A stretch of DNA of 64,000 nucleotides, taken from positions 682,001-746,000 of the forward strand of contig NC_083394.1 of NCBI RefSeq assembly GCF_030864355.1. The letters run 5' to 3'. The position numbers and the translations under genes are program-made. Below are positions 1-64,000 of this stretch, piece after piece (the stretch's first letter is position 1; each line of letters starts with the position of its first letter). The notes below the pieces were generated by a model. It saw nothing but the letters and a program-made list of their open reading frames with translations, did no database searches and was not told the origin of the DNA. This stretch comes from Cutaneotrichosporon cavernicola. Its lineage: Eukaryota; Basidiomycota; Tremellomycetes; Trichosporonales; Trichosporonaceae.

Positions 1-1470
1 CGCCTCAGACAGTCCCCAAGGGAACATGAGGTCCAGGATCTCGTGCATCTGTCTCGTGAGCATCGGGCCCACAGCCGTCGTGAGCATGGCGAGACACTGG
101 AAGATGGGCGCCTCGAACGGCGCTCCCTTCTTGCCGCGCATCCGCAGGTGCTCCTTGATGACCTGGACGACGTCTTCAAGGAAGGGCCGCATCTTGGAGG
201 CCAGCTGGGTCGAAAGGTGGCCGAGCGCGACATAGGCAATGTCTCTGTCAGTTGGTTTGTGGAGCGCCTGCAAGAGGTACGCCATGCTCCGGTGCAGGTA
301 GTGAACTTCGAACTCGTCGCTGTCATACGTCGCCATGTTGGGGATGAGAGTGATGACCGACTTGCGGATGACGGTCTCCTTGCTGTCGCGGTACTTGAGC
401 GTGATCTCGCAAATCTGGCGATAATACTCGCCCATGGACTGGAGTTAGCAAGAACGAGAGAGCCGCTCACGATTTGCTGGTTCTGCAGCATGGCGCTGAA
501 AGCGAGCAGGGATCCCAGGATGGAGTCAACGGAGCTAGGTTTCATGAGACCACTCTTTGCCTCCTCGAAGATGGCCTGGTAGATCTCGTTGCTGGACCTT
601 TCACGCGACTTCATAATGTCCAAACAGGACGAGAGAAGCATCGAGGCGCGTTCGCGGACCATTGTCTATTGTCAGCTGTGCTAAGAGGCATAGGTGACGG
701 AGCTGGACACGTACCCTGCTGTCGCGCAGCGGAATCCAGATCTTCTCCAGTACTCGGGGAATGAACGGATAGAACTGGCCTTGAGCGTGCACAGCGAGCT
801 GGTGGAGCAGGAGGACAGCGCCGAAGCGCCCGACTTCTTGCCTTGAGTCTGATGTCAACAGGCGCGACTCGCTGCCACTCACCATCAATCATCTGGATTG
901 CTTGCCCAACCTCCTTGTTGAAGAACGACTCGCCAAGGTTGGCACCAGCCAGTTTGACCATGTTACCCACGACGTGCGCGGCTGCGACCATGACGGTCGA
1001 GTCCGGGTACGTCAGAAGAGGCCTCAGGTCTGCCTGTCAGTACGGCCAGCTATACACGCACATCCATAAAGGCGGATGTTATTTTGGAGTGCACCGTCTG
1101 GCGAGTCATTGTACGTCTCCTCCAACATGGCATCTGGCGTCAGCCTTGCGACTTGAAGTGGGGCACCCACCGATTGCCACTATCGAACCCAGGCGCTCGG
1201 AGGTCGAGTTGCTCCTCGTGAGCTCAAACGTCCGGTGGAACACCTCCCTCCACACATTCTTCTTCGAGTCGTCACCGGGGAACTCTACAGTAGACGAGTT
1301 GATCTGGCGTCAGCGCGTTCAGGCCGGAAAGCCTCACGTGGGCCTTGAGGTCCTCGGCTGCGACTAGGCGGACTTCCTCTGATCTGCGGTTAGCGCCACC
1401 CCATGAGGACGGCTCACTTGCTCCCGAGACGGGAGAAGATGTTGTCCAGAGCTTCAGACTGCGACGACAT
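1..1470 (-). CDS. TOR1: TOR kinase, N-terminal HEAT-repeat part (partial, runs off left edge)
   Basis: Target-of-rapamycin serine/threonine kinase, the catalytic scaffold of TORC1/TORC2 nutrient signalling. Only the N-terminal HEAT-repeat region is here; the FAT, FRB, kinase and FATC parts would lie beyond base 1. The start is the ATG at 1470 (MSSQSEALDNIF). Exons joined by short introns then read in order with the N terminus of animal mTOR: SEEVRLVAAEDLKAHI (mTOR NEETRAKAAKELQHYV), a block ending TSERLGSIVAI, LRPLLTYPDSTVMVAAAHVV, RFGAVLLLHQLAVHAQGQFY, MVRERASMLLSSCLDI, and a block with IFQCLAMLTTAVGPML followed by DLMFPWGLSEA. Introns on the plus strand include about 439-470 and 665-713, both very short with CT..AC ends. 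It is divergent from RPC34, with about 520 bp between start codons. The similarity is from remembered family sequence; whether the species has one or two TOR genes cannot be told. Confidence 0.9.
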
Positions 1471-1990
1471 GGTGGGCAGACCATGGGCTGGTCGCCCGGT
1501 ACAAGCTAATGGAAGATGCGGGTGTTCCGAGCCCGCTGAGATGTGTACAAGGGTTGCCGAGGTGTCCGGGGGCAATCAGAGCGATTGCAGGTGGGAGAAG
1601 TCACTAGGCCGATGCTGTGCGGCAGAGGGATGGAGAGGGGCTGCGAGAACAGAGGATTTTGGAGATGAGAATGGATGGTGATGGATTGGGAAAGAGGTTG
1701 GTGACAGACGACGGAGGACGGAGGACAGAGGACAGAGGTGGACAGGCGTGGGCAAGTGGGATACAGCATGCCAGTCGTCATGATAGTTTACGGAATCAAA
1801 ATGCCACGTAATGTTGGGTATGTATGTGGATTCAAGTGGAGGATTTCGTCTCGAGTCAGTATAACCATTTCTGACTATATCGACTGCTCTATCTTCAACG
1901 CTCAACGGCGCCCTCGATCCATTGCTTCAGCCGCCTTTGAGCGGGATTCCTTCCTGCCTGACGGTTATCCACTAGAAAGAATTGCCCACC
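1471..1990. promoter_or_regulatory. Shared divergent promoter region TOR / RPC34
   Basis: About 520 bp separate the inferred start codons of the minus-strand TOR gene and the plus-strand RPC34 gene, so both promoters must lie here. I see purine-rich direct repeats (GGACGGAGGACAGAGGACAGAGG near 1712-1737, given only in part as GGAGGACAGAGGACAGAGG) and no clear TATA box. No protein-coding segment is convincing. Confidence 0.55.
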
Positions 1991-4003
1991 ATGTCGGCTA
2001 CTCTCTCCAGCGTCGAGCAGAAGGTCTACAAGAAGGTCATGGCCTCCAAGAAGAAGGTAAGTACCGCGAAGGCTTGGTTCAGAGTTGACGCTAACGACCA
2101 GGCCATGACCCAACAGCAAATTGAGACTGCCATCCCCGGCTTGTCCAAGAAGGATTGCCACTCAGCCATCAACAAGATCCTTGGTCTGGTGCGTAACCGC
2201 CGCTTGAACTGCTGCTGATCCCTAGAAACTGTTTACGGCCTCGAAGAACTCGAAGGGGGAGCTCGTGTTCCACGGTGTGGCTGTAGAGGATGCGCGCAAG
2301 TGAGTAGCTATCTATGCTGGTATCGAACATGGAGCTCACGTGTCAGACAAAATACCCTCACGACGGAACAACAATATGTCCTCCAGATTGTCGACAAGGC
2401 TGGCAACACAGGTAGGTCTACCTCCCCCGGCGCGACTGACAACAGGTATCTCCAAGCCGAGTATCGCGAACCAGGTCAACACCGAGATCATGGCTCGCAT
2501 GCAAGTGTTCCGCGCCCTCGAGTCGCTTGAGAAGGTCGGACTAGTCAAGACGTTCAAGAGCGTCAATGCGCCGACGATGCCGCTGTACATCCTCGCGCAC
2601 CTCAAGCCTCCCGAGGACATGGCGGGTGGTATCTGGTTCGACGAGAGCAAGGAGTACGACTCAGTGTTCGTCGACACGCTCCGTGGGGTTGTGCTCAACT
2701 TTATCCAGCTGAAGGTGAGCTCCGACACCTGGTTTAGCTGACGGCAGACCTTCCCGCAGCGCAAGGCCGCCAACGACGCCATCTCCAAGCTCTGCTCTAA
2801 TCCCATCTACCCCATATCCCAAACCGCTGCCCTCCCAACACCCTCTCTCATCCTCTCGCACTTGCAGAAGAACAAAGTGACAAGTGCTCCCCTTACGGTC
2901 AAAAACGTCATGGAGATCTGCCGCGCTCTCGAGCTCGACGGTCTCATCGAGATGATCAAGCCTGTTGGCGGCGTCAGCGTCGACCAAACGTTTGACTCGG
3001 ACTCGGACGAAGAACCTGTGTTGAAGCGCTCTCGCAAGAACAAACGCGATGATGACGACGACGATATGGATCCCGAGGAGCGTGAGCGTCGTGAACGCAA
3101 GGAGCGGGAGAAGATGAAGGCCAAGCTCAAGGAGGCGAAGCGTGAAAAGCAACGTAAGGAGCGGGCGCGCGAGCGTGAAAAGGAGAAGGAACGCAAGCGT
3201 AGGGAGAAGGAGAAGGAGAGAAAGCGCAAGGAAAAGGAGAGGGAGAGGAAGCGCAAGGCCAAGGATAAGGAGAGGGCGAGGAAGGAGAAGGACAAGCGAA
3301 AGAAGGTGGGTTAAACTGTCTCCGCAACAGCTGACAGCAGAAGAGAGTTGTCTCGTCTGACCTGGACGACTCGGATGAGGAGCTGCGTGAGGTGGACGAG
3401 CCCAAGTCACGTCGCAAGAAGCGTGCGCTGTCGGACGAGTCGGACCTCTCGACATCAAGCTCGAGCTCCTCGGATTCGGACAGCGACAGCGACTCGGATA
3501 TGTCAGTATCGTCGGTCGACTCGGATGACCTCGATAACGGAACGGTATCACTCAAACCCCAGTCGTCAGCCGCTGCTATCAACCTTGCTAACCCGTTCTT
3601 CTCCGATACGGGGCGGCAGACGCTGATCGACCTCTCAGATCAGGCCGTACTGTACCGTGCGCTGTCGCGCCTGACGATCGCCTTAGGCCAGACGCAGGCG
3701 CCATGTGGCACATGTCCACAGTTCAACTTCTGCGAGGAGGGTGGGCCGGTCAACGCTGACTCGTGCTCGTATTTCACCGATTGGCTCTCGGGTACGGGTG
3801 GCGGATGGACGGCAGACGTAAAGGCCGAGAAGGCGAAGAAGGCGGCCGAGGAGGAGCAAGCGCGCCGTCGTGCCGCGGCGGCGGCGAATGGCGAGACGTA
3901 TGTCGAGGAGCCGTTGGCTAACGGTGACGAGGTGTACGAGGAGGATGGGGAGTACGACCACTACGACGCTCCGATGGACGAGGGCGAGGAAGGCTACTAC
4001 TAG
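1991..4003 (+). CDS. RPC34: RNA polymerase III subunit C34/RPC6 with large charged insert
   Basis: Homologue of Rpc34/POLR3F, the tandem winged-helix subunit of the Pol III C82-C34-C31 initiation subcomplex that contacts TFIIIB at tRNA and 5S promoters. The start is the ATG at 1991 (MSATLSSVEQKVYKKV). Exons are about 1991-2055, 2103-2188, 2226-2299, 2347-2411, 2447-2714, 2760-3305 and 3341-4003. The winged-helix part includes NQVNTEIMARMQVFRALESL and the family-like GGIWFDESKEYDSVFVDTLR. The C-terminal iron-sulfur motif APCGTCPQFNFC..C near 3698-3768 has the C-x2-C-x5-C-x10-C spacing of POLR3F. Between these parts lies an insert of roughly 190 codons: an acidic patch, a long Lys/Arg/Glu run (about 3030-3305) and an Asp/Ser-rich stretch (about 3350-3540). 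An acidic Tyr-rich tail follows the cluster. The insert is unusual for the family and is predicted to be disordered. Confidence 0.9.
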
Positions 4004-4787
4004 GCCTAACTAGGCTTTGCCCATCTTGCACGGAAGAGTCATAGTCATATTCTCATTAGGAGTAGCAAAGGCTCCAAACCATCACACTAGCATTGTTTGC
4101 ATTACTTGTACCATCTTAGATTCTTACCATGATTCCTTAGTAGGGGTCGTCTGTATCACTGGCATTCGTTGGTGACGTAGAGCGGATGAGTTGATGCCGC
4201 TCAAAGGACCCTGAATTGATTGGAGAAGATAACCAAGTGATACGCTTGGACATTGGACACTTGTACACCTCAAACTCCCAGTATAGGAATCATGGATGCC
4301 ATCAACACTAGACATGAACCATGATCAGATATGGGGAACGGTATGCATCATTTGTCACTTTGTGAATGTTTGACGCAAAAGAGGACGAGGCACTAGAGAC
4401 AAAGGCGCGCGACGCGCTACGCGTCTGGTGGGTAAGTTTGGGTGGCAATCGATTGAAAGGCGTTGCAAGGAGAAGCGGGCTTTCTAAAAAAGGGGGTAAT
4501 GTGCCAGGGAAGGTGCGGGGTACTCCAGGACTCCAGGTACCGAGGTGTACTGGGTGGTGGGGCTCTCTACTGTATTCCTCTAGTACCAGGACAAGATGGA
4601 AACGTCACCCACCACTAACTTGCCAACACTTTCCAATTCTCCACTTCTTGGGACACTAGCTTCCTCATTCTCCACTTCCCTTCTAGCTCATATCGACCAC
4701 TCTACCAGCTCCAATAGACGTTGAAAGCACCAGGTAGATGTCCTTCATCCTCCACATCCTTTCCTCCAACCCGTAGACATCTCCACC
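4004..4787. other. Intergenic region, RPC34 terminator to sugar-transporter promoter
   Basis: No supported gene. The stretch just before 4788 is pyrimidine-rich (repeated CTTCC, CTCCAC), as seen before several start codons in this window. Short open frames here have no family-like sequence. Confidence 0.5.
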
Positions 4788-7116
4788 ATGGCTGGGACGA
4801 CGCGGCATTCAACTTCGGAGCCTCTCCTTCCCTCTCCACCCGAGTCGCTCAATGGTGACGAGAGCCGAGTTGGCTACGCTGTCTTAGACCTGCCGCTCGG
4901 CGACATCAAGAGCGACTCGCGTTTACGGGGCCACGCGCTGCTCTACAGCGTGTCCGTCTTCCTCTCAATTGGCGTGTGGCTGTTTGGGTAAGTGCGCGCG
5001 TGGTACCTACGTGACACTCCGCTCACACCAGCTATGATCAAGGGTACGTGGATGCGGTGCAGTTGACGCGCAGCGCTGAACGCACAGAGTCATGTCTGGT
5101 GAGTGCCGCCGGCAATGGCATCACGTGCTGACGTCCAGGCATCATCACTGGGCCCTACTTCAAGTGAGTCTCCGCGCTTGCATTGCTGACGCCCAGGGCA
5201 TATTGTACGTCGACGCGCTAGTGGTGGTGGCGAGGGACTAACTTGCAGTCAATCAGCCGACGGCCACACAGATCGGAAAGTGAGTGGCAGTTATTGGCGC
5301 TCCACTGACATACAGCATGGTCGCCGTGCTCGAGATTGGAGCATTCAGTTGGTTCTGTGTGGGTGGAGACGCTGATCAAAGTCACTTCACTCCTCGCCGC
5401 CCACCTCGCCGACAAATACGGCCGCCGTTGGACGATGCGCACTGGTGCAATCTTCTTCTCCATTGGCGGCGTCTTCCAGACCTTTTGCACAGGATATCGT
5501 GTCATGGTGTTTGGCCGCTTCGTGTCTGGCTGTGGCGTCGGTATGCTTAGCATGGTCGTGCCCATCTATCAGGCAGAGAGTGAGTGGACTCTTTAAGCAG
5601 TTGCTGACGTCCAGTCTCGCCTGCCGACCACGTGAGCTATTCAAACGCGCAACGCAGCTGACAGCAGCGAGGCTTCCTCGGCGCTCTCGAGTTCACGGGC
5701 AACATCGTGGGCTACGCGTCGTCCGTGTGGATTGACTACGCGTCTAGCTTCATCGAGTCACATTGGTCATGGCGCGGACCACTGTCCATCCAGGTATTCG
5801 GCGGTATGATCCTCGCCATTGGGTCGCTCGTCTGCCCAGAGTCGCCGCGGTACCTCATCGACAAGGACCAGGACCTCCAGGGCCTGACAGTCATCGCCGA
5901 CTTCCAGGGCAAGCCGCTCGACGACTTCAAGGTCCTGGAGGAATACAAGGAGATCCGCGACGGTGTTCTGGCAGACGTGAGCTGTAATGACGCCTGAAAC
6001 TGACGACAGCGTGCTGTCGGAGATCGGTCCTACAAGGCGCTCTGGCAGCGCTACCGCGGACGAGTCCTCATCGCTATGAGCAGTCAGCTCTTCGCGCAGC
6101 TGAACGGTATCAACGTCATCTCATACTACGCCCGTGAGTTGTCTCACGTCATTCATCGCTGACTTCAGCTCTTGTAAGTACAGCACCATTCGTTTCCTTC
6201 CTGAGGTACTGACCACCGCGCATTACAGGTGTTCGAGCGTGAGTCTATTTGCATGTGCGTGTGCTGACTTCCCAGAGGCTGGCTGGATTGGTCGTGACGC
6301 AATCCTTATGACTGGAATCAATGCTCTGTTCTATGTCGCGTCTTCAATCCCACCGTGAGTCGCCTTCCCTCAGTATGACGCTCGCAGCGAAACTAACCTC
6401 AGGTGGTGGCTCACTGACGCTCTCGGCCGCCGCCCCATCCTTCTCTGTGGTGCAATCGCGATGGCAATCGCGTTGACGTCGACCGGTTGGTGGATCTACA
6501 TCGACCAGGCCATCACGCCCAAGGCGGTCGTCGCGTGCGTGATTATCTACAACGCGGCCTTCGGCATGAGTTGGGGCCCTATCCCATGGCTCTACCCTCC
6601 TGAGATCATGCCGCTTCCCTTCCGCGCCAAAGGTGTGTCGCTATCGACGGCGACCAACTGGCTCGCCAACTACTGGGTTGGAATGACCACCCCTGTCTTC
6701 CAAGAGATCATGGGCTGGAGGCTGTACATCATGCACGCCTGCTTCTGTGTGCTCTCTTTCATCCTCGGTGAGTCTCACTGTGTCGCGCTTGCTGACGAGC
6801 AGTCTACTTCCTCTACCCCGAGACGCGTGGGGTGCCGCTTGAGGAGATGGACAAGCTCTTTGGCGACGAGGGAGAGGGAAGTGACGATGACGACGACGAC
6901 TGTGCAGCGTCCGAGACGTCGTCCTTGATGCCCAGCCAGCGACGGGGACACTCGCCGTCAGGCCTCCCGACTGCACGGACCTCGTCGCCTATGCCGGTGC
7001 GCGCGGACAACTCTCTCCTGGGTCGCGTGACCCACGCGTTTTCGAACGCGTTTGGCGGCCGGCCCGGAAGCCCTACCCCGCGTGGAAGATACAACGCCAT
7101 CCCCAGTGATCAATAG
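4788..7116 (+). CDS. MFS sugar (hexose-type) transporter split into micro-exons
   Basis: Proton-coupled or facilitative sugar transporter of the major facilitator superfamily, plasma membrane, 12 membrane spans. Splicing gives the family landmarks: LFGYDQGVMSGIITGPYF in TM1, ADKYGRRWTMRTGAIFF, GRFVSGCGVGMLSMVVPIYQ, AEISPADHRGFLGALEFTGN, CPESPRYLID, QLFAQLNGINVISYYAPLVF, GRRPILLCGA, WGPIPWLYPPEIMPLPFRAK and PETRGVPLEEMDKLFG. Exons are 4788-4987, 5032-5043, 5088-5098, 5139-5163, 5197-5204, 5249-5279, 5316-5347, 5382-5579, 5615-5631, 5668-5976, 6010-6133, 6169-6173, 6229-6238, then from 6276 on with further small introns. Phases agree through every one I summed. The long acidic/Ser-rich C-terminal tail ends at a stop at 7114-7116; an alternative splice could extend it to 7305. 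Substrate cannot be told from sequence. Confidence 0.9.
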
Positions 7117-7162
7117 GAACTCGCGAGTGAGCTTACTTCCTACAACACTCAGCTGACAGCAG

Positions 7163-7305
7163 GGCTCGACCCGGAACGGGGACACTCGCATCATGCGGCA
7201 CACGAGTTTGAGTTGGGCGGTGCGAGTGACGTGAGTGACTCGGAGTCGCACCCTCATCTTCGTATCCGCACGCCCGTGCCACCAGGCGCCGAACCTCACA
7301 CCTAA
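7163..7305 (+). other. Possible alternative 3' coding exon of the sugar transporter
   Basis: Removing 7106-7162 (GTGATC donor, CTGACAGCAG acceptor) bypasses the stop at 7114-7116 and continues in frame through a Glu/His/Ser-rich stretch (RLDPERGHSHHAAHEFELGG, then SDSESHPHLRIRTPVPPGA) to TAA at 7303-7305. The acceptor is excellent and the codon choice is coding-like; the donor is weak. It may be a regulated alternative C terminus or simply 3' UTR. Confidence 0.35.
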
Positions 7306-7549
7306 GCACCTCCTTGCGGAGATCTGTAGCATATGTATGCACAAATGTGGATTGTGGTTAACTCTGATTGATTGGGCGGTGCATGCCATTCTGGCCGCTG
7401 TCATTGCCACAGGTATCCTGACGTGGGACGCGGACGCGCGGACAAGGGGCACGACGCGTGCCACGTGTCGGCCAACTTTGGGTTGCAACGTCAACCTCAC
7501 ACTTGCTTGACTCGTCGTCTCTTTTCCATCCACTCTCTTCACAACAACA

Positions 7550-9213
7550 ATGCCCGCACCATCGGACGCAACGTCCCTCGCGGATGCACAGTGAGCTCAA
7601 CCAATCCAATATCAGCTGACATCAGGAAACGTGTACGTACACACTCTCCATGCACAGCGAAACCTAACCCCAGGCTCCCGCCGACCACAAGGCAGTCATC
7701 GAGTTCTTGCGCGGCAAGAACGGGCCCAAAGTCCGGCGCGGCGTGCTGAACGGCAAGCGCGTCGACTTCTTCAAGGGTGAGTGAGCCAGCCGGATCTCGT
7801 TGTCAAACACCGTTGGGACGCGAGCATGGCCACGCCCCACTCTGCCCGCCATCGACGAGCAGCGTCGATGACGCAGCATTGTGGCCACACGCGGTGTGCG
7901 GATTCGTTGTTCGCCGTGGCCGAGGGTCCCAAGCGCAGAATAATCAACAAGGGTGCTGACGACCAGGCAAGACGGCGGTCCGCACGCTCATGGGTCCAGC
8001 GTACCAGAAGCTCGGGAAGAAGGTGCCGCCCGTCACGAGTGAGGAGGAGGCTGCGGCGCTCATTACCAAGTGCCTTCCCTAGTGAGTTGCTTCGCCACTG
8101 CCAAGAGATCTCACTTCCGGTCGAAGAGAGCGGCATTGGGATTCCGCGTCAATGTTCCTGCTGGCGGAGGTGTAGTTATGGGTGATCCATCGCGTCGTTC
8201 TTGCCCATAGTCCGTTTGGCTCTGCGCCATGCCCGTCCTTCATCGTTACCGGCAACTGCTACATGCAGGTTACCCGAACAGCAGCTCTTCCATCCACTGA
8301 GTGCTTCCATGCCTGTCACCGGCCCGATGACGCTTCAAGCTTCGGGTGATCTACAAGCTTCCTCGCCCATTCCCACCGCGCGATCTGCGTTCTTGGGCTT
8401 GATTTCTCGTTCCCCGATTCCTCGCCTCCGTCTTGGCCTTCTTGTTCCATCCTGGCGCTCACGACTAACCCCAGTGCCTACTTCCTTCGTGTCGACCGCC
8501 TCAACCCCAACCCGCCCATCCCCAGCGGCATGCCCAAGCCCCTCAACCTCAGCCAGCAGCAGCAGTTCGACTCTGCAGGCTACTACAGCTGGTTCTACGA
8601 GGGCTCGCCCTTCTGGAACATTGTCGGCGGTATCGCCATGGTGGCCGTGATGCTCGCGGGCGTCATGTTCCCCCTCTGGCCCGTCAAGCTCCGCATCGGC
8701 GTCTGGTACCTCTCGGTCGGCGCGCTCGGTCTGGTCGGCCTCTTCATCGTCATTGCCATTATCCGCCTCATCCTCTGGTGCATCACCAAAGTCTCCATGG
8801 CCAAGGCCATCTGGATCTTCCCAAATCTGTTCGAGGACGTCGGGTTCGTTGACTCGTTCATCCCCGCATGGGAGTGGGACGAGCCGAAGAAGAAGCGTCT
8901 CCGCAAGGTCGGCGAGAAGCGCAAGAGGAAGGAGAAGGACGTCACCGAGGAGAAGGCTCCTGCAGCTGCTGCGCCGCCCAGCGCCATCCCCTCGGCCATT
9001 GGATCCGCTGACCCCGCGGCCGCGGCTGCTGAGGCTGCCCGCGCCCCAACTCCCGGCAACGCCGACACCGCGTCTGGCGTTGCTAGCTCGCCCGCTGCCC
9101 CAACGGCCGCCGCTGCTTCCACGGCTACCACTACCGCGACCGCGCCGCCCGCGACTAACCCCACGCCGCGCAGCCGGAAGGCTGCGACGGTTGAGGAGAT
9201 CGAGGACGAGTAG
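7550..9213 (+). CDS. SEC62: ER protein translocation subunit Sec62
   Basis: Sec62, part of the Sec61/Sec62/Sec63 translocon for post-translational import into the endoplasmic reticulum. Exons are 7550-7590, a 7-nt exon 7626-7632, 7674-7776, 7967-8081 and 8475-9213, giving a 334-residue protein with consistent phase. The N-terminal cytosolic domain has KAVIEFLRGKNGPKVRRGVL and RVDFFKGKTAVRTL. The central part has the conserved YYSWFYEG, two membrane spans around the lumenal FPLWPVKLRIGVWYLSVGAL turn, and FWIFPNLFEDVGF-like AIWIFPNLFEDVGFVDSF. A basic KKKRLRKVGEKRKRKEKD segment and a low-complexity Ala/Pro/Thr tail follow. The 3-nt context ACAACAATG supports the start. Introns of 190 and 393 nt are long for this genome. 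No signal peptide, as expected. Confidence 0.92.
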
Positions 9214-9321
9214 ACGCGCTGTACCAGACACCTGGCATTTTGATAGCGATAATGTGCATATACAGTTCTCACACCACCCTCACTCGATGCACAACTACAT
9301 TCTCTATGTCTGCTGCTCTGT

Positions 9322-10502
9322 CTATGCACTTGCTCCGAGGAACTGGGCGCGCTGATGTCAGCTGCTTCAAGGCACAGATGGAAGCTCACAAGTTGCCTGA
9401 CGGACGCCTGCTGCTCGGCGTCGAGGGCGTTGATCTGGTCGGGCGTGAGCTGGAGGACCTGCATGAGCATAGCCTGGGATCAGCTTCGGTACGGAAAGGA
9501 AAGCTGACCTTCTGGTCCTCGGGGAGGCCTGCCAGAGCAGCCTGCGTCGCGGGCGGCAGAGCGGGAGGAGCAGCTGGCGCCGGCGGCGCCGGGGGAGCAG
9601 ACCGGCCGTAACCTCCACCATACCCAGACTGTTGAGCTGGAGGAGGAGCACCATACGCGGGTTGCGGAGGCTGCTGGCGGAAGGGCGGCTGCTGCGCCGC
9701 CGGAGCAGGCGGAGGAGGGTAGTAACCCTCGCGCTGGTATCCCGAGTACGCTGCCTGTGGTGCTGCGGGCGCGCTGGGTGGCAGCGGCTGGATGCGCTGT
9801 AACACGCTCGGGTCGACAATGTTCATGAGCAGCATGGCCTGGAAGAGGGCGTACGCGAGCTGGGGCTTGGCGGTGAGGAGGCGGCGCGCCTCATCGGGCT
9901 GCGTGGTTATGAGGGCCTGTTATCAGCACTTGAGCACATGACCGGTTCACAGGCCATCTCGCCTGGGCCGAACCGCGAACCCACCTTCATCCCGGCCATG
10001 ACCTCCTGCATCTGGCCCGGGTTGACTTCCGCCAACGTCTTTGAAATAGCGTCGGTCGCCTTTTGTCCCGGCCCAACTTCTGTTCCCTGGGGCATCAAGC
10101 TATGATCGATTGGCGTGGGCGAGTCGCGCCTCCCTCCAGCCCCTCCAGCCCCAGCACCAGCAACACCAGCAGCACCAGCAAACGGCGCACCGGGACGCCG
10201 GGTCATGCGCTCATCGTTGCTCAGCTCGATCCGGACTGGCCGTCCATTGATGGGTACTTCTTGGAGGTTGCGCATGGCGCTCTGGGCGGCGGCCTCGTCG
10301 TAGAACTGCACAAAAGCGTACCCCTTGCTCTTGCCTGTTTGGGGGTCGAACTTGATCTCTACGTGCGAGACGGGGCCGACTTCAGAGAAGACGCCGGCAA
10401 TCTGTTCTTCAGAGACGTCATACGGTACGTTGGCGACTTGGGTTAGCTGATAGGAAGGGGGGGGGGCTAACCGAAGACGGTGCGGGTGCTTTGAGGTGGC
10501 AT
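9322..10502 (-). CDS. RNA15: mRNA 3'-end processing factor CstF64 / Rna15 homologue
   Basis: Cleavage stimulation factor subunit that binds GU/U-rich RNA downstream of the poly(A) site. The start is the ATG at 10502 (MPPQSTRTVF); a short intron whose coding strand carries a C11 run joins to VANVPYDVSEEQIAGVFSEV. The RRM has RNP2 VFVANV and RNP1 SKGYAFVQF, followed by NGRPVRIEL. The hinge region that binds CstF77/Rna14 is recognisable (ALITTQPDEARRLLTAKPQL, then AYALFQAMLLMNIVDPSVLQ). A Pro/Gln/Tyr/Gly-rich linker follows, and the C-terminal three-helix domain reads AMLMQVLQLTPDQINALDAE then VRQLRAQFLGASA, where the last part needs the 38-nt intron 9352-9389. It is tail-to-tail with SEC62 with only about 108 bp between stop codons. 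Confidence 0.9.
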
Positions 10503-11477
10503 CTGGAGTGATCAAAGGAGGAGAGGGGGAGGCGGATGGAGGGAGACTAGTTGGAGACTAGTTGGAGATCGGAGAGGTGAGATTAATGCGAGGAAGATGT
10601 ACAGTGGATTGTTATGGTGACGGATTGTTCATGTAGACATTGACATCAGGCAAAATTGGTTCCGTAGTCCAACTGCCCCACTCCCTAATAGTATTCCTCA
10701 TGAGAATGCGTGACTGATTTATTCTCTCCACTTTCGGTTGTATCTCTGTCCAGAATCTGACAACTACAGCCTAGGGTGCCCGTCATACCAACTGACCCTC
10801 TTGCGTCTCCTGTTGATTATCTAGAAGCCCCGAGCCCCGTTTACCTCTGTTCCTCGACTCCCTCAACCCTTTTCCTGATCGGCCTTTAGCAACGGATATC
10901 CGCTAACAGCACGAATGGCGTAGTCGCTCCCCACAAGTACAAGGCTGTAGTGGAGTCTCGGGTGAACAAAGACATTCTGTCGGGAGAACTGGACGATACC
11001 GGCCAGGTTGCGCCCAGAATACTGCGCCGGAATATCGGTCTCATGTTCAAGTCGTCTTACGCGGGCGAATGTCCTGTTTGAGGCATTGGGAGAGGACGAA
11101 CGCTGGACTATGAGTGAAATCCGTCAGCACTCAAATTCAAGGTGAATACTGTCGGAGACTTTCTCGGCACAGTCCTTTTACCGCCGATACTGACCGTCTC
11201 AACAACGGACTGGTTCAAACGCGGGCTATCCCTGTGCGATTGTTAGGCCATTCTGGGCCACATTTTACAAGAGGGGACAAAGGGCTCCTTAATTGTATTG
11301 AACGCTGACGAGCTGTGTGAAGAGGACATCAGTCGTTACGTTGGGGCGGATGGCGCCCCGATGATCCACGGTGACGTCGAGCGTCCTCAGCGCCCCAATG
11401 GATTTCCCACGTCGCCTCGACCTCATCTTTCTCTTCCAACCAACTCTCAATTTCCCGCCTCGATTCCCCATTCCACC
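10503..11477. other. Divergent intergenic region with one coding-like segment
   Basis: Lies between the divergent RNA15 homologue and the coiled-coil gene. A stretch on the plus strand at about 10911-11082, directly after a good acceptor (CCGCTAACAG), is open for about 57 codons (TNGVVAPHKYKAVVESRVNK, later LRRNIGLMFKSSYAGECPV) and stops at TGA. I recognise no family and see no first exon, so it is not called as a gene. The rest holds nothing clear. Confidence 0.4.
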
Positions 11478-12065
11478 ATGGAGCACGAACGCGACGACGA
11501 CTGGGTTTCTGGTATGTTCCCCGTTATCGAGCTGATCCAGTTACGCCGCCTGGCTCGCCTGCCACCCAGAAAGTCTTTGCGGACGCTGAGCTGGTATCGC
11601 CCAAGGAAGCGGGGTTCACCCACGACGAGGACGTGCGTATTCTCGAAGAAAAGAACTCGGCTCTAGCGGCCGAGAATTGCTTGCTCAAGCACGCCCTAGC
11701 TCAGGCCGTCGAGCGTATCGAGCGTAATGATGGTGAGTTGAGCTTGGGAACGTCAAACTGACATAGCGTGGGTGGCCATCCATGGCAAGACTCGTAAGGC
11801 CAAACATTCGACCAGTGAACCAATCGGTATTTCAAAGGTCCAGAATGCCCACAGATGCGTTAATCCTAGAAAGCAGGAGGATGACTTTTCCCGCCGCGCC
11901 GAACACGATACCAAGGTCGCACGGGAGGCGTTGGCGCGATACCTCGCGGCCGTGGATGGCAAGCCTCCGCCGTCATCCGCTTCGGTTACCCGCACGGGCG
12001 TTAAGCGTGAGCGGACCGAGAGCGAAGTCAAGGCGCTCGTCGAGTGGTGGTCGCAGGTAACGTAG
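11478..12065 (+). CDS. Hypothetical small coiled-coil protein
   Basis: Unrecognised protein of about 170 residues. The start ATG at 11478 has context CCACCATGG. Splicing a 29-nt intron (11513-11541) and one at about 11731-11766 (GTGAGT..CTGACATAG) gives MEHERDDDWVSVTPPGSPAT, then a leucine-zipper-like amphipathic helix (VRILEEKNSALAAENCLL followed by KHALAQAVERIERND), a Lys-rich segment, and an Ala/Arg-rich helix ending VEWWSQVT at 12065. The heptad-like Leu pattern suggests oligomerisation, but no basic DNA-binding region precedes it, so it is not a bZIP. A further intron beginning at GTAACG (12057) could extend it. Function unknown. Confidence 0.6.
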
Positions 12066-12846
12066 CTAGAGAAATCACGAGACATGTACAGAGGGCGGGG
12101 AAATATGAATGGAAACTGGGATACGCTAGGTGGGTAACGAGTCCAGTCTGTCGGGTTCAGTCGCTAAAGATGCCTCGTGTTCGTGGCGTGGTGGGAAGGG
12201 CTGTCTTACTCTGTTTTGTCCCAACCCAAATTGAGGGGTGTAGGTTGAAATGCAGGTCACAAAGTGAGGGTCTGGCACTGTACAAGTTTGCCATTTGTCG
12301 TTGGTGACGGTACAGTCTCGGTCCCTATGCACGGATCGAACTAACCTTCGACGCACAAGCCGTATCCGATTCAGCTTTTGTGTACTGTACCCCTTGGCTC
12401 ACAAAGGACACCACAGTGCGCACAGACTACTTGTGACAACTGAGGTACAGTGGAACAAAACACCCGAGACAGCAAGTTGTGCTCTGGTGACACAGGTGTG
12501 CAGGAGGCCGGAGGTAATGAGGCGACAGACGTTCATATGCAGCTGAGAGTGAGAGGAATTTCTGTCTCCGCAGCATCAATATCCACCCATATCCTGAGGC
12601 AGTCAGAGTTGGCCTGCCAACCATCACTGATGCATCTCGCTTCTCACTTCATCAGCAACTCGGGTAAGCCTTAGGTAATGGCATCATTCAAATACAGACT
12701 GTGAATTCATAGTGACAAACAATGTAAGGGGTCTATGGTATGACTTGGGATTATGGTAGTCTAACTGGCCAAAAGTACGGAGAAATCTACGAGCGCTGGG
12801 GTCTACAAGAGAGGAGAAAATCCAGCATTATGGGTCCAATTGGGAG
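12066..12846. other. Intergenic region, convergent gene ends
   Basis: Space between the coiled-coil gene (plus) and the His-rich gene (minus). I see only short, unconvincing open frames and no repeat or RNA gene. Confidence 0.5.
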
Positions 12847-13788
12847 CTAGTAGTGCGACCGCAACGTGGACACCCACTGGAACAGGTTGGCGACTGTGTC
12901 GAAACGGTTGGCAACGGGGACATACCGCGCGTACTGCATTGTGAGGTCCAAGTAGTGGCCCTCGTCGCGGAGGTCCCGCTCAGTGAATGGGAAGGCGGGC
13001 TCTCTGTAGGGGTCCGAAGAGGTCGAGAGACCATAAGAGGAGTTGGTAGGTTGGGTGGGGAAGGGAGTGAGCTCGCGGTTGGCGTGGTGGGCCGCCTCAG
13101 CCAGGAGTTCGAGGCTACCCTCGCGCGAAGGAGAGGCTTCGGTCGGAGGGGTGAGAGGGCGGACCGGAGGTGTGAGAGGGCGCGCCCATGAAGTGAGCGC
13201 GGCCACACCGGGAAGAGTTTCGGTGACGCGAGCGCGAGGCTGGACATGGGAGTGGGAGTAAGGCTCAAACCGGTGGGCCTTGGGCTTGTTCTCGTCTGTC
13301 CAGCGGGGGGTCTTGGTTGCCGGACGCGTAGCCGAGTTCCCGAACGAACACTTGTTCTTACCGCAGGGCCGACAGACGCGGCGCGGACTCTCGAGATCGA
13401 CTTCGATAAAGCAGCGCCAGCCGTTACGCTCACAGCGGACACAACGCTGAGTGTCGACGACCTCAAGAAGAGTACGGTCGTGGATGTACTCTTTCTCAAG
13501 TTTAGCAGGGACAGGGATGGGCGACTCACCTCGCGCATGTACTTGGCAGAGTCGCGCTTCGAGCGCATCTTGTGGACGGCGCTAGGCTCGTAGTCGTTGT
13601 CGTCACTGTGCCTGATGTCAGCATGTAAGAAGGCGAGGACCGCACATGTAGGGTGACGACGGGGGCGAGGCCTGGCCGTGACCATAACCGTGACCATGAG
13701 TGTGGGCCGAGTGCATCCCAATAGCCGGGAATTGCTCGTGGGCATGGGGATGGGCGTGGCCATGGGCGTGGTAGTGGTTGAGCGACAT
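12847..13788 (-). CDS. His-rich protein with Zn2Cys6-like cysteine cluster
   Basis: Putative basidiomycete transcription regulator. The start ATG at 13788 opens a His/Gly-rich N terminus (MSLNHYHAHGHAHPHAHEQF, later MHSAHTHGHGYGHGQ). After introns at about 13616-13647 and 13496-13530 (GTGAGT, CTAAAC, TTGAG), the protein reads KEYIHDRTLLEVVDTQRCVR and then a cysteine cluster with spacing C-x2-C-x6-C-x12-C-x2-C-x4-C, ending CGKNKC. This resembles the Gal4-type Zn2Cys6 domain except for the short last loop and a hydrophobic, acidic middle in place of the usual basic RRRK segment. The C-terminal part is Pro/Thr/Ser-rich and ends WVSTLRSHY at 12847. Whether it binds DNA is inference; a zinc-binding or protein-interaction role is equally possible. 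Confidence 0.65.
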
Positions 13789-14645
13789 GGTGCGAGCGAA
13801 TCTAGGAAGAGAGAACAAAAGGGGGTGGGGGTTGGGCCAGTGTAAGGCTACGGTTGAAGATATATGGCAGATGGGCGATGAGAGTAGAGGAGAGGACGAG
13901 GGAGGGTGGTTCAAGAGAGAACAGCACACGCCAAAAGGATCGCTGATGGATAACAGCAAACTGGTACACTACGGGAGAGCAAGGTAGCAACAGCAGCCCC
14001 CCGGCACCGCCGGGGGGCTGGGGATGGCTGGAGGGGCCTGGTGTTGCGACGTCGTGCACGAGGCACACGAGGCCGAGTATCCTCACCACAGGCTGGGATC
14101 TTAACTGATTTGTAGAGAAACACGATTGCGAAGCATACCTTCCTTTCAGAGAGCCCTGACGCGCCACCGGTCGTGACAGGTGGTAGCTGTGGCGCCGGCA
14201 GGGGCAGGGGGAAGAGTAAGAGGGAGTCAGCGGTAGGAGGTCAGAGGATGTTAAAGAGGTCAGAGCTTAGGTTTAATGACCCTGTTGCCGGTGTTGTCTT
14301 GTTGCCCTGGTGGACAAATGTTGCGGGGGATAGCGGATGATTATTGTGACGTGAAGATGAAAGGGATTGAGCCAGAGGAGAAGAGAGAAAACATTTATTG
14401 TATATTTTTTTAAGAGAGGCGTGTTCTGTATTCCCTTGATCTTTTGGTATCCTGGGTTTTGTCCTGATCCTTGAACATATTCCACTCAAACCTTTGGATG
14501 ACATCAGTATTAACCGCAATTAACCGGTTCTGCTGGGACGGATGCGGGGCCCACAAAGCACATGACCCACATGACCATTGACTACAACTCGCCACCCAAC
14601 CCAACCACTCAACTTGATGTCTCTTCTTCATCATCTCTATCCACC
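13789..14645. other. Divergent intergenic region with strong GC hairpin
   Basis: Promoter and leader region between the His-rich gene (minus) and the Yippee gene (plus). It includes the perfect 11-bp-stem hairpin at 13994-14018, listed separately. An in-frame ATG at 14562 could extend the Yippee protein upstream. No other gene is supported. Confidence 0.5.
13994..14018. repeat. Perfect GC-rich inverted repeat (11-bp stem, 3-nt loop)
   Basis: AGCCCCCCGGC and its exact reverse complement GCCGGGGGGCT flank the trinucleotide ACC. It sits about 206 bp upstream of the His-rich gene's start codon, so it may lie in that gene's 5' leader or promoter. Confidence 0.85.
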
Positions 14646-15518
14646 ATGCAGTCTCCCTTATCGTCAGGCGCAACGCGCCTCGACGTCGCCAACTCTCTTC
14701 TCCTCAACCCCAAGGGCGGCACCCTGAGCAGGCTAGACCTCCACCAGTTACCGGATGACAAGCCAGTCTTTGCGTGCGCAAAGTGCTCCGAGGTTCTAGT
14801 AGGTCCAAGCGGTTTTCGCACCCAGGGGATGGTGTGTGTCCAGAAGTTGTGGCTTCTGACCGCTTTCCTCTGAATATCACACTCCCTAGTTCAACGTCCT
14901 TTACGGATGCTATCGAGTCCTGCGAAAGCACTCTACCCAAACTGATCCTATCCTCTGACGCACAGGCACTTCAGGACGAGCTCGTATCGCAGGCGTTCAC
15001 CGGCCGCTCGGGCCGTGCATAGTACTACCACTACCGAACATGTCTGACAGCCAGCCTCATGAACTCGACCATCAACACGAATCTAGGCAAGCGTGAAGAG
15101 CGCAAGCTTATGTGGGTTGGTTAGTGGCGGTGGCGGACGGGGCTGTGTTTAGTAGTGTGCCGTGGCGGGGGCGGTGGGTTGGAACGCCTTTACAGAAACA
15201 GAGGTCCCGATCTACTCCTTGTTATCCCCTGCCGCCTCACGGCATCGTTGCGCGTCTCCCACGCACTGGATCTTCTATTCGCTCCGTGGTCCTCTCTTGC
15301 GGTCTGCTCGGACGCTTCGCTTACCCCAGAACGGGGAGACACACAGTTGCGGATCTTCACTGCGCCTCTTGCGACGCAGAGGTCGGCTGGATGTACATCA
15401 AGGCGCCGACTGGTGATCAGAGGTACAAGGAGGGTGGGTGCTTCTCGGCACAGAGCTGATATCAGGTCGTTACATTCTCGAGGAGGCCCAGATTGTCAAG
15501 GAGAACAACTGGCGGTGA
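14646..15518 (+). CDS. Yippee-family zinc-binding protein (Moh1-like)
   Basis: Small Yippee-domain protein; the fold is a Zn-binding beta-tent related to cereblon and Mis18, and yeast Moh1 is the fungal relative. Exons 14646-14798, 14966-15014, 15051-15111, 15330-15433 and 15466-15518 sum to 420 nt, or 139 residues. Both Zn knuckles are present: FACAKCSEVL near the N terminus and DLHCASCDAEVGWMYIKAP after THE conserved ITGRHTVA. Other family blocks are QDELVSQAFTGRSG, LGKREERKL, GDQRYKEGRYILEEAQIVKE and the terminal NNWR. The usual aromatic-rich GRAYLF segment reads GPSLMNSTI here. Introns range from 32 nt (15434-15465) to 218 nt. The start at 14646 (CCACCATGC) is preferred; 14562 is an in-frame alternative. 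Confidence 0.88.
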
Positions 15519-16539
15519 CATATGACCCAGTAAGCTAGTTATCGTCCTAGAGCTGACATCAGGTTTTAGGGGGGGTTGTATACAGAGTGCGATGTATAGA
15601 TCTGCTTGTGGAACAGGATATCGTGATGGGGAGGCGAATATCTCCCATACCGCCGGAGAGGGTCGCAAACTTCCCGCTTCCCGACTCCAAGGTTCCCGGT
15701 ACCCGTGTCCCGACATGACAGAAGGCGCTTCGGAGCACCGTGACGCCGACTGCCACGCCGTCTACACGCCGGCCGCAGGCGTGGGAGTGTGGCGGCGGTA
15801 ACATGAGTGGCGACATCAGAGCTGCGTGACGCTTCGTGCGCCCCAGGCCTTGGTCCTTGGTCCGCGGGGCGTCACGCAACCATTCCCATTGCCTCGTGGC
15901 TTAATGGGTAGAGTGTGAGTGTGCGGTGCTGGGGCGAAGAGCCCGAGTTTGTACGCCAGCTGTACAAGCAAGCCCTCGCGGATTGTGGATTGTTCCGGTC
16001 GTGGAGTACTGACGGGCCAGACGAGGCTTCGGAGGAAATACGTTTCTCACGCGAGCGTGCTATCGGCATGCCCGTGGTGCGCATGACCTTGGTAACCTTG
16101 ATACACCCCGAGTTGAGCGATCCCCCAGTATGGCCTGGTCCGCCGTCCCAGATATCCGTTTGACAGACGGAAAGTGGCCGGCTGTTTGTGCCGCGGCTGC
16201 GATTCGAGGACCGTACGCATGTGGCGGGTGGTCGCAAGTCCTCCCACGCGTTGACGATGCCCGGCCGTCCAACTGCCAAGTAGGGGTCAGAGGTGGTCAG
16301 GTGTCAGCCCAGAGTTACCGTGTACTGGCGCGGTAGCTCCCATGTTGAGTCGCGAATGACTGGTCAACCGCCAACATCCTCCATAATCCGGTGTCAAACG
16401 GTCCTCTGCCTGGTCATTTATCACTCCACCTCTCCCCACTCCTCCTCCAAACCTCTCGCTTTCAGTCTCCATCCCCCGCCCCACACCGCCCACCAAGTCA
16501 CGCACCCAACTGCATCTTCAGACTGTAGTTTAAGCGTGC
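15519..16539. other. Intergenic region between Yippee and CMD-family genes
   Basis: About 1 kb between two convergent genes. Open frames are short and not family-like. A tRNA A-box-like string at about 15896-15906 has no matching B box. Nothing else seen. Confidence 0.45.
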
Positions 16540-17318
16540 TTACGCAGTCGACGAGCCCTCGCCCTTCTCCGCGGCCACCTCGGCGCGGTACGCCTCGATC
16601 GCCTCCTCGCACACGCGGAAACTTGGGTTAGTGTGTGCGCTGTCGTATACCCTCCCCTCCTACCATCACCCTCTCTCCCACTGCCAACCCTTGCCCTCCT
16701 TCCTTCCTTCCTCGCCTCCCTGTCTCCTCCTCTCGCTCCTCTCGCCCCTCTCGCTCCTCTCCTCCCTTCGCTAGCCCCCCCTCTCGTCAGCCCACTCACG
16801 CCTCAAGACCCTTCGGGAACCCGCCGTAACCCGTGACATGCAGCATCGCCTCGCGGATGTTGTCCTCCGTCAGGCCGTTACGCAGCGCGCCGCGCGTGTG
16901 CGCCGCCAGCTCGGCCTTGTGTCCGCCAATTGCGAGGATGCTTCCATTAGCTCCACTCAACATGGACCCACGTGATGACGACGAGCGAGCGGTACTTGAG
17001 CTCAAGGCCCGGACGGGACCAGAGACCCTCCCATGCCGAGCGGGTGATGTACTCCTGTGCGGGGCGCGAGAACTCGGACTTGCGCGTGGCCAGCTGGTTG
17101 TCGACGTACTTGTCGCCGAGGACGGTGCGGCGCTTGTGTGAGCGGGTTTGGAGACGCAGGTAGACGAGTGCGAGTGAGACTGGCTGCCCTCTCCGTAGAC
17201 CAACAGCACACCAGAGAGGAGGCAGACCACACCGTAGAGGACTCACCTGCTTCATGCCGAGGTCGAAGAGCGTCTTCTCGGCGGCCTCGCGGGCCTGCTG
17301 GTCGGCGGCGTCAGACAT
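16540..17318 (-). CDS. Carboxymuconolactone decarboxylase-family protein
   Basis: CMD/AhpD-superfamily protein resembling gamma-carboxymuconolactone decarboxylase, the enzyme of the protocatechuate branch of the beta-ketoadipate pathway. The start ATG at 17318 gives [20 protein letters not shown]. Further exons read [70 protein letters not shown] and [20 protein letters not shown], then [20 protein letters not shown]. The Trp-Gly(Leu)-x-Arg-Pro-Gly-Leu block and the GHxxELxxHxRxALxNG block are CMD signatures. No CxxC peroxidatic motif is visible, so a decarboxylase-like or unknown role fits better than an AhpD-like reductase. The intron at about 16625-16799 has a very pyrimidine-rich plus strand. 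No other pathway genes are adjacent. Confidence 0.82.
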
Positions 17319-17815
17319 GTTTCCAGAGTTAGTGATGGAGAGATGGAGAGTAACAACTTGTGTATTATAATTGTCCAGCTATTTCCGCTGCGGTCTGGGT
17401 CTGGAGCTGGAGGACCTCGGCGTTGGCCGGGGAGACGAAGGGCGAAGTAAACCCGAATGCCAATCTCAATCTTGGTGGAGGTGGGCTTATGACTTAGCCG
17501 AAGTGTCACAACATTGCTTGACTCAAACCAACAACAACAACCGTTGATCACTTCTATGTCCTCAATTGAGAGGGGGCGGATTGCAAGTCATCGTGGTGGT
17601 AGAGACGTGCATGTTGCCAAGGCGGTGACTGTATGACAGCTCACACGTTATGTGCGGAACGACGATGTGGAGACCCCGAGCAGATCGGATAAACCAAGTT
17701 GACATCAACTTGGGTGGCTCCTATCTGCGCTGGTAGAGCAACGTCGACTCGATGGAGAGAGAGAGCAAGCTGACGTAGGTTATAGATCTCAGCCTACCTC
17801 CACGCCTTAAATGAA
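17319..17815. other. Divergent intergenic region
   Basis: About 500 bp between the CMD-family gene (minus) and the Ada-like gene (plus). It must hold both promoters. No clear element is visible. Confidence 0.45.
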
Positions 17816-18112
17816 ATGTTTGAATGCATCGCCTCCCAATCACCCTTACCAATGGCCTCTGGCCGCACGTACACCCTCCTTTCCGCGGCGGGGCCGTACA
17901 CTTCCCCCACTCCTGGCACACTCGGCGGTCACCGGCGCAGCCGCATCTACGGGCGCCTCGACTGTCCCTCGGCACTACGCGCAATTGCACGGGGCGAGTA
18001 CGTTACGCACCGCGTCTTCTTCGCGGACGAGGCGGCAGCAATCGAGGCCGGGTTCAGGCCGTGCGGCGCTTGTATGCGCGACAAATACCAAGCGTGGAAG
18101 AAGGCCGGATGA
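17816..18112 (+). CDS. Stand-alone Ada-type metal-binding domain protein
   Basis: Single-exon gene for a 98-residue protein, or 86 if translation begins at the ATG at 17852 (MASGRTYTLLSAAGPYTSPT). It continues PGTLGGHRRSRIYGRLDCPS, ALRAIARGEYVTHRVFFADE and AAAIEAGFRPCGACMRDKYQ. The LDCPSAL and AGFRPCGAC motifs match the four-cysteine Zn site of the N-terminal domain of E. coli Ada, though I count only three Cys in the core (DCP, RPCGAC). No methyltransferase or HTH domain follows. Short proteins of this exact kind are, to my recollection, common in bacteria and scattered in fungi. The lack of introns in a region where neighbours have many is consistent with horizontal acquisition. Function unknown; possibly DNA-damage or metal related. 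Confidence 0.75.
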   Translation: MFECIASQSPLPMASGRTYTLLSAAGPYTSPTPGTLGGHRRSRIYGRLDCPSALRAIARGEYVTHRVFFADEAAAIEAGFRPCGACMRDKYQAWKKAG

Positions 18113-18690
18113 CAAGTGGAGAGTTGATATCTGGTCCCAGAGCTGTATCTGGGTGCATGATGATGATGGTTACGAGGCGTTAACCGGCCCGGATCAACCG
18201 CGGATCGGCTGGCCGTATCAAGCCTCGGCAGCCACATATTAATCACGTTGTTCACCCAATACATCTGTGCCGAGGCTGTCGAGCTGTCAAGCTGACGAGC
18301 ATTGTTGAGACCACCCCATTTTTCAGGTCTCACCGCGGTTGGTCCGCGAGGTAGGGGTAAGGTGGGGGTGGGGTCCCCATTCTCCCCACTCTTACACACC
18401 TACGGAAGAGGTAATGTAAACTTGGAGATTGCAGAAGCGAGCGCTGCCTGTTTACTGTGCCGGACTCGGACCTTGAATAAACCCTTTGGCTTGGCGTAAT
18501 GCCCACCGCGTCCCTTTAGGTCCCATACCAGCCATCACAACCACAAACCTCACGTGAGGAGTGAATGGTTGTAACCATCCCAACCCAACAGTTTGTCACA
18601 CGTCTTGAGAATCTCAGCATCGCCTCATAAACCTTGCTCTTACCAACGGAAAAATCTCTTGACGAGATCGACTCGATTTCCTAACTCACC
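18113..18690 (+). promoter_or_regulatory. Upstream region of the vacuolar amino-acid transporter
   Basis: About 580 bp before the transporter start. It contains the perfect palindrome CCTCACGTGAGG at 18548-18559, whose core CACGTG is the site of Cbf1/Pho4-type bHLH factors. No gene is supported. Confidence 0.5.
18548..18559. promoter_or_regulatory. Perfect 12-bp palindrome with CACGTG E-box
   Basis: CCTCACGTGAGG equals its own reverse complement and lies about 130 bp upstream of the transporter ATG. CACGTG is the known core for bHLH regulators of the Cbf1/Pho4/USF type. Use as an operator is inference. Confidence 0.5.
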
Positions 18691-20678
18691 ATGTCATCGC
18701 CGGAGAGCGACATCCACCAGGCGGGGAGGGAGTACCCCCGCGGGGCGAGAGGCAGTGTCGTTGGCCTTGTAAAGCGCTGTAAGTCTCCCGGCCTCATTCG
18801 TTCTGACAAACAGATGCGAAAATGGAGGAGCGATACCACCACGACCTCGCCCTCAGCTCGGGATTCAGCGAGTATCATATGGGTGACGATGATGTCGAGC
18901 GTGACGGCGCGGGTCCGAGCTACGGCACGACTACAGCGCACGGCCACCGGCGCCGGAGCGACGTCGGGCCCCGCGATGTGGATGAGAATGCGCCGCTGCT
19001 CCGCAAGCCGTCGCGCGTCGATAACATGGCCGCCAACATCAACGTACACGGCGGCTCGAGTACCGACGGCCAGACCTTGTTCAACTCGATCGGCGTGCTG
19101 ATTGGCATCGGTCTGCTGAGTATGCCGCTCGCGTACTCGTACGCTGGGTGGATTGGGGGCACGATCCTGGTCGTAGCGTTTTCCGCAATTACATGCCACA
19201 CGTAAGTAACCCGATGGACGTGCTGACACCAGGGGCAAGCTCCTCGCGCGCCTGCTGTACGCGGACGTGTCGCTGGGAAGCTATACCGATATTGGAATGG
19301 CGGCATTTGGTCCGCGGGCCGGCGGCGCGATCCAGGTCCTCTTCTGCACCGAGCTGTTTGCATTCGGCGTCGCGCTTACCGTGCTCTTCGGTGACTCGAT
19401 GAACGCCGTCGTCCCCTACTACTCGGCTGAGACTTGGATGGCGCTCGGCTTCTTCGTCGTCCTTCCGACAACGTTTATGCCGCTGAGGTGGCTCGCCGTG
19501 CCCTCTGTCCTCTCGACAGCGGCAGTTGTCGTGCTCATTGGCATTATCGCGTTCGACGGCCTGTGGAAGAAACACGCACCCGGCTCACTGCACGAGCCGA
19601 TGGAGACCCGCTTCGGGCCCGATTTGAAGATGATGAACTGGGTCGGTGGTGTCGGCCTCATCCTCGCCGGCTATGGCGGACACGCAGTCATCCCCGCGAT
19701 CGCAAAGGACGCACGTAACCCGGCTGCCATTGACCGCCTCTTCAACATCTCCTTCACTGTCGCCGGCGCCGTCGCTGTCATCACCGGCGCAATGGGATAC
19801 CTCATGATGGGCGACGACGTCTCGGACGAGATCTCAAAGGACATGATGAACCCCAAAATGAAGTACCCCAAGGCGATCAACAACGTCGCCCTGTGGATGA
19901 TCGTCCTCGTCCCTCTGACCAAGTACGGACTCACCAGTCGGCCGTTGCACGTCGCTTGCGAGGGCTTCCTCGGCATTGCGCCCTCTGCAGCTCAGGTAGC
20001 GGCAGACGAGGCTGAGATCGTGGGCGAGGCGCCAGCTCCTCCTCGCATCAACGTTGAGGCACCTGATGCGTCGGCTTCCGGCCACCGTCTCCGCCGCGTC
20101 TCGTTCGCCGTCACGTCGGCCCTCACGCGTATCGGCGAGAGCGACTACATTAACAATGACGATGAGGAGTGCGAGCAGCCCGACGACCACCACCACCACC
20201 ACCATCATCACCGGAAGAGCGTCGCGCCTGCGACTCCGACCTCGGCTGAGGGCGGCAAGGGTGTCGCCCGTGCTATCATGCGCATCGTCATCACCATCGC
20301 CGCCACGGTCGTCGCGATCGTCCTCCCGGGTTTCGAAAAGGTCATGGCCTTCCTCGGCAGTAAGTCTGCACCCAACCTATTCTAGACGCGCGTTGCTCTG
20401 AGATGCTGACTGTGCGCGTAGATTTCTCCGCCTTTTTGATTTGCATTATTCTCCCTGTGAGTTGACCGAGGATTGATTGCAGCTGCCAATGTATCACGTG
20501 CTGATGCCAGATCGGCTTCTACCTCCGCCTGGCGCCGACTGTCCTCGGAGTCAAGGACAGCCCGGCGACCCGCTGGCAGAGGACCCTCCACCTCGTCATC
20601 CTCGTCATCAGCACCGTACTCATGATCATGGGCACCATCTGGGCATTTATTCCCGGCACCGGCCGGGGCGGGGATTAG
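18691..20678 (+). CDS. Vacuolar amino-acid transporter, Avt1-like (AAAP family)
   Basis: Amino-acid/auxin-permease-family transporter resembling yeast Avt1, which imports neutral amino acids into the vacuole using the proton gradient. The start is the ATG at 18691 (MSSPESDIHQAG). A long hydrophilic N terminus with the DENAPLLRKPS dileucine-like motif precedes TM1 (LFNSIGVLIGIGLLSMPLAY), which carries the typical GIGxLSMP. Further spans include YTDIGMAAFGPRAGGAIQVL, WVGGVGLILAGYGGHAVIPA and GYLMMGDDVSDEI. A long cytosolic loop before the last spans contains an acidic patch and eight consecutive His codons (20188-20211). The 3' exons give NFSAFLICIILP, then IGFYLRLAPTVLGV and the last span ending IPGTGRGGD at 20678. 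Exons include 18691-18779, 18815-19201 and a long one from about 19233. Confidence 0.88.
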
Positions 20679-20844
20679 TGTGGAGGCGTGATGCCAAGCG
20701 GTGTGGAGAAGAGTTAAAAACCTTGCCAACGAGTTGTGGCAGAATTAAATATCATGACCGTCTTGCCAAGCTCTTGCGTGCTGTTTGTATTGTACACGTG
20801 CATGCAATAATATGAAATGTAGTCAAAAGTCTATAATGGGGTGG

Positions 20845-22945
20845 TTATGAATCGCCAGCAATCGCGCAGGCGACCTTGGATCGGGCGCGTAGTTTGGCGC
20901 CAAACATGACGATGAGGGTGGGACAGGCAGCGAGGGCGAGGGCGCAGCTCGCCACTACTGTTGAGGCGATAGGATACCCGAGATTGATGTACATGGCTCT
21001 CGCGAAGAGGGGGAACGTTGACGAGAGGAGGTTGCGCATAAAGCTCTGGCTTGCCTGCGCCGAGGATGAATATGTCTCGTACGCGTCGGCGAGGTACGTG
21101 AACACGCTCGAGTACATGACGTAGACGCCCCAGTAGGAGAGGCTGAGGAAAGTTGCCGGTAGCATCCAGTGGAACTGGGGCTGCCCAGTCCACGCGTAGA
21201 TGAACATGCAGATGGGGAAGAGGAGGCCCGCCGTCGAGGCCCAATACAGCCTCACCTCTGGGGCAGCCTTACCGGTCGGGCTTTTCCCGCACGCTTTCTG
21301 GTACAGGTATTCCTGGTGGTAATTTGAGATGAACCCCAGAACACCTCCAATGGCGACGGTAATCTCAGACACGCCAACCAGTCCCGGATTATCGGTATAC
21401 TGTCCAAAGACAAGCAGGACCGAAGACGTGCCGAGGAACACGGCGCCCCATGCGAATCCGATCCAAAGCGATATGGCCGTGACGATCGGTTCTGTGAAGA
21501 GGTACTGTAATGGCCTAACGGCCGATACCATCATCATCTGCCGCACGCTCCTCTTCTGCGTCTGTGATGGTGCGATGTGTTTGATTCCTGTTTCTTTGGA
21601 TATTTTGAGCGCTCTTCTTTCCAATAATACGTCGGCACGAGTTTCGCGAAGGAATAAAGCATTGGCAAACACGGAAACACCAGCGAGAATCGCCTGGATG
21701 CCATAACACCACTGCACGCCGAGGTAGAGGCCGACCCAACCGAAACAGACCCCGCCAAGCGCCTGTGCGACAAAGATGACAATGGCGAGGAGGTTCATCA
21801 CCAGTCCTCTTTCGCGGGCGGCGAACAGGTCAGCAACCGTGCCGCCGACCATCGAGTTGGCGACGGATGAGGCCATGCCCTGGAAGAAGCGGGCGGCGAG
21901 GAGGCCCGAATGCGAGTGGGTCAGGGCCTGGGGGAGGAAGAGGAGGGCGTTGCTGGAGTCAGCGCGACATGAACTGGCCGGCCAAACTCACATCAACGTC
22001 GTTACTTGGTAGATGACGTTCCTGCCAAACAGCTCGCTCATGGGCGCAAGGACCAGAGGGGTGATCGCAATCCCGAAGAGATACATGAACACGCTGAGTG
22101 CGTACCCCACATACGTAGTGTTGAACCACGGCACTCCCCAAGGAGCCATGACGCCGACACTGGTTGCGTTGATAGCCGTCAGGGCCACGAGGTAGTACAG
22201 CACGATGATGGTCGTCCACTTGCGCAGCGGAGACCAGTTTTGCGGGTCCTGGGGTTAGCATTTAGATGGTGTGGCTGATGAAACTGGCTCATCTCATAGG
22301 CATACCCGCACCATCCCGCAGTGAAACCCCAACCGCGCATGGCCGAACCTGGCAAAATCTACACCGTACCAACTCGCTTCCCAACTCTCCACTCACCTCT
22401 GGATCCCCTGGCGCCCAATCGACAATCACGACGCCCTCCATCCCATCGCCGAGGTCGACGGCCGCCGTCTTCTCCACGACCCCTCTCCCGTCCTCTTCGT
22501 GAGTGAGCACGCCCTCGTCTCTAGTCTGGGACCGGATCGCCATCTCGCGCTGCGTTTGTCGCGTGCTCATCCGACTCAGGCGCGACGCCGAGCGTACCAG
22601 AGAATGAAGGCTGGCCCGGGGGGGAGACAGGGAGGGGACGTCGTCCTCGTCGTTCTTCTCGTCGACGGCCTTGTCATCGCGGACGGTCGCCGAAGACGAT
22701 TCGGACATGTTCAGTGTCGGGATGGAGGTTTCAGATGTGGGCCTTGCTCCCACACTCATGGTTGTCAGAGATCCGTGGACTTGGTCTATCATATTAAGAT
22801 TGGCCATCATTTTCTCTGTCTGTCTCAGAGACGGACATGGCCGTGCCGATGTGCCGAGGTCAGGTGAGTGGCTGGGTGAGAGAACCCTGGGCGTAGCCGC
22901 GGGCTGAGTCAGAGTCATGCCAGAGTCGACACTGTAGGAATGCAA
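20845..22945 (-). CDS. DHA1-type MFS drug/polyamine antiporter
   Basis: Major facilitator of the DHA1 (12-span drug:H+ antiporter) family, as in yeast Tpo/Flr1 proteins; plasma-membrane export of drugs or polyamines. A Ser/Thr-rich cytosolic N terminus (about 22390-22945) ends VIVDWAPGDPE. After an intron of about 125 nt it joins DPQNWSPLRKWTTIIVLYYL, a hallmark entry into TM1. Later blocks are LAPMSELFGRNVIYQVTTL (motif A-like loop), GLLAARFFQGMASSVANSMV, GTVADLFAARERGLVMNLLA, ALGGVCFGWVGLYLG and LRETRADVLLERRA. The C terminus reads ARSKVACAIAGDS and stops at 20845. In-frame start candidates are 22945, 22918 and 22811; the outermost is used. The gene is convergent with the Avt1-like gene, with about 165 bp between stops. 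Confidence 0.85.
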
Positions 22946-24040
22946 AGTACCCAGCCGCCATGCTCGACCGGTCGGGCAAGGGATGGCGGAAGTTGGACGG
23001 CTGAAGCAAGATCACGTGGGTTTGGGTCCGTGGCGTCACCGAGTGATGGCGAATGGAATGTGGAATTGCGCAGGTACGCAGCCGCCATCTTCCGCAGTAC
23101 ATGTGCGAGCTCCATGACGTGGTCTGTGCATCTGTCGTGCGCCCGTATGTTCCGCATGCACCCAATGCTTGCTCCGGGTCAGTAGTCAGTTGCCCAAGAT
23201 GTGGATGTGGATGTGGGGATTGTGGATGTGGGGATTGTGGATTGCTTGCTTAGCGAGATTGCGGATACATGTGACGCTGTCGAATGCTCGACTCGTTGGT
23301 TGTTGATTGTTCGTTGACTCGCCTGCTCTTGGATCTTGCATCTCATGCCGAGTCGACGGTGAGTCAGACTAGTCCCCGACTCGTGTGTGATGTGCTTGCT
23401 GTCGGCATGTGTTTTCTCGGCTCGTGGAGGTCTTGCACTGGCATGATGGCCTCACCAAACTGAAGTCTTGCTGTGGCCTCACCAAACTGAAGTCTTGCTG
23501 AACGCACCAGGGCGTCCCCTGCAGGCCTCGCATGCACGCGCCGCAGCGAGGCTCCGTTTGCCGGCCGCCGGTTACATGTACCGAGGACGTGTCGCGATGA
23601 GCAGTTGAGCCTCGAGCCAGCCAGCTATCTGCTAACTGCTAACTCGCTAATTGACCCTTGACCCGAAAGCAGGGGGCTTGGGTTGGTACTTGCTGTTCGG
23701 ACCGCCGCCCCAGACCAGACGAGGGTTATGGTGGAATCCTACGACTGTGATTTGACAGTTGAGCCTTGTGGTAATTCAGAGCCAGCGCATTCCTACCTTC
23801 CTTTGTAGCGTGCCCCAAGCAATCCGCTCAAAACAGCCCCAGATCCGCACCGCCTGTTACCTTCCTCGCTCTATACTGGACCAGCCATTCAGGAGCAACC
23901 AAACTGGCCCAACTGGCCCAACTGGCCTACCTTGCCTAGCTGGCACAACTGGCCAGCTCCCAGATGGACCGCTTACTTTCCTCCGGTGATGCATACGTCT
24001 CGCTCTTCGTAGTTTCCGTTCTCACCATCTTCCTTCCGTA
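22946..24040. other. Divergent intergenic region rich in short repeats
   Basis: About 1.1 kb between the antiporter (minus) and biotin synthase (plus). It holds a GTGGAT/GTGGGGATT mini-repeat (about 23199-23243), a perfect 27-bp tandem duplication (23447-23500) and AACTGGCCC repeated three times (about 23902-23928) close to the biotin-synthase promoter. A CACGTG lies near 23013. No gene is supported. Confidence 0.5.
23447..23500. repeat. Perfect 27-bp tandem duplication
   Basis: Two exact adjacent copies (23447-23473 and 23474-23500), each starting TGGCCTCACCAAAC and ending AAGTCTTGCTG. The exactness implies a recent event. Confidence 0.9.
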
Positions 24041-25304
24041 ATGGCCGCCCTCCGTACCCTCCGAGCCCGCGCCCTCGTCGTTCCCCGCCTTGCGCGTGGT
24101 CACGCCGTCGCCGTCGAAGCCCGCACTGCTCCGCCAGCCGACGGCGCAGTCCGTAACGACTGGAGCCGGGCCGAGGTGCAGCGTATCTTTGACGGGCCCC
24201 TCATGGAGACCATCTTCCGTGCAGCCAGTGTCCATCGCTTGCACCACGACCCAAGCCGTATCCAGCTGTGCACCCTCATGAACATCAAGAGTGAGTCGAG
24301 GGACGGGCACTAGACCGCCCGCCCCTGTCAAGTTTACTTGCCGATCCGCCGCTTCGTAGTTTCGCAACCCAGAACTAATTTCAGCCGGCGGATGCACCGA
24401 GGATTGCAAGTACTGTTCCCAGTCGTCGTCGTATAAGACGCAGACCAAGGCGTCTCGCCTCGTCGACATTGAGCCGGTCCTCGAAGCCGCGCGGCAGGCA
24501 AAGGCAAACGGCTCGACCCGCTTCTGTATGGGTGCAGCGTGGCGTGACCTCGCCGGCCGCAAGAGCGGTTTCGAGAAGATCCTCACCATGGTCCGCGAGG
24601 TCCGCGGTATGGACATGGAGGTGTGCACTACCCTCGGGATGCTTAGTCCCGACCAAGCGCGGCGGCTCAAGGAGGCCGGTCTCAGTGCATACAACCACAA
24701 CCTCGACACGAGCCGCGAGTTCTACCCCAAAGTCATCACTACACGCAGCTACGACGAGCGACTTGACACGATTGCAGCGGTACGCGACGCAGGCATCTCG
24801 GTGTGCTCGGGCGGTATCCTGGGACTTGGGGAGAAGGACGAGGATCGCGTCGGACTTATTTGGCAAGTTGGAAACATGGGCGAACACCCTGAGAGCTTCC
24901 CCGTCAACACGCTTGTGCCTATTGAAGGGACGCCGCTTGAGAACAACGACGTGAGCCACTCCTCAGTTCAGCTAAGAATGGACTAATCCCAGCCGGTCCA
25001 GGTCCACACCGTGCTCCGCACGATCGCGACGGCCCGCATCGTCCTTCCCAAGACGATTATCCGCCTCGCCGCCGGCCGCCACACGTTCTCCGAGACCGAG
25101 CAGGCAATGGCGTTCATGGCCGGCGCCAACGCCATCTTTACAGGCGAGACTATGCTGACTACCCCTTGCACTGGGTGGGACGTCGACAAGGCCATGCTCG
25201 ACCGCTGGGGTCTGCGTGGTATGCGTTCGTTCGAGGACGCCGAGAGTGTCGAGGTGCTTGACAAGGCTGCCACGACCGAGGCCGAGGCGTCGGTTGCGCC
25301 CTAG
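24041..25304 (+). CDS. BIO2: Biotin synthase (radical SAM), mitochondrial
   Basis: Biotin synthase, which inserts sulfur into dethiobiotin in the last step of biotin synthesis; mitochondrial in fungi. Exons 24041-24290, 24385-24950 and 24993-25304 sum to 1128 nt, or 375 residues. The N terminus ([20 protein letters not shown]) is Arg/Ala-rich without acids, as expected for a matrix presequence. The radical-SAM cluster motif CTEDCKYC (C-x3-C-x2-C) is intact, preceded by [11 protein letters not shown]. Other family motifs are [64 protein letters not shown] and [12 protein letters not shown]. The upstream gene is divergent and no other biotin genes are adjacent, so it is not part of a BIO cluster here. 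Confidence 0.95.
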
Positions 25305-25748
25305 TCAGATAGCCAAACAAAAAAAGCATGGCTGGATATAGTAGATAGCATGGAGAGAAGATGCAAAAGTGCGGGAACCTGTCCCTGGCGACTTGCATGC
25401 AAAACTGCTGCCCCGCTCTGACCGCCTTGCATCGTCATTCCACGCGACGAGTGACCAGAGTTGATGAGTTGTGATGCAAGGTTGATGATGGAAAAGAGAT
25501 CAGATCATGCTCACGTGATATTGATGGATCGATTCGTTACACTTCAAGATCATTTAGATGTTGACACGATCTCACAAGTTAAGTGGTGATCCGTGCCTGT
25601 AATCATCCCGCGACAGACTTGCTCTTTGACATCTCTTGAAGTGCATGCATAGACATAGACCTCGATTCATCTTAACCATCGTCTACTCTTACACGTCCTC
25701 GACACCTAGTATCTCGTCTCTGGTCTATCAATCTGGTTTCGGAGAGCG
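25305..25748. promoter_or_regulatory. Intergenic region upstream of the FHA gene
   Basis: About 440 bp with the biotin-synthase 3' end and the FHA-gene promoter. A CACGTG occurs at about 25513. No gene is supported. Confidence 0.45.
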
Positions 25749-27284
25749 ATGACGCCCCTCTCCTTCTTTCCTCTGGGTCCGACCCGCACCATCCCAGTCA
25801 CAAAGCATGTCCGCACCAACTCGCACAATGTTGTGCCCGTAAAGCGCTCGCGCCCCTCAACTCTGTCAACCCCGTCGTCGCCGAATGCGAAGAAACGCGC
25901 CCTCACAATTGACAAGCTCACCCCGGCGCCATCGAGCGATGGGCCCGCCCCTGGCATGGTGGCGTTCAAGGTCCCGGCCGTTCCGGCCCTGCCCACTCAC
26001 ATGGCATCGGCACCACCCACACCCTCCACCTCCACCATTGCTGCATCCTCCTCTCCTCGCCATCGCCATCCCGCCACTTCTCCAACCCGCCGTCCGCCCG
26101 CAATGAAGGTGCGGCTGGTGGACGGCGAGACCCTCGTCTTTGGTCGGCACCACGTGCGTAATCGCCCTGCTGTGTCCGCGCCACCTCCGGCTATAGTTGA
26201 GAAACTCACATACCCAACCAATCCCGCCCGTACAATTGTTCTTGACCGCGGCGCATCACACGCATCCCGCGTGCATGCTGCCGCCGAGCTTCTCCCCACC
26301 ACTCCACCCCAGATACGTCTTGTGGTCGTCGGCCAGAATGGACTGCGTATCCGTATTCCCGGCGGCAAATATCGCCGTATCAGCGCAGGCAATGTGCGCA
26401 CCTTCCCCGCCGCCGCGTTCGAGATCGAGTTCTATGGCGCTGCCGTGTCGCTATCCCTTGAAGACCCCGATGAGACAGACGAGGAACTGTTCACACCCCC
26501 TATGCTCCCAGTCGAACCTGTTGTGCAAACCGCGCCGTCTCCCCTCTCTCTCCCGCCTTCATCGCCGCCACGCCCGGCGATGAGCTCGCCCGCGCCGTAC
26601 CTCGGCGACCTCGACGACGAGATGGACGTCGAGGTCCCTACGCCAGCCCCCACACCGTTAATGTCGCGCATCGAACCGACGCCAAAGGAGAGCCCGCAAA
26701 GCGAGCGCTCCTCCTCACCTCTCTCTGATATTGACGACGAGCCCACCCCAATTCAACCCACCCCAATCCCAGCCATGACGCCGGCGCCAGCAGCCATTGC
26801 AGTCAAGCAAGAGATGTTAGATGACAAGCCAGTCACGGTCATTCCCTTGAAGCGGGCGCATACGCCCAAGTCGCGCGCCCCCACACCCCCTCCCCCTGCC
26901 CCCGCCCCAGAGGGGTTGGACATGCCAGCCCTCCTGGCGTCGACCGTAGTCTTCTCCGGCTCGTCCAAGCTCTCCCTCCCCGACCTGGTCAAAAGCTTAC
27001 TTGAGAGTCAACCCAACATGCGCGTACATGGCGACGAGGCCGCGTGGGGTGTCTGGGCGGCAGCCGAGCTGGCCGTCAACCCCATGTTTGGCAAGATTAC
27101 GCGTAACGGCCGCGACAGTAGCGGCAAGCCGCTCGAGCCGCACTATTACTACAACCCGGCCAATGACCCTGATCCGGCGCGGGCCAGCCAGCTCGCCGGC
27201 CTCGTTAGGCCCTTACGCGCGACGCAGCGGGGTGGTGGAAGGGCCATTGATTGGCGTCCCGTTGGGCCTGGGCGGCGGCGGTAG
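25749..27284 (+). CDS. FHA-domain protein, Tos4/Plm2-like
   Basis: Single-exon gene for 511 residues. A phosphothreonine-binding FHA domain spans about residues 119-240: VRLVDGETLVFGRHH, RTIVLDRGASHASRVHAAAE (the Ser-x-x-His type core), LVVVGQNGLRIRI and FPAAAFEIEFYG. The rest is a Pro/Ser/Thr-rich disordered linker and a conserved C-terminal block at about 405-505 (LPDLVKSLLESQP, FGKITRNGRDSSGKPLEPHY, then a Tyr-rich segment). To my recollection this FHA plus C-terminal block is the layout of fungal Tos4/Plm2 relatives, chromatin-associated factors acting in the G1/S and replication-checkpoint response. Function is inferred from that family; sequence similarity outside the two blocks is low. 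It is intronless while most neighbours are split. Confidence 0.72.
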   Translation: MTPLSFFPLGPTRTIPVTKHVRTNSHNVVPVKRSRPSTLSTPSSPNAKKRALTIDKLTPAPSSDGPAPGMVAFKVPAVPALPTHMASAPPTPSTSTIAASSSPRHRHPATSPTRRPPAMKVRLVDGETLVFGRHHVRNRPAVSAPPPAIVEKLTYPTNPARTIVLDRGASHASRVHAAAELLPTTPPQIRLVVVGQNGLRIRIPGGKYRRISAGNVRTFPAAAFEIEFYGAAVSLSLEDPDETDEELFTPPMLPVEPVVQTAPSPLSLPPSSPPRPAMSSPAPYLGDLDDEMDVEVPTPAPTPLMSRIEPTPKESPQSERSSSPLSDIDDEPTPIQPTPIPAMTPAPAAIAVKQEMLDDKPVTVIPLKRAHTPKSRAPTPPPPAPAPEGLDMPALLASTVVFSGSSKLSLPDLVKSLLESQPNMRVHGDEAAWGVWAAAELAVNPMFGKITRNGRDSSGKPLEPHYYYNPANDPDPARASQLAGLVRPLRATQRGGGRAIDWRPVGPGRRR

Positions 27285-27710
27285 GTTGTGTTGGGTCAGG
27301 CCAGGTGTAGAGCAAGTGTTGTAGCATAGCGGAATCCATGCATTGTGTCTGTCTCGTCGATCGTGGACCATGTCGCAGCGCCAAGTTGCGGGCCGCCAGG
27401 CCAGGCTGCTCCATGCGCTGCAAGCTGGTGCGAGGCCGGACAGCCACACGGAACATGTGCATTTGGATGAGATGGGTGAAAACGGCCTAGTTCGAAAGCT
27501 CTATGCGCGTAAATCGCCAATCGCCAAATCGCCTACGCCTACTGCCTCTCATACACCAGAAGACGCTGTGAGCGTTCTGAATACTGAGTGACGAGCGTCG
27601 TGAAAGGCACTGGAGACTTTGAGAATACATTTCCGCTCATGTGCCAGTCTCCAGTCTACACTGTCGTACGTCGCGATCATGTTTTTCTTTGGCTGCAACT
27701 GAACGGATGG
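27285..27710. other. Intergenic region, convergent gene ends
   Basis: About 425 bp between the FHA gene (plus) and the ACT-domain gene (minus). Nothing convincing seen. Confidence 0.45.
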
Positions 27711-28511
27711 CTAGACCCACTGCCAGCCATCAGCCGACAGCGCCTCCTTGGCCTTATCGAGGGTATCGTTCGTGACGAGGATATAGTCCGTGTCCCTGGC
27801 ATCAGTGGGCAGGCTCGACATTATCTGCCAGAGAATCCAAATCACTCACCATGTGGAGATGGTGAAGATCGAGATGGAGGCTTCCTTGAGCACGCGGGCG
27901 ATCTCGGAGAGCACGCCGACCATGTCTGCGGTTAGCACAGTAGGTAGGCTGGACTTGGCGAGACTTGTCCGAGACGGAGAGCGAGAGCGAGAGCGGCCAA
28001 GAGCCAAGGGATTGAATGGGATTGAATGACGTTGAGCTTGGGCTGACAAGCCTCAGTCACGCCGTACTGGCATCACTAGGCGCCGTTGTTACCATCACCA
28101 TCACCGTTCCTTGACTCCACTCCGTTCCTAACTCTGTCCCCGGAGAATGACCACGTCGCCGATGAGGAACGGCGGAGCGCTCCCGCACGTCGACACACAT
28201 GATCATGCCAGCTACGCCCCACACTCACGGTGCTCCAGCGGCCCACTGACACGGATAGCCGTCCACGGTCCGCCACAGTGCTCCTCTGCCGACTTGGGCA
28301 TGCCGGCCGCCTCGGGGGCGTCTTTTGCCGCGACGATGGATACCTCGCGCGGGGTGCGCGAGACGGTGACAAAGGTGTCTACGGCATCGAAGAGCGCTCC
28401 GGGAACAGGAGTGTTGCGCGGGAAACGGAAGACGTAGAGGGCTTCCTTGTGGGTCTGGAGGTGGAGGGCGCGGTCCGTCTTGTCGAGCGCAAAAGAGCCG
28501 TTCGCTGACAT
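27711..28511 (-). CDS. ACT-domain amino-acid-binding-like protein (COG3603/CASTOR-like)
   Basis: Small protein built from ACT-type ligand-binding folds. The start ATG at 28511 gives MSANGSFALDKTDRALHLQT and then ALYVFRFPRNTPVPGALFDA. Next are TFVTVSRTPREVSIVAA, GPWTAIRVSGPLEH, DMVGVLSEIARVLKEASISI followed by FTISTW, and after another intron TDYILVTNDTLDKAKEALSA ending DGWQWV at 27711. The TRT.. E.S.V, WRxxRVxGPL, GVLxxIAxxLxxAxIxIFxxSTxxTDYxLV pattern matches COG3603 ACT proteins, relatives of the animal arginine sensor CASTOR. These bind amino acids or act as regulatory modules; the fungal role is not known to me. Introns fall at about 27798-27850, 27924-28228 (one or more) by GT..AG signals. 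Confidence 0.75.
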
Positions 28512-28770
28512 GATGTTTGTGGGGATCGGAGAGTCGAGGAATAGTCAGGGAGAGAATTAGGAACAGGGGATTTGGAAACTGACATTCGATCAAATGTCGG
28601 TCACTTTGAATCCGGGAAACGCTTAGCCGGCTCCAATGTGGAGAGAGGCACTCCCAATTACAGGCACGCCACATGGCCCATATCAGTTGAGCAATCGAGG
28701 TATGAAGAGGTAAGCGAGGCAACCGATCAGAGCCAGGCATCAATATCACAATGGAGGCGACATCTACAGG

Positions 28771-30739
28771 TTACTTGCTCGGACCACCATCCTTGTCCTT
28801 GTCCTTGTTCAGGCGGTTCATGAGCACCTGGTACTCGCGGTTGGATTTCTGCTTGTCGCTCGCGTTGCGCTGCAGAGCACTCATATCAACGCCCTCCTGG
28901 ACTGCAAGGCCCTGTGCCGCGCGCCAACGCGCTTTCGAGGCCCGCATCGCATCCGCCTTGGAACCTGCCTCGTCCGCATCGAGGAAGCCGCGCAGGTCCG
29001 TAATGGCCGACGATGCCAGAGGCTGCAGCCGCGTCACGGGTCCCTCGTCGTCACTCTCCGGTGTCGGAGACCGCTCAAACGGCAGCGTCTGTTGCAGCAG
29101 GGGCGTGGGCGAGCGCGAGGGTGAGCGCAAGCGTGGACGTCGAGGCGAGCGCACAGGCGAGAGCGACCGAGTGCGAGTGCGTGCGCGGGCCCCGCGGTCC
29201 GCGCGTACATCGCCCCGATCCCGATACCGGGGCGATCTCGAGCGCGAGGTTGACTCGGGTCTGTTCCTGCGCTCGTGTGCTCGACCCAATCCGCCCCGAC
29301 CACCGTGCCTGTCGTAATCTCGGTCTTGCCTGTATCGGCCTCCATCGTCGTACCGCCGGCTGCGGTCATCCCGGTAGTCGCGGTCTTTGCGGTCCCAGCT
29401 GCGCTCACGCCGCCGGTCATAATCGTAGTCGTCGTGGCCTCCTCGGTCGCGCTCGCTGTAACCATATCTCGCACGTTCCGGGTAATCCCCGTAAGAGCGT
29501 TCGCGATATCCGCGGGACCAAGAACGTGACCTGGAGTATGATCGAGAACGTGATGGGGACCGATAGCGATTTTGACTTTCGTGGCGCACCTCTCCCTCAG
29601 AATATGACCTCGACCTCGAACGCCCACGATCGCGTGAGTATGAGCGTGAGTATGAGCGCTGACGAGAGCGTGAACGCGAGCGTGACCGGCCACGAGGTTC
29701 GTCGACGTCCATTTGCCCCTCCTCATCCGAGTCGTCGTCGTCGCTGTCGTCTTCCTCGTCCTCGCGACCTGCTTTGAGGTCGTACTCGCCGGCGTCCGCA
29801 AAGATATCGTCCTCATCTTCTGGATTAGGAGGTGGAGGCGGCTTGACAGGCGACCGGGCGCGCGGCGCTGGCTGGCCGACCTTGTCCTCGCGGACAACCT
29901 CGCGTGCAGCGGCCTTGCTCTTCTTCCTGCTCTTCTCCACGGGCGCTGCTTCCTCCTTCCCAATACTCTTGAACTGACGTTAGCTCACGCCACTGACAGC
30001 TCTCACCTTGTTCCCCTTCTTCTTCTCCTTGTTCACCTCGACGGCATTCTCCTTGTCGCTGTCCTTGCCCTTGATGCCCTGTCCCAACTGCTCGAGCTCA
30101 TCCTCCATCCCTGCTGCCGTCTCCGACTCGATCTCGGCCTTGCGGCGGGCGAGCAGCGCATAGTCCAGACCCTTGACGAGGACAGAATGCTCAGCGTCAC
30201 CGCCGAGATACTCCCGCTGTGCCTCGACCTTTCATTGTTAGAGCACACCTCGGACGGCACATGACTCGAACCTACTTTGTCGGCGTCGTCGCCTGCCTCG
30301 GCCTTGCGCCTTTCAAATTCCTCGAGCAGGTGCTCCACCTATTCGCGTCAGCCAGAGTCCGAGCCGCCTAACCTTCGCTTACCTCCTTATACTCGCCGTC
30401 ACCTCCTGCCCGGCGGATCGCTGCGCGGTCCTTGTACCTTGGCTCTTGGACCTTCCTCGCCTGAGAGCGGGGAGCGAAAGTGGGGCCACTACTTTCCTCC
30501 GCGGCTCGATCCTTCTCAGGCTCCTTCTTTGACCTTGACCGTTAATCATGACTCCAAGCACGGGTGGGCGAGGCTACTCACCCAGGTTTGGGTTTGGTTC
30601 CCCACCCGCGCTTTGGTGGAGCGCGGCCCAGAACAGCTCCGGAGCGCGAAGACCCGCCCTCTCGCGGCTTTGAGAGCAAGGACCGGAAAGCGTCCTAAAT
30701 GTCAGTAGGGTTAGGGGATGTAATGCTTGCCTGGTCCAT
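28771..30739 (-). CDS. Spliceosomal protein RED/IK homologue with RS domain
   Basis: Homologue of RED (IK), a component of the activated spliceosome that works with SMU1. The start is a 9-nt exon (30731-30739, ATGGACCAG) joined through a 36-nt GC-AG intron (30695-30730) to DAFRSLLSKPREGGSSRSGA. The RED N-domain follows: EPRYKDRAAIRR, then EAQREYLGGDAEHSVLVKGL and DYALLARRKAEIES, matching the family's YLGGDxxHTxLVKGLDFALL. A Lys/Glu-rich stretch, an acidic patch (about 29720-29760) and a long Arg/Ser/Tyr/Asp-rich region with RSRSRSR repeats (about 29130-29690) come next. The C-terminal block (DLRGFLDADEAGSKADAMRA .. NREYQVLMNRLNK) ends at 28771. The RS region is longer than I expect in RED proteins. 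Confidence 0.82.
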
Positions 30740-32098
30740 GACTCTGGGTGTCTTTGGGGTGTGGGTCAGTGGTGCTCTGTGTCGCTTGATGGTGGAGTGT
30801 ACATTGTCACAACAAAGTCTGGGTGGCGGATTGTTGCCACGTGGAAACGGGATTAATGTGGGGAAAATATTTTGATTTTGAACTAGCTGTTAATCTGTAA
30901 TCTGTAATCTTTTGGGGCCAAGTTCATGTTGTAACAACGTGATCGGTGCGAAACCAACCATGTCGGAAAGAGCAGTCGGCATGTCCGCACCTTGCCGCAG
31001 TCTACATCCGAATCTCATTCCGAGCTTAACGTGCAGTATCAACCGGTGTCCAACAAGCCGGAGCGCTATATCATAGCGCTACGCGCTGGGCTGATCAATC
31101 ATAATGCCTGATCGAACAATCACGGCTTCGGAGCAGAGGGTCACCCAAAGGCGCAGGCACGACACTTTTTGGCGTCATGGTGGCTGCGGCATGAACCGGC
31201 GGCCTTGGAGTTGGGGGGAGGGGGGGGGAAACTGCGGAGAACCGGAGGGGGCTAACAGGCTGCCAAAGGGCAAGGTAACAGGTTGGGCGGGAAGGCTGAC
31301 GGCCAAAGCCAAGGGCGACTGCCCTGTAGTTGAGACCCAGTGCTGGCTTTGGCTCATTGTGCTGGCGTGATCAGAGGGTTGGTGGCAGGCTGAGTGCCTC
31401 GGGTGAGAGACTGAGATTGAGTGGCCGGTCCGGGACATCTCGGTGGAAGGCAGCCCCGGGTCAATGTAGGTTAGATGAACCGAAGTGGTGAATCGTCCAT
31501 GCTCGTCCACTTAGCTTTGTTGATTCAACGGTCTTTACTTGAGCCGCTTGGCTTGACCGCTTGATCCCCCTCATAACCCGCATGACAGAGAGGCATCGGA
31601 AGTACATCCAGGGTAAACATCAACTGAGCCTGGGAAACCGATGCTGACTCCAAGCTCAAACGTCACACGCCCTGCATCTGTGCACCCAGTGTCCAGTGTC
31701 CACGTCGACGTGGTAACCTGGCTAAGTTGAGCGGAATCAAGGGGGGAATAGAGTAATTAGAGGGGAGGGCTCTGATGAGAAATCATGTTGCAGTTCCCCA
31801 GTACGGTTGTCATTGAGAAATGAGAAGCGGTTGAGCCGGACTAGTAAAGTGTCAGGGTCCGAACCATATGTCTTTTTGTGGTTGGTTCAAGGCAGTGGAG
31901 CCCAGCTAACCGACCATCCGACAAGTTGATAACCGAAGGTTGCCCCACAATACAACCTACATAGCAGACTGTACAACCAACTCTTTTGCAACCACGCGGA
32001 CATTCCCATTGAGCCTTTGGAATCACATCACATACTATAAAGACCCAATCCTCCCCCGCATCTCTTTTCCCCATTCTCCACAAAACATCACAATAACA
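30740..32098. other. Divergent intergenic region, RED / aldehyde dehydrogenase
   Basis: About 1.36 kb. It includes a CACGTG at about 30839 near the RED start, a near-palindrome around 31065-31083 (AGCGCTATATCATAGCGCT), a G-rich run at about 31211-31229 and the aldehyde-dehydrogenase TATA box. No gene is supported. Confidence 0.5.
32036..32042 (+). promoter_or_regulatory. TATA box of the aldehyde dehydrogenase gene
   Basis: TATAAAG lies 57 bp before the start codon, followed by a C/T-rich leader and an A-rich context (CAATAACAATGG) right before the ATG, the arrangement of a strongly expressed fungal gene. The gene body also shows heavy preference for C-ending codons. Confidence 0.65.
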
Positions 32099-34282
32099 AT
32101 GGCCACTTTCAAGCACTCGTTCGACCACGCCGGATTCAAGGGCGACGTTGAGGTCCCCGTCGGCCTCTTCATCAACGGCAAGTACGTCAAGTCGGCTGAC
32201 AAGAACGCCAAGACCATCCCGTGAGTATTACAATCTCCTTGCTTCCTTCCTTCCTTCCTTCATTCTTGTTCTTCATACGTCGGCTTCTGGACTGGACATG
32301 AGCTCTGGGCTGTGTGGGACGACGAGCGGCCATGGTCGGCGTACAAAACCTGCCAGCGATACCTGTCCAGGTGTTGTCGCTTGCACCTTGCTTCCTCGCC
32401 ACTCGATCATGTTCTACATGACATGCCGCATTAGCTGGGTGGACAAGACAAGCGCGAGGGTGGTGAAACAGAACGTGGAGTAAGCGAGATGCCGACTCGG
32501 TGTATCAAAGCTCCAAGTCACCGCCACAATGTCGCTCCGTGCACGCGCTCGGTGCACACTCCCTCCGCTCCACTGGGCAGTTTGCTTGCATGCTTGAGCT
32601 GGTGGATCACACAGTCACATTGTAAAGGTGTGATTGTGGGATTAATCAGCCTCACTCGGGAGATCATTGGTCCTGAGACCCGCTCGGTCTCCTGGTGATT
32701 TAGGTTCATCCTATTCAAAATGCCGGATCGGAAAGATGAATGTGGAGTCCAGAGTGCCTGACCGACCCGCGTAAGCGAGTGCCGCACCCACCCTTTCCCT
32801 TCACAATCCACCAATGCCACTCCTCTCTCCCCATCGCATGATGACCAAGCACATCGCCAAGCACGTAGCTGACCCTGCAGCGTTGTCAACCCCACCACCG
32901 GCGAGAAGCTCTTCGACCTGCCTGAGGGTACCGAGGCCGACGTCGACCTCGCCGTCAAGGCTGCCAGCGAGGCCCAGAACACCACCTGGGGCGAGAACGT
33001 TGCCGGCTTTGAGCGCGGCAAGCTCCTCATGACCCTCGCCACCCTCGTCGAGCGTGACGCCGACATCCTTGCGTCGCTCGAGGCCCTCGACAACGGCAAG
33101 ACCTTTGGTGCTGCCCGCGGCTTCGACGTCCCCGAAGCGGCTGCCTGCTTCCGCTACTACGGTGGCTGGGCTGACAAGATCCACGGCAAGGTCATCGACC
33201 AGTCCAAGGACAAGCTCACCTACACCCGCCACGAGCCCGTCGGTGTCTGTGGCCAGATCATCCCCTGGAACTTCCCCCTCCTCATGTTCGCCTGGAAGCT
33301 CGGCCCGGCCCTCGCCACCGGCTGCACCATTGTCATGAAGCCCTCTGAGCTCACCCCCCTCACCGCCGCCTACATGTCCAAGCTCATCACTGAGGCTGGC
33401 TTCCCCGCCGGTGTCGTCAACATTGTCAACGGCTACGGACAGACTGTCGGCAACGCCATCTCGGGCCACATGGACATCAACAAGGTCGCCTTCACCGGTT
33501 CGACTGCTGTTGGCCGCAAGATCATGGAGTCGGCTGCCAAGTCCAACCTCAAGAAGGTGACCCTCGAGCTCGGCGGCAAGGGCGCCAACATCATCTTTGA
33601 CGACGCCGACCTCGACTCGGCTGTCCGCTACGCCGCCCAGGGCATCTTCTTCAACCACGGCCAGACCTGCTGCGCCGGTTCGCGTCTCTACGTCCAGAGC
33701 GGCATCTACGACAAGTTCATTGAGAAGTTCCTTGCCGTCTCGAAGAAGATCACTGTTGGCGACCCGTTCGGTGCCGAGACCTTCCAGGGCCCCCAGGTCT
33801 CGCAGACCCAGTACGACCGCATCATGAACTACGTCGAGTGCGGCAAGGCCGAGGGCGCCAAGGTCCTCACCGGCGGCGAGCGCCACGGCAAGACCGGCTA
33901 CTTCATCCAGCCCACCGTCTTCGGTGACGTCACCTCGGACATGAAGATTGTCCAGGAGGAGATCTTCGGCCCCGTTGTCGTCGTCGCCAAGTTTGACACT
34001 GAGGAGGAGGTTATCGCCGCCGCCAACGACTCGATCTACGGCCTTGCCTCGGGTGTCTTCACCCAGAACGTCCAGAAGGCTCACCGTGTTGCCAACGCCC
34101 TCCACGCCGGCACCGTCTGGGTCAACTGCTACAACGAGCTCCACTCGCAGATCCCCTTCGGTGGCTTCAAGGCCTCTGGTATCGGCCGCGAGCTCGGCGA
34201 GTACGCTCTCGAGAACTACTCGGAGATCAAGTCGGTCCACGTCCGTCTCACCAGCTACGTTGGCCCCGTTCCCGCCGCGTAA
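32099..34282 (+). CDS. Aldehyde dehydrogenase (NAD(P)+), ALDH1/2 class
   Basis: Oxidises aldehydes such as acetaldehyde to acids. Exons 32099-32220 and 32881-34282 sum to 1524 nt, or 507 residues, the normal length. Catalytic landmarks are intact: Asn in IIPWNFPLLMFAWKLGPALA, the FTGSTAVGRKI nucleotide-binding loop, the general base in LELGGKGANI, the nucleophile in FFNHGQTCCAGSR, and EEIFGPVVVV. The C terminus has SQIPFGGFKASGIGRELGEY. No presequence is seen (MATFKHSFDHAGFKGDVEVP), so it is probably cytosolic. Codon use is strongly biased toward C-ending codons, which implies high expression. The single 660-nt intron is far longer than the usual 30-60 nt in this window. The start ATG follows a TATA box and A-rich leader. 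Confidence 0.95.
32221..32880 (+). other. 660-nt intron of the aldehyde dehydrogenase gene
   Basis: It begins GTGAGTATTA, ends with GTAGCTGACCCTGCAG, and joins ATC CC|C GTT in frame. It contains a CTTCC repeat near its start. I searched by eye for C/D-box signals and alternative first exons and found none convincing. Confidence 0.75.
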
Positions 34283-35058
34283 AAACTTGTTGCATGGACG
34301 TAGTTTCGGGTTTTTGTACTTCAGCAGTAGCAGTAGCAGTTACGATGAGATGATAAGAGTGTCACACATTGGATTTGTGGGTGACTAACTGGGGACTTGT
34401 GAGCTCGAGCAGTAATCCTGACCAGCTTGCCGCTTGGACCTCTCAGTCCAGCTCGCGTGCCTCGTGATTGCCACCTTGGAACGCAACGGGTTAACCGCAC
34501 GAACTTGACGAGCTCAATCTTCAAGCACGCCGTTGTCTCTCTCTTCTTCGAGAAGTACGGGACAAGGCTGTGTATCACCCACTGCACGAACCCACCCCTC
34601 AAACGGAAACCCAAACCCAAACCCAAGCACAAGCACAAGCAACAAGCCGAGACCGCCTATCCACCTTACCCCTTGTACTGTATCGTGCTTGCCTTTTTCC
34701 CGTCTAAATTGGGGTGATTCCTACCCCACCTGCCGCTGGAGATGTGAACCGTGCTGTGGGCTCAGGCGGCGAGCCAACACGTCGAATTTCGGCCATTTCG
34801 CCTTCATAGAACCGTCCAGGTTGAAAATGGAAGGAAGCGCCAGGACCCACAGAGCACGAGGATGACCGACAGCGCTGTTCAACTTGCTCCAGCATGTGCC
34901 AGCCCACTCCCACCACATCGCACTGCCGAATAAAAGTCCAGTATGCATTCTCCGCTGTATCGTCTACACTGAATCACAAAACACACAATCACCAGTCACA
35001 CATCACTTCCTCCGTACACTGTCCTCTCCTCTCCCCTCCCTCTCGTCTGCCGGCCATT
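34283..35058. other. Intergenic region, convergent gene ends
   Basis: About 775 bp between two convergent enzyme genes. It has an AGCAGT triplet run just after the dehydrogenase stop (about 34322-34341) and AAACCC then CACAAG short repeats (about 34604-34643). No gene is supported. Confidence 0.45.
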
Positions 35059-37018
35059 TCACATGGACGCATTGGGGATCAACTCGCCCTTGATGGCTTT
35101 GGACACGTTCTCGGCAAAGTATTCGAGGTTGTGGTCATTCAACCCGGCCATGGAGATACGGCCATCACGCGTCATCCAGATGGAAGCGTACTTGCCCAAG
35201 ATGTCGACCTGTTCGGGGGTGAGGCCGGTGAATGAGAACATGCCGATCTGGGACTTGATGTGTTCCCAAGATCCGGGAGTCTGGAGCTCGATGAGGCGGT
35301 TGTACAGCTTGTGACGCATGTCGATGATACGGTCGGCCATCTTCTTGACCTCGCCCAGCCACTGGGCGTACAGGGCTGGGTCGCCAAGGATGGTGGCGAC
35401 GAGCTGAGCGGGGTGGAGAGGGGGCGACGAGTAGAGGGGGCGAATGACACGCTTGAGCTGCGAGACGACGCGCTCACGCTCCTCAGGGCTCGAAGTGATC
35501 ATCGAAAAAGTACCGGCACGCTCGCCGTAGAGGCCGAGGTTCTTGGCAAAGGACTGGCAAAGGGCGACCTGGTGGCCCTTCTCGACAAAGTAGCGGAGAG
35601 CAAAGGCGTCAACGTCGACATCTCCAGATGCAAAGCCCTGGTAAGCCATGTCAAAGAAGGGGAGGTGCTGCTTGCGGCGGATAATCTCCTCAATCTCCTT
35701 CCATTGTTCGGGGGTCGGGTCGACACCGGTAGGGTTCTGGGCACACGCGTGAAGGAGGATGATGGAGCCGTCGAACGCGTCCTCGAGGTCGGCCTTGAGG
35801 CCCTCAAAGTTGAGGCCCATCGTCTTCTCGTCAAAGTAGCGGTAGCGGCGGATGCTGAGACCGGCCTTCTCCGCAATGGCGGGGTGGGCGCCCCATGTTG
35901 GCTTGGGGAGGTAGATGGCGCGCACACCGGGGTAGAATGCCGAGCAGAACTCCATGCCGATACGGAGGGCACCGGTGCCCGAGATGGACTGGACGACGGC
36001 AATGCGGTTCTCCTTGAGCGGCTTGCTGTCGGGGCCGTAGGCGAGCTTGGCGGCGAGGCCAAGGAAGTCGTTCAGGCCAGTGATGGGGAGGTACTCCTTG
36101 TCGGAGCGCTGAGAGTGGAGAATGTCCTCGGCCTTGCGCACCGAGTCGAGCACGTACGGCTTACCGTTCTCGTCACGGTAGGCACCTGGTATCGCAAGGT
36201 AATCATGGAAAACGGGAAAACGGAATAAAAAGCCGCAGGAACAAAGGGCATAAAGGAACGGCGGTCAGTGCGTGCTCGGACTAGCTAGCCTCATCGCTCC
36301 ATCGCATTGCAAGTGCGAGGAGCAAATGATGCAAAGATGCAAAGACTTACCGACACCAACGTTAATCTTGTACTTGTTCGTGTCGCGGCGGAAAGCCTCG
36401 GTGACGCCTGGTATTAGCTCTGTTGTTCATGTCACCATGGCCGAAAGCGACCGCCGAGAAAGCATGGATCGCCAGAATAACTCAACCTCCACCTCCACAC
36501 GCCACACGGATAGTGATGAGATGGACGGATGAGCGTGATCAACCTCCGCTCCGTTCCGTCTGCGTACAGCGCCACCTCGCCATCCTCGCCATCGCCATCT
36601 CGTGCCATGGGCATGGGCATCAGCCGCCAGCGGCCAGCGGCCAGCCGCCACGGCCCTCCGCATGGGGCGGTGCGGAACAAACGTGGTCGTGCCGTGCGGG
36701 TGATGCGGTGGCTGACGCACAGCCATCGAGTCAGTCATTGACTCGATGGCGCTGGCCGTGGCTCAACCGTCCAGCGTAGTCGGCTGGCTGGCGGGATGCC
36801 CACCCAACGGATCCGTACCGCCCAGCTGCGAGTACATACGCTCCACACCACCCGCCTAGACCAAGTCGCTCATCCAAAGCTCGCTCGCCATCATGACTCA
36901 CCAAGAATTGGGTCGGGCGGGCTACTGTCAGTTTGGGTCGTCAGACATCAGATGAGCCGAGCACTACTCACCCCATGGGGACGCCGCGCCAGAACTCGAT
37001 GCAGGCATTGGAGGGCAT
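35059..37018 (-). CDS. AAT1: Aspartate aminotransferase
   Basis: PLP-dependent class-I aminotransferase that interconverts aspartate/2-oxoglutarate and oxaloacetate/glutamate. The start ATG at 37018 (MPSNACIEFWRGVPMG) is spliced to SPPDPILG, then VTEAFRRDTNKYKINVGV, then GAYRDENGKPYVLDSVRKAE. Catalytic motifs are intact: SGTGALRIG, the NPTGVDPT aspartate/Asn block, FFDMAYQGFASGD, the PLP-lysine motif QSFAKNLGLYGERAGTF, and the substrate Arg region in WMTRDGRISMAGLN. It ends KGELIPNASM at 35059. Introns include one of about 480 nt (about 36412-36888) and one of about 165 nt (about 36187-36350), long for this genome. The N terminus is too short for a clear matrix presequence, although the body resembles mitochondrial-type enzymes; an upstream alternative start was not found. 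Confidence 0.93.
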
Positions 37019-37026
37019 GTTGTATG

Positions 37027-37079
37027 CGGTGTCGGGGGGTTGGGGGGTTGGGGTTGGAGGGGGGGGGGGGTTGGGGGAG
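37027..37079 (+). repeat. G-rich, potential G-quadruplex block upstream of the aminotransferase start
   Basis: Six runs of four or more G separated by TT or TTGGA-type spacers, including an uninterrupted run of about twelve G near 37059-37070. It lies immediately 5' of the minus-strand ATG at 37018, so the transcript strand is C-rich and the template strand G-rich. Confidence 0.8.
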
Positions 37080-38280
37080 GTGATGAGTATGAGAATGAGA
37101 ATGAGATGGGAGGTGACGAGTCTGACTAGATATGGGTTGAGAGATATACTTCCAAGGAAGGTGCGGTGATCCGGGCCGGAATCTTGTGTTGGGACTTGGG
37201 GGTGAGCCCACATCACAAAGTAATCCGGTCAAAGCGTTACCCATCATCTCTTGACGTCGTCCTCCCTTAGTTGGACTCAATCTTTACCCGGTCCCCCTTG
37301 ATCCCTGAAGTTGGACATGCTGTTGCCGGCGGGTGAAGAGTGTTTAAAGGGACTAGGGGTACTCGGGTTTGATGTGAATTCGAAAACGGACAGAGTATTA
37401 TTATCCGTTCGAAAATGCTTCCACCCAAAGTTACCTAATTACCTATAATCCCCCATCTTAGTCTGAAAACTCGAAATTAGGTCCAGGGCTTTCCCTGGGT
37501 TCGAGTTGAGCTTCATTTCGAACCATCAGCCAAGCGCTCATACACATGCTCGTTCCATGATATATATTTTTCTCTCTTTGTGCCTGCTTGGCTGCATTTC
37601 GCGACATAGGCCAGAAGGAGGGCGGTGTCATGCTGGTCGGGTCATGCTATGCGCACGAGTGCCCGACTGCGCCAGACCGAGAACAGGAGAGCACACGAGG
37701 ACCGGACATGGCCGTTGTTTGCACGCCCACGCACGTGAGGACTCTGCGTCACTAATTCTGAATTCGAACGCGTGCTCTGACTCTGCGTGATCTTGCGCAT
37801 CTGGCGCCCAATGTCGGATCGGACCGCGCGGCATCTGTAGATTGCCGGAGTTAATTGATAACCGGCGACTACCTCCCGACTGGTCCAGTGAGATGGAGGT
37901 ATAGGCGGGGAAATTTGGCATTGGTCCTTGTCTTCAGTGCATGGTCGCGAGGAGTGCGAGAGCTCAGTGCGAGAGGAGCACGAGCATGAGCACGAGTACG
38001 AGCACGACGACGAGGCCACGGCACGCATTCCTTGGCCTGGTCGGACCTCCTTCGTCCAAGTCCAAGGCACGTATCCCCGCACTCGCCAGAACTCTTCACT
38101 CCTCATCAATCCTTCTTTCACTCTCGAGCCCAGAGAGCATTCCACCGACTGACGGACACTCCTACACTCCTACGCCTGACTCCGTGTCAGTGTCTGCGTC
38201 AATCGCGCAGGTGTGATCAGCATCGCACGAGCCAACCGGCCGGATTCGACGTTGTGGCCTGAGCGCATCATGTTGGCCGC

Positions 38281-38380
38281 TTGATTGAGCTGGATTGAGC
38301 TTGATTGAGCTGGATCGAGCTGGATCGAGCTGGATTGAGCTTGGTTGAGCTTGATTGAGCTTGATTGAGCTGGATTGATC
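38281..38380 (+). repeat. Minisatellite: ten tandem copies of a 10-bp unit
   Basis: Ten consecutive decamers in perfect register with consensus T(T/G)GATTGAGC; variants include TGGATCGAGC and TTGGTTGAGC, and the last copy ends GATC. No start codon drives a protein through it, so it reads as non-coding. Confidence 0.92.
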
Positions 38381-38719
38381 GTGCGCCGACACATCAGCCA
38401 TCGCCTAGGCTGGCAGCGGGCAGTGCACGCCGCGCCACTCGCCCTGCTGATACAGATCGAACCATCTCACCCCTCACCGCTCTTACTTGCATGCTGCTCA
38501 GCTCAAATGCAGTGCTCGTTGCCCAAGCTGAGCAAAGATCAAGTCGAAACATCAACTAGACGTAAGTGCTTGTTGAGGGCTGACCTCACCTGCAGGGGTT
38601 GTTCGTTTGGATCACCTCAGCCGACATGGCATTGTTATCGCGGACATCACGTCATGATAGGCTTCCATACCTGTGGAGAAGCTACGAGTTACAAGCTATG
38701 GACCCGGCTTCACCACTCA

Positions 38720-39530
38720 ACGCCTTGAGGAATCACCTCGCCATGCGGAGCAAAGTGTCCTGAGTCGACCAACTCGACTGTCTAGGGTTGTCATTGAAAG
38801 CCTCCGCCGGCCCGAACGAAGACTGGGTTGCCACGTCCATATCGGCTTGTGAGTACCAAACGACTGCTGGTAATCCCAGAAGATATCGATCTGGATCGCG
38901 CAATCTCCTACGATACCAGTCGAGTGGCCATGCCGCTGAATCGATGGCCAATGAGGGCACGCCGTATACTGGTCTTTGTCTTCCTGGTCGGCGATCATCG
39001 AGGACGGCGGGTATCCGAGAAGGATCAAGGCCGCTCACGCGGAGAGGGTCCAGGAAACCCTCCGTGTGTGCGTTCCGTTTTGGGGGATGCTCACCGCGTC
39101 AGGCCGACGCAGGGCTAGACGCAGTCGGAAACGTACATGGCGAACTGGGAGTGGGAGAGTTTGAGGATGTCAAGCCACTCGTCCATGACCGAGACAAAGT
39201 TGTTATTGGATTCGGGGACCTTGCTGAATCTGAACCCGGGTTCGGGTGCCAGGACGCGGTTGGGCAGGGGGAGAAGGGTACGGGACTGGGAGGAGCCGTG
39301 GAGTAGGACAGGGGATTTGGGTCGAAGGCGCGCTAGAACACCTCCACGCCAGCGAGGGTACGTCGTGAATGTTGCTGCCAGGGGTTGTTGGTGAATGTGT
39401 GTCTACGCCGCGTTGTATGCCAGCCAAGTGTACTACACCAGCTCCAACATACTCCCACTGACTCACTAACCTGTCGGCTGATCAAGCACGGCGAACGCAT
39501 CCAACCACACCTTCTTGAAGACAACACTTC
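38720..39530 (-). pseudogene. Coding-like segments, possible decayed or unrecognised gene
   Basis: Several minus-strand pieces look like real protein but do not assemble cleanly. A segment ending near 39480 reads SVVFKKVWLDAFAVLDQPT after a possible acceptor. A piece near 39420 reads YTWLAYNAA. A segment of about 80 codons (about 39390-39115) includes RWRGGVLARLRPKSPVLLHG, LAPEPGFRFSKVPESNNNFV and SVMDEWLDILKLSHSQFAMY before a stop. Downstream, about 39038-38733 is open with DWYRRRLRDPDRYLLGLPAV. Joining them needs weak splice sites or frame changes. I recognise no family. It may be a real intron-rich gene I failed to model, or a decayed copy. Confidence 0.3.
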
Positions 39531-40119
39531 CTCACGATGACGTTTAAGGAATCCTCAGGTTCTCGCCCCAAACTCGCCTTGGCAGGCGTCCTCCGACGAA
39601 GCGGGCAGCCCATCCTACTCGGCCATCCTCGGAAATGGACGCTCGGCACGGCGTCAGCTGGCATACTCTGGGGTGGAGACGTGGTGGACGCTGGATCCCC
39701 TCGGATCCCCTCGGAACAGGAATCCTAGCGATGATCAGATACTGCGGCGTCCACAGTAGGAGGGATAGTCTAAGCGCTGGACGGTACGAGGGAGACACGG
39801 ACGGTCTTGGCAACAGGCTTGGTAGAGAGCAGATGGGATGCACGTGTAGTGCGACAAGTATACGTCCCCAATAGCGACGCTCTGCCTGCGCTGACGCGGT
39901 GTCGGCGCGGACCCGGCATCCGTAAGGGAGGCGGTGCTCTCGGTTCTGAGGTCGGCTCGGAGCGCCTCTGCACAGCCGCTGCGATATGCTCGATCGTAAG
40001 AGCATGTTCCCAAATTAACCTGCTGTTGAGCGGTCTGCATTCCAACATCCCTAGCTACAGTTACAAAATACTGCGAGAACGCGATACACTCCAATCAACC
40101 CTAAATCTACAGTCGAGCT

Positions 40120-42974
40120 CTAGTTCGCAAACTGGTTGTAGTTCCACCCTGGAATATCTCCCATAAGATTCACAAAGCCATTCGGTGTGCCACCTGGGCC
40201 CATGTTGTTGGCGTTTAGGCCGGCGAGCAGCTCCGAGAGCGGACTCTGTGGGCCGTCAGGCATCTTGGTTGTCATGTCACACATCGCCGCCTGGGCTTGC
40301 GCAGCCGCCGTCTGATCGAAGAACTCGAAGACGGATGGATCATAGCCTCCGCCATCTTGTCTCCCGAGGGTTTGCTGCATGTTTTGTGGCTGGAGATAGT
40401 CGGGAGTGAGGTGTGTCGTACTGGCGCTGCCAGATGAGTAGGTTGCCGCATCCATCGCGTCTATGCTTTCAGGTGTCCGCCCCAGGGAAGTGGGCACCGA
40501 CGGAGACGTCGTAGCCGTACCAGAGACAGAGGCCTCCGAAGATCGCGTTCCCATGTCCGTGTCCGAGTTGGTGCCCGGAGTCTTGACGCTGGCTGAAGCG
40601 CTTGGGATAGATCCCTTAACGTCGGCAAGGCAAATCTCCTTCATGCTCATCATATCCTGGCGACCCTCCTCGTGCATCTTGACATGCGAAGCAATGAAGA
40701 CTTGGAGGTGGATACCGAGCGCATGCTTCTCGGCGTAGCGGCCGAGCAGGCCGTTGATGCTAATGAGGTCCGCGCGCCAGCGCATAGCGAGCGCGTATTG
40801 TTCACTCTTACTTGCGCGGCAGGCAAACTTGCTAACGATCCGCCCAACGGAGAACAGCGAGAACGCCAGCATTGGGGTGAACAACATCGTAATGTCCAGT
40901 TGGGAAGGGACGAGGTGCACGATGCCCATAATCCGCTCAAAAGCGTTTTGGACTGCCGCAATCGCCCCCATGTTCGGTCCCTCCTCGTTGCCCCACTCCA
41001 TGAATGGCTCGTGGAGGAGCATGAGAGCGAGGTTCGGGAAAACGTGGACACTCAACAGGTCGGCAGTGAATTGGCCCATGTTGCCCGAGTCGATGAGACG
41101 GTAGACATTCTTGAGCTCGGGTGGAAGGTGCGATTGGAACGCATCAATATCATTGACTAGCTTGAGGAACGCTGGCAGCTTCATGCCCTCGTACGCGTCA
41201 CCTGGTTGGACGACACGCTGGTTCCAATCGTACACCCAGCTCGCAATACGGCCGAGGAGCAAGGACGACTTGACAACAAGAACGAAGGGATCGGGAACAG
41301 GGTGGTAGACAAGTACGTTGGGGTCGTGCGCGGTCTGCGGGTTCTCCTTCATGTATCCAGTTTGGTCGACGCGCTGGTTCCACTCGTTACTGCTTGTCGG
41401 CAAGCGAATGAAGATTTCGTCAAGAGTGAGGCTGGATGCCCAGCATGCGTTGCTCGCGAAGCTCGCCTCGAGAATATATGCTATCCATACGGTTGCGACG
41501 CGCTCCTCGCGTTCGCGGTCACTCTCGGGGGCATCCATGAGGGGAGGCTTGTCTGCCTTGCGCAGATTCCGGGTGGAGATCTCGAGCGCCTTGATGATGC
41601 GACCGGCGAGGGCCCCGGTCATCCAGCCGCGCAGAGCCAGGCCGGCATTGAGGTAGATTTGGCTCAGAATGATCTGGCGTGAGCTCGAGAACAAGGTCTT
41701 CCGCTCACATGTGCCCGGACAACGTCGAACAGCGGCTGGCCATGGAGCATGCCACTGACAAGTGTCTTGTAGCGTATACAGCGCTCGGCGGCCTCGCACT
41801 GGGCCGTCGCAAAGTCACTCGCCGTCTCCAGGTCCATCCCGGATTCAATATGCGCGCGGCGAATGTCGTCGATGTCCAGCGGATTGAGGGTGTTGACACA
41901 GGCAGTGTGCGGAGCGGCCGCAGCGCAGATCGCATGGAGCAGCTCGGGGGCAGGGAAATCGGGGTGGTTGGGTGCCAGCCGGATGCGGGAGAGGAGGGTT
42001 GCGCGGTGAATCATGCGGGGCAGCTGCGGCTCGCTCTGGAAGAACGTCTCAATGCTGGTCCGTTAGCGGGCCGTGCGGATATTGAGATCGAGAGGTTACG
42101 TACAGATGTTCCAGAATTGCTGGGTTACGTCAGCAGCAGATCCTTAAACGAAACGTCGTCAAGACTCACCTGGCGACGGCAAATTCCTGGGCCAGTTGTT
42201 CGGCAGCATAAGCAGGTTGGAGAAGTCGAACGACTGGAACAGGCCAGGCTCGCCGGCTTCTATGCTGAGAATGGGTGCGGCAGTGGACGGCTGAGAGTCG
42301 AAACCCGCAAGCGACGCAGGGAAGGCCTGCATCGGTATGGTCCACGCAGCATTCCCGTTCAGCACCTTGGTGTCGATCATGGGAATGTTCTCTGGCGATT
42401 CCGACTTGGAACGGTTCAAGGAGCCGTTTGGGATAATCTCGTTGGTCGAGAGGTCAGCCAGACGTGCCTCGAGCTCCGCTGACCGTCAGTTGCTGGGACG
42501 ACGACATCAGCTCACCGATGCGCGCCTTCAGTGTGTCACGCTCCTCAGCGCCACGGCGCTCCTTCTCACGCTGGAAGTTGCGCTCGCCGCCACCCACGGC
42601 TTGCTTCTTGAGCTTGGCTGCCGACGTCGAAGCCGAGCCCAAGCTCACACGTTTCCGCTCTGGCTCGGCCTCGAGGATCACATCGTCGTTGTCAGCGTAT
42701 GTGCACACCAGTGCCGGCGACCGGCTCTTGTTGCGCTGGGCGGAACGGAGGGCGTGTGCATGCGAGCGCAAGCATGGGTTACACGTCGGCCGCACACCAT
42801 CGCACTTGACTTTGCGACGCTTGCACTACACGTCAGCCGAGGGAAACAGGGGATGACGGGGCCCGGTTGTGGAGCCGAGGTGACGCGACTCACCTGAAGG
42901 CAAGCATGGTTACGCTTGAGTGGCGCCAACGTTTCATCCTCGAGGATGTCATCGTACGGAGGGGTCGCTTGCAT
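40120..42974 (-). CDS. Zn2Cys6 fungal transcription factor
   Basis: Gal4-type regulator with a fungal-specific transcription-factor (Fungal_trans) middle domain. The start ATG at 42974 gives MQATPPYDDILEDETLAPLK then RNHACLQ, spliced to CKRRKVKCDGVRPTCNPCLR. The cluster has C-x2-C-x6-C-x5-C-x2-C spacing, with the sixth Cys in SPALVCTY after a loop of about 22 residues, a form seen in Tremellomycetes. An alpha-helical region (ERNFQREKERRGAEERDTLK) follows. The large central domain includes RCIKYKTL-type and DLLSVHVFPNLALMLLHEPF segments and FSVGRIVSKFACRASKSEQY. The C terminus is Ser/Thr/Gln/Asn-rich, ending GDIPGWNYNQFAN at 40120, typical of an activation region. Target genes unknown; it is divergent from the amidase gene 814 bp away, which could be a target. 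Confidence 0.85.
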
Positions 42975-43787
42975 CGTTGATTAGAGTGTTGGAGATTGGG
43001 GCAAGGTGGATTGGGCGCAGAGTTGGCAGGCTGGTTGGAGGGGCGAGAGTCGTGTACGCTGACGACGCGTGGTGATGCCGGTGGGGCAATTCGGCGCCCC
43101 GATTCAACCTGTTCAAGTTGGGCAAACTGTACAGTTGTGTAGACCACCGGACTCGAGTGTGGGTTAGACGGAGTCGGTGGACAGCGGAACGAGGTGAAGG
43201 TGACCCAAGGGTCTGGCAATTGCTGTTGTTAGAGTTGTTGGGGTTGTTGTGACGGATTGAGAGTTGTTGGAATCGTGTTGCGAGTGGTGGAGGAGATGGG
43301 AAGGAAGGGTTGGTGCGGAGGAGGTGCGGAACGCGGGGCGTCGGTAAGTCCAAGGGTGCAGAAGGAAAATGTGACAATGGTGATCAAAGGTTGACCAGAT
43401 AGCAAACAAATCAAGTGCAAACACCACTAGTTCCGACCAGAGGGACAGTGGTCACTATTCACTTTGGGGACTCTAGACTATTGGGAACTATGGTGAGTAC
43501 ACTATAGGCACTATGACGTCTTTTCTGATGACCGTCGGCCATCAGGACGACCGAACCACAAACACGTGTGTTTGAGTCCGCCTCGGACACCGAGGTAATT
43601 CATCCAATTCTCCAACCTGCATCCCTTCCGGGCCACCTCTGGTGACTTACCCGGGTGTACCGACAATGACGTCGATCAACAAAGTAAACGCGTACAACAC
43701 AGGACACGGGGCACCAGGACGCGACTGCAAGTAATATCCTTCCTTTGAGCCTGAGCCACATCCACATCACTCACTCACTCACTCAAC
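42975..43787. promoter_or_regulatory. Shared upstream region, Zn2Cys6 regulator / amidase
   Basis: About 810 bp between divergent start codons. A CACGTG-containing near-palindrome occurs around 43562-43578. CACTCACT repeats (about 43768-43783) precede the amidase ATG. The first 450 bp on the regulator side contain GTTGTTGG-type repeats and open frames that look like leader shadows. Confidence 0.45.
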
Positions 43788-45812
43788 ATGCACTCCTCGA
43801 CCATCAAGGCAAAAACCGGCAAGACTGAGGAGCACGAGCGCCTCGTCGCCGAGATGGAGGCTGAGCTCGGCACCTCTATCACTTCACAGGAGGACCTCGA
43901 CATCCTAGGCACCAGGTGCGCCTTTCCAGCGCAGCGCTGAACCCAGCCCACAGGACATTGTGGCCAACCTCAAGGCTGGCAAGGAAGGATGGAGCTGTGA
44001 GCGTGTTATGACTGTCTACGTGCGTCCCGCCTGAGAGTCAGTGGCTGATGGCAGATCCGCTCCGCTTGCGCCGCGCACCGCAAGACCAACTGTCTCACGG
44101 AGGGTGTGTACTCACACGATCGTGACTTACGCAGTAATGTTCCACAAAGGCCTTGAGGAGGCTCGTGCCAAGGACGCCGCGCGAGCGGCCGGCGAGGAGC
44201 CCAAGGGGGCGTTCTGGGGCCTTCCCTCTTCCTTCAAGGGTGTGTTTCTCACGAGCCTGTCCATGCTCACGCAGACACATACAACATCGTGGGAGTGGAC
44301 ACGTCACTGGGCTGCACTCCGTACGTTCACTTCAGTCTTATCTACACTCACGCCCAACTGACACCCTCAGACACTGCTTCCAGCCCACCACTGATCCTGA
44401 CAAGGAGGGCACGGTGAGGAGTCCCCGCTTCCTCCACCCACCGGCCCATATACCCGGGTCCCTAACTGCCAGCTCGTCAAGCTCTGCCGCGCACAGGGCG
44501 GCATTCCGTTTTGCAAGACCAACATCCCGCAGACGCTACTCGCGTTCGAGAGCTCGAACCCGATCTTCGGCGCCGCCTCGAACCCCTACTCGTCCGCGCG
44601 GACGTGTGGTGGGTCGTCGGGCGGTGAGGCGGCGCTCGTGACACTGCGTGGCACACCGTTGGGATGGGGCTCAGACAGTCCGTCATATGCATGTGAGAAT
44701 GCGGCTAACCGCAGTTGGAGGATCGCTGCGCATTCCCGCCGCTTACTCGGGATGCGTGGCCCTCAAGCCCGCCCTGGGCCGTTGGCCGGGCGCCGGCCAG
44801 CGCCCCGTCGTGAAGGGCTTCGAGGGTATCAAGCCTGTCGTGGGTCCGATGGCACGCAACGTCGACGACCTGACGTTTGCGTCCAAGGCCATGATCGACG
44901 CGGTCATGGAGAACATAGAGAACCACGACTACGTGCAGGTTGAGAACGTCGTGCCACTCCCTTGGCGCGAGGCCATGCTCCCAAAGCGCATGCGCATCGG
45001 ATACTGGCTCGAGGACGGGGTGGTCCGAGCTAGTCCTGCCGCCCAGCGCGCCGTGCGCGAAGTCGTGGCTGCACTCGAGAAGGAGGGCCACGAACTCGTG
45101 TTGTGGCAGCCGCCTAACGTTGCTGAGGTGCTAAAGATTTTCGTTGCCCTCCTCAGCTTTGACGGGTTCAAGCAGCTCCTGTCCAACATCGGAAGCGATC
45201 CGATGGAGCCAGCGATGTTCCTCGTGACGCTGGGCCCGCGTCTCCCTGCGTTCGCTAGATGGCTCGTCAACAACCTCGTGCACTACTTCGCCAGAGACCC
45301 CCTTTTCGCGAGCGTGTTCTGTGAGTCTCCCATTTTCGTGGCTAACATCAGCCGCGTCCAAGCGCAAAACCATTGAAGAGTACGTGCACTGGGTTGACCA
45401 GCGCGACCAGTATATCAAGACGTTCCGCCGCGCCGCGTGGCAGGAGGAGAAGTTTGATTTCCTGATCTGTCCGCCTCAGGCTGTCCCGGCCCTTGAGCAT
45501 GGGCGTACCAAGGACCTCTCGCCCCTGTGCCTCGCCACCGTCATGTTCAATATTGTCGACAGCACGGCCGGCGTGCTCCCGGTCACGCGAGTCGATGCTG
45601 AGCGCGACGCCGCGCCGGCTAACTTCCTCGAAGGGAGTACGGGCTCGTGGATCCTCGAGAAGAAGGTTTATGGCGGCACCGATCCCGCATACGACGCAGC
45701 CAAGATGGCGGGCCTGCCTGTCGGTGTGCAGGTTGTTGGTCGCCAGTTTGAAGACGAGCGCGTGCTCGCTCTCATGAAGATCATCGAGGGTGCGGTGGCG
45801 TACGACGCGTAG
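43788..45812 (+). CDS. Amidase-signature hydrolase, FAAH-like
   Basis: Amidase-signature serine hydrolase resembling fatty-acid amide hydrolase and fungal acetamidase-type enzymes; hydrolyses carboxylic amides to acid and amine. The start ATG at 43788 reads MHSSTIKAKTGKTEEHERLV. After several tiny introns it shows the full Ser-cisSer-Lys triad: Lys in LPSSFKDTYNIVGVDTSLGC, the cis-Ser in RTCGGSSGGEAALVTLRGTP, and the nucleophile in DIGGSLRIPAAYSGCVALKP. The last motif is created by splicing out an intron at about 44683-44715. The long final exons carry KPVVGPMARNVDDLTF, MRIGYWLEDGVVRASPAAQR and DFLICPPQAVPALEHGR, and end VAYDA at 45812. About 530-540 residues, the usual length. It is divergent from a Zn2Cys6 regulator. 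Confidence 0.9.
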
Positions 45813-48800
45813 ACTCATACTTTGCGTGGGACGGTAGCCATTTTCACGAGTACGAACCAAGGAAACGTTGAGCGACGAGGAACCGAGCGGAAGCGCAGAC
45901 ACAGCCACGTAGATATTGTACATGCATCTGTGTGATCCCTGTGCCCTTTGCAATTTTGTTTGGGGATGTATGTGCTGTGGGGGGAAAGAAACGTCGAGTT
46001 CAATGTCAGAGAGAGCGTTGTGGCGGTGACAGCTTCGCAGCCACATAAGGGCCGACTGGATGCTTACAACCCTCCTTCACATGGTTTTACGTCACCGTCA
46101 AAGCTGGAGAAACGCATATAACCGTGCCAGTACAGCCTTCAGATCTTCACAGTCCCTCACCTGACTCTCCAACCAACCTTGTCGTGGTGTGGCAGTGATG
46201 CTCCAATGTTAGCGGCCAATCCAAGCCACCTCATCCAAGCAGCTCAGCCTTCCCAGGGCGTCACCAACCCAGCTTTCCCTGTTCAGTCTGGAGTGTGGTC
46301 TCCCTATCACCCTCTCACCCTATTTATCTCTCTCTCTATCTCCCTCCTCAGTATACAGTCCCCAACCACCCATCTCTCTTGCATCTGTCCCTGTTCTGGC
46401 ACACTTTTGCACTCATGGCGTTTCTCAGGATCAATGCTCCCGCTCTCCTCCTTCGTTTTCACTCATTCCCTTCAGTACCGCCTCTCCATCAGAACTCATC
46501 CAACAGACAGGAGTGAGAAGGAGTATTCGAAATCCTCAGCCTCCTCTCTTCTGATCTCTTACAGTGACCAAGGTTATAGAGGGTTTCCAGACACACTTTC
46601 GCACATCACGCAGCCGTACCGTATCTGTGTCCCGTCACGAGGCTGTCGTGACATGGCGACAATGTGGCAGTGTGGCGGCGTAGCGATGTCACATGTCAGA
46701 GATACACTCAGGCTTGCCCCTTTGGTTTCAATGAACGTCAGGTAACGCTCGCAGCAAGGCGATAGCGGCATATTGATCAGCTTAATCTCGTTATTGCGAT
46801 GTGCGATAATGAAGGATGGTGAGTTGCCCAGAACCCCGCGATTTCCGAATTGCCGGACCCGCTGGGATCCCCACGACATGTTTCCAAGAACTTGTCGCGT
46901 AAAGAGGTGATGCTGAGATATATACCAGTGACGGGGAGTTCCAGAGGAGTCTAGCAGATTGCATGAGAGATTAATATGTGACCTGGGACTGGGTTATCGC
47001 GACGAGCTGCAGTCGCCCGCGAAAACTGAGACATACCTCTGCTCGAAACGCCACGCCACGCTGATCATTTCACACGATATGTAAGACTCCGCATGCATAT
47101 GGATATGGGAATGACGCGGACGAGGATCGTCGTCCGCCGATTCATTGATTGATCACCAGCCACGCCACATTCCCGCCACATTTCTGCACCCGTAGGCTCG
47201 ATCGTGAGAACGTTCTCCGCAGTTATTTCGCAGTCAAGAGAAACAAAATAACCATACCCACCTAAGGTCTCACCCTCGGTCTGGCCATACTGACTGAATG
47301 AATGAATGAATAAATAGATAAATAAAAATACCAGTTACACACGTTGACTCATCTTACAGTGCGAACACAGGCACCAGGCCCGGAGATCGCCGACGCCAAT
47401 ACATGCCTTGACGTCATCCCGCGTGGCGGTGTTCAGGTCGGCGGGGATATGGGGATAGTCTCATGCTGTGCGGAATGGTGTTGGGTTGTGAAGGGGCTGG
47501 AATGCCCAATTCTCCGCGCAGCACGGCTCTGCGGCGGAGATGGTACACTCTATCGGGCATTGTGCCGACTTGACACAGCGGCCCCATTCTTTGTGTTGGC
47601 GAGACCGCTGTCGTAGTGTGGCTGTGGCTCCGGCCAGCTTGAGGGTTGGTCGAACATCGGCCGTCAACGACGCACTGAACGAGCTTCGCGCCCGCGCAGC
47701 CCGTCCCGGTCCTCTCCCTCACGTTACCATCTCCTCTGTCGGGCCGCTCGGCGAGAGCGTGGCCGGAAACCCCGTCCTCCCGAAACGGTAGAAGATGACT
47801 CTGCCGGCGGTTTCACCGATCGGCTCTTTGCAACTGCACACGGGCACTTTTGCGGCATGTGACCGTTTCACTATAGGCTATTGTAAGCGTTGTCGTGCGT
47901 TGTATGCATCCTCGGCATATCCGAGATAGCTGACGACGCGTATGCGTGCAGCCGTCCAAACATTCCCGGCTTGAATTTGGGCTTAGTCACCACGCCAGGC
48001 ACGCCCTCGAATCGCTACATGTCATCGACGTGGAAGCTGGATTAGCTGGATCTAACTGGAGGGTGTGTTTCGGAAGCCCTGAGTGTGCCAGCCGAGCAAT
48101 CAGAGGAGCAGATGATCACAGATCACAGAGGGTGAGAGCGAACAAGGTTGACTGGATTTATGGAACGTTCATTCCACAGCTGACTGATGCCCTGGACCAT
48201 CCGGGACATCCTTTAGCTTGTGCCTGTGTGCATGTGGCCTAGATCTCCGTCCAGGTCCATTCTCCAGTCGGCCCTGGCAACCTTGCCACACGGGGACGCC
48301 ACCCGGGCGCCGTCGTCGCCCGTCCGGTCAACCTTGTCCGCCAGCGTCCCCCAGAGAGCCAATGTCGAGGACAACGGCCCAGAATCTATCGGTGTTGGTA
48401 TGGCGACATTGCGGCATGGCGGCTTGGCGGCATGGCAGATGGCGGACCTGCAGGGAACATACCTTACTTGCTGTCGTGCGCCATTGTCACTATGATCCGC
48501 AGGCGGCTGAATTGTACCGCAAAGCACGACGCACAGTCTTCTCTCAGACGGCTCGGCTCTCCACACGGTATACTTCTTTCTGGGGCCTCTGACTGAAAGT
48601 GGCGGTGCACCAATTCGTACCAAATATGTCCATGGAACCATGGCAATGTCTCCAATCCAGCAGATCGGGTAGATCAGGGGCGCAAGTTGGCCAGGCGGGC
48701 CGAGCAGCGGCGATCCTCGCACCATGTGCTGCGCATGCCCCCGAGTTTGATCCGATAGACTCGAGTGAACTGACCGATATGGCAGCTTGCGGAGGGATTA

Positions 48801-49930
48801 GGAGGGGTAGCGGTCTACAAGATGGCGGTACAGCAAAGGAACGGAGAGAACGGTGGTGCGGAGACGAACGGGGCCGCAAGTGCAACGGGTACCTTTGGTG
48901 TTCCTACTCAAAAGTAGGCCGGTATCTGTGCAAGTCAGAACGGATCCGAGATGACGGCACGCCCCTGGAGGCCCAGAGGTCATAAGTGTAATGGGTGTGG
49001 TGTGTCAGCAAGCAATCTACCTGTATCAGCGGCCATTGATTTCCCTTTGGATTCCATTGATTCCCTTAGATCCTTGGAGCTTGTCTAGCTCTCTGGTTTA
49101 TTGCTAAACACCTTCTCCCTTGCATAGGCTCCGAGTAAAATTGGAGTATGTCTGTTCTTCTAAATAAACATTCTTCTGGTGTTGCGCCTGGCCCTGGGCC
49201 CTGGCACACCCCTGGCTCCAGCAAGGTGGGGTTATTATGACGATCCTTTGAGAAGGGCGGAAACGCAGCAAAGGTAGAAAGTCTAGGGGTTGGTGATAGT
49301 TGAATGAGATGCGAATGACGACAAGCTGTGGATGGTAGCACATGTAGCACATGGGTCCCTTGGGTCATCTCAATACCGATAAACCGATAATGCCAAGTGG
49401 AAGGCAGAATATCTGAGACGAGCCAAGAAACGGTCATCGGCCAAGCTAGGGTACCTGAACACTGATCAAGATCCTTGTTTGGCCGATTCACTCTACAATA
49501 CCACCCCCTCGGCCAACTGTTATTGAGCAGTGCAGCGCCGAGGCAGAAGAGTCAGCTCGAGTCAGATAGGGAGAGAATAGACCTCGTGGTGTCTACACAG
49601 CTGTTACGCCCTTACCGACGCCCTCCGATTTCAGTACATATCTCATCCATTTACCAGTTTCCGCACCCATAGTTCCGCTTTGCCGCACCACCTCGTAACC
49701 TATCTCAGCCTGTCCTCCACGACAACCTCGAGTTACAAAAGATATCAACTCGCCATCCCCACAGCCCACTTACCCTTCCCTTGTCTTGTCACCTCGTCAC
49801 TTTCACCTCGTCACCTTCCCCACCCCCACATACCTCACTACCTAACAAGTCACTCAAATCACCCTCGCCACCTCACACCCCCCTCTTCGACACCGATCTA
49901 TTACCTCCTTATCAACATCTCTCCATCGCC
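45813..49930. other. 4.1-kb region without a convincing gene
   Basis: I read both strands and found only short open frames without family-like blocks. Local features are pyrimidine-rich strings at about 46280-46380, an ATGAA/ATAA microsatellite (about 47294-47331), GGCATGGCGG-type repeats (about 48413-48450), and a TTACC/CACCTC-rich leader at about 49680-49930 that likely belongs to the next gene. Non-coding RNA or very fragmented genes cannot be excluded. Confidence 0.45.
47294..47331 (+). repeat. AT-rich microsatellite
   Basis: GAATGAATGAATGAATAAAT followed by AGATAAATAAAAATA; a degenerate tetranucleotide array. Confidence 0.75.
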
Positions 49931-52900
49931 ATGCCACCCAGTCCAAAGCATGGACAGGTGGGTAACGCTCCGGAGAAGAAGAAGCGTCGTGAGTGAATGT
50001 CGATACGGTGTCTTGTTCCTCCACTCCCTGACAAGGCGGTGTTGACCTCCACCCAGGCCAGAATGTTGCTTGCGACTCGTGTCGTCTGCGTCGTGTCAAG
50101 TAGGTCGCAATCATTCCCCTGATCTGACGCCTCAAGGTGCGACATGCTTGCACTCCTCACTCCGGCCGACTCGACACGCGTCATGCCGCCCCTTCCAGTC
50201 CTCGTTCGTCAGAACCCCGACGTGTCGTGCTCCAACTGTATCTCCAAAGGCATTCGATGCACTACCAATCAGATTGTCAACCCGTCCAAGCCCAACAAGG
50301 GAGGCAAGCGTATCGAGGAGGCCAAGAAGATGTATGGCAGTGAAGGCTTGTTCACAACCTTGACAGGTCCTTCTGCACCCACAACGCCTTCACTCACGTA
50401 CACTGGCCCTCAGCCCCCGCCAATCCGCCACGACTCGGTAGCCACCGCCCGAACGTCGGCATCCAGTGCGTCCTCGTCGTCCTACGACTTGACAGACGTC
50501 CCCACAACCGTCGACCTTGCCAACACCGGTTTCCTCTTCACCACCATTCAGTACCCGTACTCTGGAACCGATCTACTCAATCAGGGTACATCACCCACAG
50601 GAAGTACCTGCGAACTCGGGCCGGCTTGGTCGACAGAGTGGTCCAGTAACGCTGTCAGCACCCCATACGGCACTCCCTTCGCTGGCGGCATGTTTGATAT
50701 GACCGCCCAGGCGCCCGGTGAGCCACAGATGTTTGACACCTTCATGTTATCACCTGGTGCCAACGCCCCTTATCCACCGGCGCAAGCATTGTTGTACGCC
50801 GCTCCCCCATCATTGTACGTCTCATCTGCAGACTCTGTGCCCGCTGTACCCACCTTGCCCGACCCTCCTCCGTTGTCCCTTGGTAGTACGCTCGATGGTG
50901 CCTCAGGCGCGAAAGACCCTTCAGCTTTCCCATCACTGGTCTCCGACGGAAACTTGGACACACGCAGTGACCACCCTTTTCGGATCTTGTCCTCGGGTGA
51001 CAATTCCCCGGTCCCCCCGCCAGCACAGTTACCTTCCTCATCCGTTGGCCTCCCAGCTGTGACTTCGGTTTATCCGACTCCATCACTGCCGACGAAACGC
51101 TCGGCCTCGATTGGCCCTTCCCAGATTGTAGGCAAGAAGCGCCACCACGCCGATGACGACGTCCTAGACCTTGTGCGCACCTACGGACAGATTGTACGCG
51201 ACTACGGGGACAATGCTGAGACGGGCCCTTGGGCGCTCTGGGCCAAATCCAAGGACAAGGAGGACAAGATTATCCGCTGGAGCCGCAGCAACAGCGTTGG
51301 CGACGAGCTTGCAAGCCGCGCTCTTGGCTCCGAACTCAGCCGTGAGCTGGTCAAGGTCTATTTCTCGTCAGTCCATTTGACGCTCCCTGCAATCAGCCCA
51401 GAGACATTCTACAGGTTGTGGAAACAAGCTGGTGAGCGTTCTGACCGCATGAGCCCCGCACAGGAAGTCTTGTGCGCGGTGATTGAGGCCTGGGCGGCCC
51501 GATTCTCAGACCACCCGGTCGTGAGTTGGCCCACAGAGTTGGCCCAGTGATGAACGCGGTTGCTGACAGTCCAGGTTCTGGGTATGAATCCCAATGAACA
51601 GCATACAGGTCCAAAATGTGAGTTGGCACCGTTTCGCTGAGTTTGCGCGAATTGAAGCTAACAGCAGTAATTCTCGCGACAGAATCCGTGAGCTTTAAGG
51701 TGTTGTGTTTCTCACGCTAACTATAGGACCACAGTGGTTCATTAATTGTAGATCAATCGCATTATGGACAGAAGCGCCTACGTGTGTGCTTTGCACTCGT
51801 GGAGCGCGCTCGCAAGCTCATTGACCAACATGGAATTCTTCGTAAACCAAGTTTGACAGGCGTACAGGCCCTTGCACTGTTCACGCAACTTCAGCACATG
51901 ACAGATCACAACCCCGAGGCTCCAGAACATCTAATGGAAAGTGGGTCCCGCCAACAGGAGCTAATGCTAACAGTAGGCGAGATGCTTCATACCATACTGG
52001 TTCAGCAACTTCGCCGGCTTGACGGTTGCTGGGTACCTGAAGGCAGCATCCCTATTGTCAAGGATGACGGCCCAGAGACCCAGCAAGAACAGCGGATCAA
52101 GCTGCGACGTCTGTGGTGGACTGTATTTATTGCCGATTCTTTCTGGGCCGCGGGAACTTGCTCCACACCTGTTGTGTAAGGCCTCTTCCTCTGCCGTTGC
52201 TAACAAATTAGCCCAGAAGAGGAAGTCAAGGCATCGCTTGCCTGGCTCGATGCCATCGACCCGAGGCACATGCCGTCCACCTTCGATTCTATTTCTTTTT
52301 TTATGGGCCATTTTCATCGAGTGTCCACTATTACCCGCATGGTCGCGTACAAGCTCTGCCTACCCAGCAAGCGACCTGGACGTGTCGATGTCGATGAGTT
52401 TTGTAGCGACGCCCGTGTCATTTGGAGAAATGTGCGAGACCTGTACCAGGACATCAACTCGAAGGTCGAGGACGTTCTCTCCATCGCCAAAGAGGATATT
52501 CTCGGCTTCTCGCCGGTGCATGTGGGTTTCTTCAATGTCCGTAGCTAACATTGCAGCAATTCTGCAGTCTTCGTCTTGCTGCCACCTACATCCTCCTGAT
52601 CATGCAGCAAGTTATCCAGCAGCTGCTCGACTTCCGCAAGCGCCTCCATGAGGCGTACGTGTATGATTCCACCGTCCCGCTGCAGGCGCAGCCAGAGGGA
52701 ACTCGTGTGTCGGCCTTGAACGAACTTCATGCTCAGAGCATCGACATCCTTCTCGCCAACGCGCGTGCACAGGCCCCAATGTTCGACACGCTCCTTCCAA
52801 CGGGCTTCATGCAGGGTGCCTCGATGCTTGCTCGCGTGTTGCTCGCCGTGGCCCAGTTCCTCTCGGAGGTGCCAACCAACGAGCAGGGGTATCCGAACCA

Positions 52901-53699
52901 TACTCGCGGCGGTGTTGACTGGACGTGGGAGAACAAGCAGGCAGAGGTCGAGAAGTGTGTGAAAGCTTTGCACCAACTGGTAAGTAGTAGAAGTCGGGCA
53001 GCACTGACATGTAGGGCTGGGCATGGGCCGATGTATCTCCTGTTCTCTTGAAGATCAAGATGAACATGGTTCGGATGACCCCGACCCAAGAGACATTGCT
53101 ATCGTACGCCTTCAAAGCGCAAAATATGTCAGAAGACGCAGCTCGGCAGGCAGCTCGGCGAGATTCGGATGGCCGTCGCGACTCGCAGGCACTCGACGCT
53201 GTCCTCGAGTTCTGGCCGCCAACGTGAGTATCTGATCTTCGGCGAGAATGTCAAGCTGACTGTCAGCTCTGTCCCGAAGGTGCTGGGCAGCATGAATGCC
53301 GGGCAGTACGCCACCAAGCAGCAGGACGCGTACAACTACAGTCGCGGCAACTTCGAGTACCAGCCGTCTGAGCGCAATTCGTCGTTCCCAGGGCAACGGA
53401 CCGGCGATCCAACGCCATCCACCGGCAGCAACTCCCGGCCTGCGGCGCGGCCGTCCACCTCGACGGGCACGGCGGTGCATCCTGTTGATCCTATACATGA
53501 TGACTTCACGTTTGGCTCGTCGGAGGGAATTGGCTCGGCGACGGCTGCCGGGTGGACTGCACTTGGCGCTCCACGATCCTCGGCGACTGTGCCGCTCACT
53601 TCTGAATTGGTGGACTTGACCGACTTCACAGACGCCAAGCTCCAGGCTGACCTCGAGAGTTTCATCGAGACGCTTGTGAAGGACATGTCTGATGCGTGA
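49931..53699 (+). CDS. Large Zn2Cys6 fungal transcription factor
   Basis: Gal4-type regulator with a Fungal_trans domain. The start ATG at 49931 (MPPSPKHGQVGNAPEKKKRR) is spliced to QNVACDSCRLRRVKCD. A block DVSCSNCISKGIRCTTNQIV then KRIEEAKKMYGSEGLF completes the cluster. About 29 residues separate the third and fourth Cys unless a GC-AG or other cryptic intron is removed there. A Pro/Ser/Thr-rich segment, then DDVLDLVRTYGQIVRDYGDN and ELVKVYFSSVHLTLPAISPE, lead into the middle domain (ERARKLIDQHGILRKPSLTG, RRLWWTVFIADSFWAAGTC, GWAWADVSPVLLKIKMNMVR). The Ser/Thr/Asp-rich C terminus ends FIETLVKDMSDA at 53699. There are at least eight introns. The layout recalls XlnR/LAC9-like regulators, but the target is unknown. 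Confidence 0.83.
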
Positions 53700-56150
53700 T
53701 ATGACAAACTGAGAATACGAGGGGGGAGAGGGGGAGGGAGAGAGAGATTCAGAAGAACGAACAAGTTCTGGATTGGTCGGTGAGTGCCCGCTGTGCTGTA
53801 TCATGTATTCCTGTGTAGCCTGTACGATGGGAACCAAAATAGATGGCGAATGTACAACTCTACTCAGTGGAGGTATGGGTTGCACTGGTACATCAAGTGA
53901 CCCTCACACGCATGTTGCTATGAAGTGCCACTGCGCCACCCGAAGTGCCACAGACGAATTCAGCAGATTGCCCAATTGCCCACCAGCTAGGCTGCTAGAT
54001 CAGGGACCGTCCCGTGCTCTACTCATTATAGCTCATTACCACTTGTGTGGCATGTCGTTTATCCCTGTCTGTCTTACATGTCTTGACTCGGCATTCAACC
54101 CCCAACACTGATCGAGCGACTAACCGACTGGATTCTCTACTTGAACTCTCGCCAACGGGCCGACCGGGACACTCTCGGTATGCCCGGCCCAACTGAACCC
54201 GGCTCATCCGAGCGCCCGAGGCCGAGCCATGAATACCACCACCCCGAACCCCGAACCCAAGGAGCCTGAGCCCGAGGTCTAATTATAAACGATGCGGGCA
54301 TGCTGGGCTGGATCCCCGAATGCTAACCCTAAGTGTTGTTTGCGTTCCATCCTCACCACCCTAAGCCTAGGGTATGCATAAGCTCCGGATATTTGCTCGC
54401 GTGGCACATCACATATGTGCGCACTGCCCCAAGGACGTCGATGTCATGAGGAGGCAAGTTCGAGATGGCTCCAGAGATGGGTGATGGGATACGGAGATGG
54501 CGGTAGAGTTGTCTCGAACAGCGGCGGTGTCTGCTGGGGTACGGGCGGGAATAGCGGAACAAGAAACCTTTCAGTGTGCGACTGTTCTCCAACCGTGGCC
54601 ACATCCATCCCAGATAATGACGTGTGATTATGGATATTCCCGCGTGGGCGTGTGCCTTGCTTGGAATTGTCGCTCTGTGAAGAGTAACACCCTTTCAGAT
54701 GTTGCAAGAAGCAAGATGACGGCATGAAGAGCAGATCTGCGCCTGTCTGGAAATGTCTACAGGGACCGGAACTTCCGTCCCATGAGCTTGAGAGGGTAAC
54801 CGAGTACTGAGCCTGAAGTCGAATCTGTGCGACGTGGGAAGCGGCCGAGGCCCACCAGAGATAGAGTTTAATAGAACAAAGTTGCTGAGCCCAGTGTGCC
54901 GTGCCTCGTTTCACGTTTATGCTTATCTTTTCGGCGAGGAGGACGAATTGGTACTCGAGAACCTCTTTCATGATGAGGCAACGAGGGGGGACTAACAGAT
55001 TATAGTTTACAGTATAAGACGCAGTACATGGCCCGATCGTTTCGATCCACACTGAATCGTTTGGGTCTTATCGGGTTCCGTAAGATAGGGAGAGCGGCGG
55101 AGCGGGACGCGATGGCGTCAATCTAAGGGCCCGCAGGCCTGCGGGTCTGCGGGTCAAGGGCCCAGAGATGGAGTGTCATGGAGGCTCATGCCGCTCAGCT
55201 GTTATTCAGGTATTAGGCATGCATGCAGGTAACCAGATCCCACCCAAGAGGAGGTGATGCAAGACGGCGGAACATGGTGGCTGGCATGGCTAAAACGGTC
55301 GACCAAAGACCCAGACGTGCGGACCCATCCCTGTATCCCGGCATTGCCTCGTTACACGGCAAGGCGCCTTGACCCTGTTAGTTTTGTCGTTCTTCAACTG
55401 GGCATTTACTGTACCTAACGCTATGGATTTGGGTGTATGCAAGTTACGGTATGGAGGATATGGAGGGAGAGAAGTTGTAGCATGCTCGACAGTATGACAG
55501 GCACATGGTTTAGTTTAGTTGTAGGTTGCAGTTCTGGGATAGGGTTGAGGGGGCCACAATCACCTTCCCGCCAGTGCCCGCAACCACCCCTCTCCCCTAT
55601 CCCCTTGTCCCGTTGACTCTCTCCACTCGTCACACTTAAAAACTACCGCTAGCCCATTGCGTTGTCATTTCTACTCTACACTACGCATTCTCACACTCAC
55701 CACTTGATCTATACTCTTCGCTACCAAGGACGCCGACATCGACGTCAATTATAGTAGCACCGCGCCGATCTACGTCAAAGAGCTTATAGCTGAAACAATT
55801 CAAACTGGCGCGAAGCGACCCTGAGTCTTACCCCTCTTCCCCGTTCTGGTGAGTGCCCATTCTGCTTCTTCTTGTCAGTTTGTCAATCAACTTGAACGGG
55901 GCGAGTGCGAGTGCGAGTGCAAGTGGGGCGGGACACAACCCCTTCCTTGTCCCTTGAGACCCAAACTCCTCCCTCAATCGGATCCTCGTCGTTGCAGTGT
56001 CATAAAAGGACAACTAAGAATAAACGTTGCTATGATCGCTTCATTCTCTCCTCTCTCACACAGCGCTACATTCCACCGACACCAGCTCACTCCTCAGTCA
56101 TAGTCATTGCTATTTGCGTCACCAAGTCACCAGATCTGGATCTAACTATC
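53700..56150. other. 2.4-kb intergenic region
   Basis: No supported gene. It contains the 16-bp palindrome at 55130-55145. A short open segment near 55725-55824 (ATKDADIDVNYSSTAPIYVK then ELIAETIQTGAKRP, stop) has coding-like composition but no start codon. A likely 5'-UTR intron donor (GTGAGTGCC at 55850) precedes the next gene. Confidence 0.45.
55130..55145. repeat. Perfect 16-bp GC palindrome
   Basis: CCCGCAGGCCTGCGGG equals its own reverse complement. It is followed by TCTGCGGGTC and then a GGGCCC, so the half-site CTGCGGG recurs twice. Confidence 0.85.
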
Positions 56151-57418
56151 ATGACCTCTGTAAGTCACCAGGTCATGAAAATGTCTGATGGTCCGTGCTG
56201 ACACCCAATCTAAACGGTCTGCACATGGCTCACTTGCATCTCGTCCACTTCCTCCACCGCCTCCATCTCGCACCGCCTGTCTCTATGTCTCCTTCTCTTT
56301 CCCAGCGCCCACAGATCGACAGCCTCCTCGAGCCTCGGCGACAGGTCGCACTCCCCGACTCACCACCCCTCACTCCCCCACAGTTCAAGGACCAGTTCGC
56401 CGCCTCTAGCAAAGACACAATGTCGTCGTGCCCCGCTCCCGCTCCACTCACTGTCTCTGAAGAATACAACCACGCCGAAGGCGGGCCCCTAAACCCAGAG
56501 GATATCCCGCGGCAGTCGGGACACGTTGGTCTCGGTCTCGGTTTCTCCACCAATGTCTCGACGGCCTACATGACGCGCAACAAGAACACGGCCAGCGACC
56601 TGCTTCGCGCTGTCAAGGGCGGCCCTCTGAGCGGCGTGTGGGTCCGTGTTCCCCGTCGCGTCCGCCCCATCCTCCTCGCCGCGACCTCGCTGGTGGCCAT
56701 CATGCTCATCTTCATCTCGCGCTCGGTCGCCGCACCACCCATCCCTCAATTTGCGGCACCCGCCGCTTTCCGCCGCAACTACGACCTGTACGGCATCAAC
56801 GATGAGCCCGAAGTCATCATCCACCGCCCACCACCTCCTCCTCCCTCGGCTGACGCATTGGTCTTCGAGACTCCTCGCGACGAGCTGCTGGCCTTGATCG
56901 CATTCATCACGGCGGCAACGGGTAACTCGCTCCCCCCGTCGGTCGACCCATCCGAGACGATTGACATGGACGTCCTCGTCGGCTTTGATCCCGCCGCTCC
57001 TGGGGCGGCAAACGACCTCGAGTTCCTCAAGGACGAGGTCATTGCGCAACACCCGCTCGTGTTGTTCGGCCGGATGCGCGACCCATGGCACCAGGAGCTC
57101 GTGCGCGCTCTTGAGGAGTGGGTAATTGTCCCCACACCCTTAGTTGTCGAAGTCGACGAGCGCGGCGACACGGCCACCTTTGAGCCTGTTCTCGAACGTC
57201 TCCTCGGCACCAATGAACCCCAACTCGTGTTGGCTGGTATCTCGCTCGGGACAGCACAGGACGTCCTTGGTCTCGACAGCGATGAACTTCGCAAAAAGCT
57301 CGAAAAGACGGAACTAGTTAGCATGACCCTCGCGAAGAAGAAGAAGAAGCACGCGGCGCAGGCCGAGAAGGTACGCAACCACCGCGTCCTCCGGCCCCAG
57401 GGCATGGGTGATTACTGA
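56151..57418 (+). CDS. Membrane-anchored glutaredoxin-fold protein lacking active-site cysteines
   Basis: A 9-nt first exon (56151-56159, ATGACCTCT) and a 146-nt intron ending TCTTTCCCAG join in frame to a second exon at 56306-57418, giving 373 residues. A hydrophilic N-terminal part is followed by one hydrophobic span at about residues 125-141 (ILLAATSLVAIMLIFISRSV), a Pro-rich linker, and a glutaredoxin-like domain at about 252-336. The domain reads HPLVLFGRMRDPWHQELVRA, then VPTPLVVEVDERGD, LERLLGTNEPQLVLAGISLG and LDSDELRKKLE. This resembles the secretory-pathway glutaredoxins Grx6/Grx7, but the place of CPYC/CSYS holds MRDPW, so the catalytic Cys is gone. A KKKKKH tail follows. A redox role is therefore unlikely; a scaffold or binding role is inference. 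In-frame ATGs at 56225 and 56420 are alternative starts. Confidence 0.75.
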
Positions 57419-58735
57419 GCGGCAGCGACGCCAGCGCGGAGCATTGTAAACCATTGCGCCGTCACCTTCCCAAACTGTCCGACTGTCATTTGTCAAAATG
57501 CCAAAATGTCAAAAGTGTCACTTCATAATCGCCATTTTCACAACACATCTCACGACGCACCCGAGTCGCAAGTTCGCAAATTCACAATGCGCTGTTGTAA
57601 CACACCATACATATACTGCATATGCACCGTGCCGGTGGTTGGTAGAGGTAGACCTGGTGGCTACGCACGTGGGCGGCATGGGCTTGAGCATGGGCTGGAT
57701 CGGATCGTTCACGAGCCTCGCTGGCTACATTCATATCTCGCATCTCGCACCTGTGGTGTTTCACTGCGACGCGCTCCCGAAAAAGCACAGCATTGCGCAG
57801 CTGGAGTTTGAGGACGCGACGCGTCGTGATTCCGATATCGAGACGGGAGGCAGCCGAGCAAGTCCCTTTACTGCAGACTCGCCTTTACTCCACTTGCTCT
57901 ACCTGTATCACGATCGTTCCGCGATAAGCAAGTTGACCAATCTGGGGAGAAATTACGCAGCTGGTAGCTGATAGCGCCTGATAAGGGGCGGAACTCATCT
58001 CCGCTGATAGTCGGATGGTGAGGCCATGCGAGGTTGTTGCCGATCACCCGCTCCAGTCGATCCAGTTGGCCCAGTCCAGACTTGATCTACTTCAGATCTC
58101 TACAACTTCAGATAACCAAATTGTGCGGATCAGTTGATGAAACGGTATGAAAAGACATCTACATAAAGATCAATGAGGACCAACATGATCACCGTGATCA
58201 GTCGGTATCCATCAGTAGCGATTGCCACATCCGGCGTCATTATCAGAGTCCCCACTCAAATGAACCGGCCATCTCCGAAAATGACGTCGGCCATTTCCGA
58301 CTTTCGACTCGTGACCACGACTCAGAGACGTCGAGGAGTAACTGCAGGCCTGGGCCATAAGAGTTGGAGGAGGGGGGTCTCGTCATGTACGTCTGACGCA
58401 GACGCGTACTCCACCCGTCTCTGATGCATCTTGGATTTCGCTTCCACTCGTACTCTGGACTCCCGAGTCGGACGCCTTAGTCTCGAGTAGATGGAAGCTA
58501 TGTGTCCTCTTGACCCTCACGTTCGAAACGTATACATAACGTTGGTTCCAGGCGCTCTTGCGAACAACTGCGCTCGCCTCACTTACAATCCGACGCCCAC
58601 AACCCACCCCGCATCGGCTCCTACGCCGCGCTTCCCTCCCCACCCCGCATCCCGCATCGGCAGCCGGCATCGCACCCTCACTACACCGCACCGCACCCCC
58701 ACTACACCCCTCCCGTCCTCTCCCCTACCCATCCC
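57419..58735. other. Intergenic region
   Basis: About 1.3 kb. A TGTCAAAA-type near repeat lies at about 57485-57520 and a CCGCATC/CACCGCACC repeat at about 58610-58715 just before the next gene. No gene is supported. Confidence 0.45.
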
Positions 58736-61056
58736 ATGGCACCCCTACCAACTACACAAGTTGGCGTGCTCATGGGCGTCCGCCTAGCCGAGCCTATAGC
58801 CTACGTCGTCATCTTTCCGTTCATCAACGAGATGGTCGAGCACATGGGTGTGACGCACGATCCTAATCGAGTCGGGTTTTACTCTGGCCTAGTAGTGGGT
58901 CTCCACTCCCCTGTCCCTGACTGACACAAGGAATCGGCCTTTGCGTTTGTCCAGTTCTTCACGGTTTACCATTGGGCCAAGTTGTCAGATAACATTGGGC
59001 GCAAGCCCGTGATACTGTGCGGGTTGTTGGGCGTGGCGGTATCTATTGCTGGCTTGTGGGTATCCCCTTTGCAACTGGTCGGCTTTCCTTCCTCCTGTTG
59101 CGCCTCTCTTCCGTTGCTCACACCAGCGGACTAGCCACGTCCTTCTGGGCAGCCTTATTCCTCCGCTGCCTAGCAGGCGCATGGTCCGGCAATGTCGCCG
59201 TCATAAAAGCCTCCCTAGGCGATATAACAGACGACAGTAACGCAACCGACGCATTCGCGCTGTACGGGTTGACTTGGACGATCGGTGGAATCCTAGGCAA
59301 CGCGTTGGGCGGAGGACTCGCCCACCCCGCTGAATTATGGCCCGGCATCTTCCAAGCACCAGTATGGGCCAAACACCCCTACTTCCTCCGTAAGCCAACC
59401 TCGGAAAAACGCTCAAAACTCACCCTAGCATGTCTTGTGGCTGCCTCCACAACAGTTGTGGGCATCATATTCGCCGCGGCGATGTACACAGAGTCTCTGG
59501 ATGGCCTGGCCGGCACTTCTGAAGCAACCTTGGTCGGCGGCCTCACTGCGCTAGTGAAAGGAAAGAGGCGTCATACCAGGTCCATGTCGGCGTACTCGGA
59601 TATCAGTGATGCCGAGACGCTAGTCGACCCCAGAGACGGGGACATGGGTGGCGTGGGATTGGCCATGAAACGCCTCCATGATGAATACGAGGAAGAGGAG
59701 GAGTTGGTCGAGATGGGGATAAGGACCGAGTGGACGCTGAAGGAGTTGTTGAGAATTCGCCAAGTGAGAGTTGCCAACGGCGCGCTGTTCCTCAATTCGT
59801 TTGTCGCTGGTTCTTGGAGCGCCGTTAGCCTCCTCTTCTTCTACGACCGGCACAAGTACGTGCTTGATATGTGAGATGCGCAGCTGACACTAGCGGCTTG
59901 GGCATGTCCGTGAGTCTGGAATTGGAGGGTACAGGAACGCCATTTGTCGTGCTCGTGCACAAGGCGCAAGCGTAGCGAGCTCGCGAGTTCCGGTTTCCCG
60001 AGGTAGTTGGCGTCCGTCCGTGTCGGTGCCTAACGCGTGTCCCGTGTCGCGGAGCGAGTCACCTCGCATAGGCCGCAACTTGGCTTGGAAAACCTCCGAC
60101 TTGGATCAACCTCTTACATTCCTCGACCGTGCTTCCCCACGTCGCTCAGTGGTTGTGCTCTCTCCTCAACATTCACCCCTTGCTCCCTGCTCCCTGCTCC
60201 TTACACCAGCTGGGACGCTCACACCAGGCCTCGGCCATCGGTGCGGCCCTCGCCATCAACGGCGTGTGGACGATCGTGTGCCAGCTCGCTTTCCTCACTC
60301 GACTCCGACGGGCTCTAGGGCTCGCCCGCGCGTACCAGGTTCTCACGGCCGGCTGGCTGCCGGTATGGGCCCTCCTCCCCCTTCTCCGACCCCTCTTGGA
60401 GGCAGTCGAGGTGCCCGGCCCAGACGGGCTCTACCCAAAACAGCGGGGTTGGATTGTCAGCATCGCAGTCAACGTCTTCCTCTCGCTTGTAACGGTCGTC
60501 ACCATCAACACATCGTTGTTGATGGTCATTGTCAACGACAGTGCGCCGGACCGTACCGCCCTCGGGGGGGTCAACGGCATCAGCACCGCCGTAGGTAGCA
60601 TGGCGCGGGTCGTGGGGCCCAGCCTCGTTAGTGCGGTGAGTGTTGTGTTGGAGGCGGGGATTGTGGGGTTGATGGGGGGTAGTGGGGCAAGCGGGCGGAC
60701 GGATATCCGGAGGCGGAGAGTGGGGATGGGATGGCAGCAGGTTGATGTGGGGCTTGATGACACCGCGCTAAGCTCTTGCGCATATACGTACTGCAGACGC
60801 GCCTGTTTTGCGCTTTGCGCTTTGCGAAAGCGCGTCGTCATGGCGCGCAGTCCTCCTCCGGTTTCCGCAGATTAACAGTGGTCTGGCTGCCGGGCGGTAG
60901 CCGCCCAATTCAGTCGCTGACGCCAAGCTCTTCGCCATTTCCATGTCATCCAACGTGCTTGGCGGTCGCCTGTGGTGGGTTTTCATGGTGGTAGTGTCAG
61001 CGCTCAATCTTGCCGCGGCGTTCCGCGTGTCGGACAAGCGCGTATTACAAGTGTAG
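58736..61056 (+). CDS. MFS permease of the YCR023C / ZIFL type
   Basis: Major facilitator related to yeast YCR023C and plant ZIF-like carriers; probably a 12-span vacuolar or plasma-membrane proton antiporter with unknown substrate. The start ATG at 58736 gives MAPLPTTQVGVLMGVRLAEP and IAYVVIFPFINEMVEHMGVT, close to the family entry. Next exons read FAFVQFFTVYHWAKLSDNIG, RKPVILCGLLGVAVSIAGF, LFLRCLAGAWSGNVAVIKAS, LGDITDDSNATDAFALYGLT and a WPGIFQ-type loop. A small exon (NGLGMS, about 59894-59910), a 300-nt intron, and then ASAIGAALAINGVWTIVCQL follow. After a 290-nt intron the last exon is LFAISMSSNVLGGRLWWVFM to VSDKRVLQV, stop at 61054-61056. A large acidic loop lies at about 59590-59720. 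Confidence 0.82.
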
Positions 61057-62594
61057 TAGATATCAAGCTATCAAGCAAGATCCGAAGAATGTACCAAAGT
61101 AAAACAAGCACGAGATTGTCGTCGTCGGTACAGGCACACTCATTTACCGAGGTGGAGCTCACGTGGTTGCAGTTGAGCTGGGTCACGAGTCGCTGGGCTC
61201 AGGCCCCGGTTGTACCGGCACTTGCCGCAAGATGTTGGCGGTTGGCTCGTTGCCCTTGCCATCCCTGTAAATAGCCAGCCAGATCTCAGTAAACTCGGGC
61301 CAGACCACCCAGACCTCCCAAGCCTCTCCACCCACATGGTCGTGATCATTGCGAGGCCCCGGAGACCCGGAACACCTGTGACCCATGTTCAAGCGGGGTG
61401 AGGGGTGCGCGCTCACGAGGCGGCTGAGACACAAATCTGCGCCAAGGCCCTGGTGGCAATGTAAGCGGAACCATGATCCGCGAGCTGCGTAGCTGCGCAG
61501 ACGTTTTGAAGAAAGTGGCAGAGGATTACATGCATGCAGGAAGAATGACGGATGAAGCGCCTAAAGGGAGTGAAAGCGAAAGCCGACGATTGCCGGGTAT
61601 AGTAAGCCCGCAGTAGCCCGCCGTTGACTGTCTCTGTTCATTTTACAATAGATTGTTACACTAAGGTGGAGTGTGACTCGGGCTGACCCCGTGACCCATG
61701 AACCACTTGACCCACTCCATTACTCCAAATACCCTTACCCCCGCCAGGTCAACCGATAGAGGTATACAATATACAATCTTCCTTGGCCGCTTCATCCGAC
61801 AGCAACACAATACTCGTTAACTCGTTGTTCATTACCCATTGTCAACATAGCAACATCCTTTCCTCCTTCTTCTTTACGCAGTCCACTCGACTATTCGGCC
61901 TGTGCACTTACTCCACTCAACGGCCCCCCACGGCCCCGCAATCTCTCGAGCCTCAACCCCTCAAACCACTCTATCCAACCAACTTCCCTTGCCCCCTCCC
62001 TCCCCTACACGCGCACGCGCCTTTGGCCCCAGAGCCGCTCGGACCGGTCAAGTTGAGGATTGACGATCGATCCATCATCAAGGATCCACCGAGCGTAACA
62101 AACCACAAGGACACAAGCCCCTTTTACCCCTCGTGCCCCGCATCGCGCATCGTCCCCTCCTCTCAATCGTCTCTCGAACCCAACACAGTCGTCATCCTCC
62201 CCTTCATCCCCTCATCCCTCTCTACATCTACTCGGATCACCTTCCTCGTCTCTCTCTTTCACAGCCATACCCTCGTTTCCTCGACACCCGCTGCGTCCGC
62301 ACGCGCGAAACCTCTCGCACCTCCAGACAACCGCGCACATGTCTTTTGTTCCCAGAACATAGCCCATTGGACACTTGTCCACACTCAACGCAGCTGCTTA
62401 CCTAGTCGCCGCTGCAGCCGTTGTCAGAGCAACTTCCGCATAATCTCTTCCGCCTGCAGACTGCAACACAGTCGACGAGGGCAAGGCCCACAGCGGCGGA
62501 TAACCGCACCCCTTCCCTGCGCCGCAGCTATACGCTGCGAACCCCTTCGTCAACGCGGTCGACCACCGGGCTATTGACAGTACCACCGACGAAA
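61057..62594. other. Intergenic region and long pyrimidine-rich leader
   Basis: Between the permease and the DUF1752 gene. The last 800 bp are C/T-rich with TATACAATATACAATC at about 61762 and then long CCTC/CACAC strings, consistent with a long 5' leader of the next gene. Open frames here are low-complexity and without family-like sequence. Confidence 0.45.
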
Positions 62595-64000
62595 ATGACG
62601 CGGTCCCCGATCTACACCGCAGCTGTCGGTCTCGGCCCACATACTAATGACCGTCCAGCGCCGCTCCCAACTCCACCCCTTACACAACGCGGATCTTCAC
62701 CTTCCCCGTCGGAACGTGCGGGCCGCAAGGCCGCTCCACTCTTTACTCTCTCCGCAACGGTGCTCCCTCTATCCGACCAACCACCAGAAGAGGAAGACAT
62801 CTCTAGTATCTGGAATGGTACGTCTGAGACTTCAGCCCGAGCTTTTCTCGAATCCCTCTTCCCCCATGCTGGAGGCTTAGCCCCTGGGCACTCACGTCCA
62901 CCTGACCGTGGACCACTCATCGCATTCCACCGCTTGGTCGTGTACTGACCGCCCCAGTCGTCTCGCGTGCAGCCGACGTAGTCAAGGATAGCGAGCGCCT
63001 TGAAAACCTTGCATGGAGGTGAGTGACCTTGGGCAATTCGCGTGCCTGGGTTGGCAGAGCGGAAGTCGAGTAGTGCTCCTTACTTACCCGATTCACAGGC
63101 ACTGGAGCGACGTCCGAGTACGCCGTCGCCGCTCGTCCGCGTCAACAGACACGGCGTCGAGTGCCTCCGTTCACACCCCCGTCGACCAACCCTACCTCCA
63201 CCACAGACAAAGTTCCGAGAATCGCCGCTCCTTTGCCAATAAGCTACAGTTGTTGGTCGAGGAGGACTCTTTCAAGGACTGGATAGAAGATGCCCGCGAG
63301 AACGCGGCTGCCACGGACGAGTCCCCACGACACGCACCTCAGCTCGCGCTCCCTGACACACCCACTCCCAACCTCGAGATTCGGCTAGTGGAGCCCACAC
63401 CAGTGCCGAGCCGTGTCGGCTCGCTCGGCGGCAGCGTGGGCGGAAGCACGCCATTCACAAAGTCTGTGGCGCAGCTGGCAGTGCGCGAAGAAGAGATTGA
63501 GGAGGAAGTCACGACCGCAGAGGACGATTCCCCCGAGATCCAGAGGATACGGAAGCGCTCTCCCAAGGGCGGCTTCTTCATTCACCAGAGCCCTGGTAAG
63601 GTCAGCGGAGCTTCGGACGGATCGTCCGAGGCTTCTGCTCCTCCTCCTGCCCCTATCGTTGCCGAAACGGAACCAGTTGCTCGGGTTGAACATCATCAAG
63701 CCGAAGCCAACGGTGGCCCGACGGACTCTTCGCAGTGGCGGAGCTCGGCAGAATCATCGTCGGCCGTCGTCATGAAGAAGAAGGAGCCACGTCGGCCTGT
63801 GTCCATGGCCACGATGCGCGGTAGATTCCAAGCCGAGAAGAGACTCGCGGTCCAGGCTATCACCGCTCGGAAGAAGTTGGAGCAACAGCAGGCCGGAACC
63901 GCGCCCGAGGATGACGATGACGATGACTCGGATTGGGAGGACGACGACGATGAGACGGCGGCTGGGAGCACAAGACCGACAGATGCTGAGGACGACGACG
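62595..64000 (+). CDS. DUF1752 (AreA/Mks1 N-domain-like) regulatory protein, partial
   Basis: Runs off the right edge. The start ATG at 62595 gives MTRSPIYTAAVGLGPHTNDR. Splicing yields EEEDISSIWNVVSRAADVVK then DSERLENLAWRHWSDVRVRR, the DUF1752 motif (R-L-E-N-L-S/A-W-R-x-W) found at the N terminus of AreA-type GATA factors and in Mks1-like regulators of nitrogen and carbon signalling. Later segments are FANKLQLLVEEDSFKDWIED, KRSPKGGFFIHQSPGKVSG, MATMRGRFQAEKRLAVQAIT, then an acidic SDWEDDDDE stretch, as in DUF3295-type proteins. No GATA finger appears before the edge, so which of these relatives it is cannot be decided. The two introns are 62818-62956 and about 63021-63099. Confidence 0.7.

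Follow-up and report, generated by a model that had tools for sequence, protein, structure and literature searches.

A gene of Cutaneotrichosporon cavernicola at 4788–7116 on the + strand of the window, the whole 64-kb stretch of DNA analyzed here, is split by 15 introns into 16 exons and encodes a product of 579 residues. Very probably, this is one MFS sugar porter gene whose seven exons of 5–25 nt are joined constitutively by intron-defined splicing, with the 5- and 10-nt exons spliced stepwise. We describe the exon model, its splice signals, its fit to homologues, and the presence of the same residues in the proteins of most relatives. The host genome comprises 20.2 Mb in 8 contigs, with approximately 58% GC in 16 sampled stretches; the published C. 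cavernicola assemblies are given as 20.20–20.24 Mb with 58.5% GC (PMC10568926).

Exon structure of the sugar porter gene

All 15 introns are bounded by GT..AG, are 33–55 nt long (mean 40.5 nt), and have consistent phases. An earlier note on this DNA had proposed nine small exons of 12, 11, 25, 8, 31, 32, 17, 5, and 10 nt, flanked by GT..AG introns of about 33–55 nt in agreeing phases, and every coordinate and length that it gave proved exact. Based on the usual micro-exon limit of 27–30 nt for an internal exon, seven exons of 5–25 nt qualify, and the 31- and 32-nt exons are micro-exons only at a 51-nt limit, which also exists. Near the 5' end, six exons of 8–32 nt (exons 2–7) directly follow one another. 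In the list below, omission costs were obtained with a profile of 93 proteins by forbidding each small exon in turn.

4788..4987, + strand: exon 1, 200 nt, contains the start codon; its N-terminal residues align with P0001 and P0002
5032..5043, + strand: exon 2, 12 nt, G-YDQ-G, with Asp69; omission costs 37.3 half-bits
5088..5098, + strand: exon 3, 11 nt, G-VMS-G; omission costs 31.5 half-bits
5139..5163, + strand: exon 4, 25 nt, G-IITGPYF-K; omission costs 69.7 half-bits
5197..5204, + strand: exon 5, 8 nt, K-AY-F; omission costs 69.8 half-bits
5249..5279, + strand: exon 6, 31 nt; omission costs 48.1 half-bits
5316..5347, + strand: exon 7, 32 nt; omission costs 90.8 half-bits
5348..5381, + strand: intron 7, donor GTTGGT (the sole non-GTRMGY donor of 15), AAG acceptor
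5382..5579, + strand: exon 8, 198 nt; recovered by profile alignment
5615..5631, + strand: exon 9, 17 nt, I-SPADH; omission costs 72.9 half-bits
5668..5976, + strand: exon 10, 309 nt; recovered by profile alignment
6010..6133, + strand: exon 11, 124 nt, ends SYYA-P; recovered by profile alignment
6169..6173, + strand: exon 12, 5 nt, CTCTT, P-L; omission costs 11.7 half-bits on protein alone, 55.0 with splice signals
6229..6238, + strand: exon 13, 10 nt, VFE-Q; omission costs 11.7 half-bits on protein alone, 51.8 with splice signals
6276..6354, + strand: exon 14, 79 nt; recovered by profile alignment
6403..6767, + strand: exon 15, 365 nt; recovered by profile alignment
6803..7116, + strand: exon 16, 314 nt, stop at 7114–7116; C-terminal Q as in eight aligned relatives

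The frame of the joined exons is open across 579 codons, with no frameshift or stop, and the joined protein carries both FGYDQGVMSGIITGPYF and SYYAPLVFEQAGW intact. The Pfam family PF00083 matches at 353.8 bits versus a cut-off of 22.3, over profile positions 3–452 of 452; the predicted product is an MFS sugar porter, and the intact sugar carrier core that had been read in the joined exons stands. The best PDB sequence matches are STP10 (7aaq and 6h7d, E about 7e-52, aligned residues 57–495). In particular, Asp69, encoded by exon 2, is aligned with the Asp of FGYDLG in STP10, which we take to be the protonation site of that protein. STP10 is a relative at the protein level only and is silent on exon structure.

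The introns were recovered with a spliced profile-to-DNA alignment that charges the same cost for any GT..AG intron of 30–150 nt and uses no further splice information. The first profile comprised 93 proteins (P0026–P0120 minus P0030 and P0033), including the Tremellomycete Mrakia frigida (P0027) and 16 unnamed proteins, and the second comprised 76 named homologues, none of them Tremellomycetes by name. With both profiles, intron costs of 10 and 14 returned exactly the 15 introns; at a cost of 20, both kept 12 of the 15, and one other intron replaced the three around the 5- and 10-nt exons. On protein fit, omitting any one of exons 2–7 and 9 was penalized by 31.5–90.8 half-bits, versus only 11.7 half-bits for exon 12 or 13. 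As a chance control, dinucleotide shuffles were made region by region and scored by protein fit only. For the 5' cluster, no shuffle was as good with the 93-protein profile (0/300) or the 76-protein profile (0/300), and the 17-nt exon gave the same counts (0/300 and 0/300). For the 5- and 10-nt pair, 6/300 shuffles were as good with the 93-protein profile and 13/300 with the 76-protein profile; with the cleaner 76-protein profile, the protein-only support for this pair is therefore weaker. On protein fit alone, the pair comprises the weakest of the small exons and is only modestly better than chance.

Donor and branch signals, which the blind alignment did not use, concur with its introns. The donor GTRMGY is found in 14/15 introns versus 5/149 other GTs in the region, and the branch motif CTRAY in 13/15 introns versus 7/111 other AGs; in 12 of these introns, it lies 6–8 nt before the 3' end. 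Combined signal scores are lowest for intron 2 (2.1), intron 7 (5.4), and intron 1 (7.4). For signal-aware scoring of the 5- and 10-nt region, donor weights were taken from the 12 introns outside it, and branch and acceptor weights were set by hand; none of 1000 shuffles reached the real score (best 268.2 versus 303.8).

Small exons might also arise as an artefact of joining GT..AG introns to fit a protein, in which case the locus would be a pseudogene or would use other junctions. The exon ends indeed demand only AG and GT, and the best path through shuffled sequence contained an exon of at most 15 nt in 173 of 1000 cases. However, the independent recovery by profile, the shuffles, and signals that lie outside the information of the alignment all argue against an artefact, as does the uninterrupted frame, and we find this explanation hardly credible. 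Collectively, the exon model of the earlier note, recovered in full at two of three intron costs, with concordant signals and no equal among 1000 signal-scored shuffles of the 5- and 10-nt region, is confirmed as a reading of the DNA.

The stop at 7114–7116 is supported because eight aligned proteins (P0003, P0004, P0007, P0011, P0013, P0019, P0024, and P0033) also end in Q. The model of HIS471 (P0001), the nearest annotated relative at 97% identity, is extended at the C-terminus beyond the end of this protein. Starting 10 nt past the stop codon, a 36-nt stretch at 7127–7162 has a GTGAGC donor, CTGAC, and CAG, and is likely a 3' UTR intron. The HIS471 protein continues as if the acceptor of this stretch were joined to another donor.

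Small exons in the proteins of relatives

A set of 27 proteins, the best 25 matches plus P0030 and P0033, was classified at the small exons; all are named as Tremellomycetes except P0024 and P0033. The site SYYAPLVFEQAGW is intact in 16/27, six lack exactly PLVFE (P0001, P0007, P0013, P0018, P0019, and P0025), and five differ otherwise. The 5' cluster is also intact in 16 proteins, while three skip exon 2 (two of them exons 4 and 5 as well), one skips exons 3 and 4, four differ otherwise, and three are without the region. The clean gaps coincide with the exon borders of this gene, which suggests that the relatives showing them share introns at these borders. Additionally, the named homologues from outside the Tremellomycetes carry YYAPx[VI]FE in 75/76 and FG[YF]DQGVMSG in 74/76.

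The absence of PLVFE from some proteins raises the possibility that exons 12 and 13 are normally skipped together through removal of one 142-nt intron at 6134–6275, whether in the predominant mRNA or in an isoform. SYYA would then join QAGW in frame, and the transporter would be five residues shorter. Exactly such a form is found in the six proteins named above, including that of HIS471, whose model retains the residues of exons 2–7 and 9 and omits precisely exons 12 and 13. Moreover, the paper on HIS471 and C. spelunceum describes annotation using BRAKER with RNA-seq hints (PMC10568926). However, the same residues are kept in all but one of the 76 named out-of-clade homologues and in the 16 intact proteins, P0024 and P0033 included, and the 5- and 10-nt pair bears strong splice signals. 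The C. spelunceum model (P0002), from the same paper, contains both residues encoded by exon 12 before reading on (PLVS...), as if exon 12 had been spliced in but its donor GTAAGT ignored. This conflict between the two models at exons 12–13 resembles prediction errors and points to one as the source of the discrepancy. We therefore regard joint skipping as unlikely. A built-in switch seems more doubtful still: in-frame skipping of exon 2, with Asp69, or of exons 12 and 13 would yield near-full-length, transport-dead proteins and thereby tune sugar uptake. If so, the skipped forms in the databases (exon 2 in 3/27; exons 12 and 13 in 6/27) would be real isoforms, not prediction errors.

P0024 and P0033 are proteins from metagenome contigs and were compared as proteins only. 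P0033 (442 aa) carries ISPASH and SYYAPLVFEQ on a contig of at most 1398 nt. P0024 (382 aa, 90% identical) carries SYYAPLVFEQ, its contigs are at most 1366 nt long, and six introns would be possible only at an average of about 36 nt or less, versus 40.5 nt here. As the P0033 contig has no room for eight introns, it is cDNA or an intron-free gene, and the P0024 contigs are presumably of the same kind. The two proteins lend indirect support to inclusion of the tiny exons in mature mRNA. Furthermore, P0121, P0150, and P0164 show no break across the 5' cluster but appear to read into introns elsewhere; these may represent partly spliced RNA or relatives without the 5' cluster introns.

Several other proteins depart from the pattern. 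In the predicted protein P0026 (Rhizoctonia solani), FGYDQGQ and SEISPAEH are repeated where the 12-nt and 17-nt exons would lie, reflecting either a duplication of these small exons or an annotation error. P0017, P0022, P0023, P0025, and P0121 have other letters after FAQL, which suggests one extra intron in those relatives, absent here, and with it another small exon. P0233 reads GSVWVETLIKV, the letters of intron 7 (5348–5381) read through, and its adjoining exon has changes.

Splicing of the tiny exons and known micro-exon systems

In fungi, small introns are expected to be recognized by intron definition. The introns of this gene are short and bear strong signals in most cases, and short introns suit cross-intron recognition. 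From these features, we infer constitutive inclusion of the tiny exons in C. cavernicola, intron definition, and a stepwise order. Each 33–55-nt intron would be recognized as a unit across the intron, which would make exon length of little importance. All tiny exons would be joined constitutively, and the mature mRNA would contain CTCTT and GTGTTCGAGC. The 5- and 10-nt exons would require stepwise splicing, since a distance of 5 nt leaves no space for two spliceosomes; the removal of one neighboring intron would first fuse the tiny exon to another exon. The view of the earlier note, intron definition or stepwise splicing because a 5-nt exon cannot be exon-defined, is thus reasonable and fits the proposals set out in PMC8378409 and PMC8624252. 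Collectively, intron-defined, stepwise splicing of the tiny exons is likely.

The 5-nt element might instead be no true exon and belong to recursive splicing or to a twin intron (stwintron). In a recursive splice site, AG is followed immediately by GT, with nothing between. Here, AG and GT are separated by five bases that the frame requires, and treating 6134–6228 as one intron shifts the frame; the element was thus rejected as a zero-length recursive site. It does lie between two short introns, like the parts of nested introns (PMC12403724). Given the frame, we hold either form of this explanation to be highly improbable and retain the 5-nt element as an exon.

As for factors, the FF domain occurs in Prp40. 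Two loci with FF domains were found in the genome and none in 14 control genomes, the link to Prp40 being by domain only. SRRM_C (PF15230), a marker of the SRRM3/4 neuronal micro-exon programme, had no match in the genome, but it had none in the 14 control genomes either, so that the zero count is not a sign of absence. The PRP-40-dependent micro-exons of C. elegans and mouse cells are likewise too small for exon definition, and intron definition has been proposed for them; in contrast to the short introns here, many of these animal exons are flanked by long introns (PMC8378409).

Very small exons have been described before, including one of 1 nt (PMC4674806), one of 5 nt in plants (PMC8831610), and, in the basidiomycete Phanerochaete chrysosporium, P450 exons as short as 6 bp (PMC1184071). 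Among the small plant micro-exons (1–15 nt), rice Os08t0562700 has adjacent exons of 5 and 12 nt. As in the present gene, the plant exons are very small, conserved, not multiples of three, placed beside another micro-exon, and often missed in annotation, whereas they lie in other genes and were confirmed via RNA-seq and RT-PCR, the present ones being known from DNA and protein sequence (PMC8831610). P. chrysosporium is a basidiomycete with small introns, as here, but its P450 genes belong to another family, and the shortest exon given for them is 6 bp, compared with 5 nt and a six-exon run of 8–32 nt here (PMC1184071). Similarly, Xlr2 of Trichoderma virens combines a fungal micro-exon with sugar-related biology; it is, however, an ascomycete transcription factor with regulated inclusion reported, and the present gene is a basidiomycete sugar porter (PMC11121469). 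C. neoformans genes have an average of 5.7 introns of about 65 nt each (PMC5851062). Among the titles and abstract openings of open-licence literature, we found no report of micro-exons in this gene.

Collectively, the gene is a striking example of a phenomenon already known, namely, an intron-rich basidiomycete gene with conserved micro-exons that annotation handles poorly. Seven exons of 5–25 nt in one yeast gene offer a compact test of minimal exon size with short introns, as well as a test case for the order in which neighboring introns are removed. For annotation, several published models are without conserved transporter residues precisely at the tiny exons of this gene.

Paralogues, wider scans, and the SEC62 neighbor

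Among 19 paralogous loci in the genome (L002–L020, both strands read), 17 have 0–4 introns and internal exons of at least 38 nt throughout, which makes the present gene unusual among its relatives in the genome. L019 has seven introns and one 20-nt exon. The model of L016 has 13–14 introns, and its small exons measure 7, 13, and 22 nt; these small exons are unproved, and several donors are weak when the locus is modeled without splice signals. Several of the paralogue alignments are partial (L007 and L014) or weak (L018).

Motif counts covered both strands of the 20.2-Mb genome, with the pattern read backwards as control. CTGAC N2-10 CAG N1-15 GTRAGT occurred 101 times versus 60 in the control, and CTRAC N2-5 CAG N1-15 occurred 78 times versus 54. 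For CTGAC N2-5 CAG, the counts were 64 versus 36 at gaps of 1–15, 76 versus 46 at 16–30, and 104 versus 36 at 31–45. We rejected these counts as a genome-wide estimate of micro-exons because the control ignores chance donors 3' of real acceptors. Within the window, CTGAC N2-10 CAG N1-30 GTGAGT matched once, as did its backward version.

Of the nine small exons, a strict intron scan of the 64-kb window found six, namely those of 25, 8, 31, 17, 5, and 10 nt, and missed those of 12, 11, and 32 nt; it gave no candidates in two reversed controls. Elsewhere in the window, its candidates were 7 nt at 7626, 35 nt at 20422–20456 (+), 20 nt at 51668–51687 (+), and 16 nt at 42104–42119 (−).

The first of these candidates lies in a SEC62 gene at 7550–9213, where the 7-nt exon GAAACGT (7626–7632) is flanked by introns of 35 and 41 nt. 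This exon completes AQ-KR-AP, and the spliced product of 334 residues is 100% identical to the published C. cavernicola protein P0241; the published annotation must therefore include the 7-nt exon. Among 34 SEC62 relatives, AQKR is present in 27, a close variant in five, and neither in two, the exceptions being P0243, which is without the N-terminus, and P0265, which has other letters at precisely AQKR. On these proteins, the 7-nt exon is evidently conserved. In P0266, AQKR is present, and the sequence then departs.
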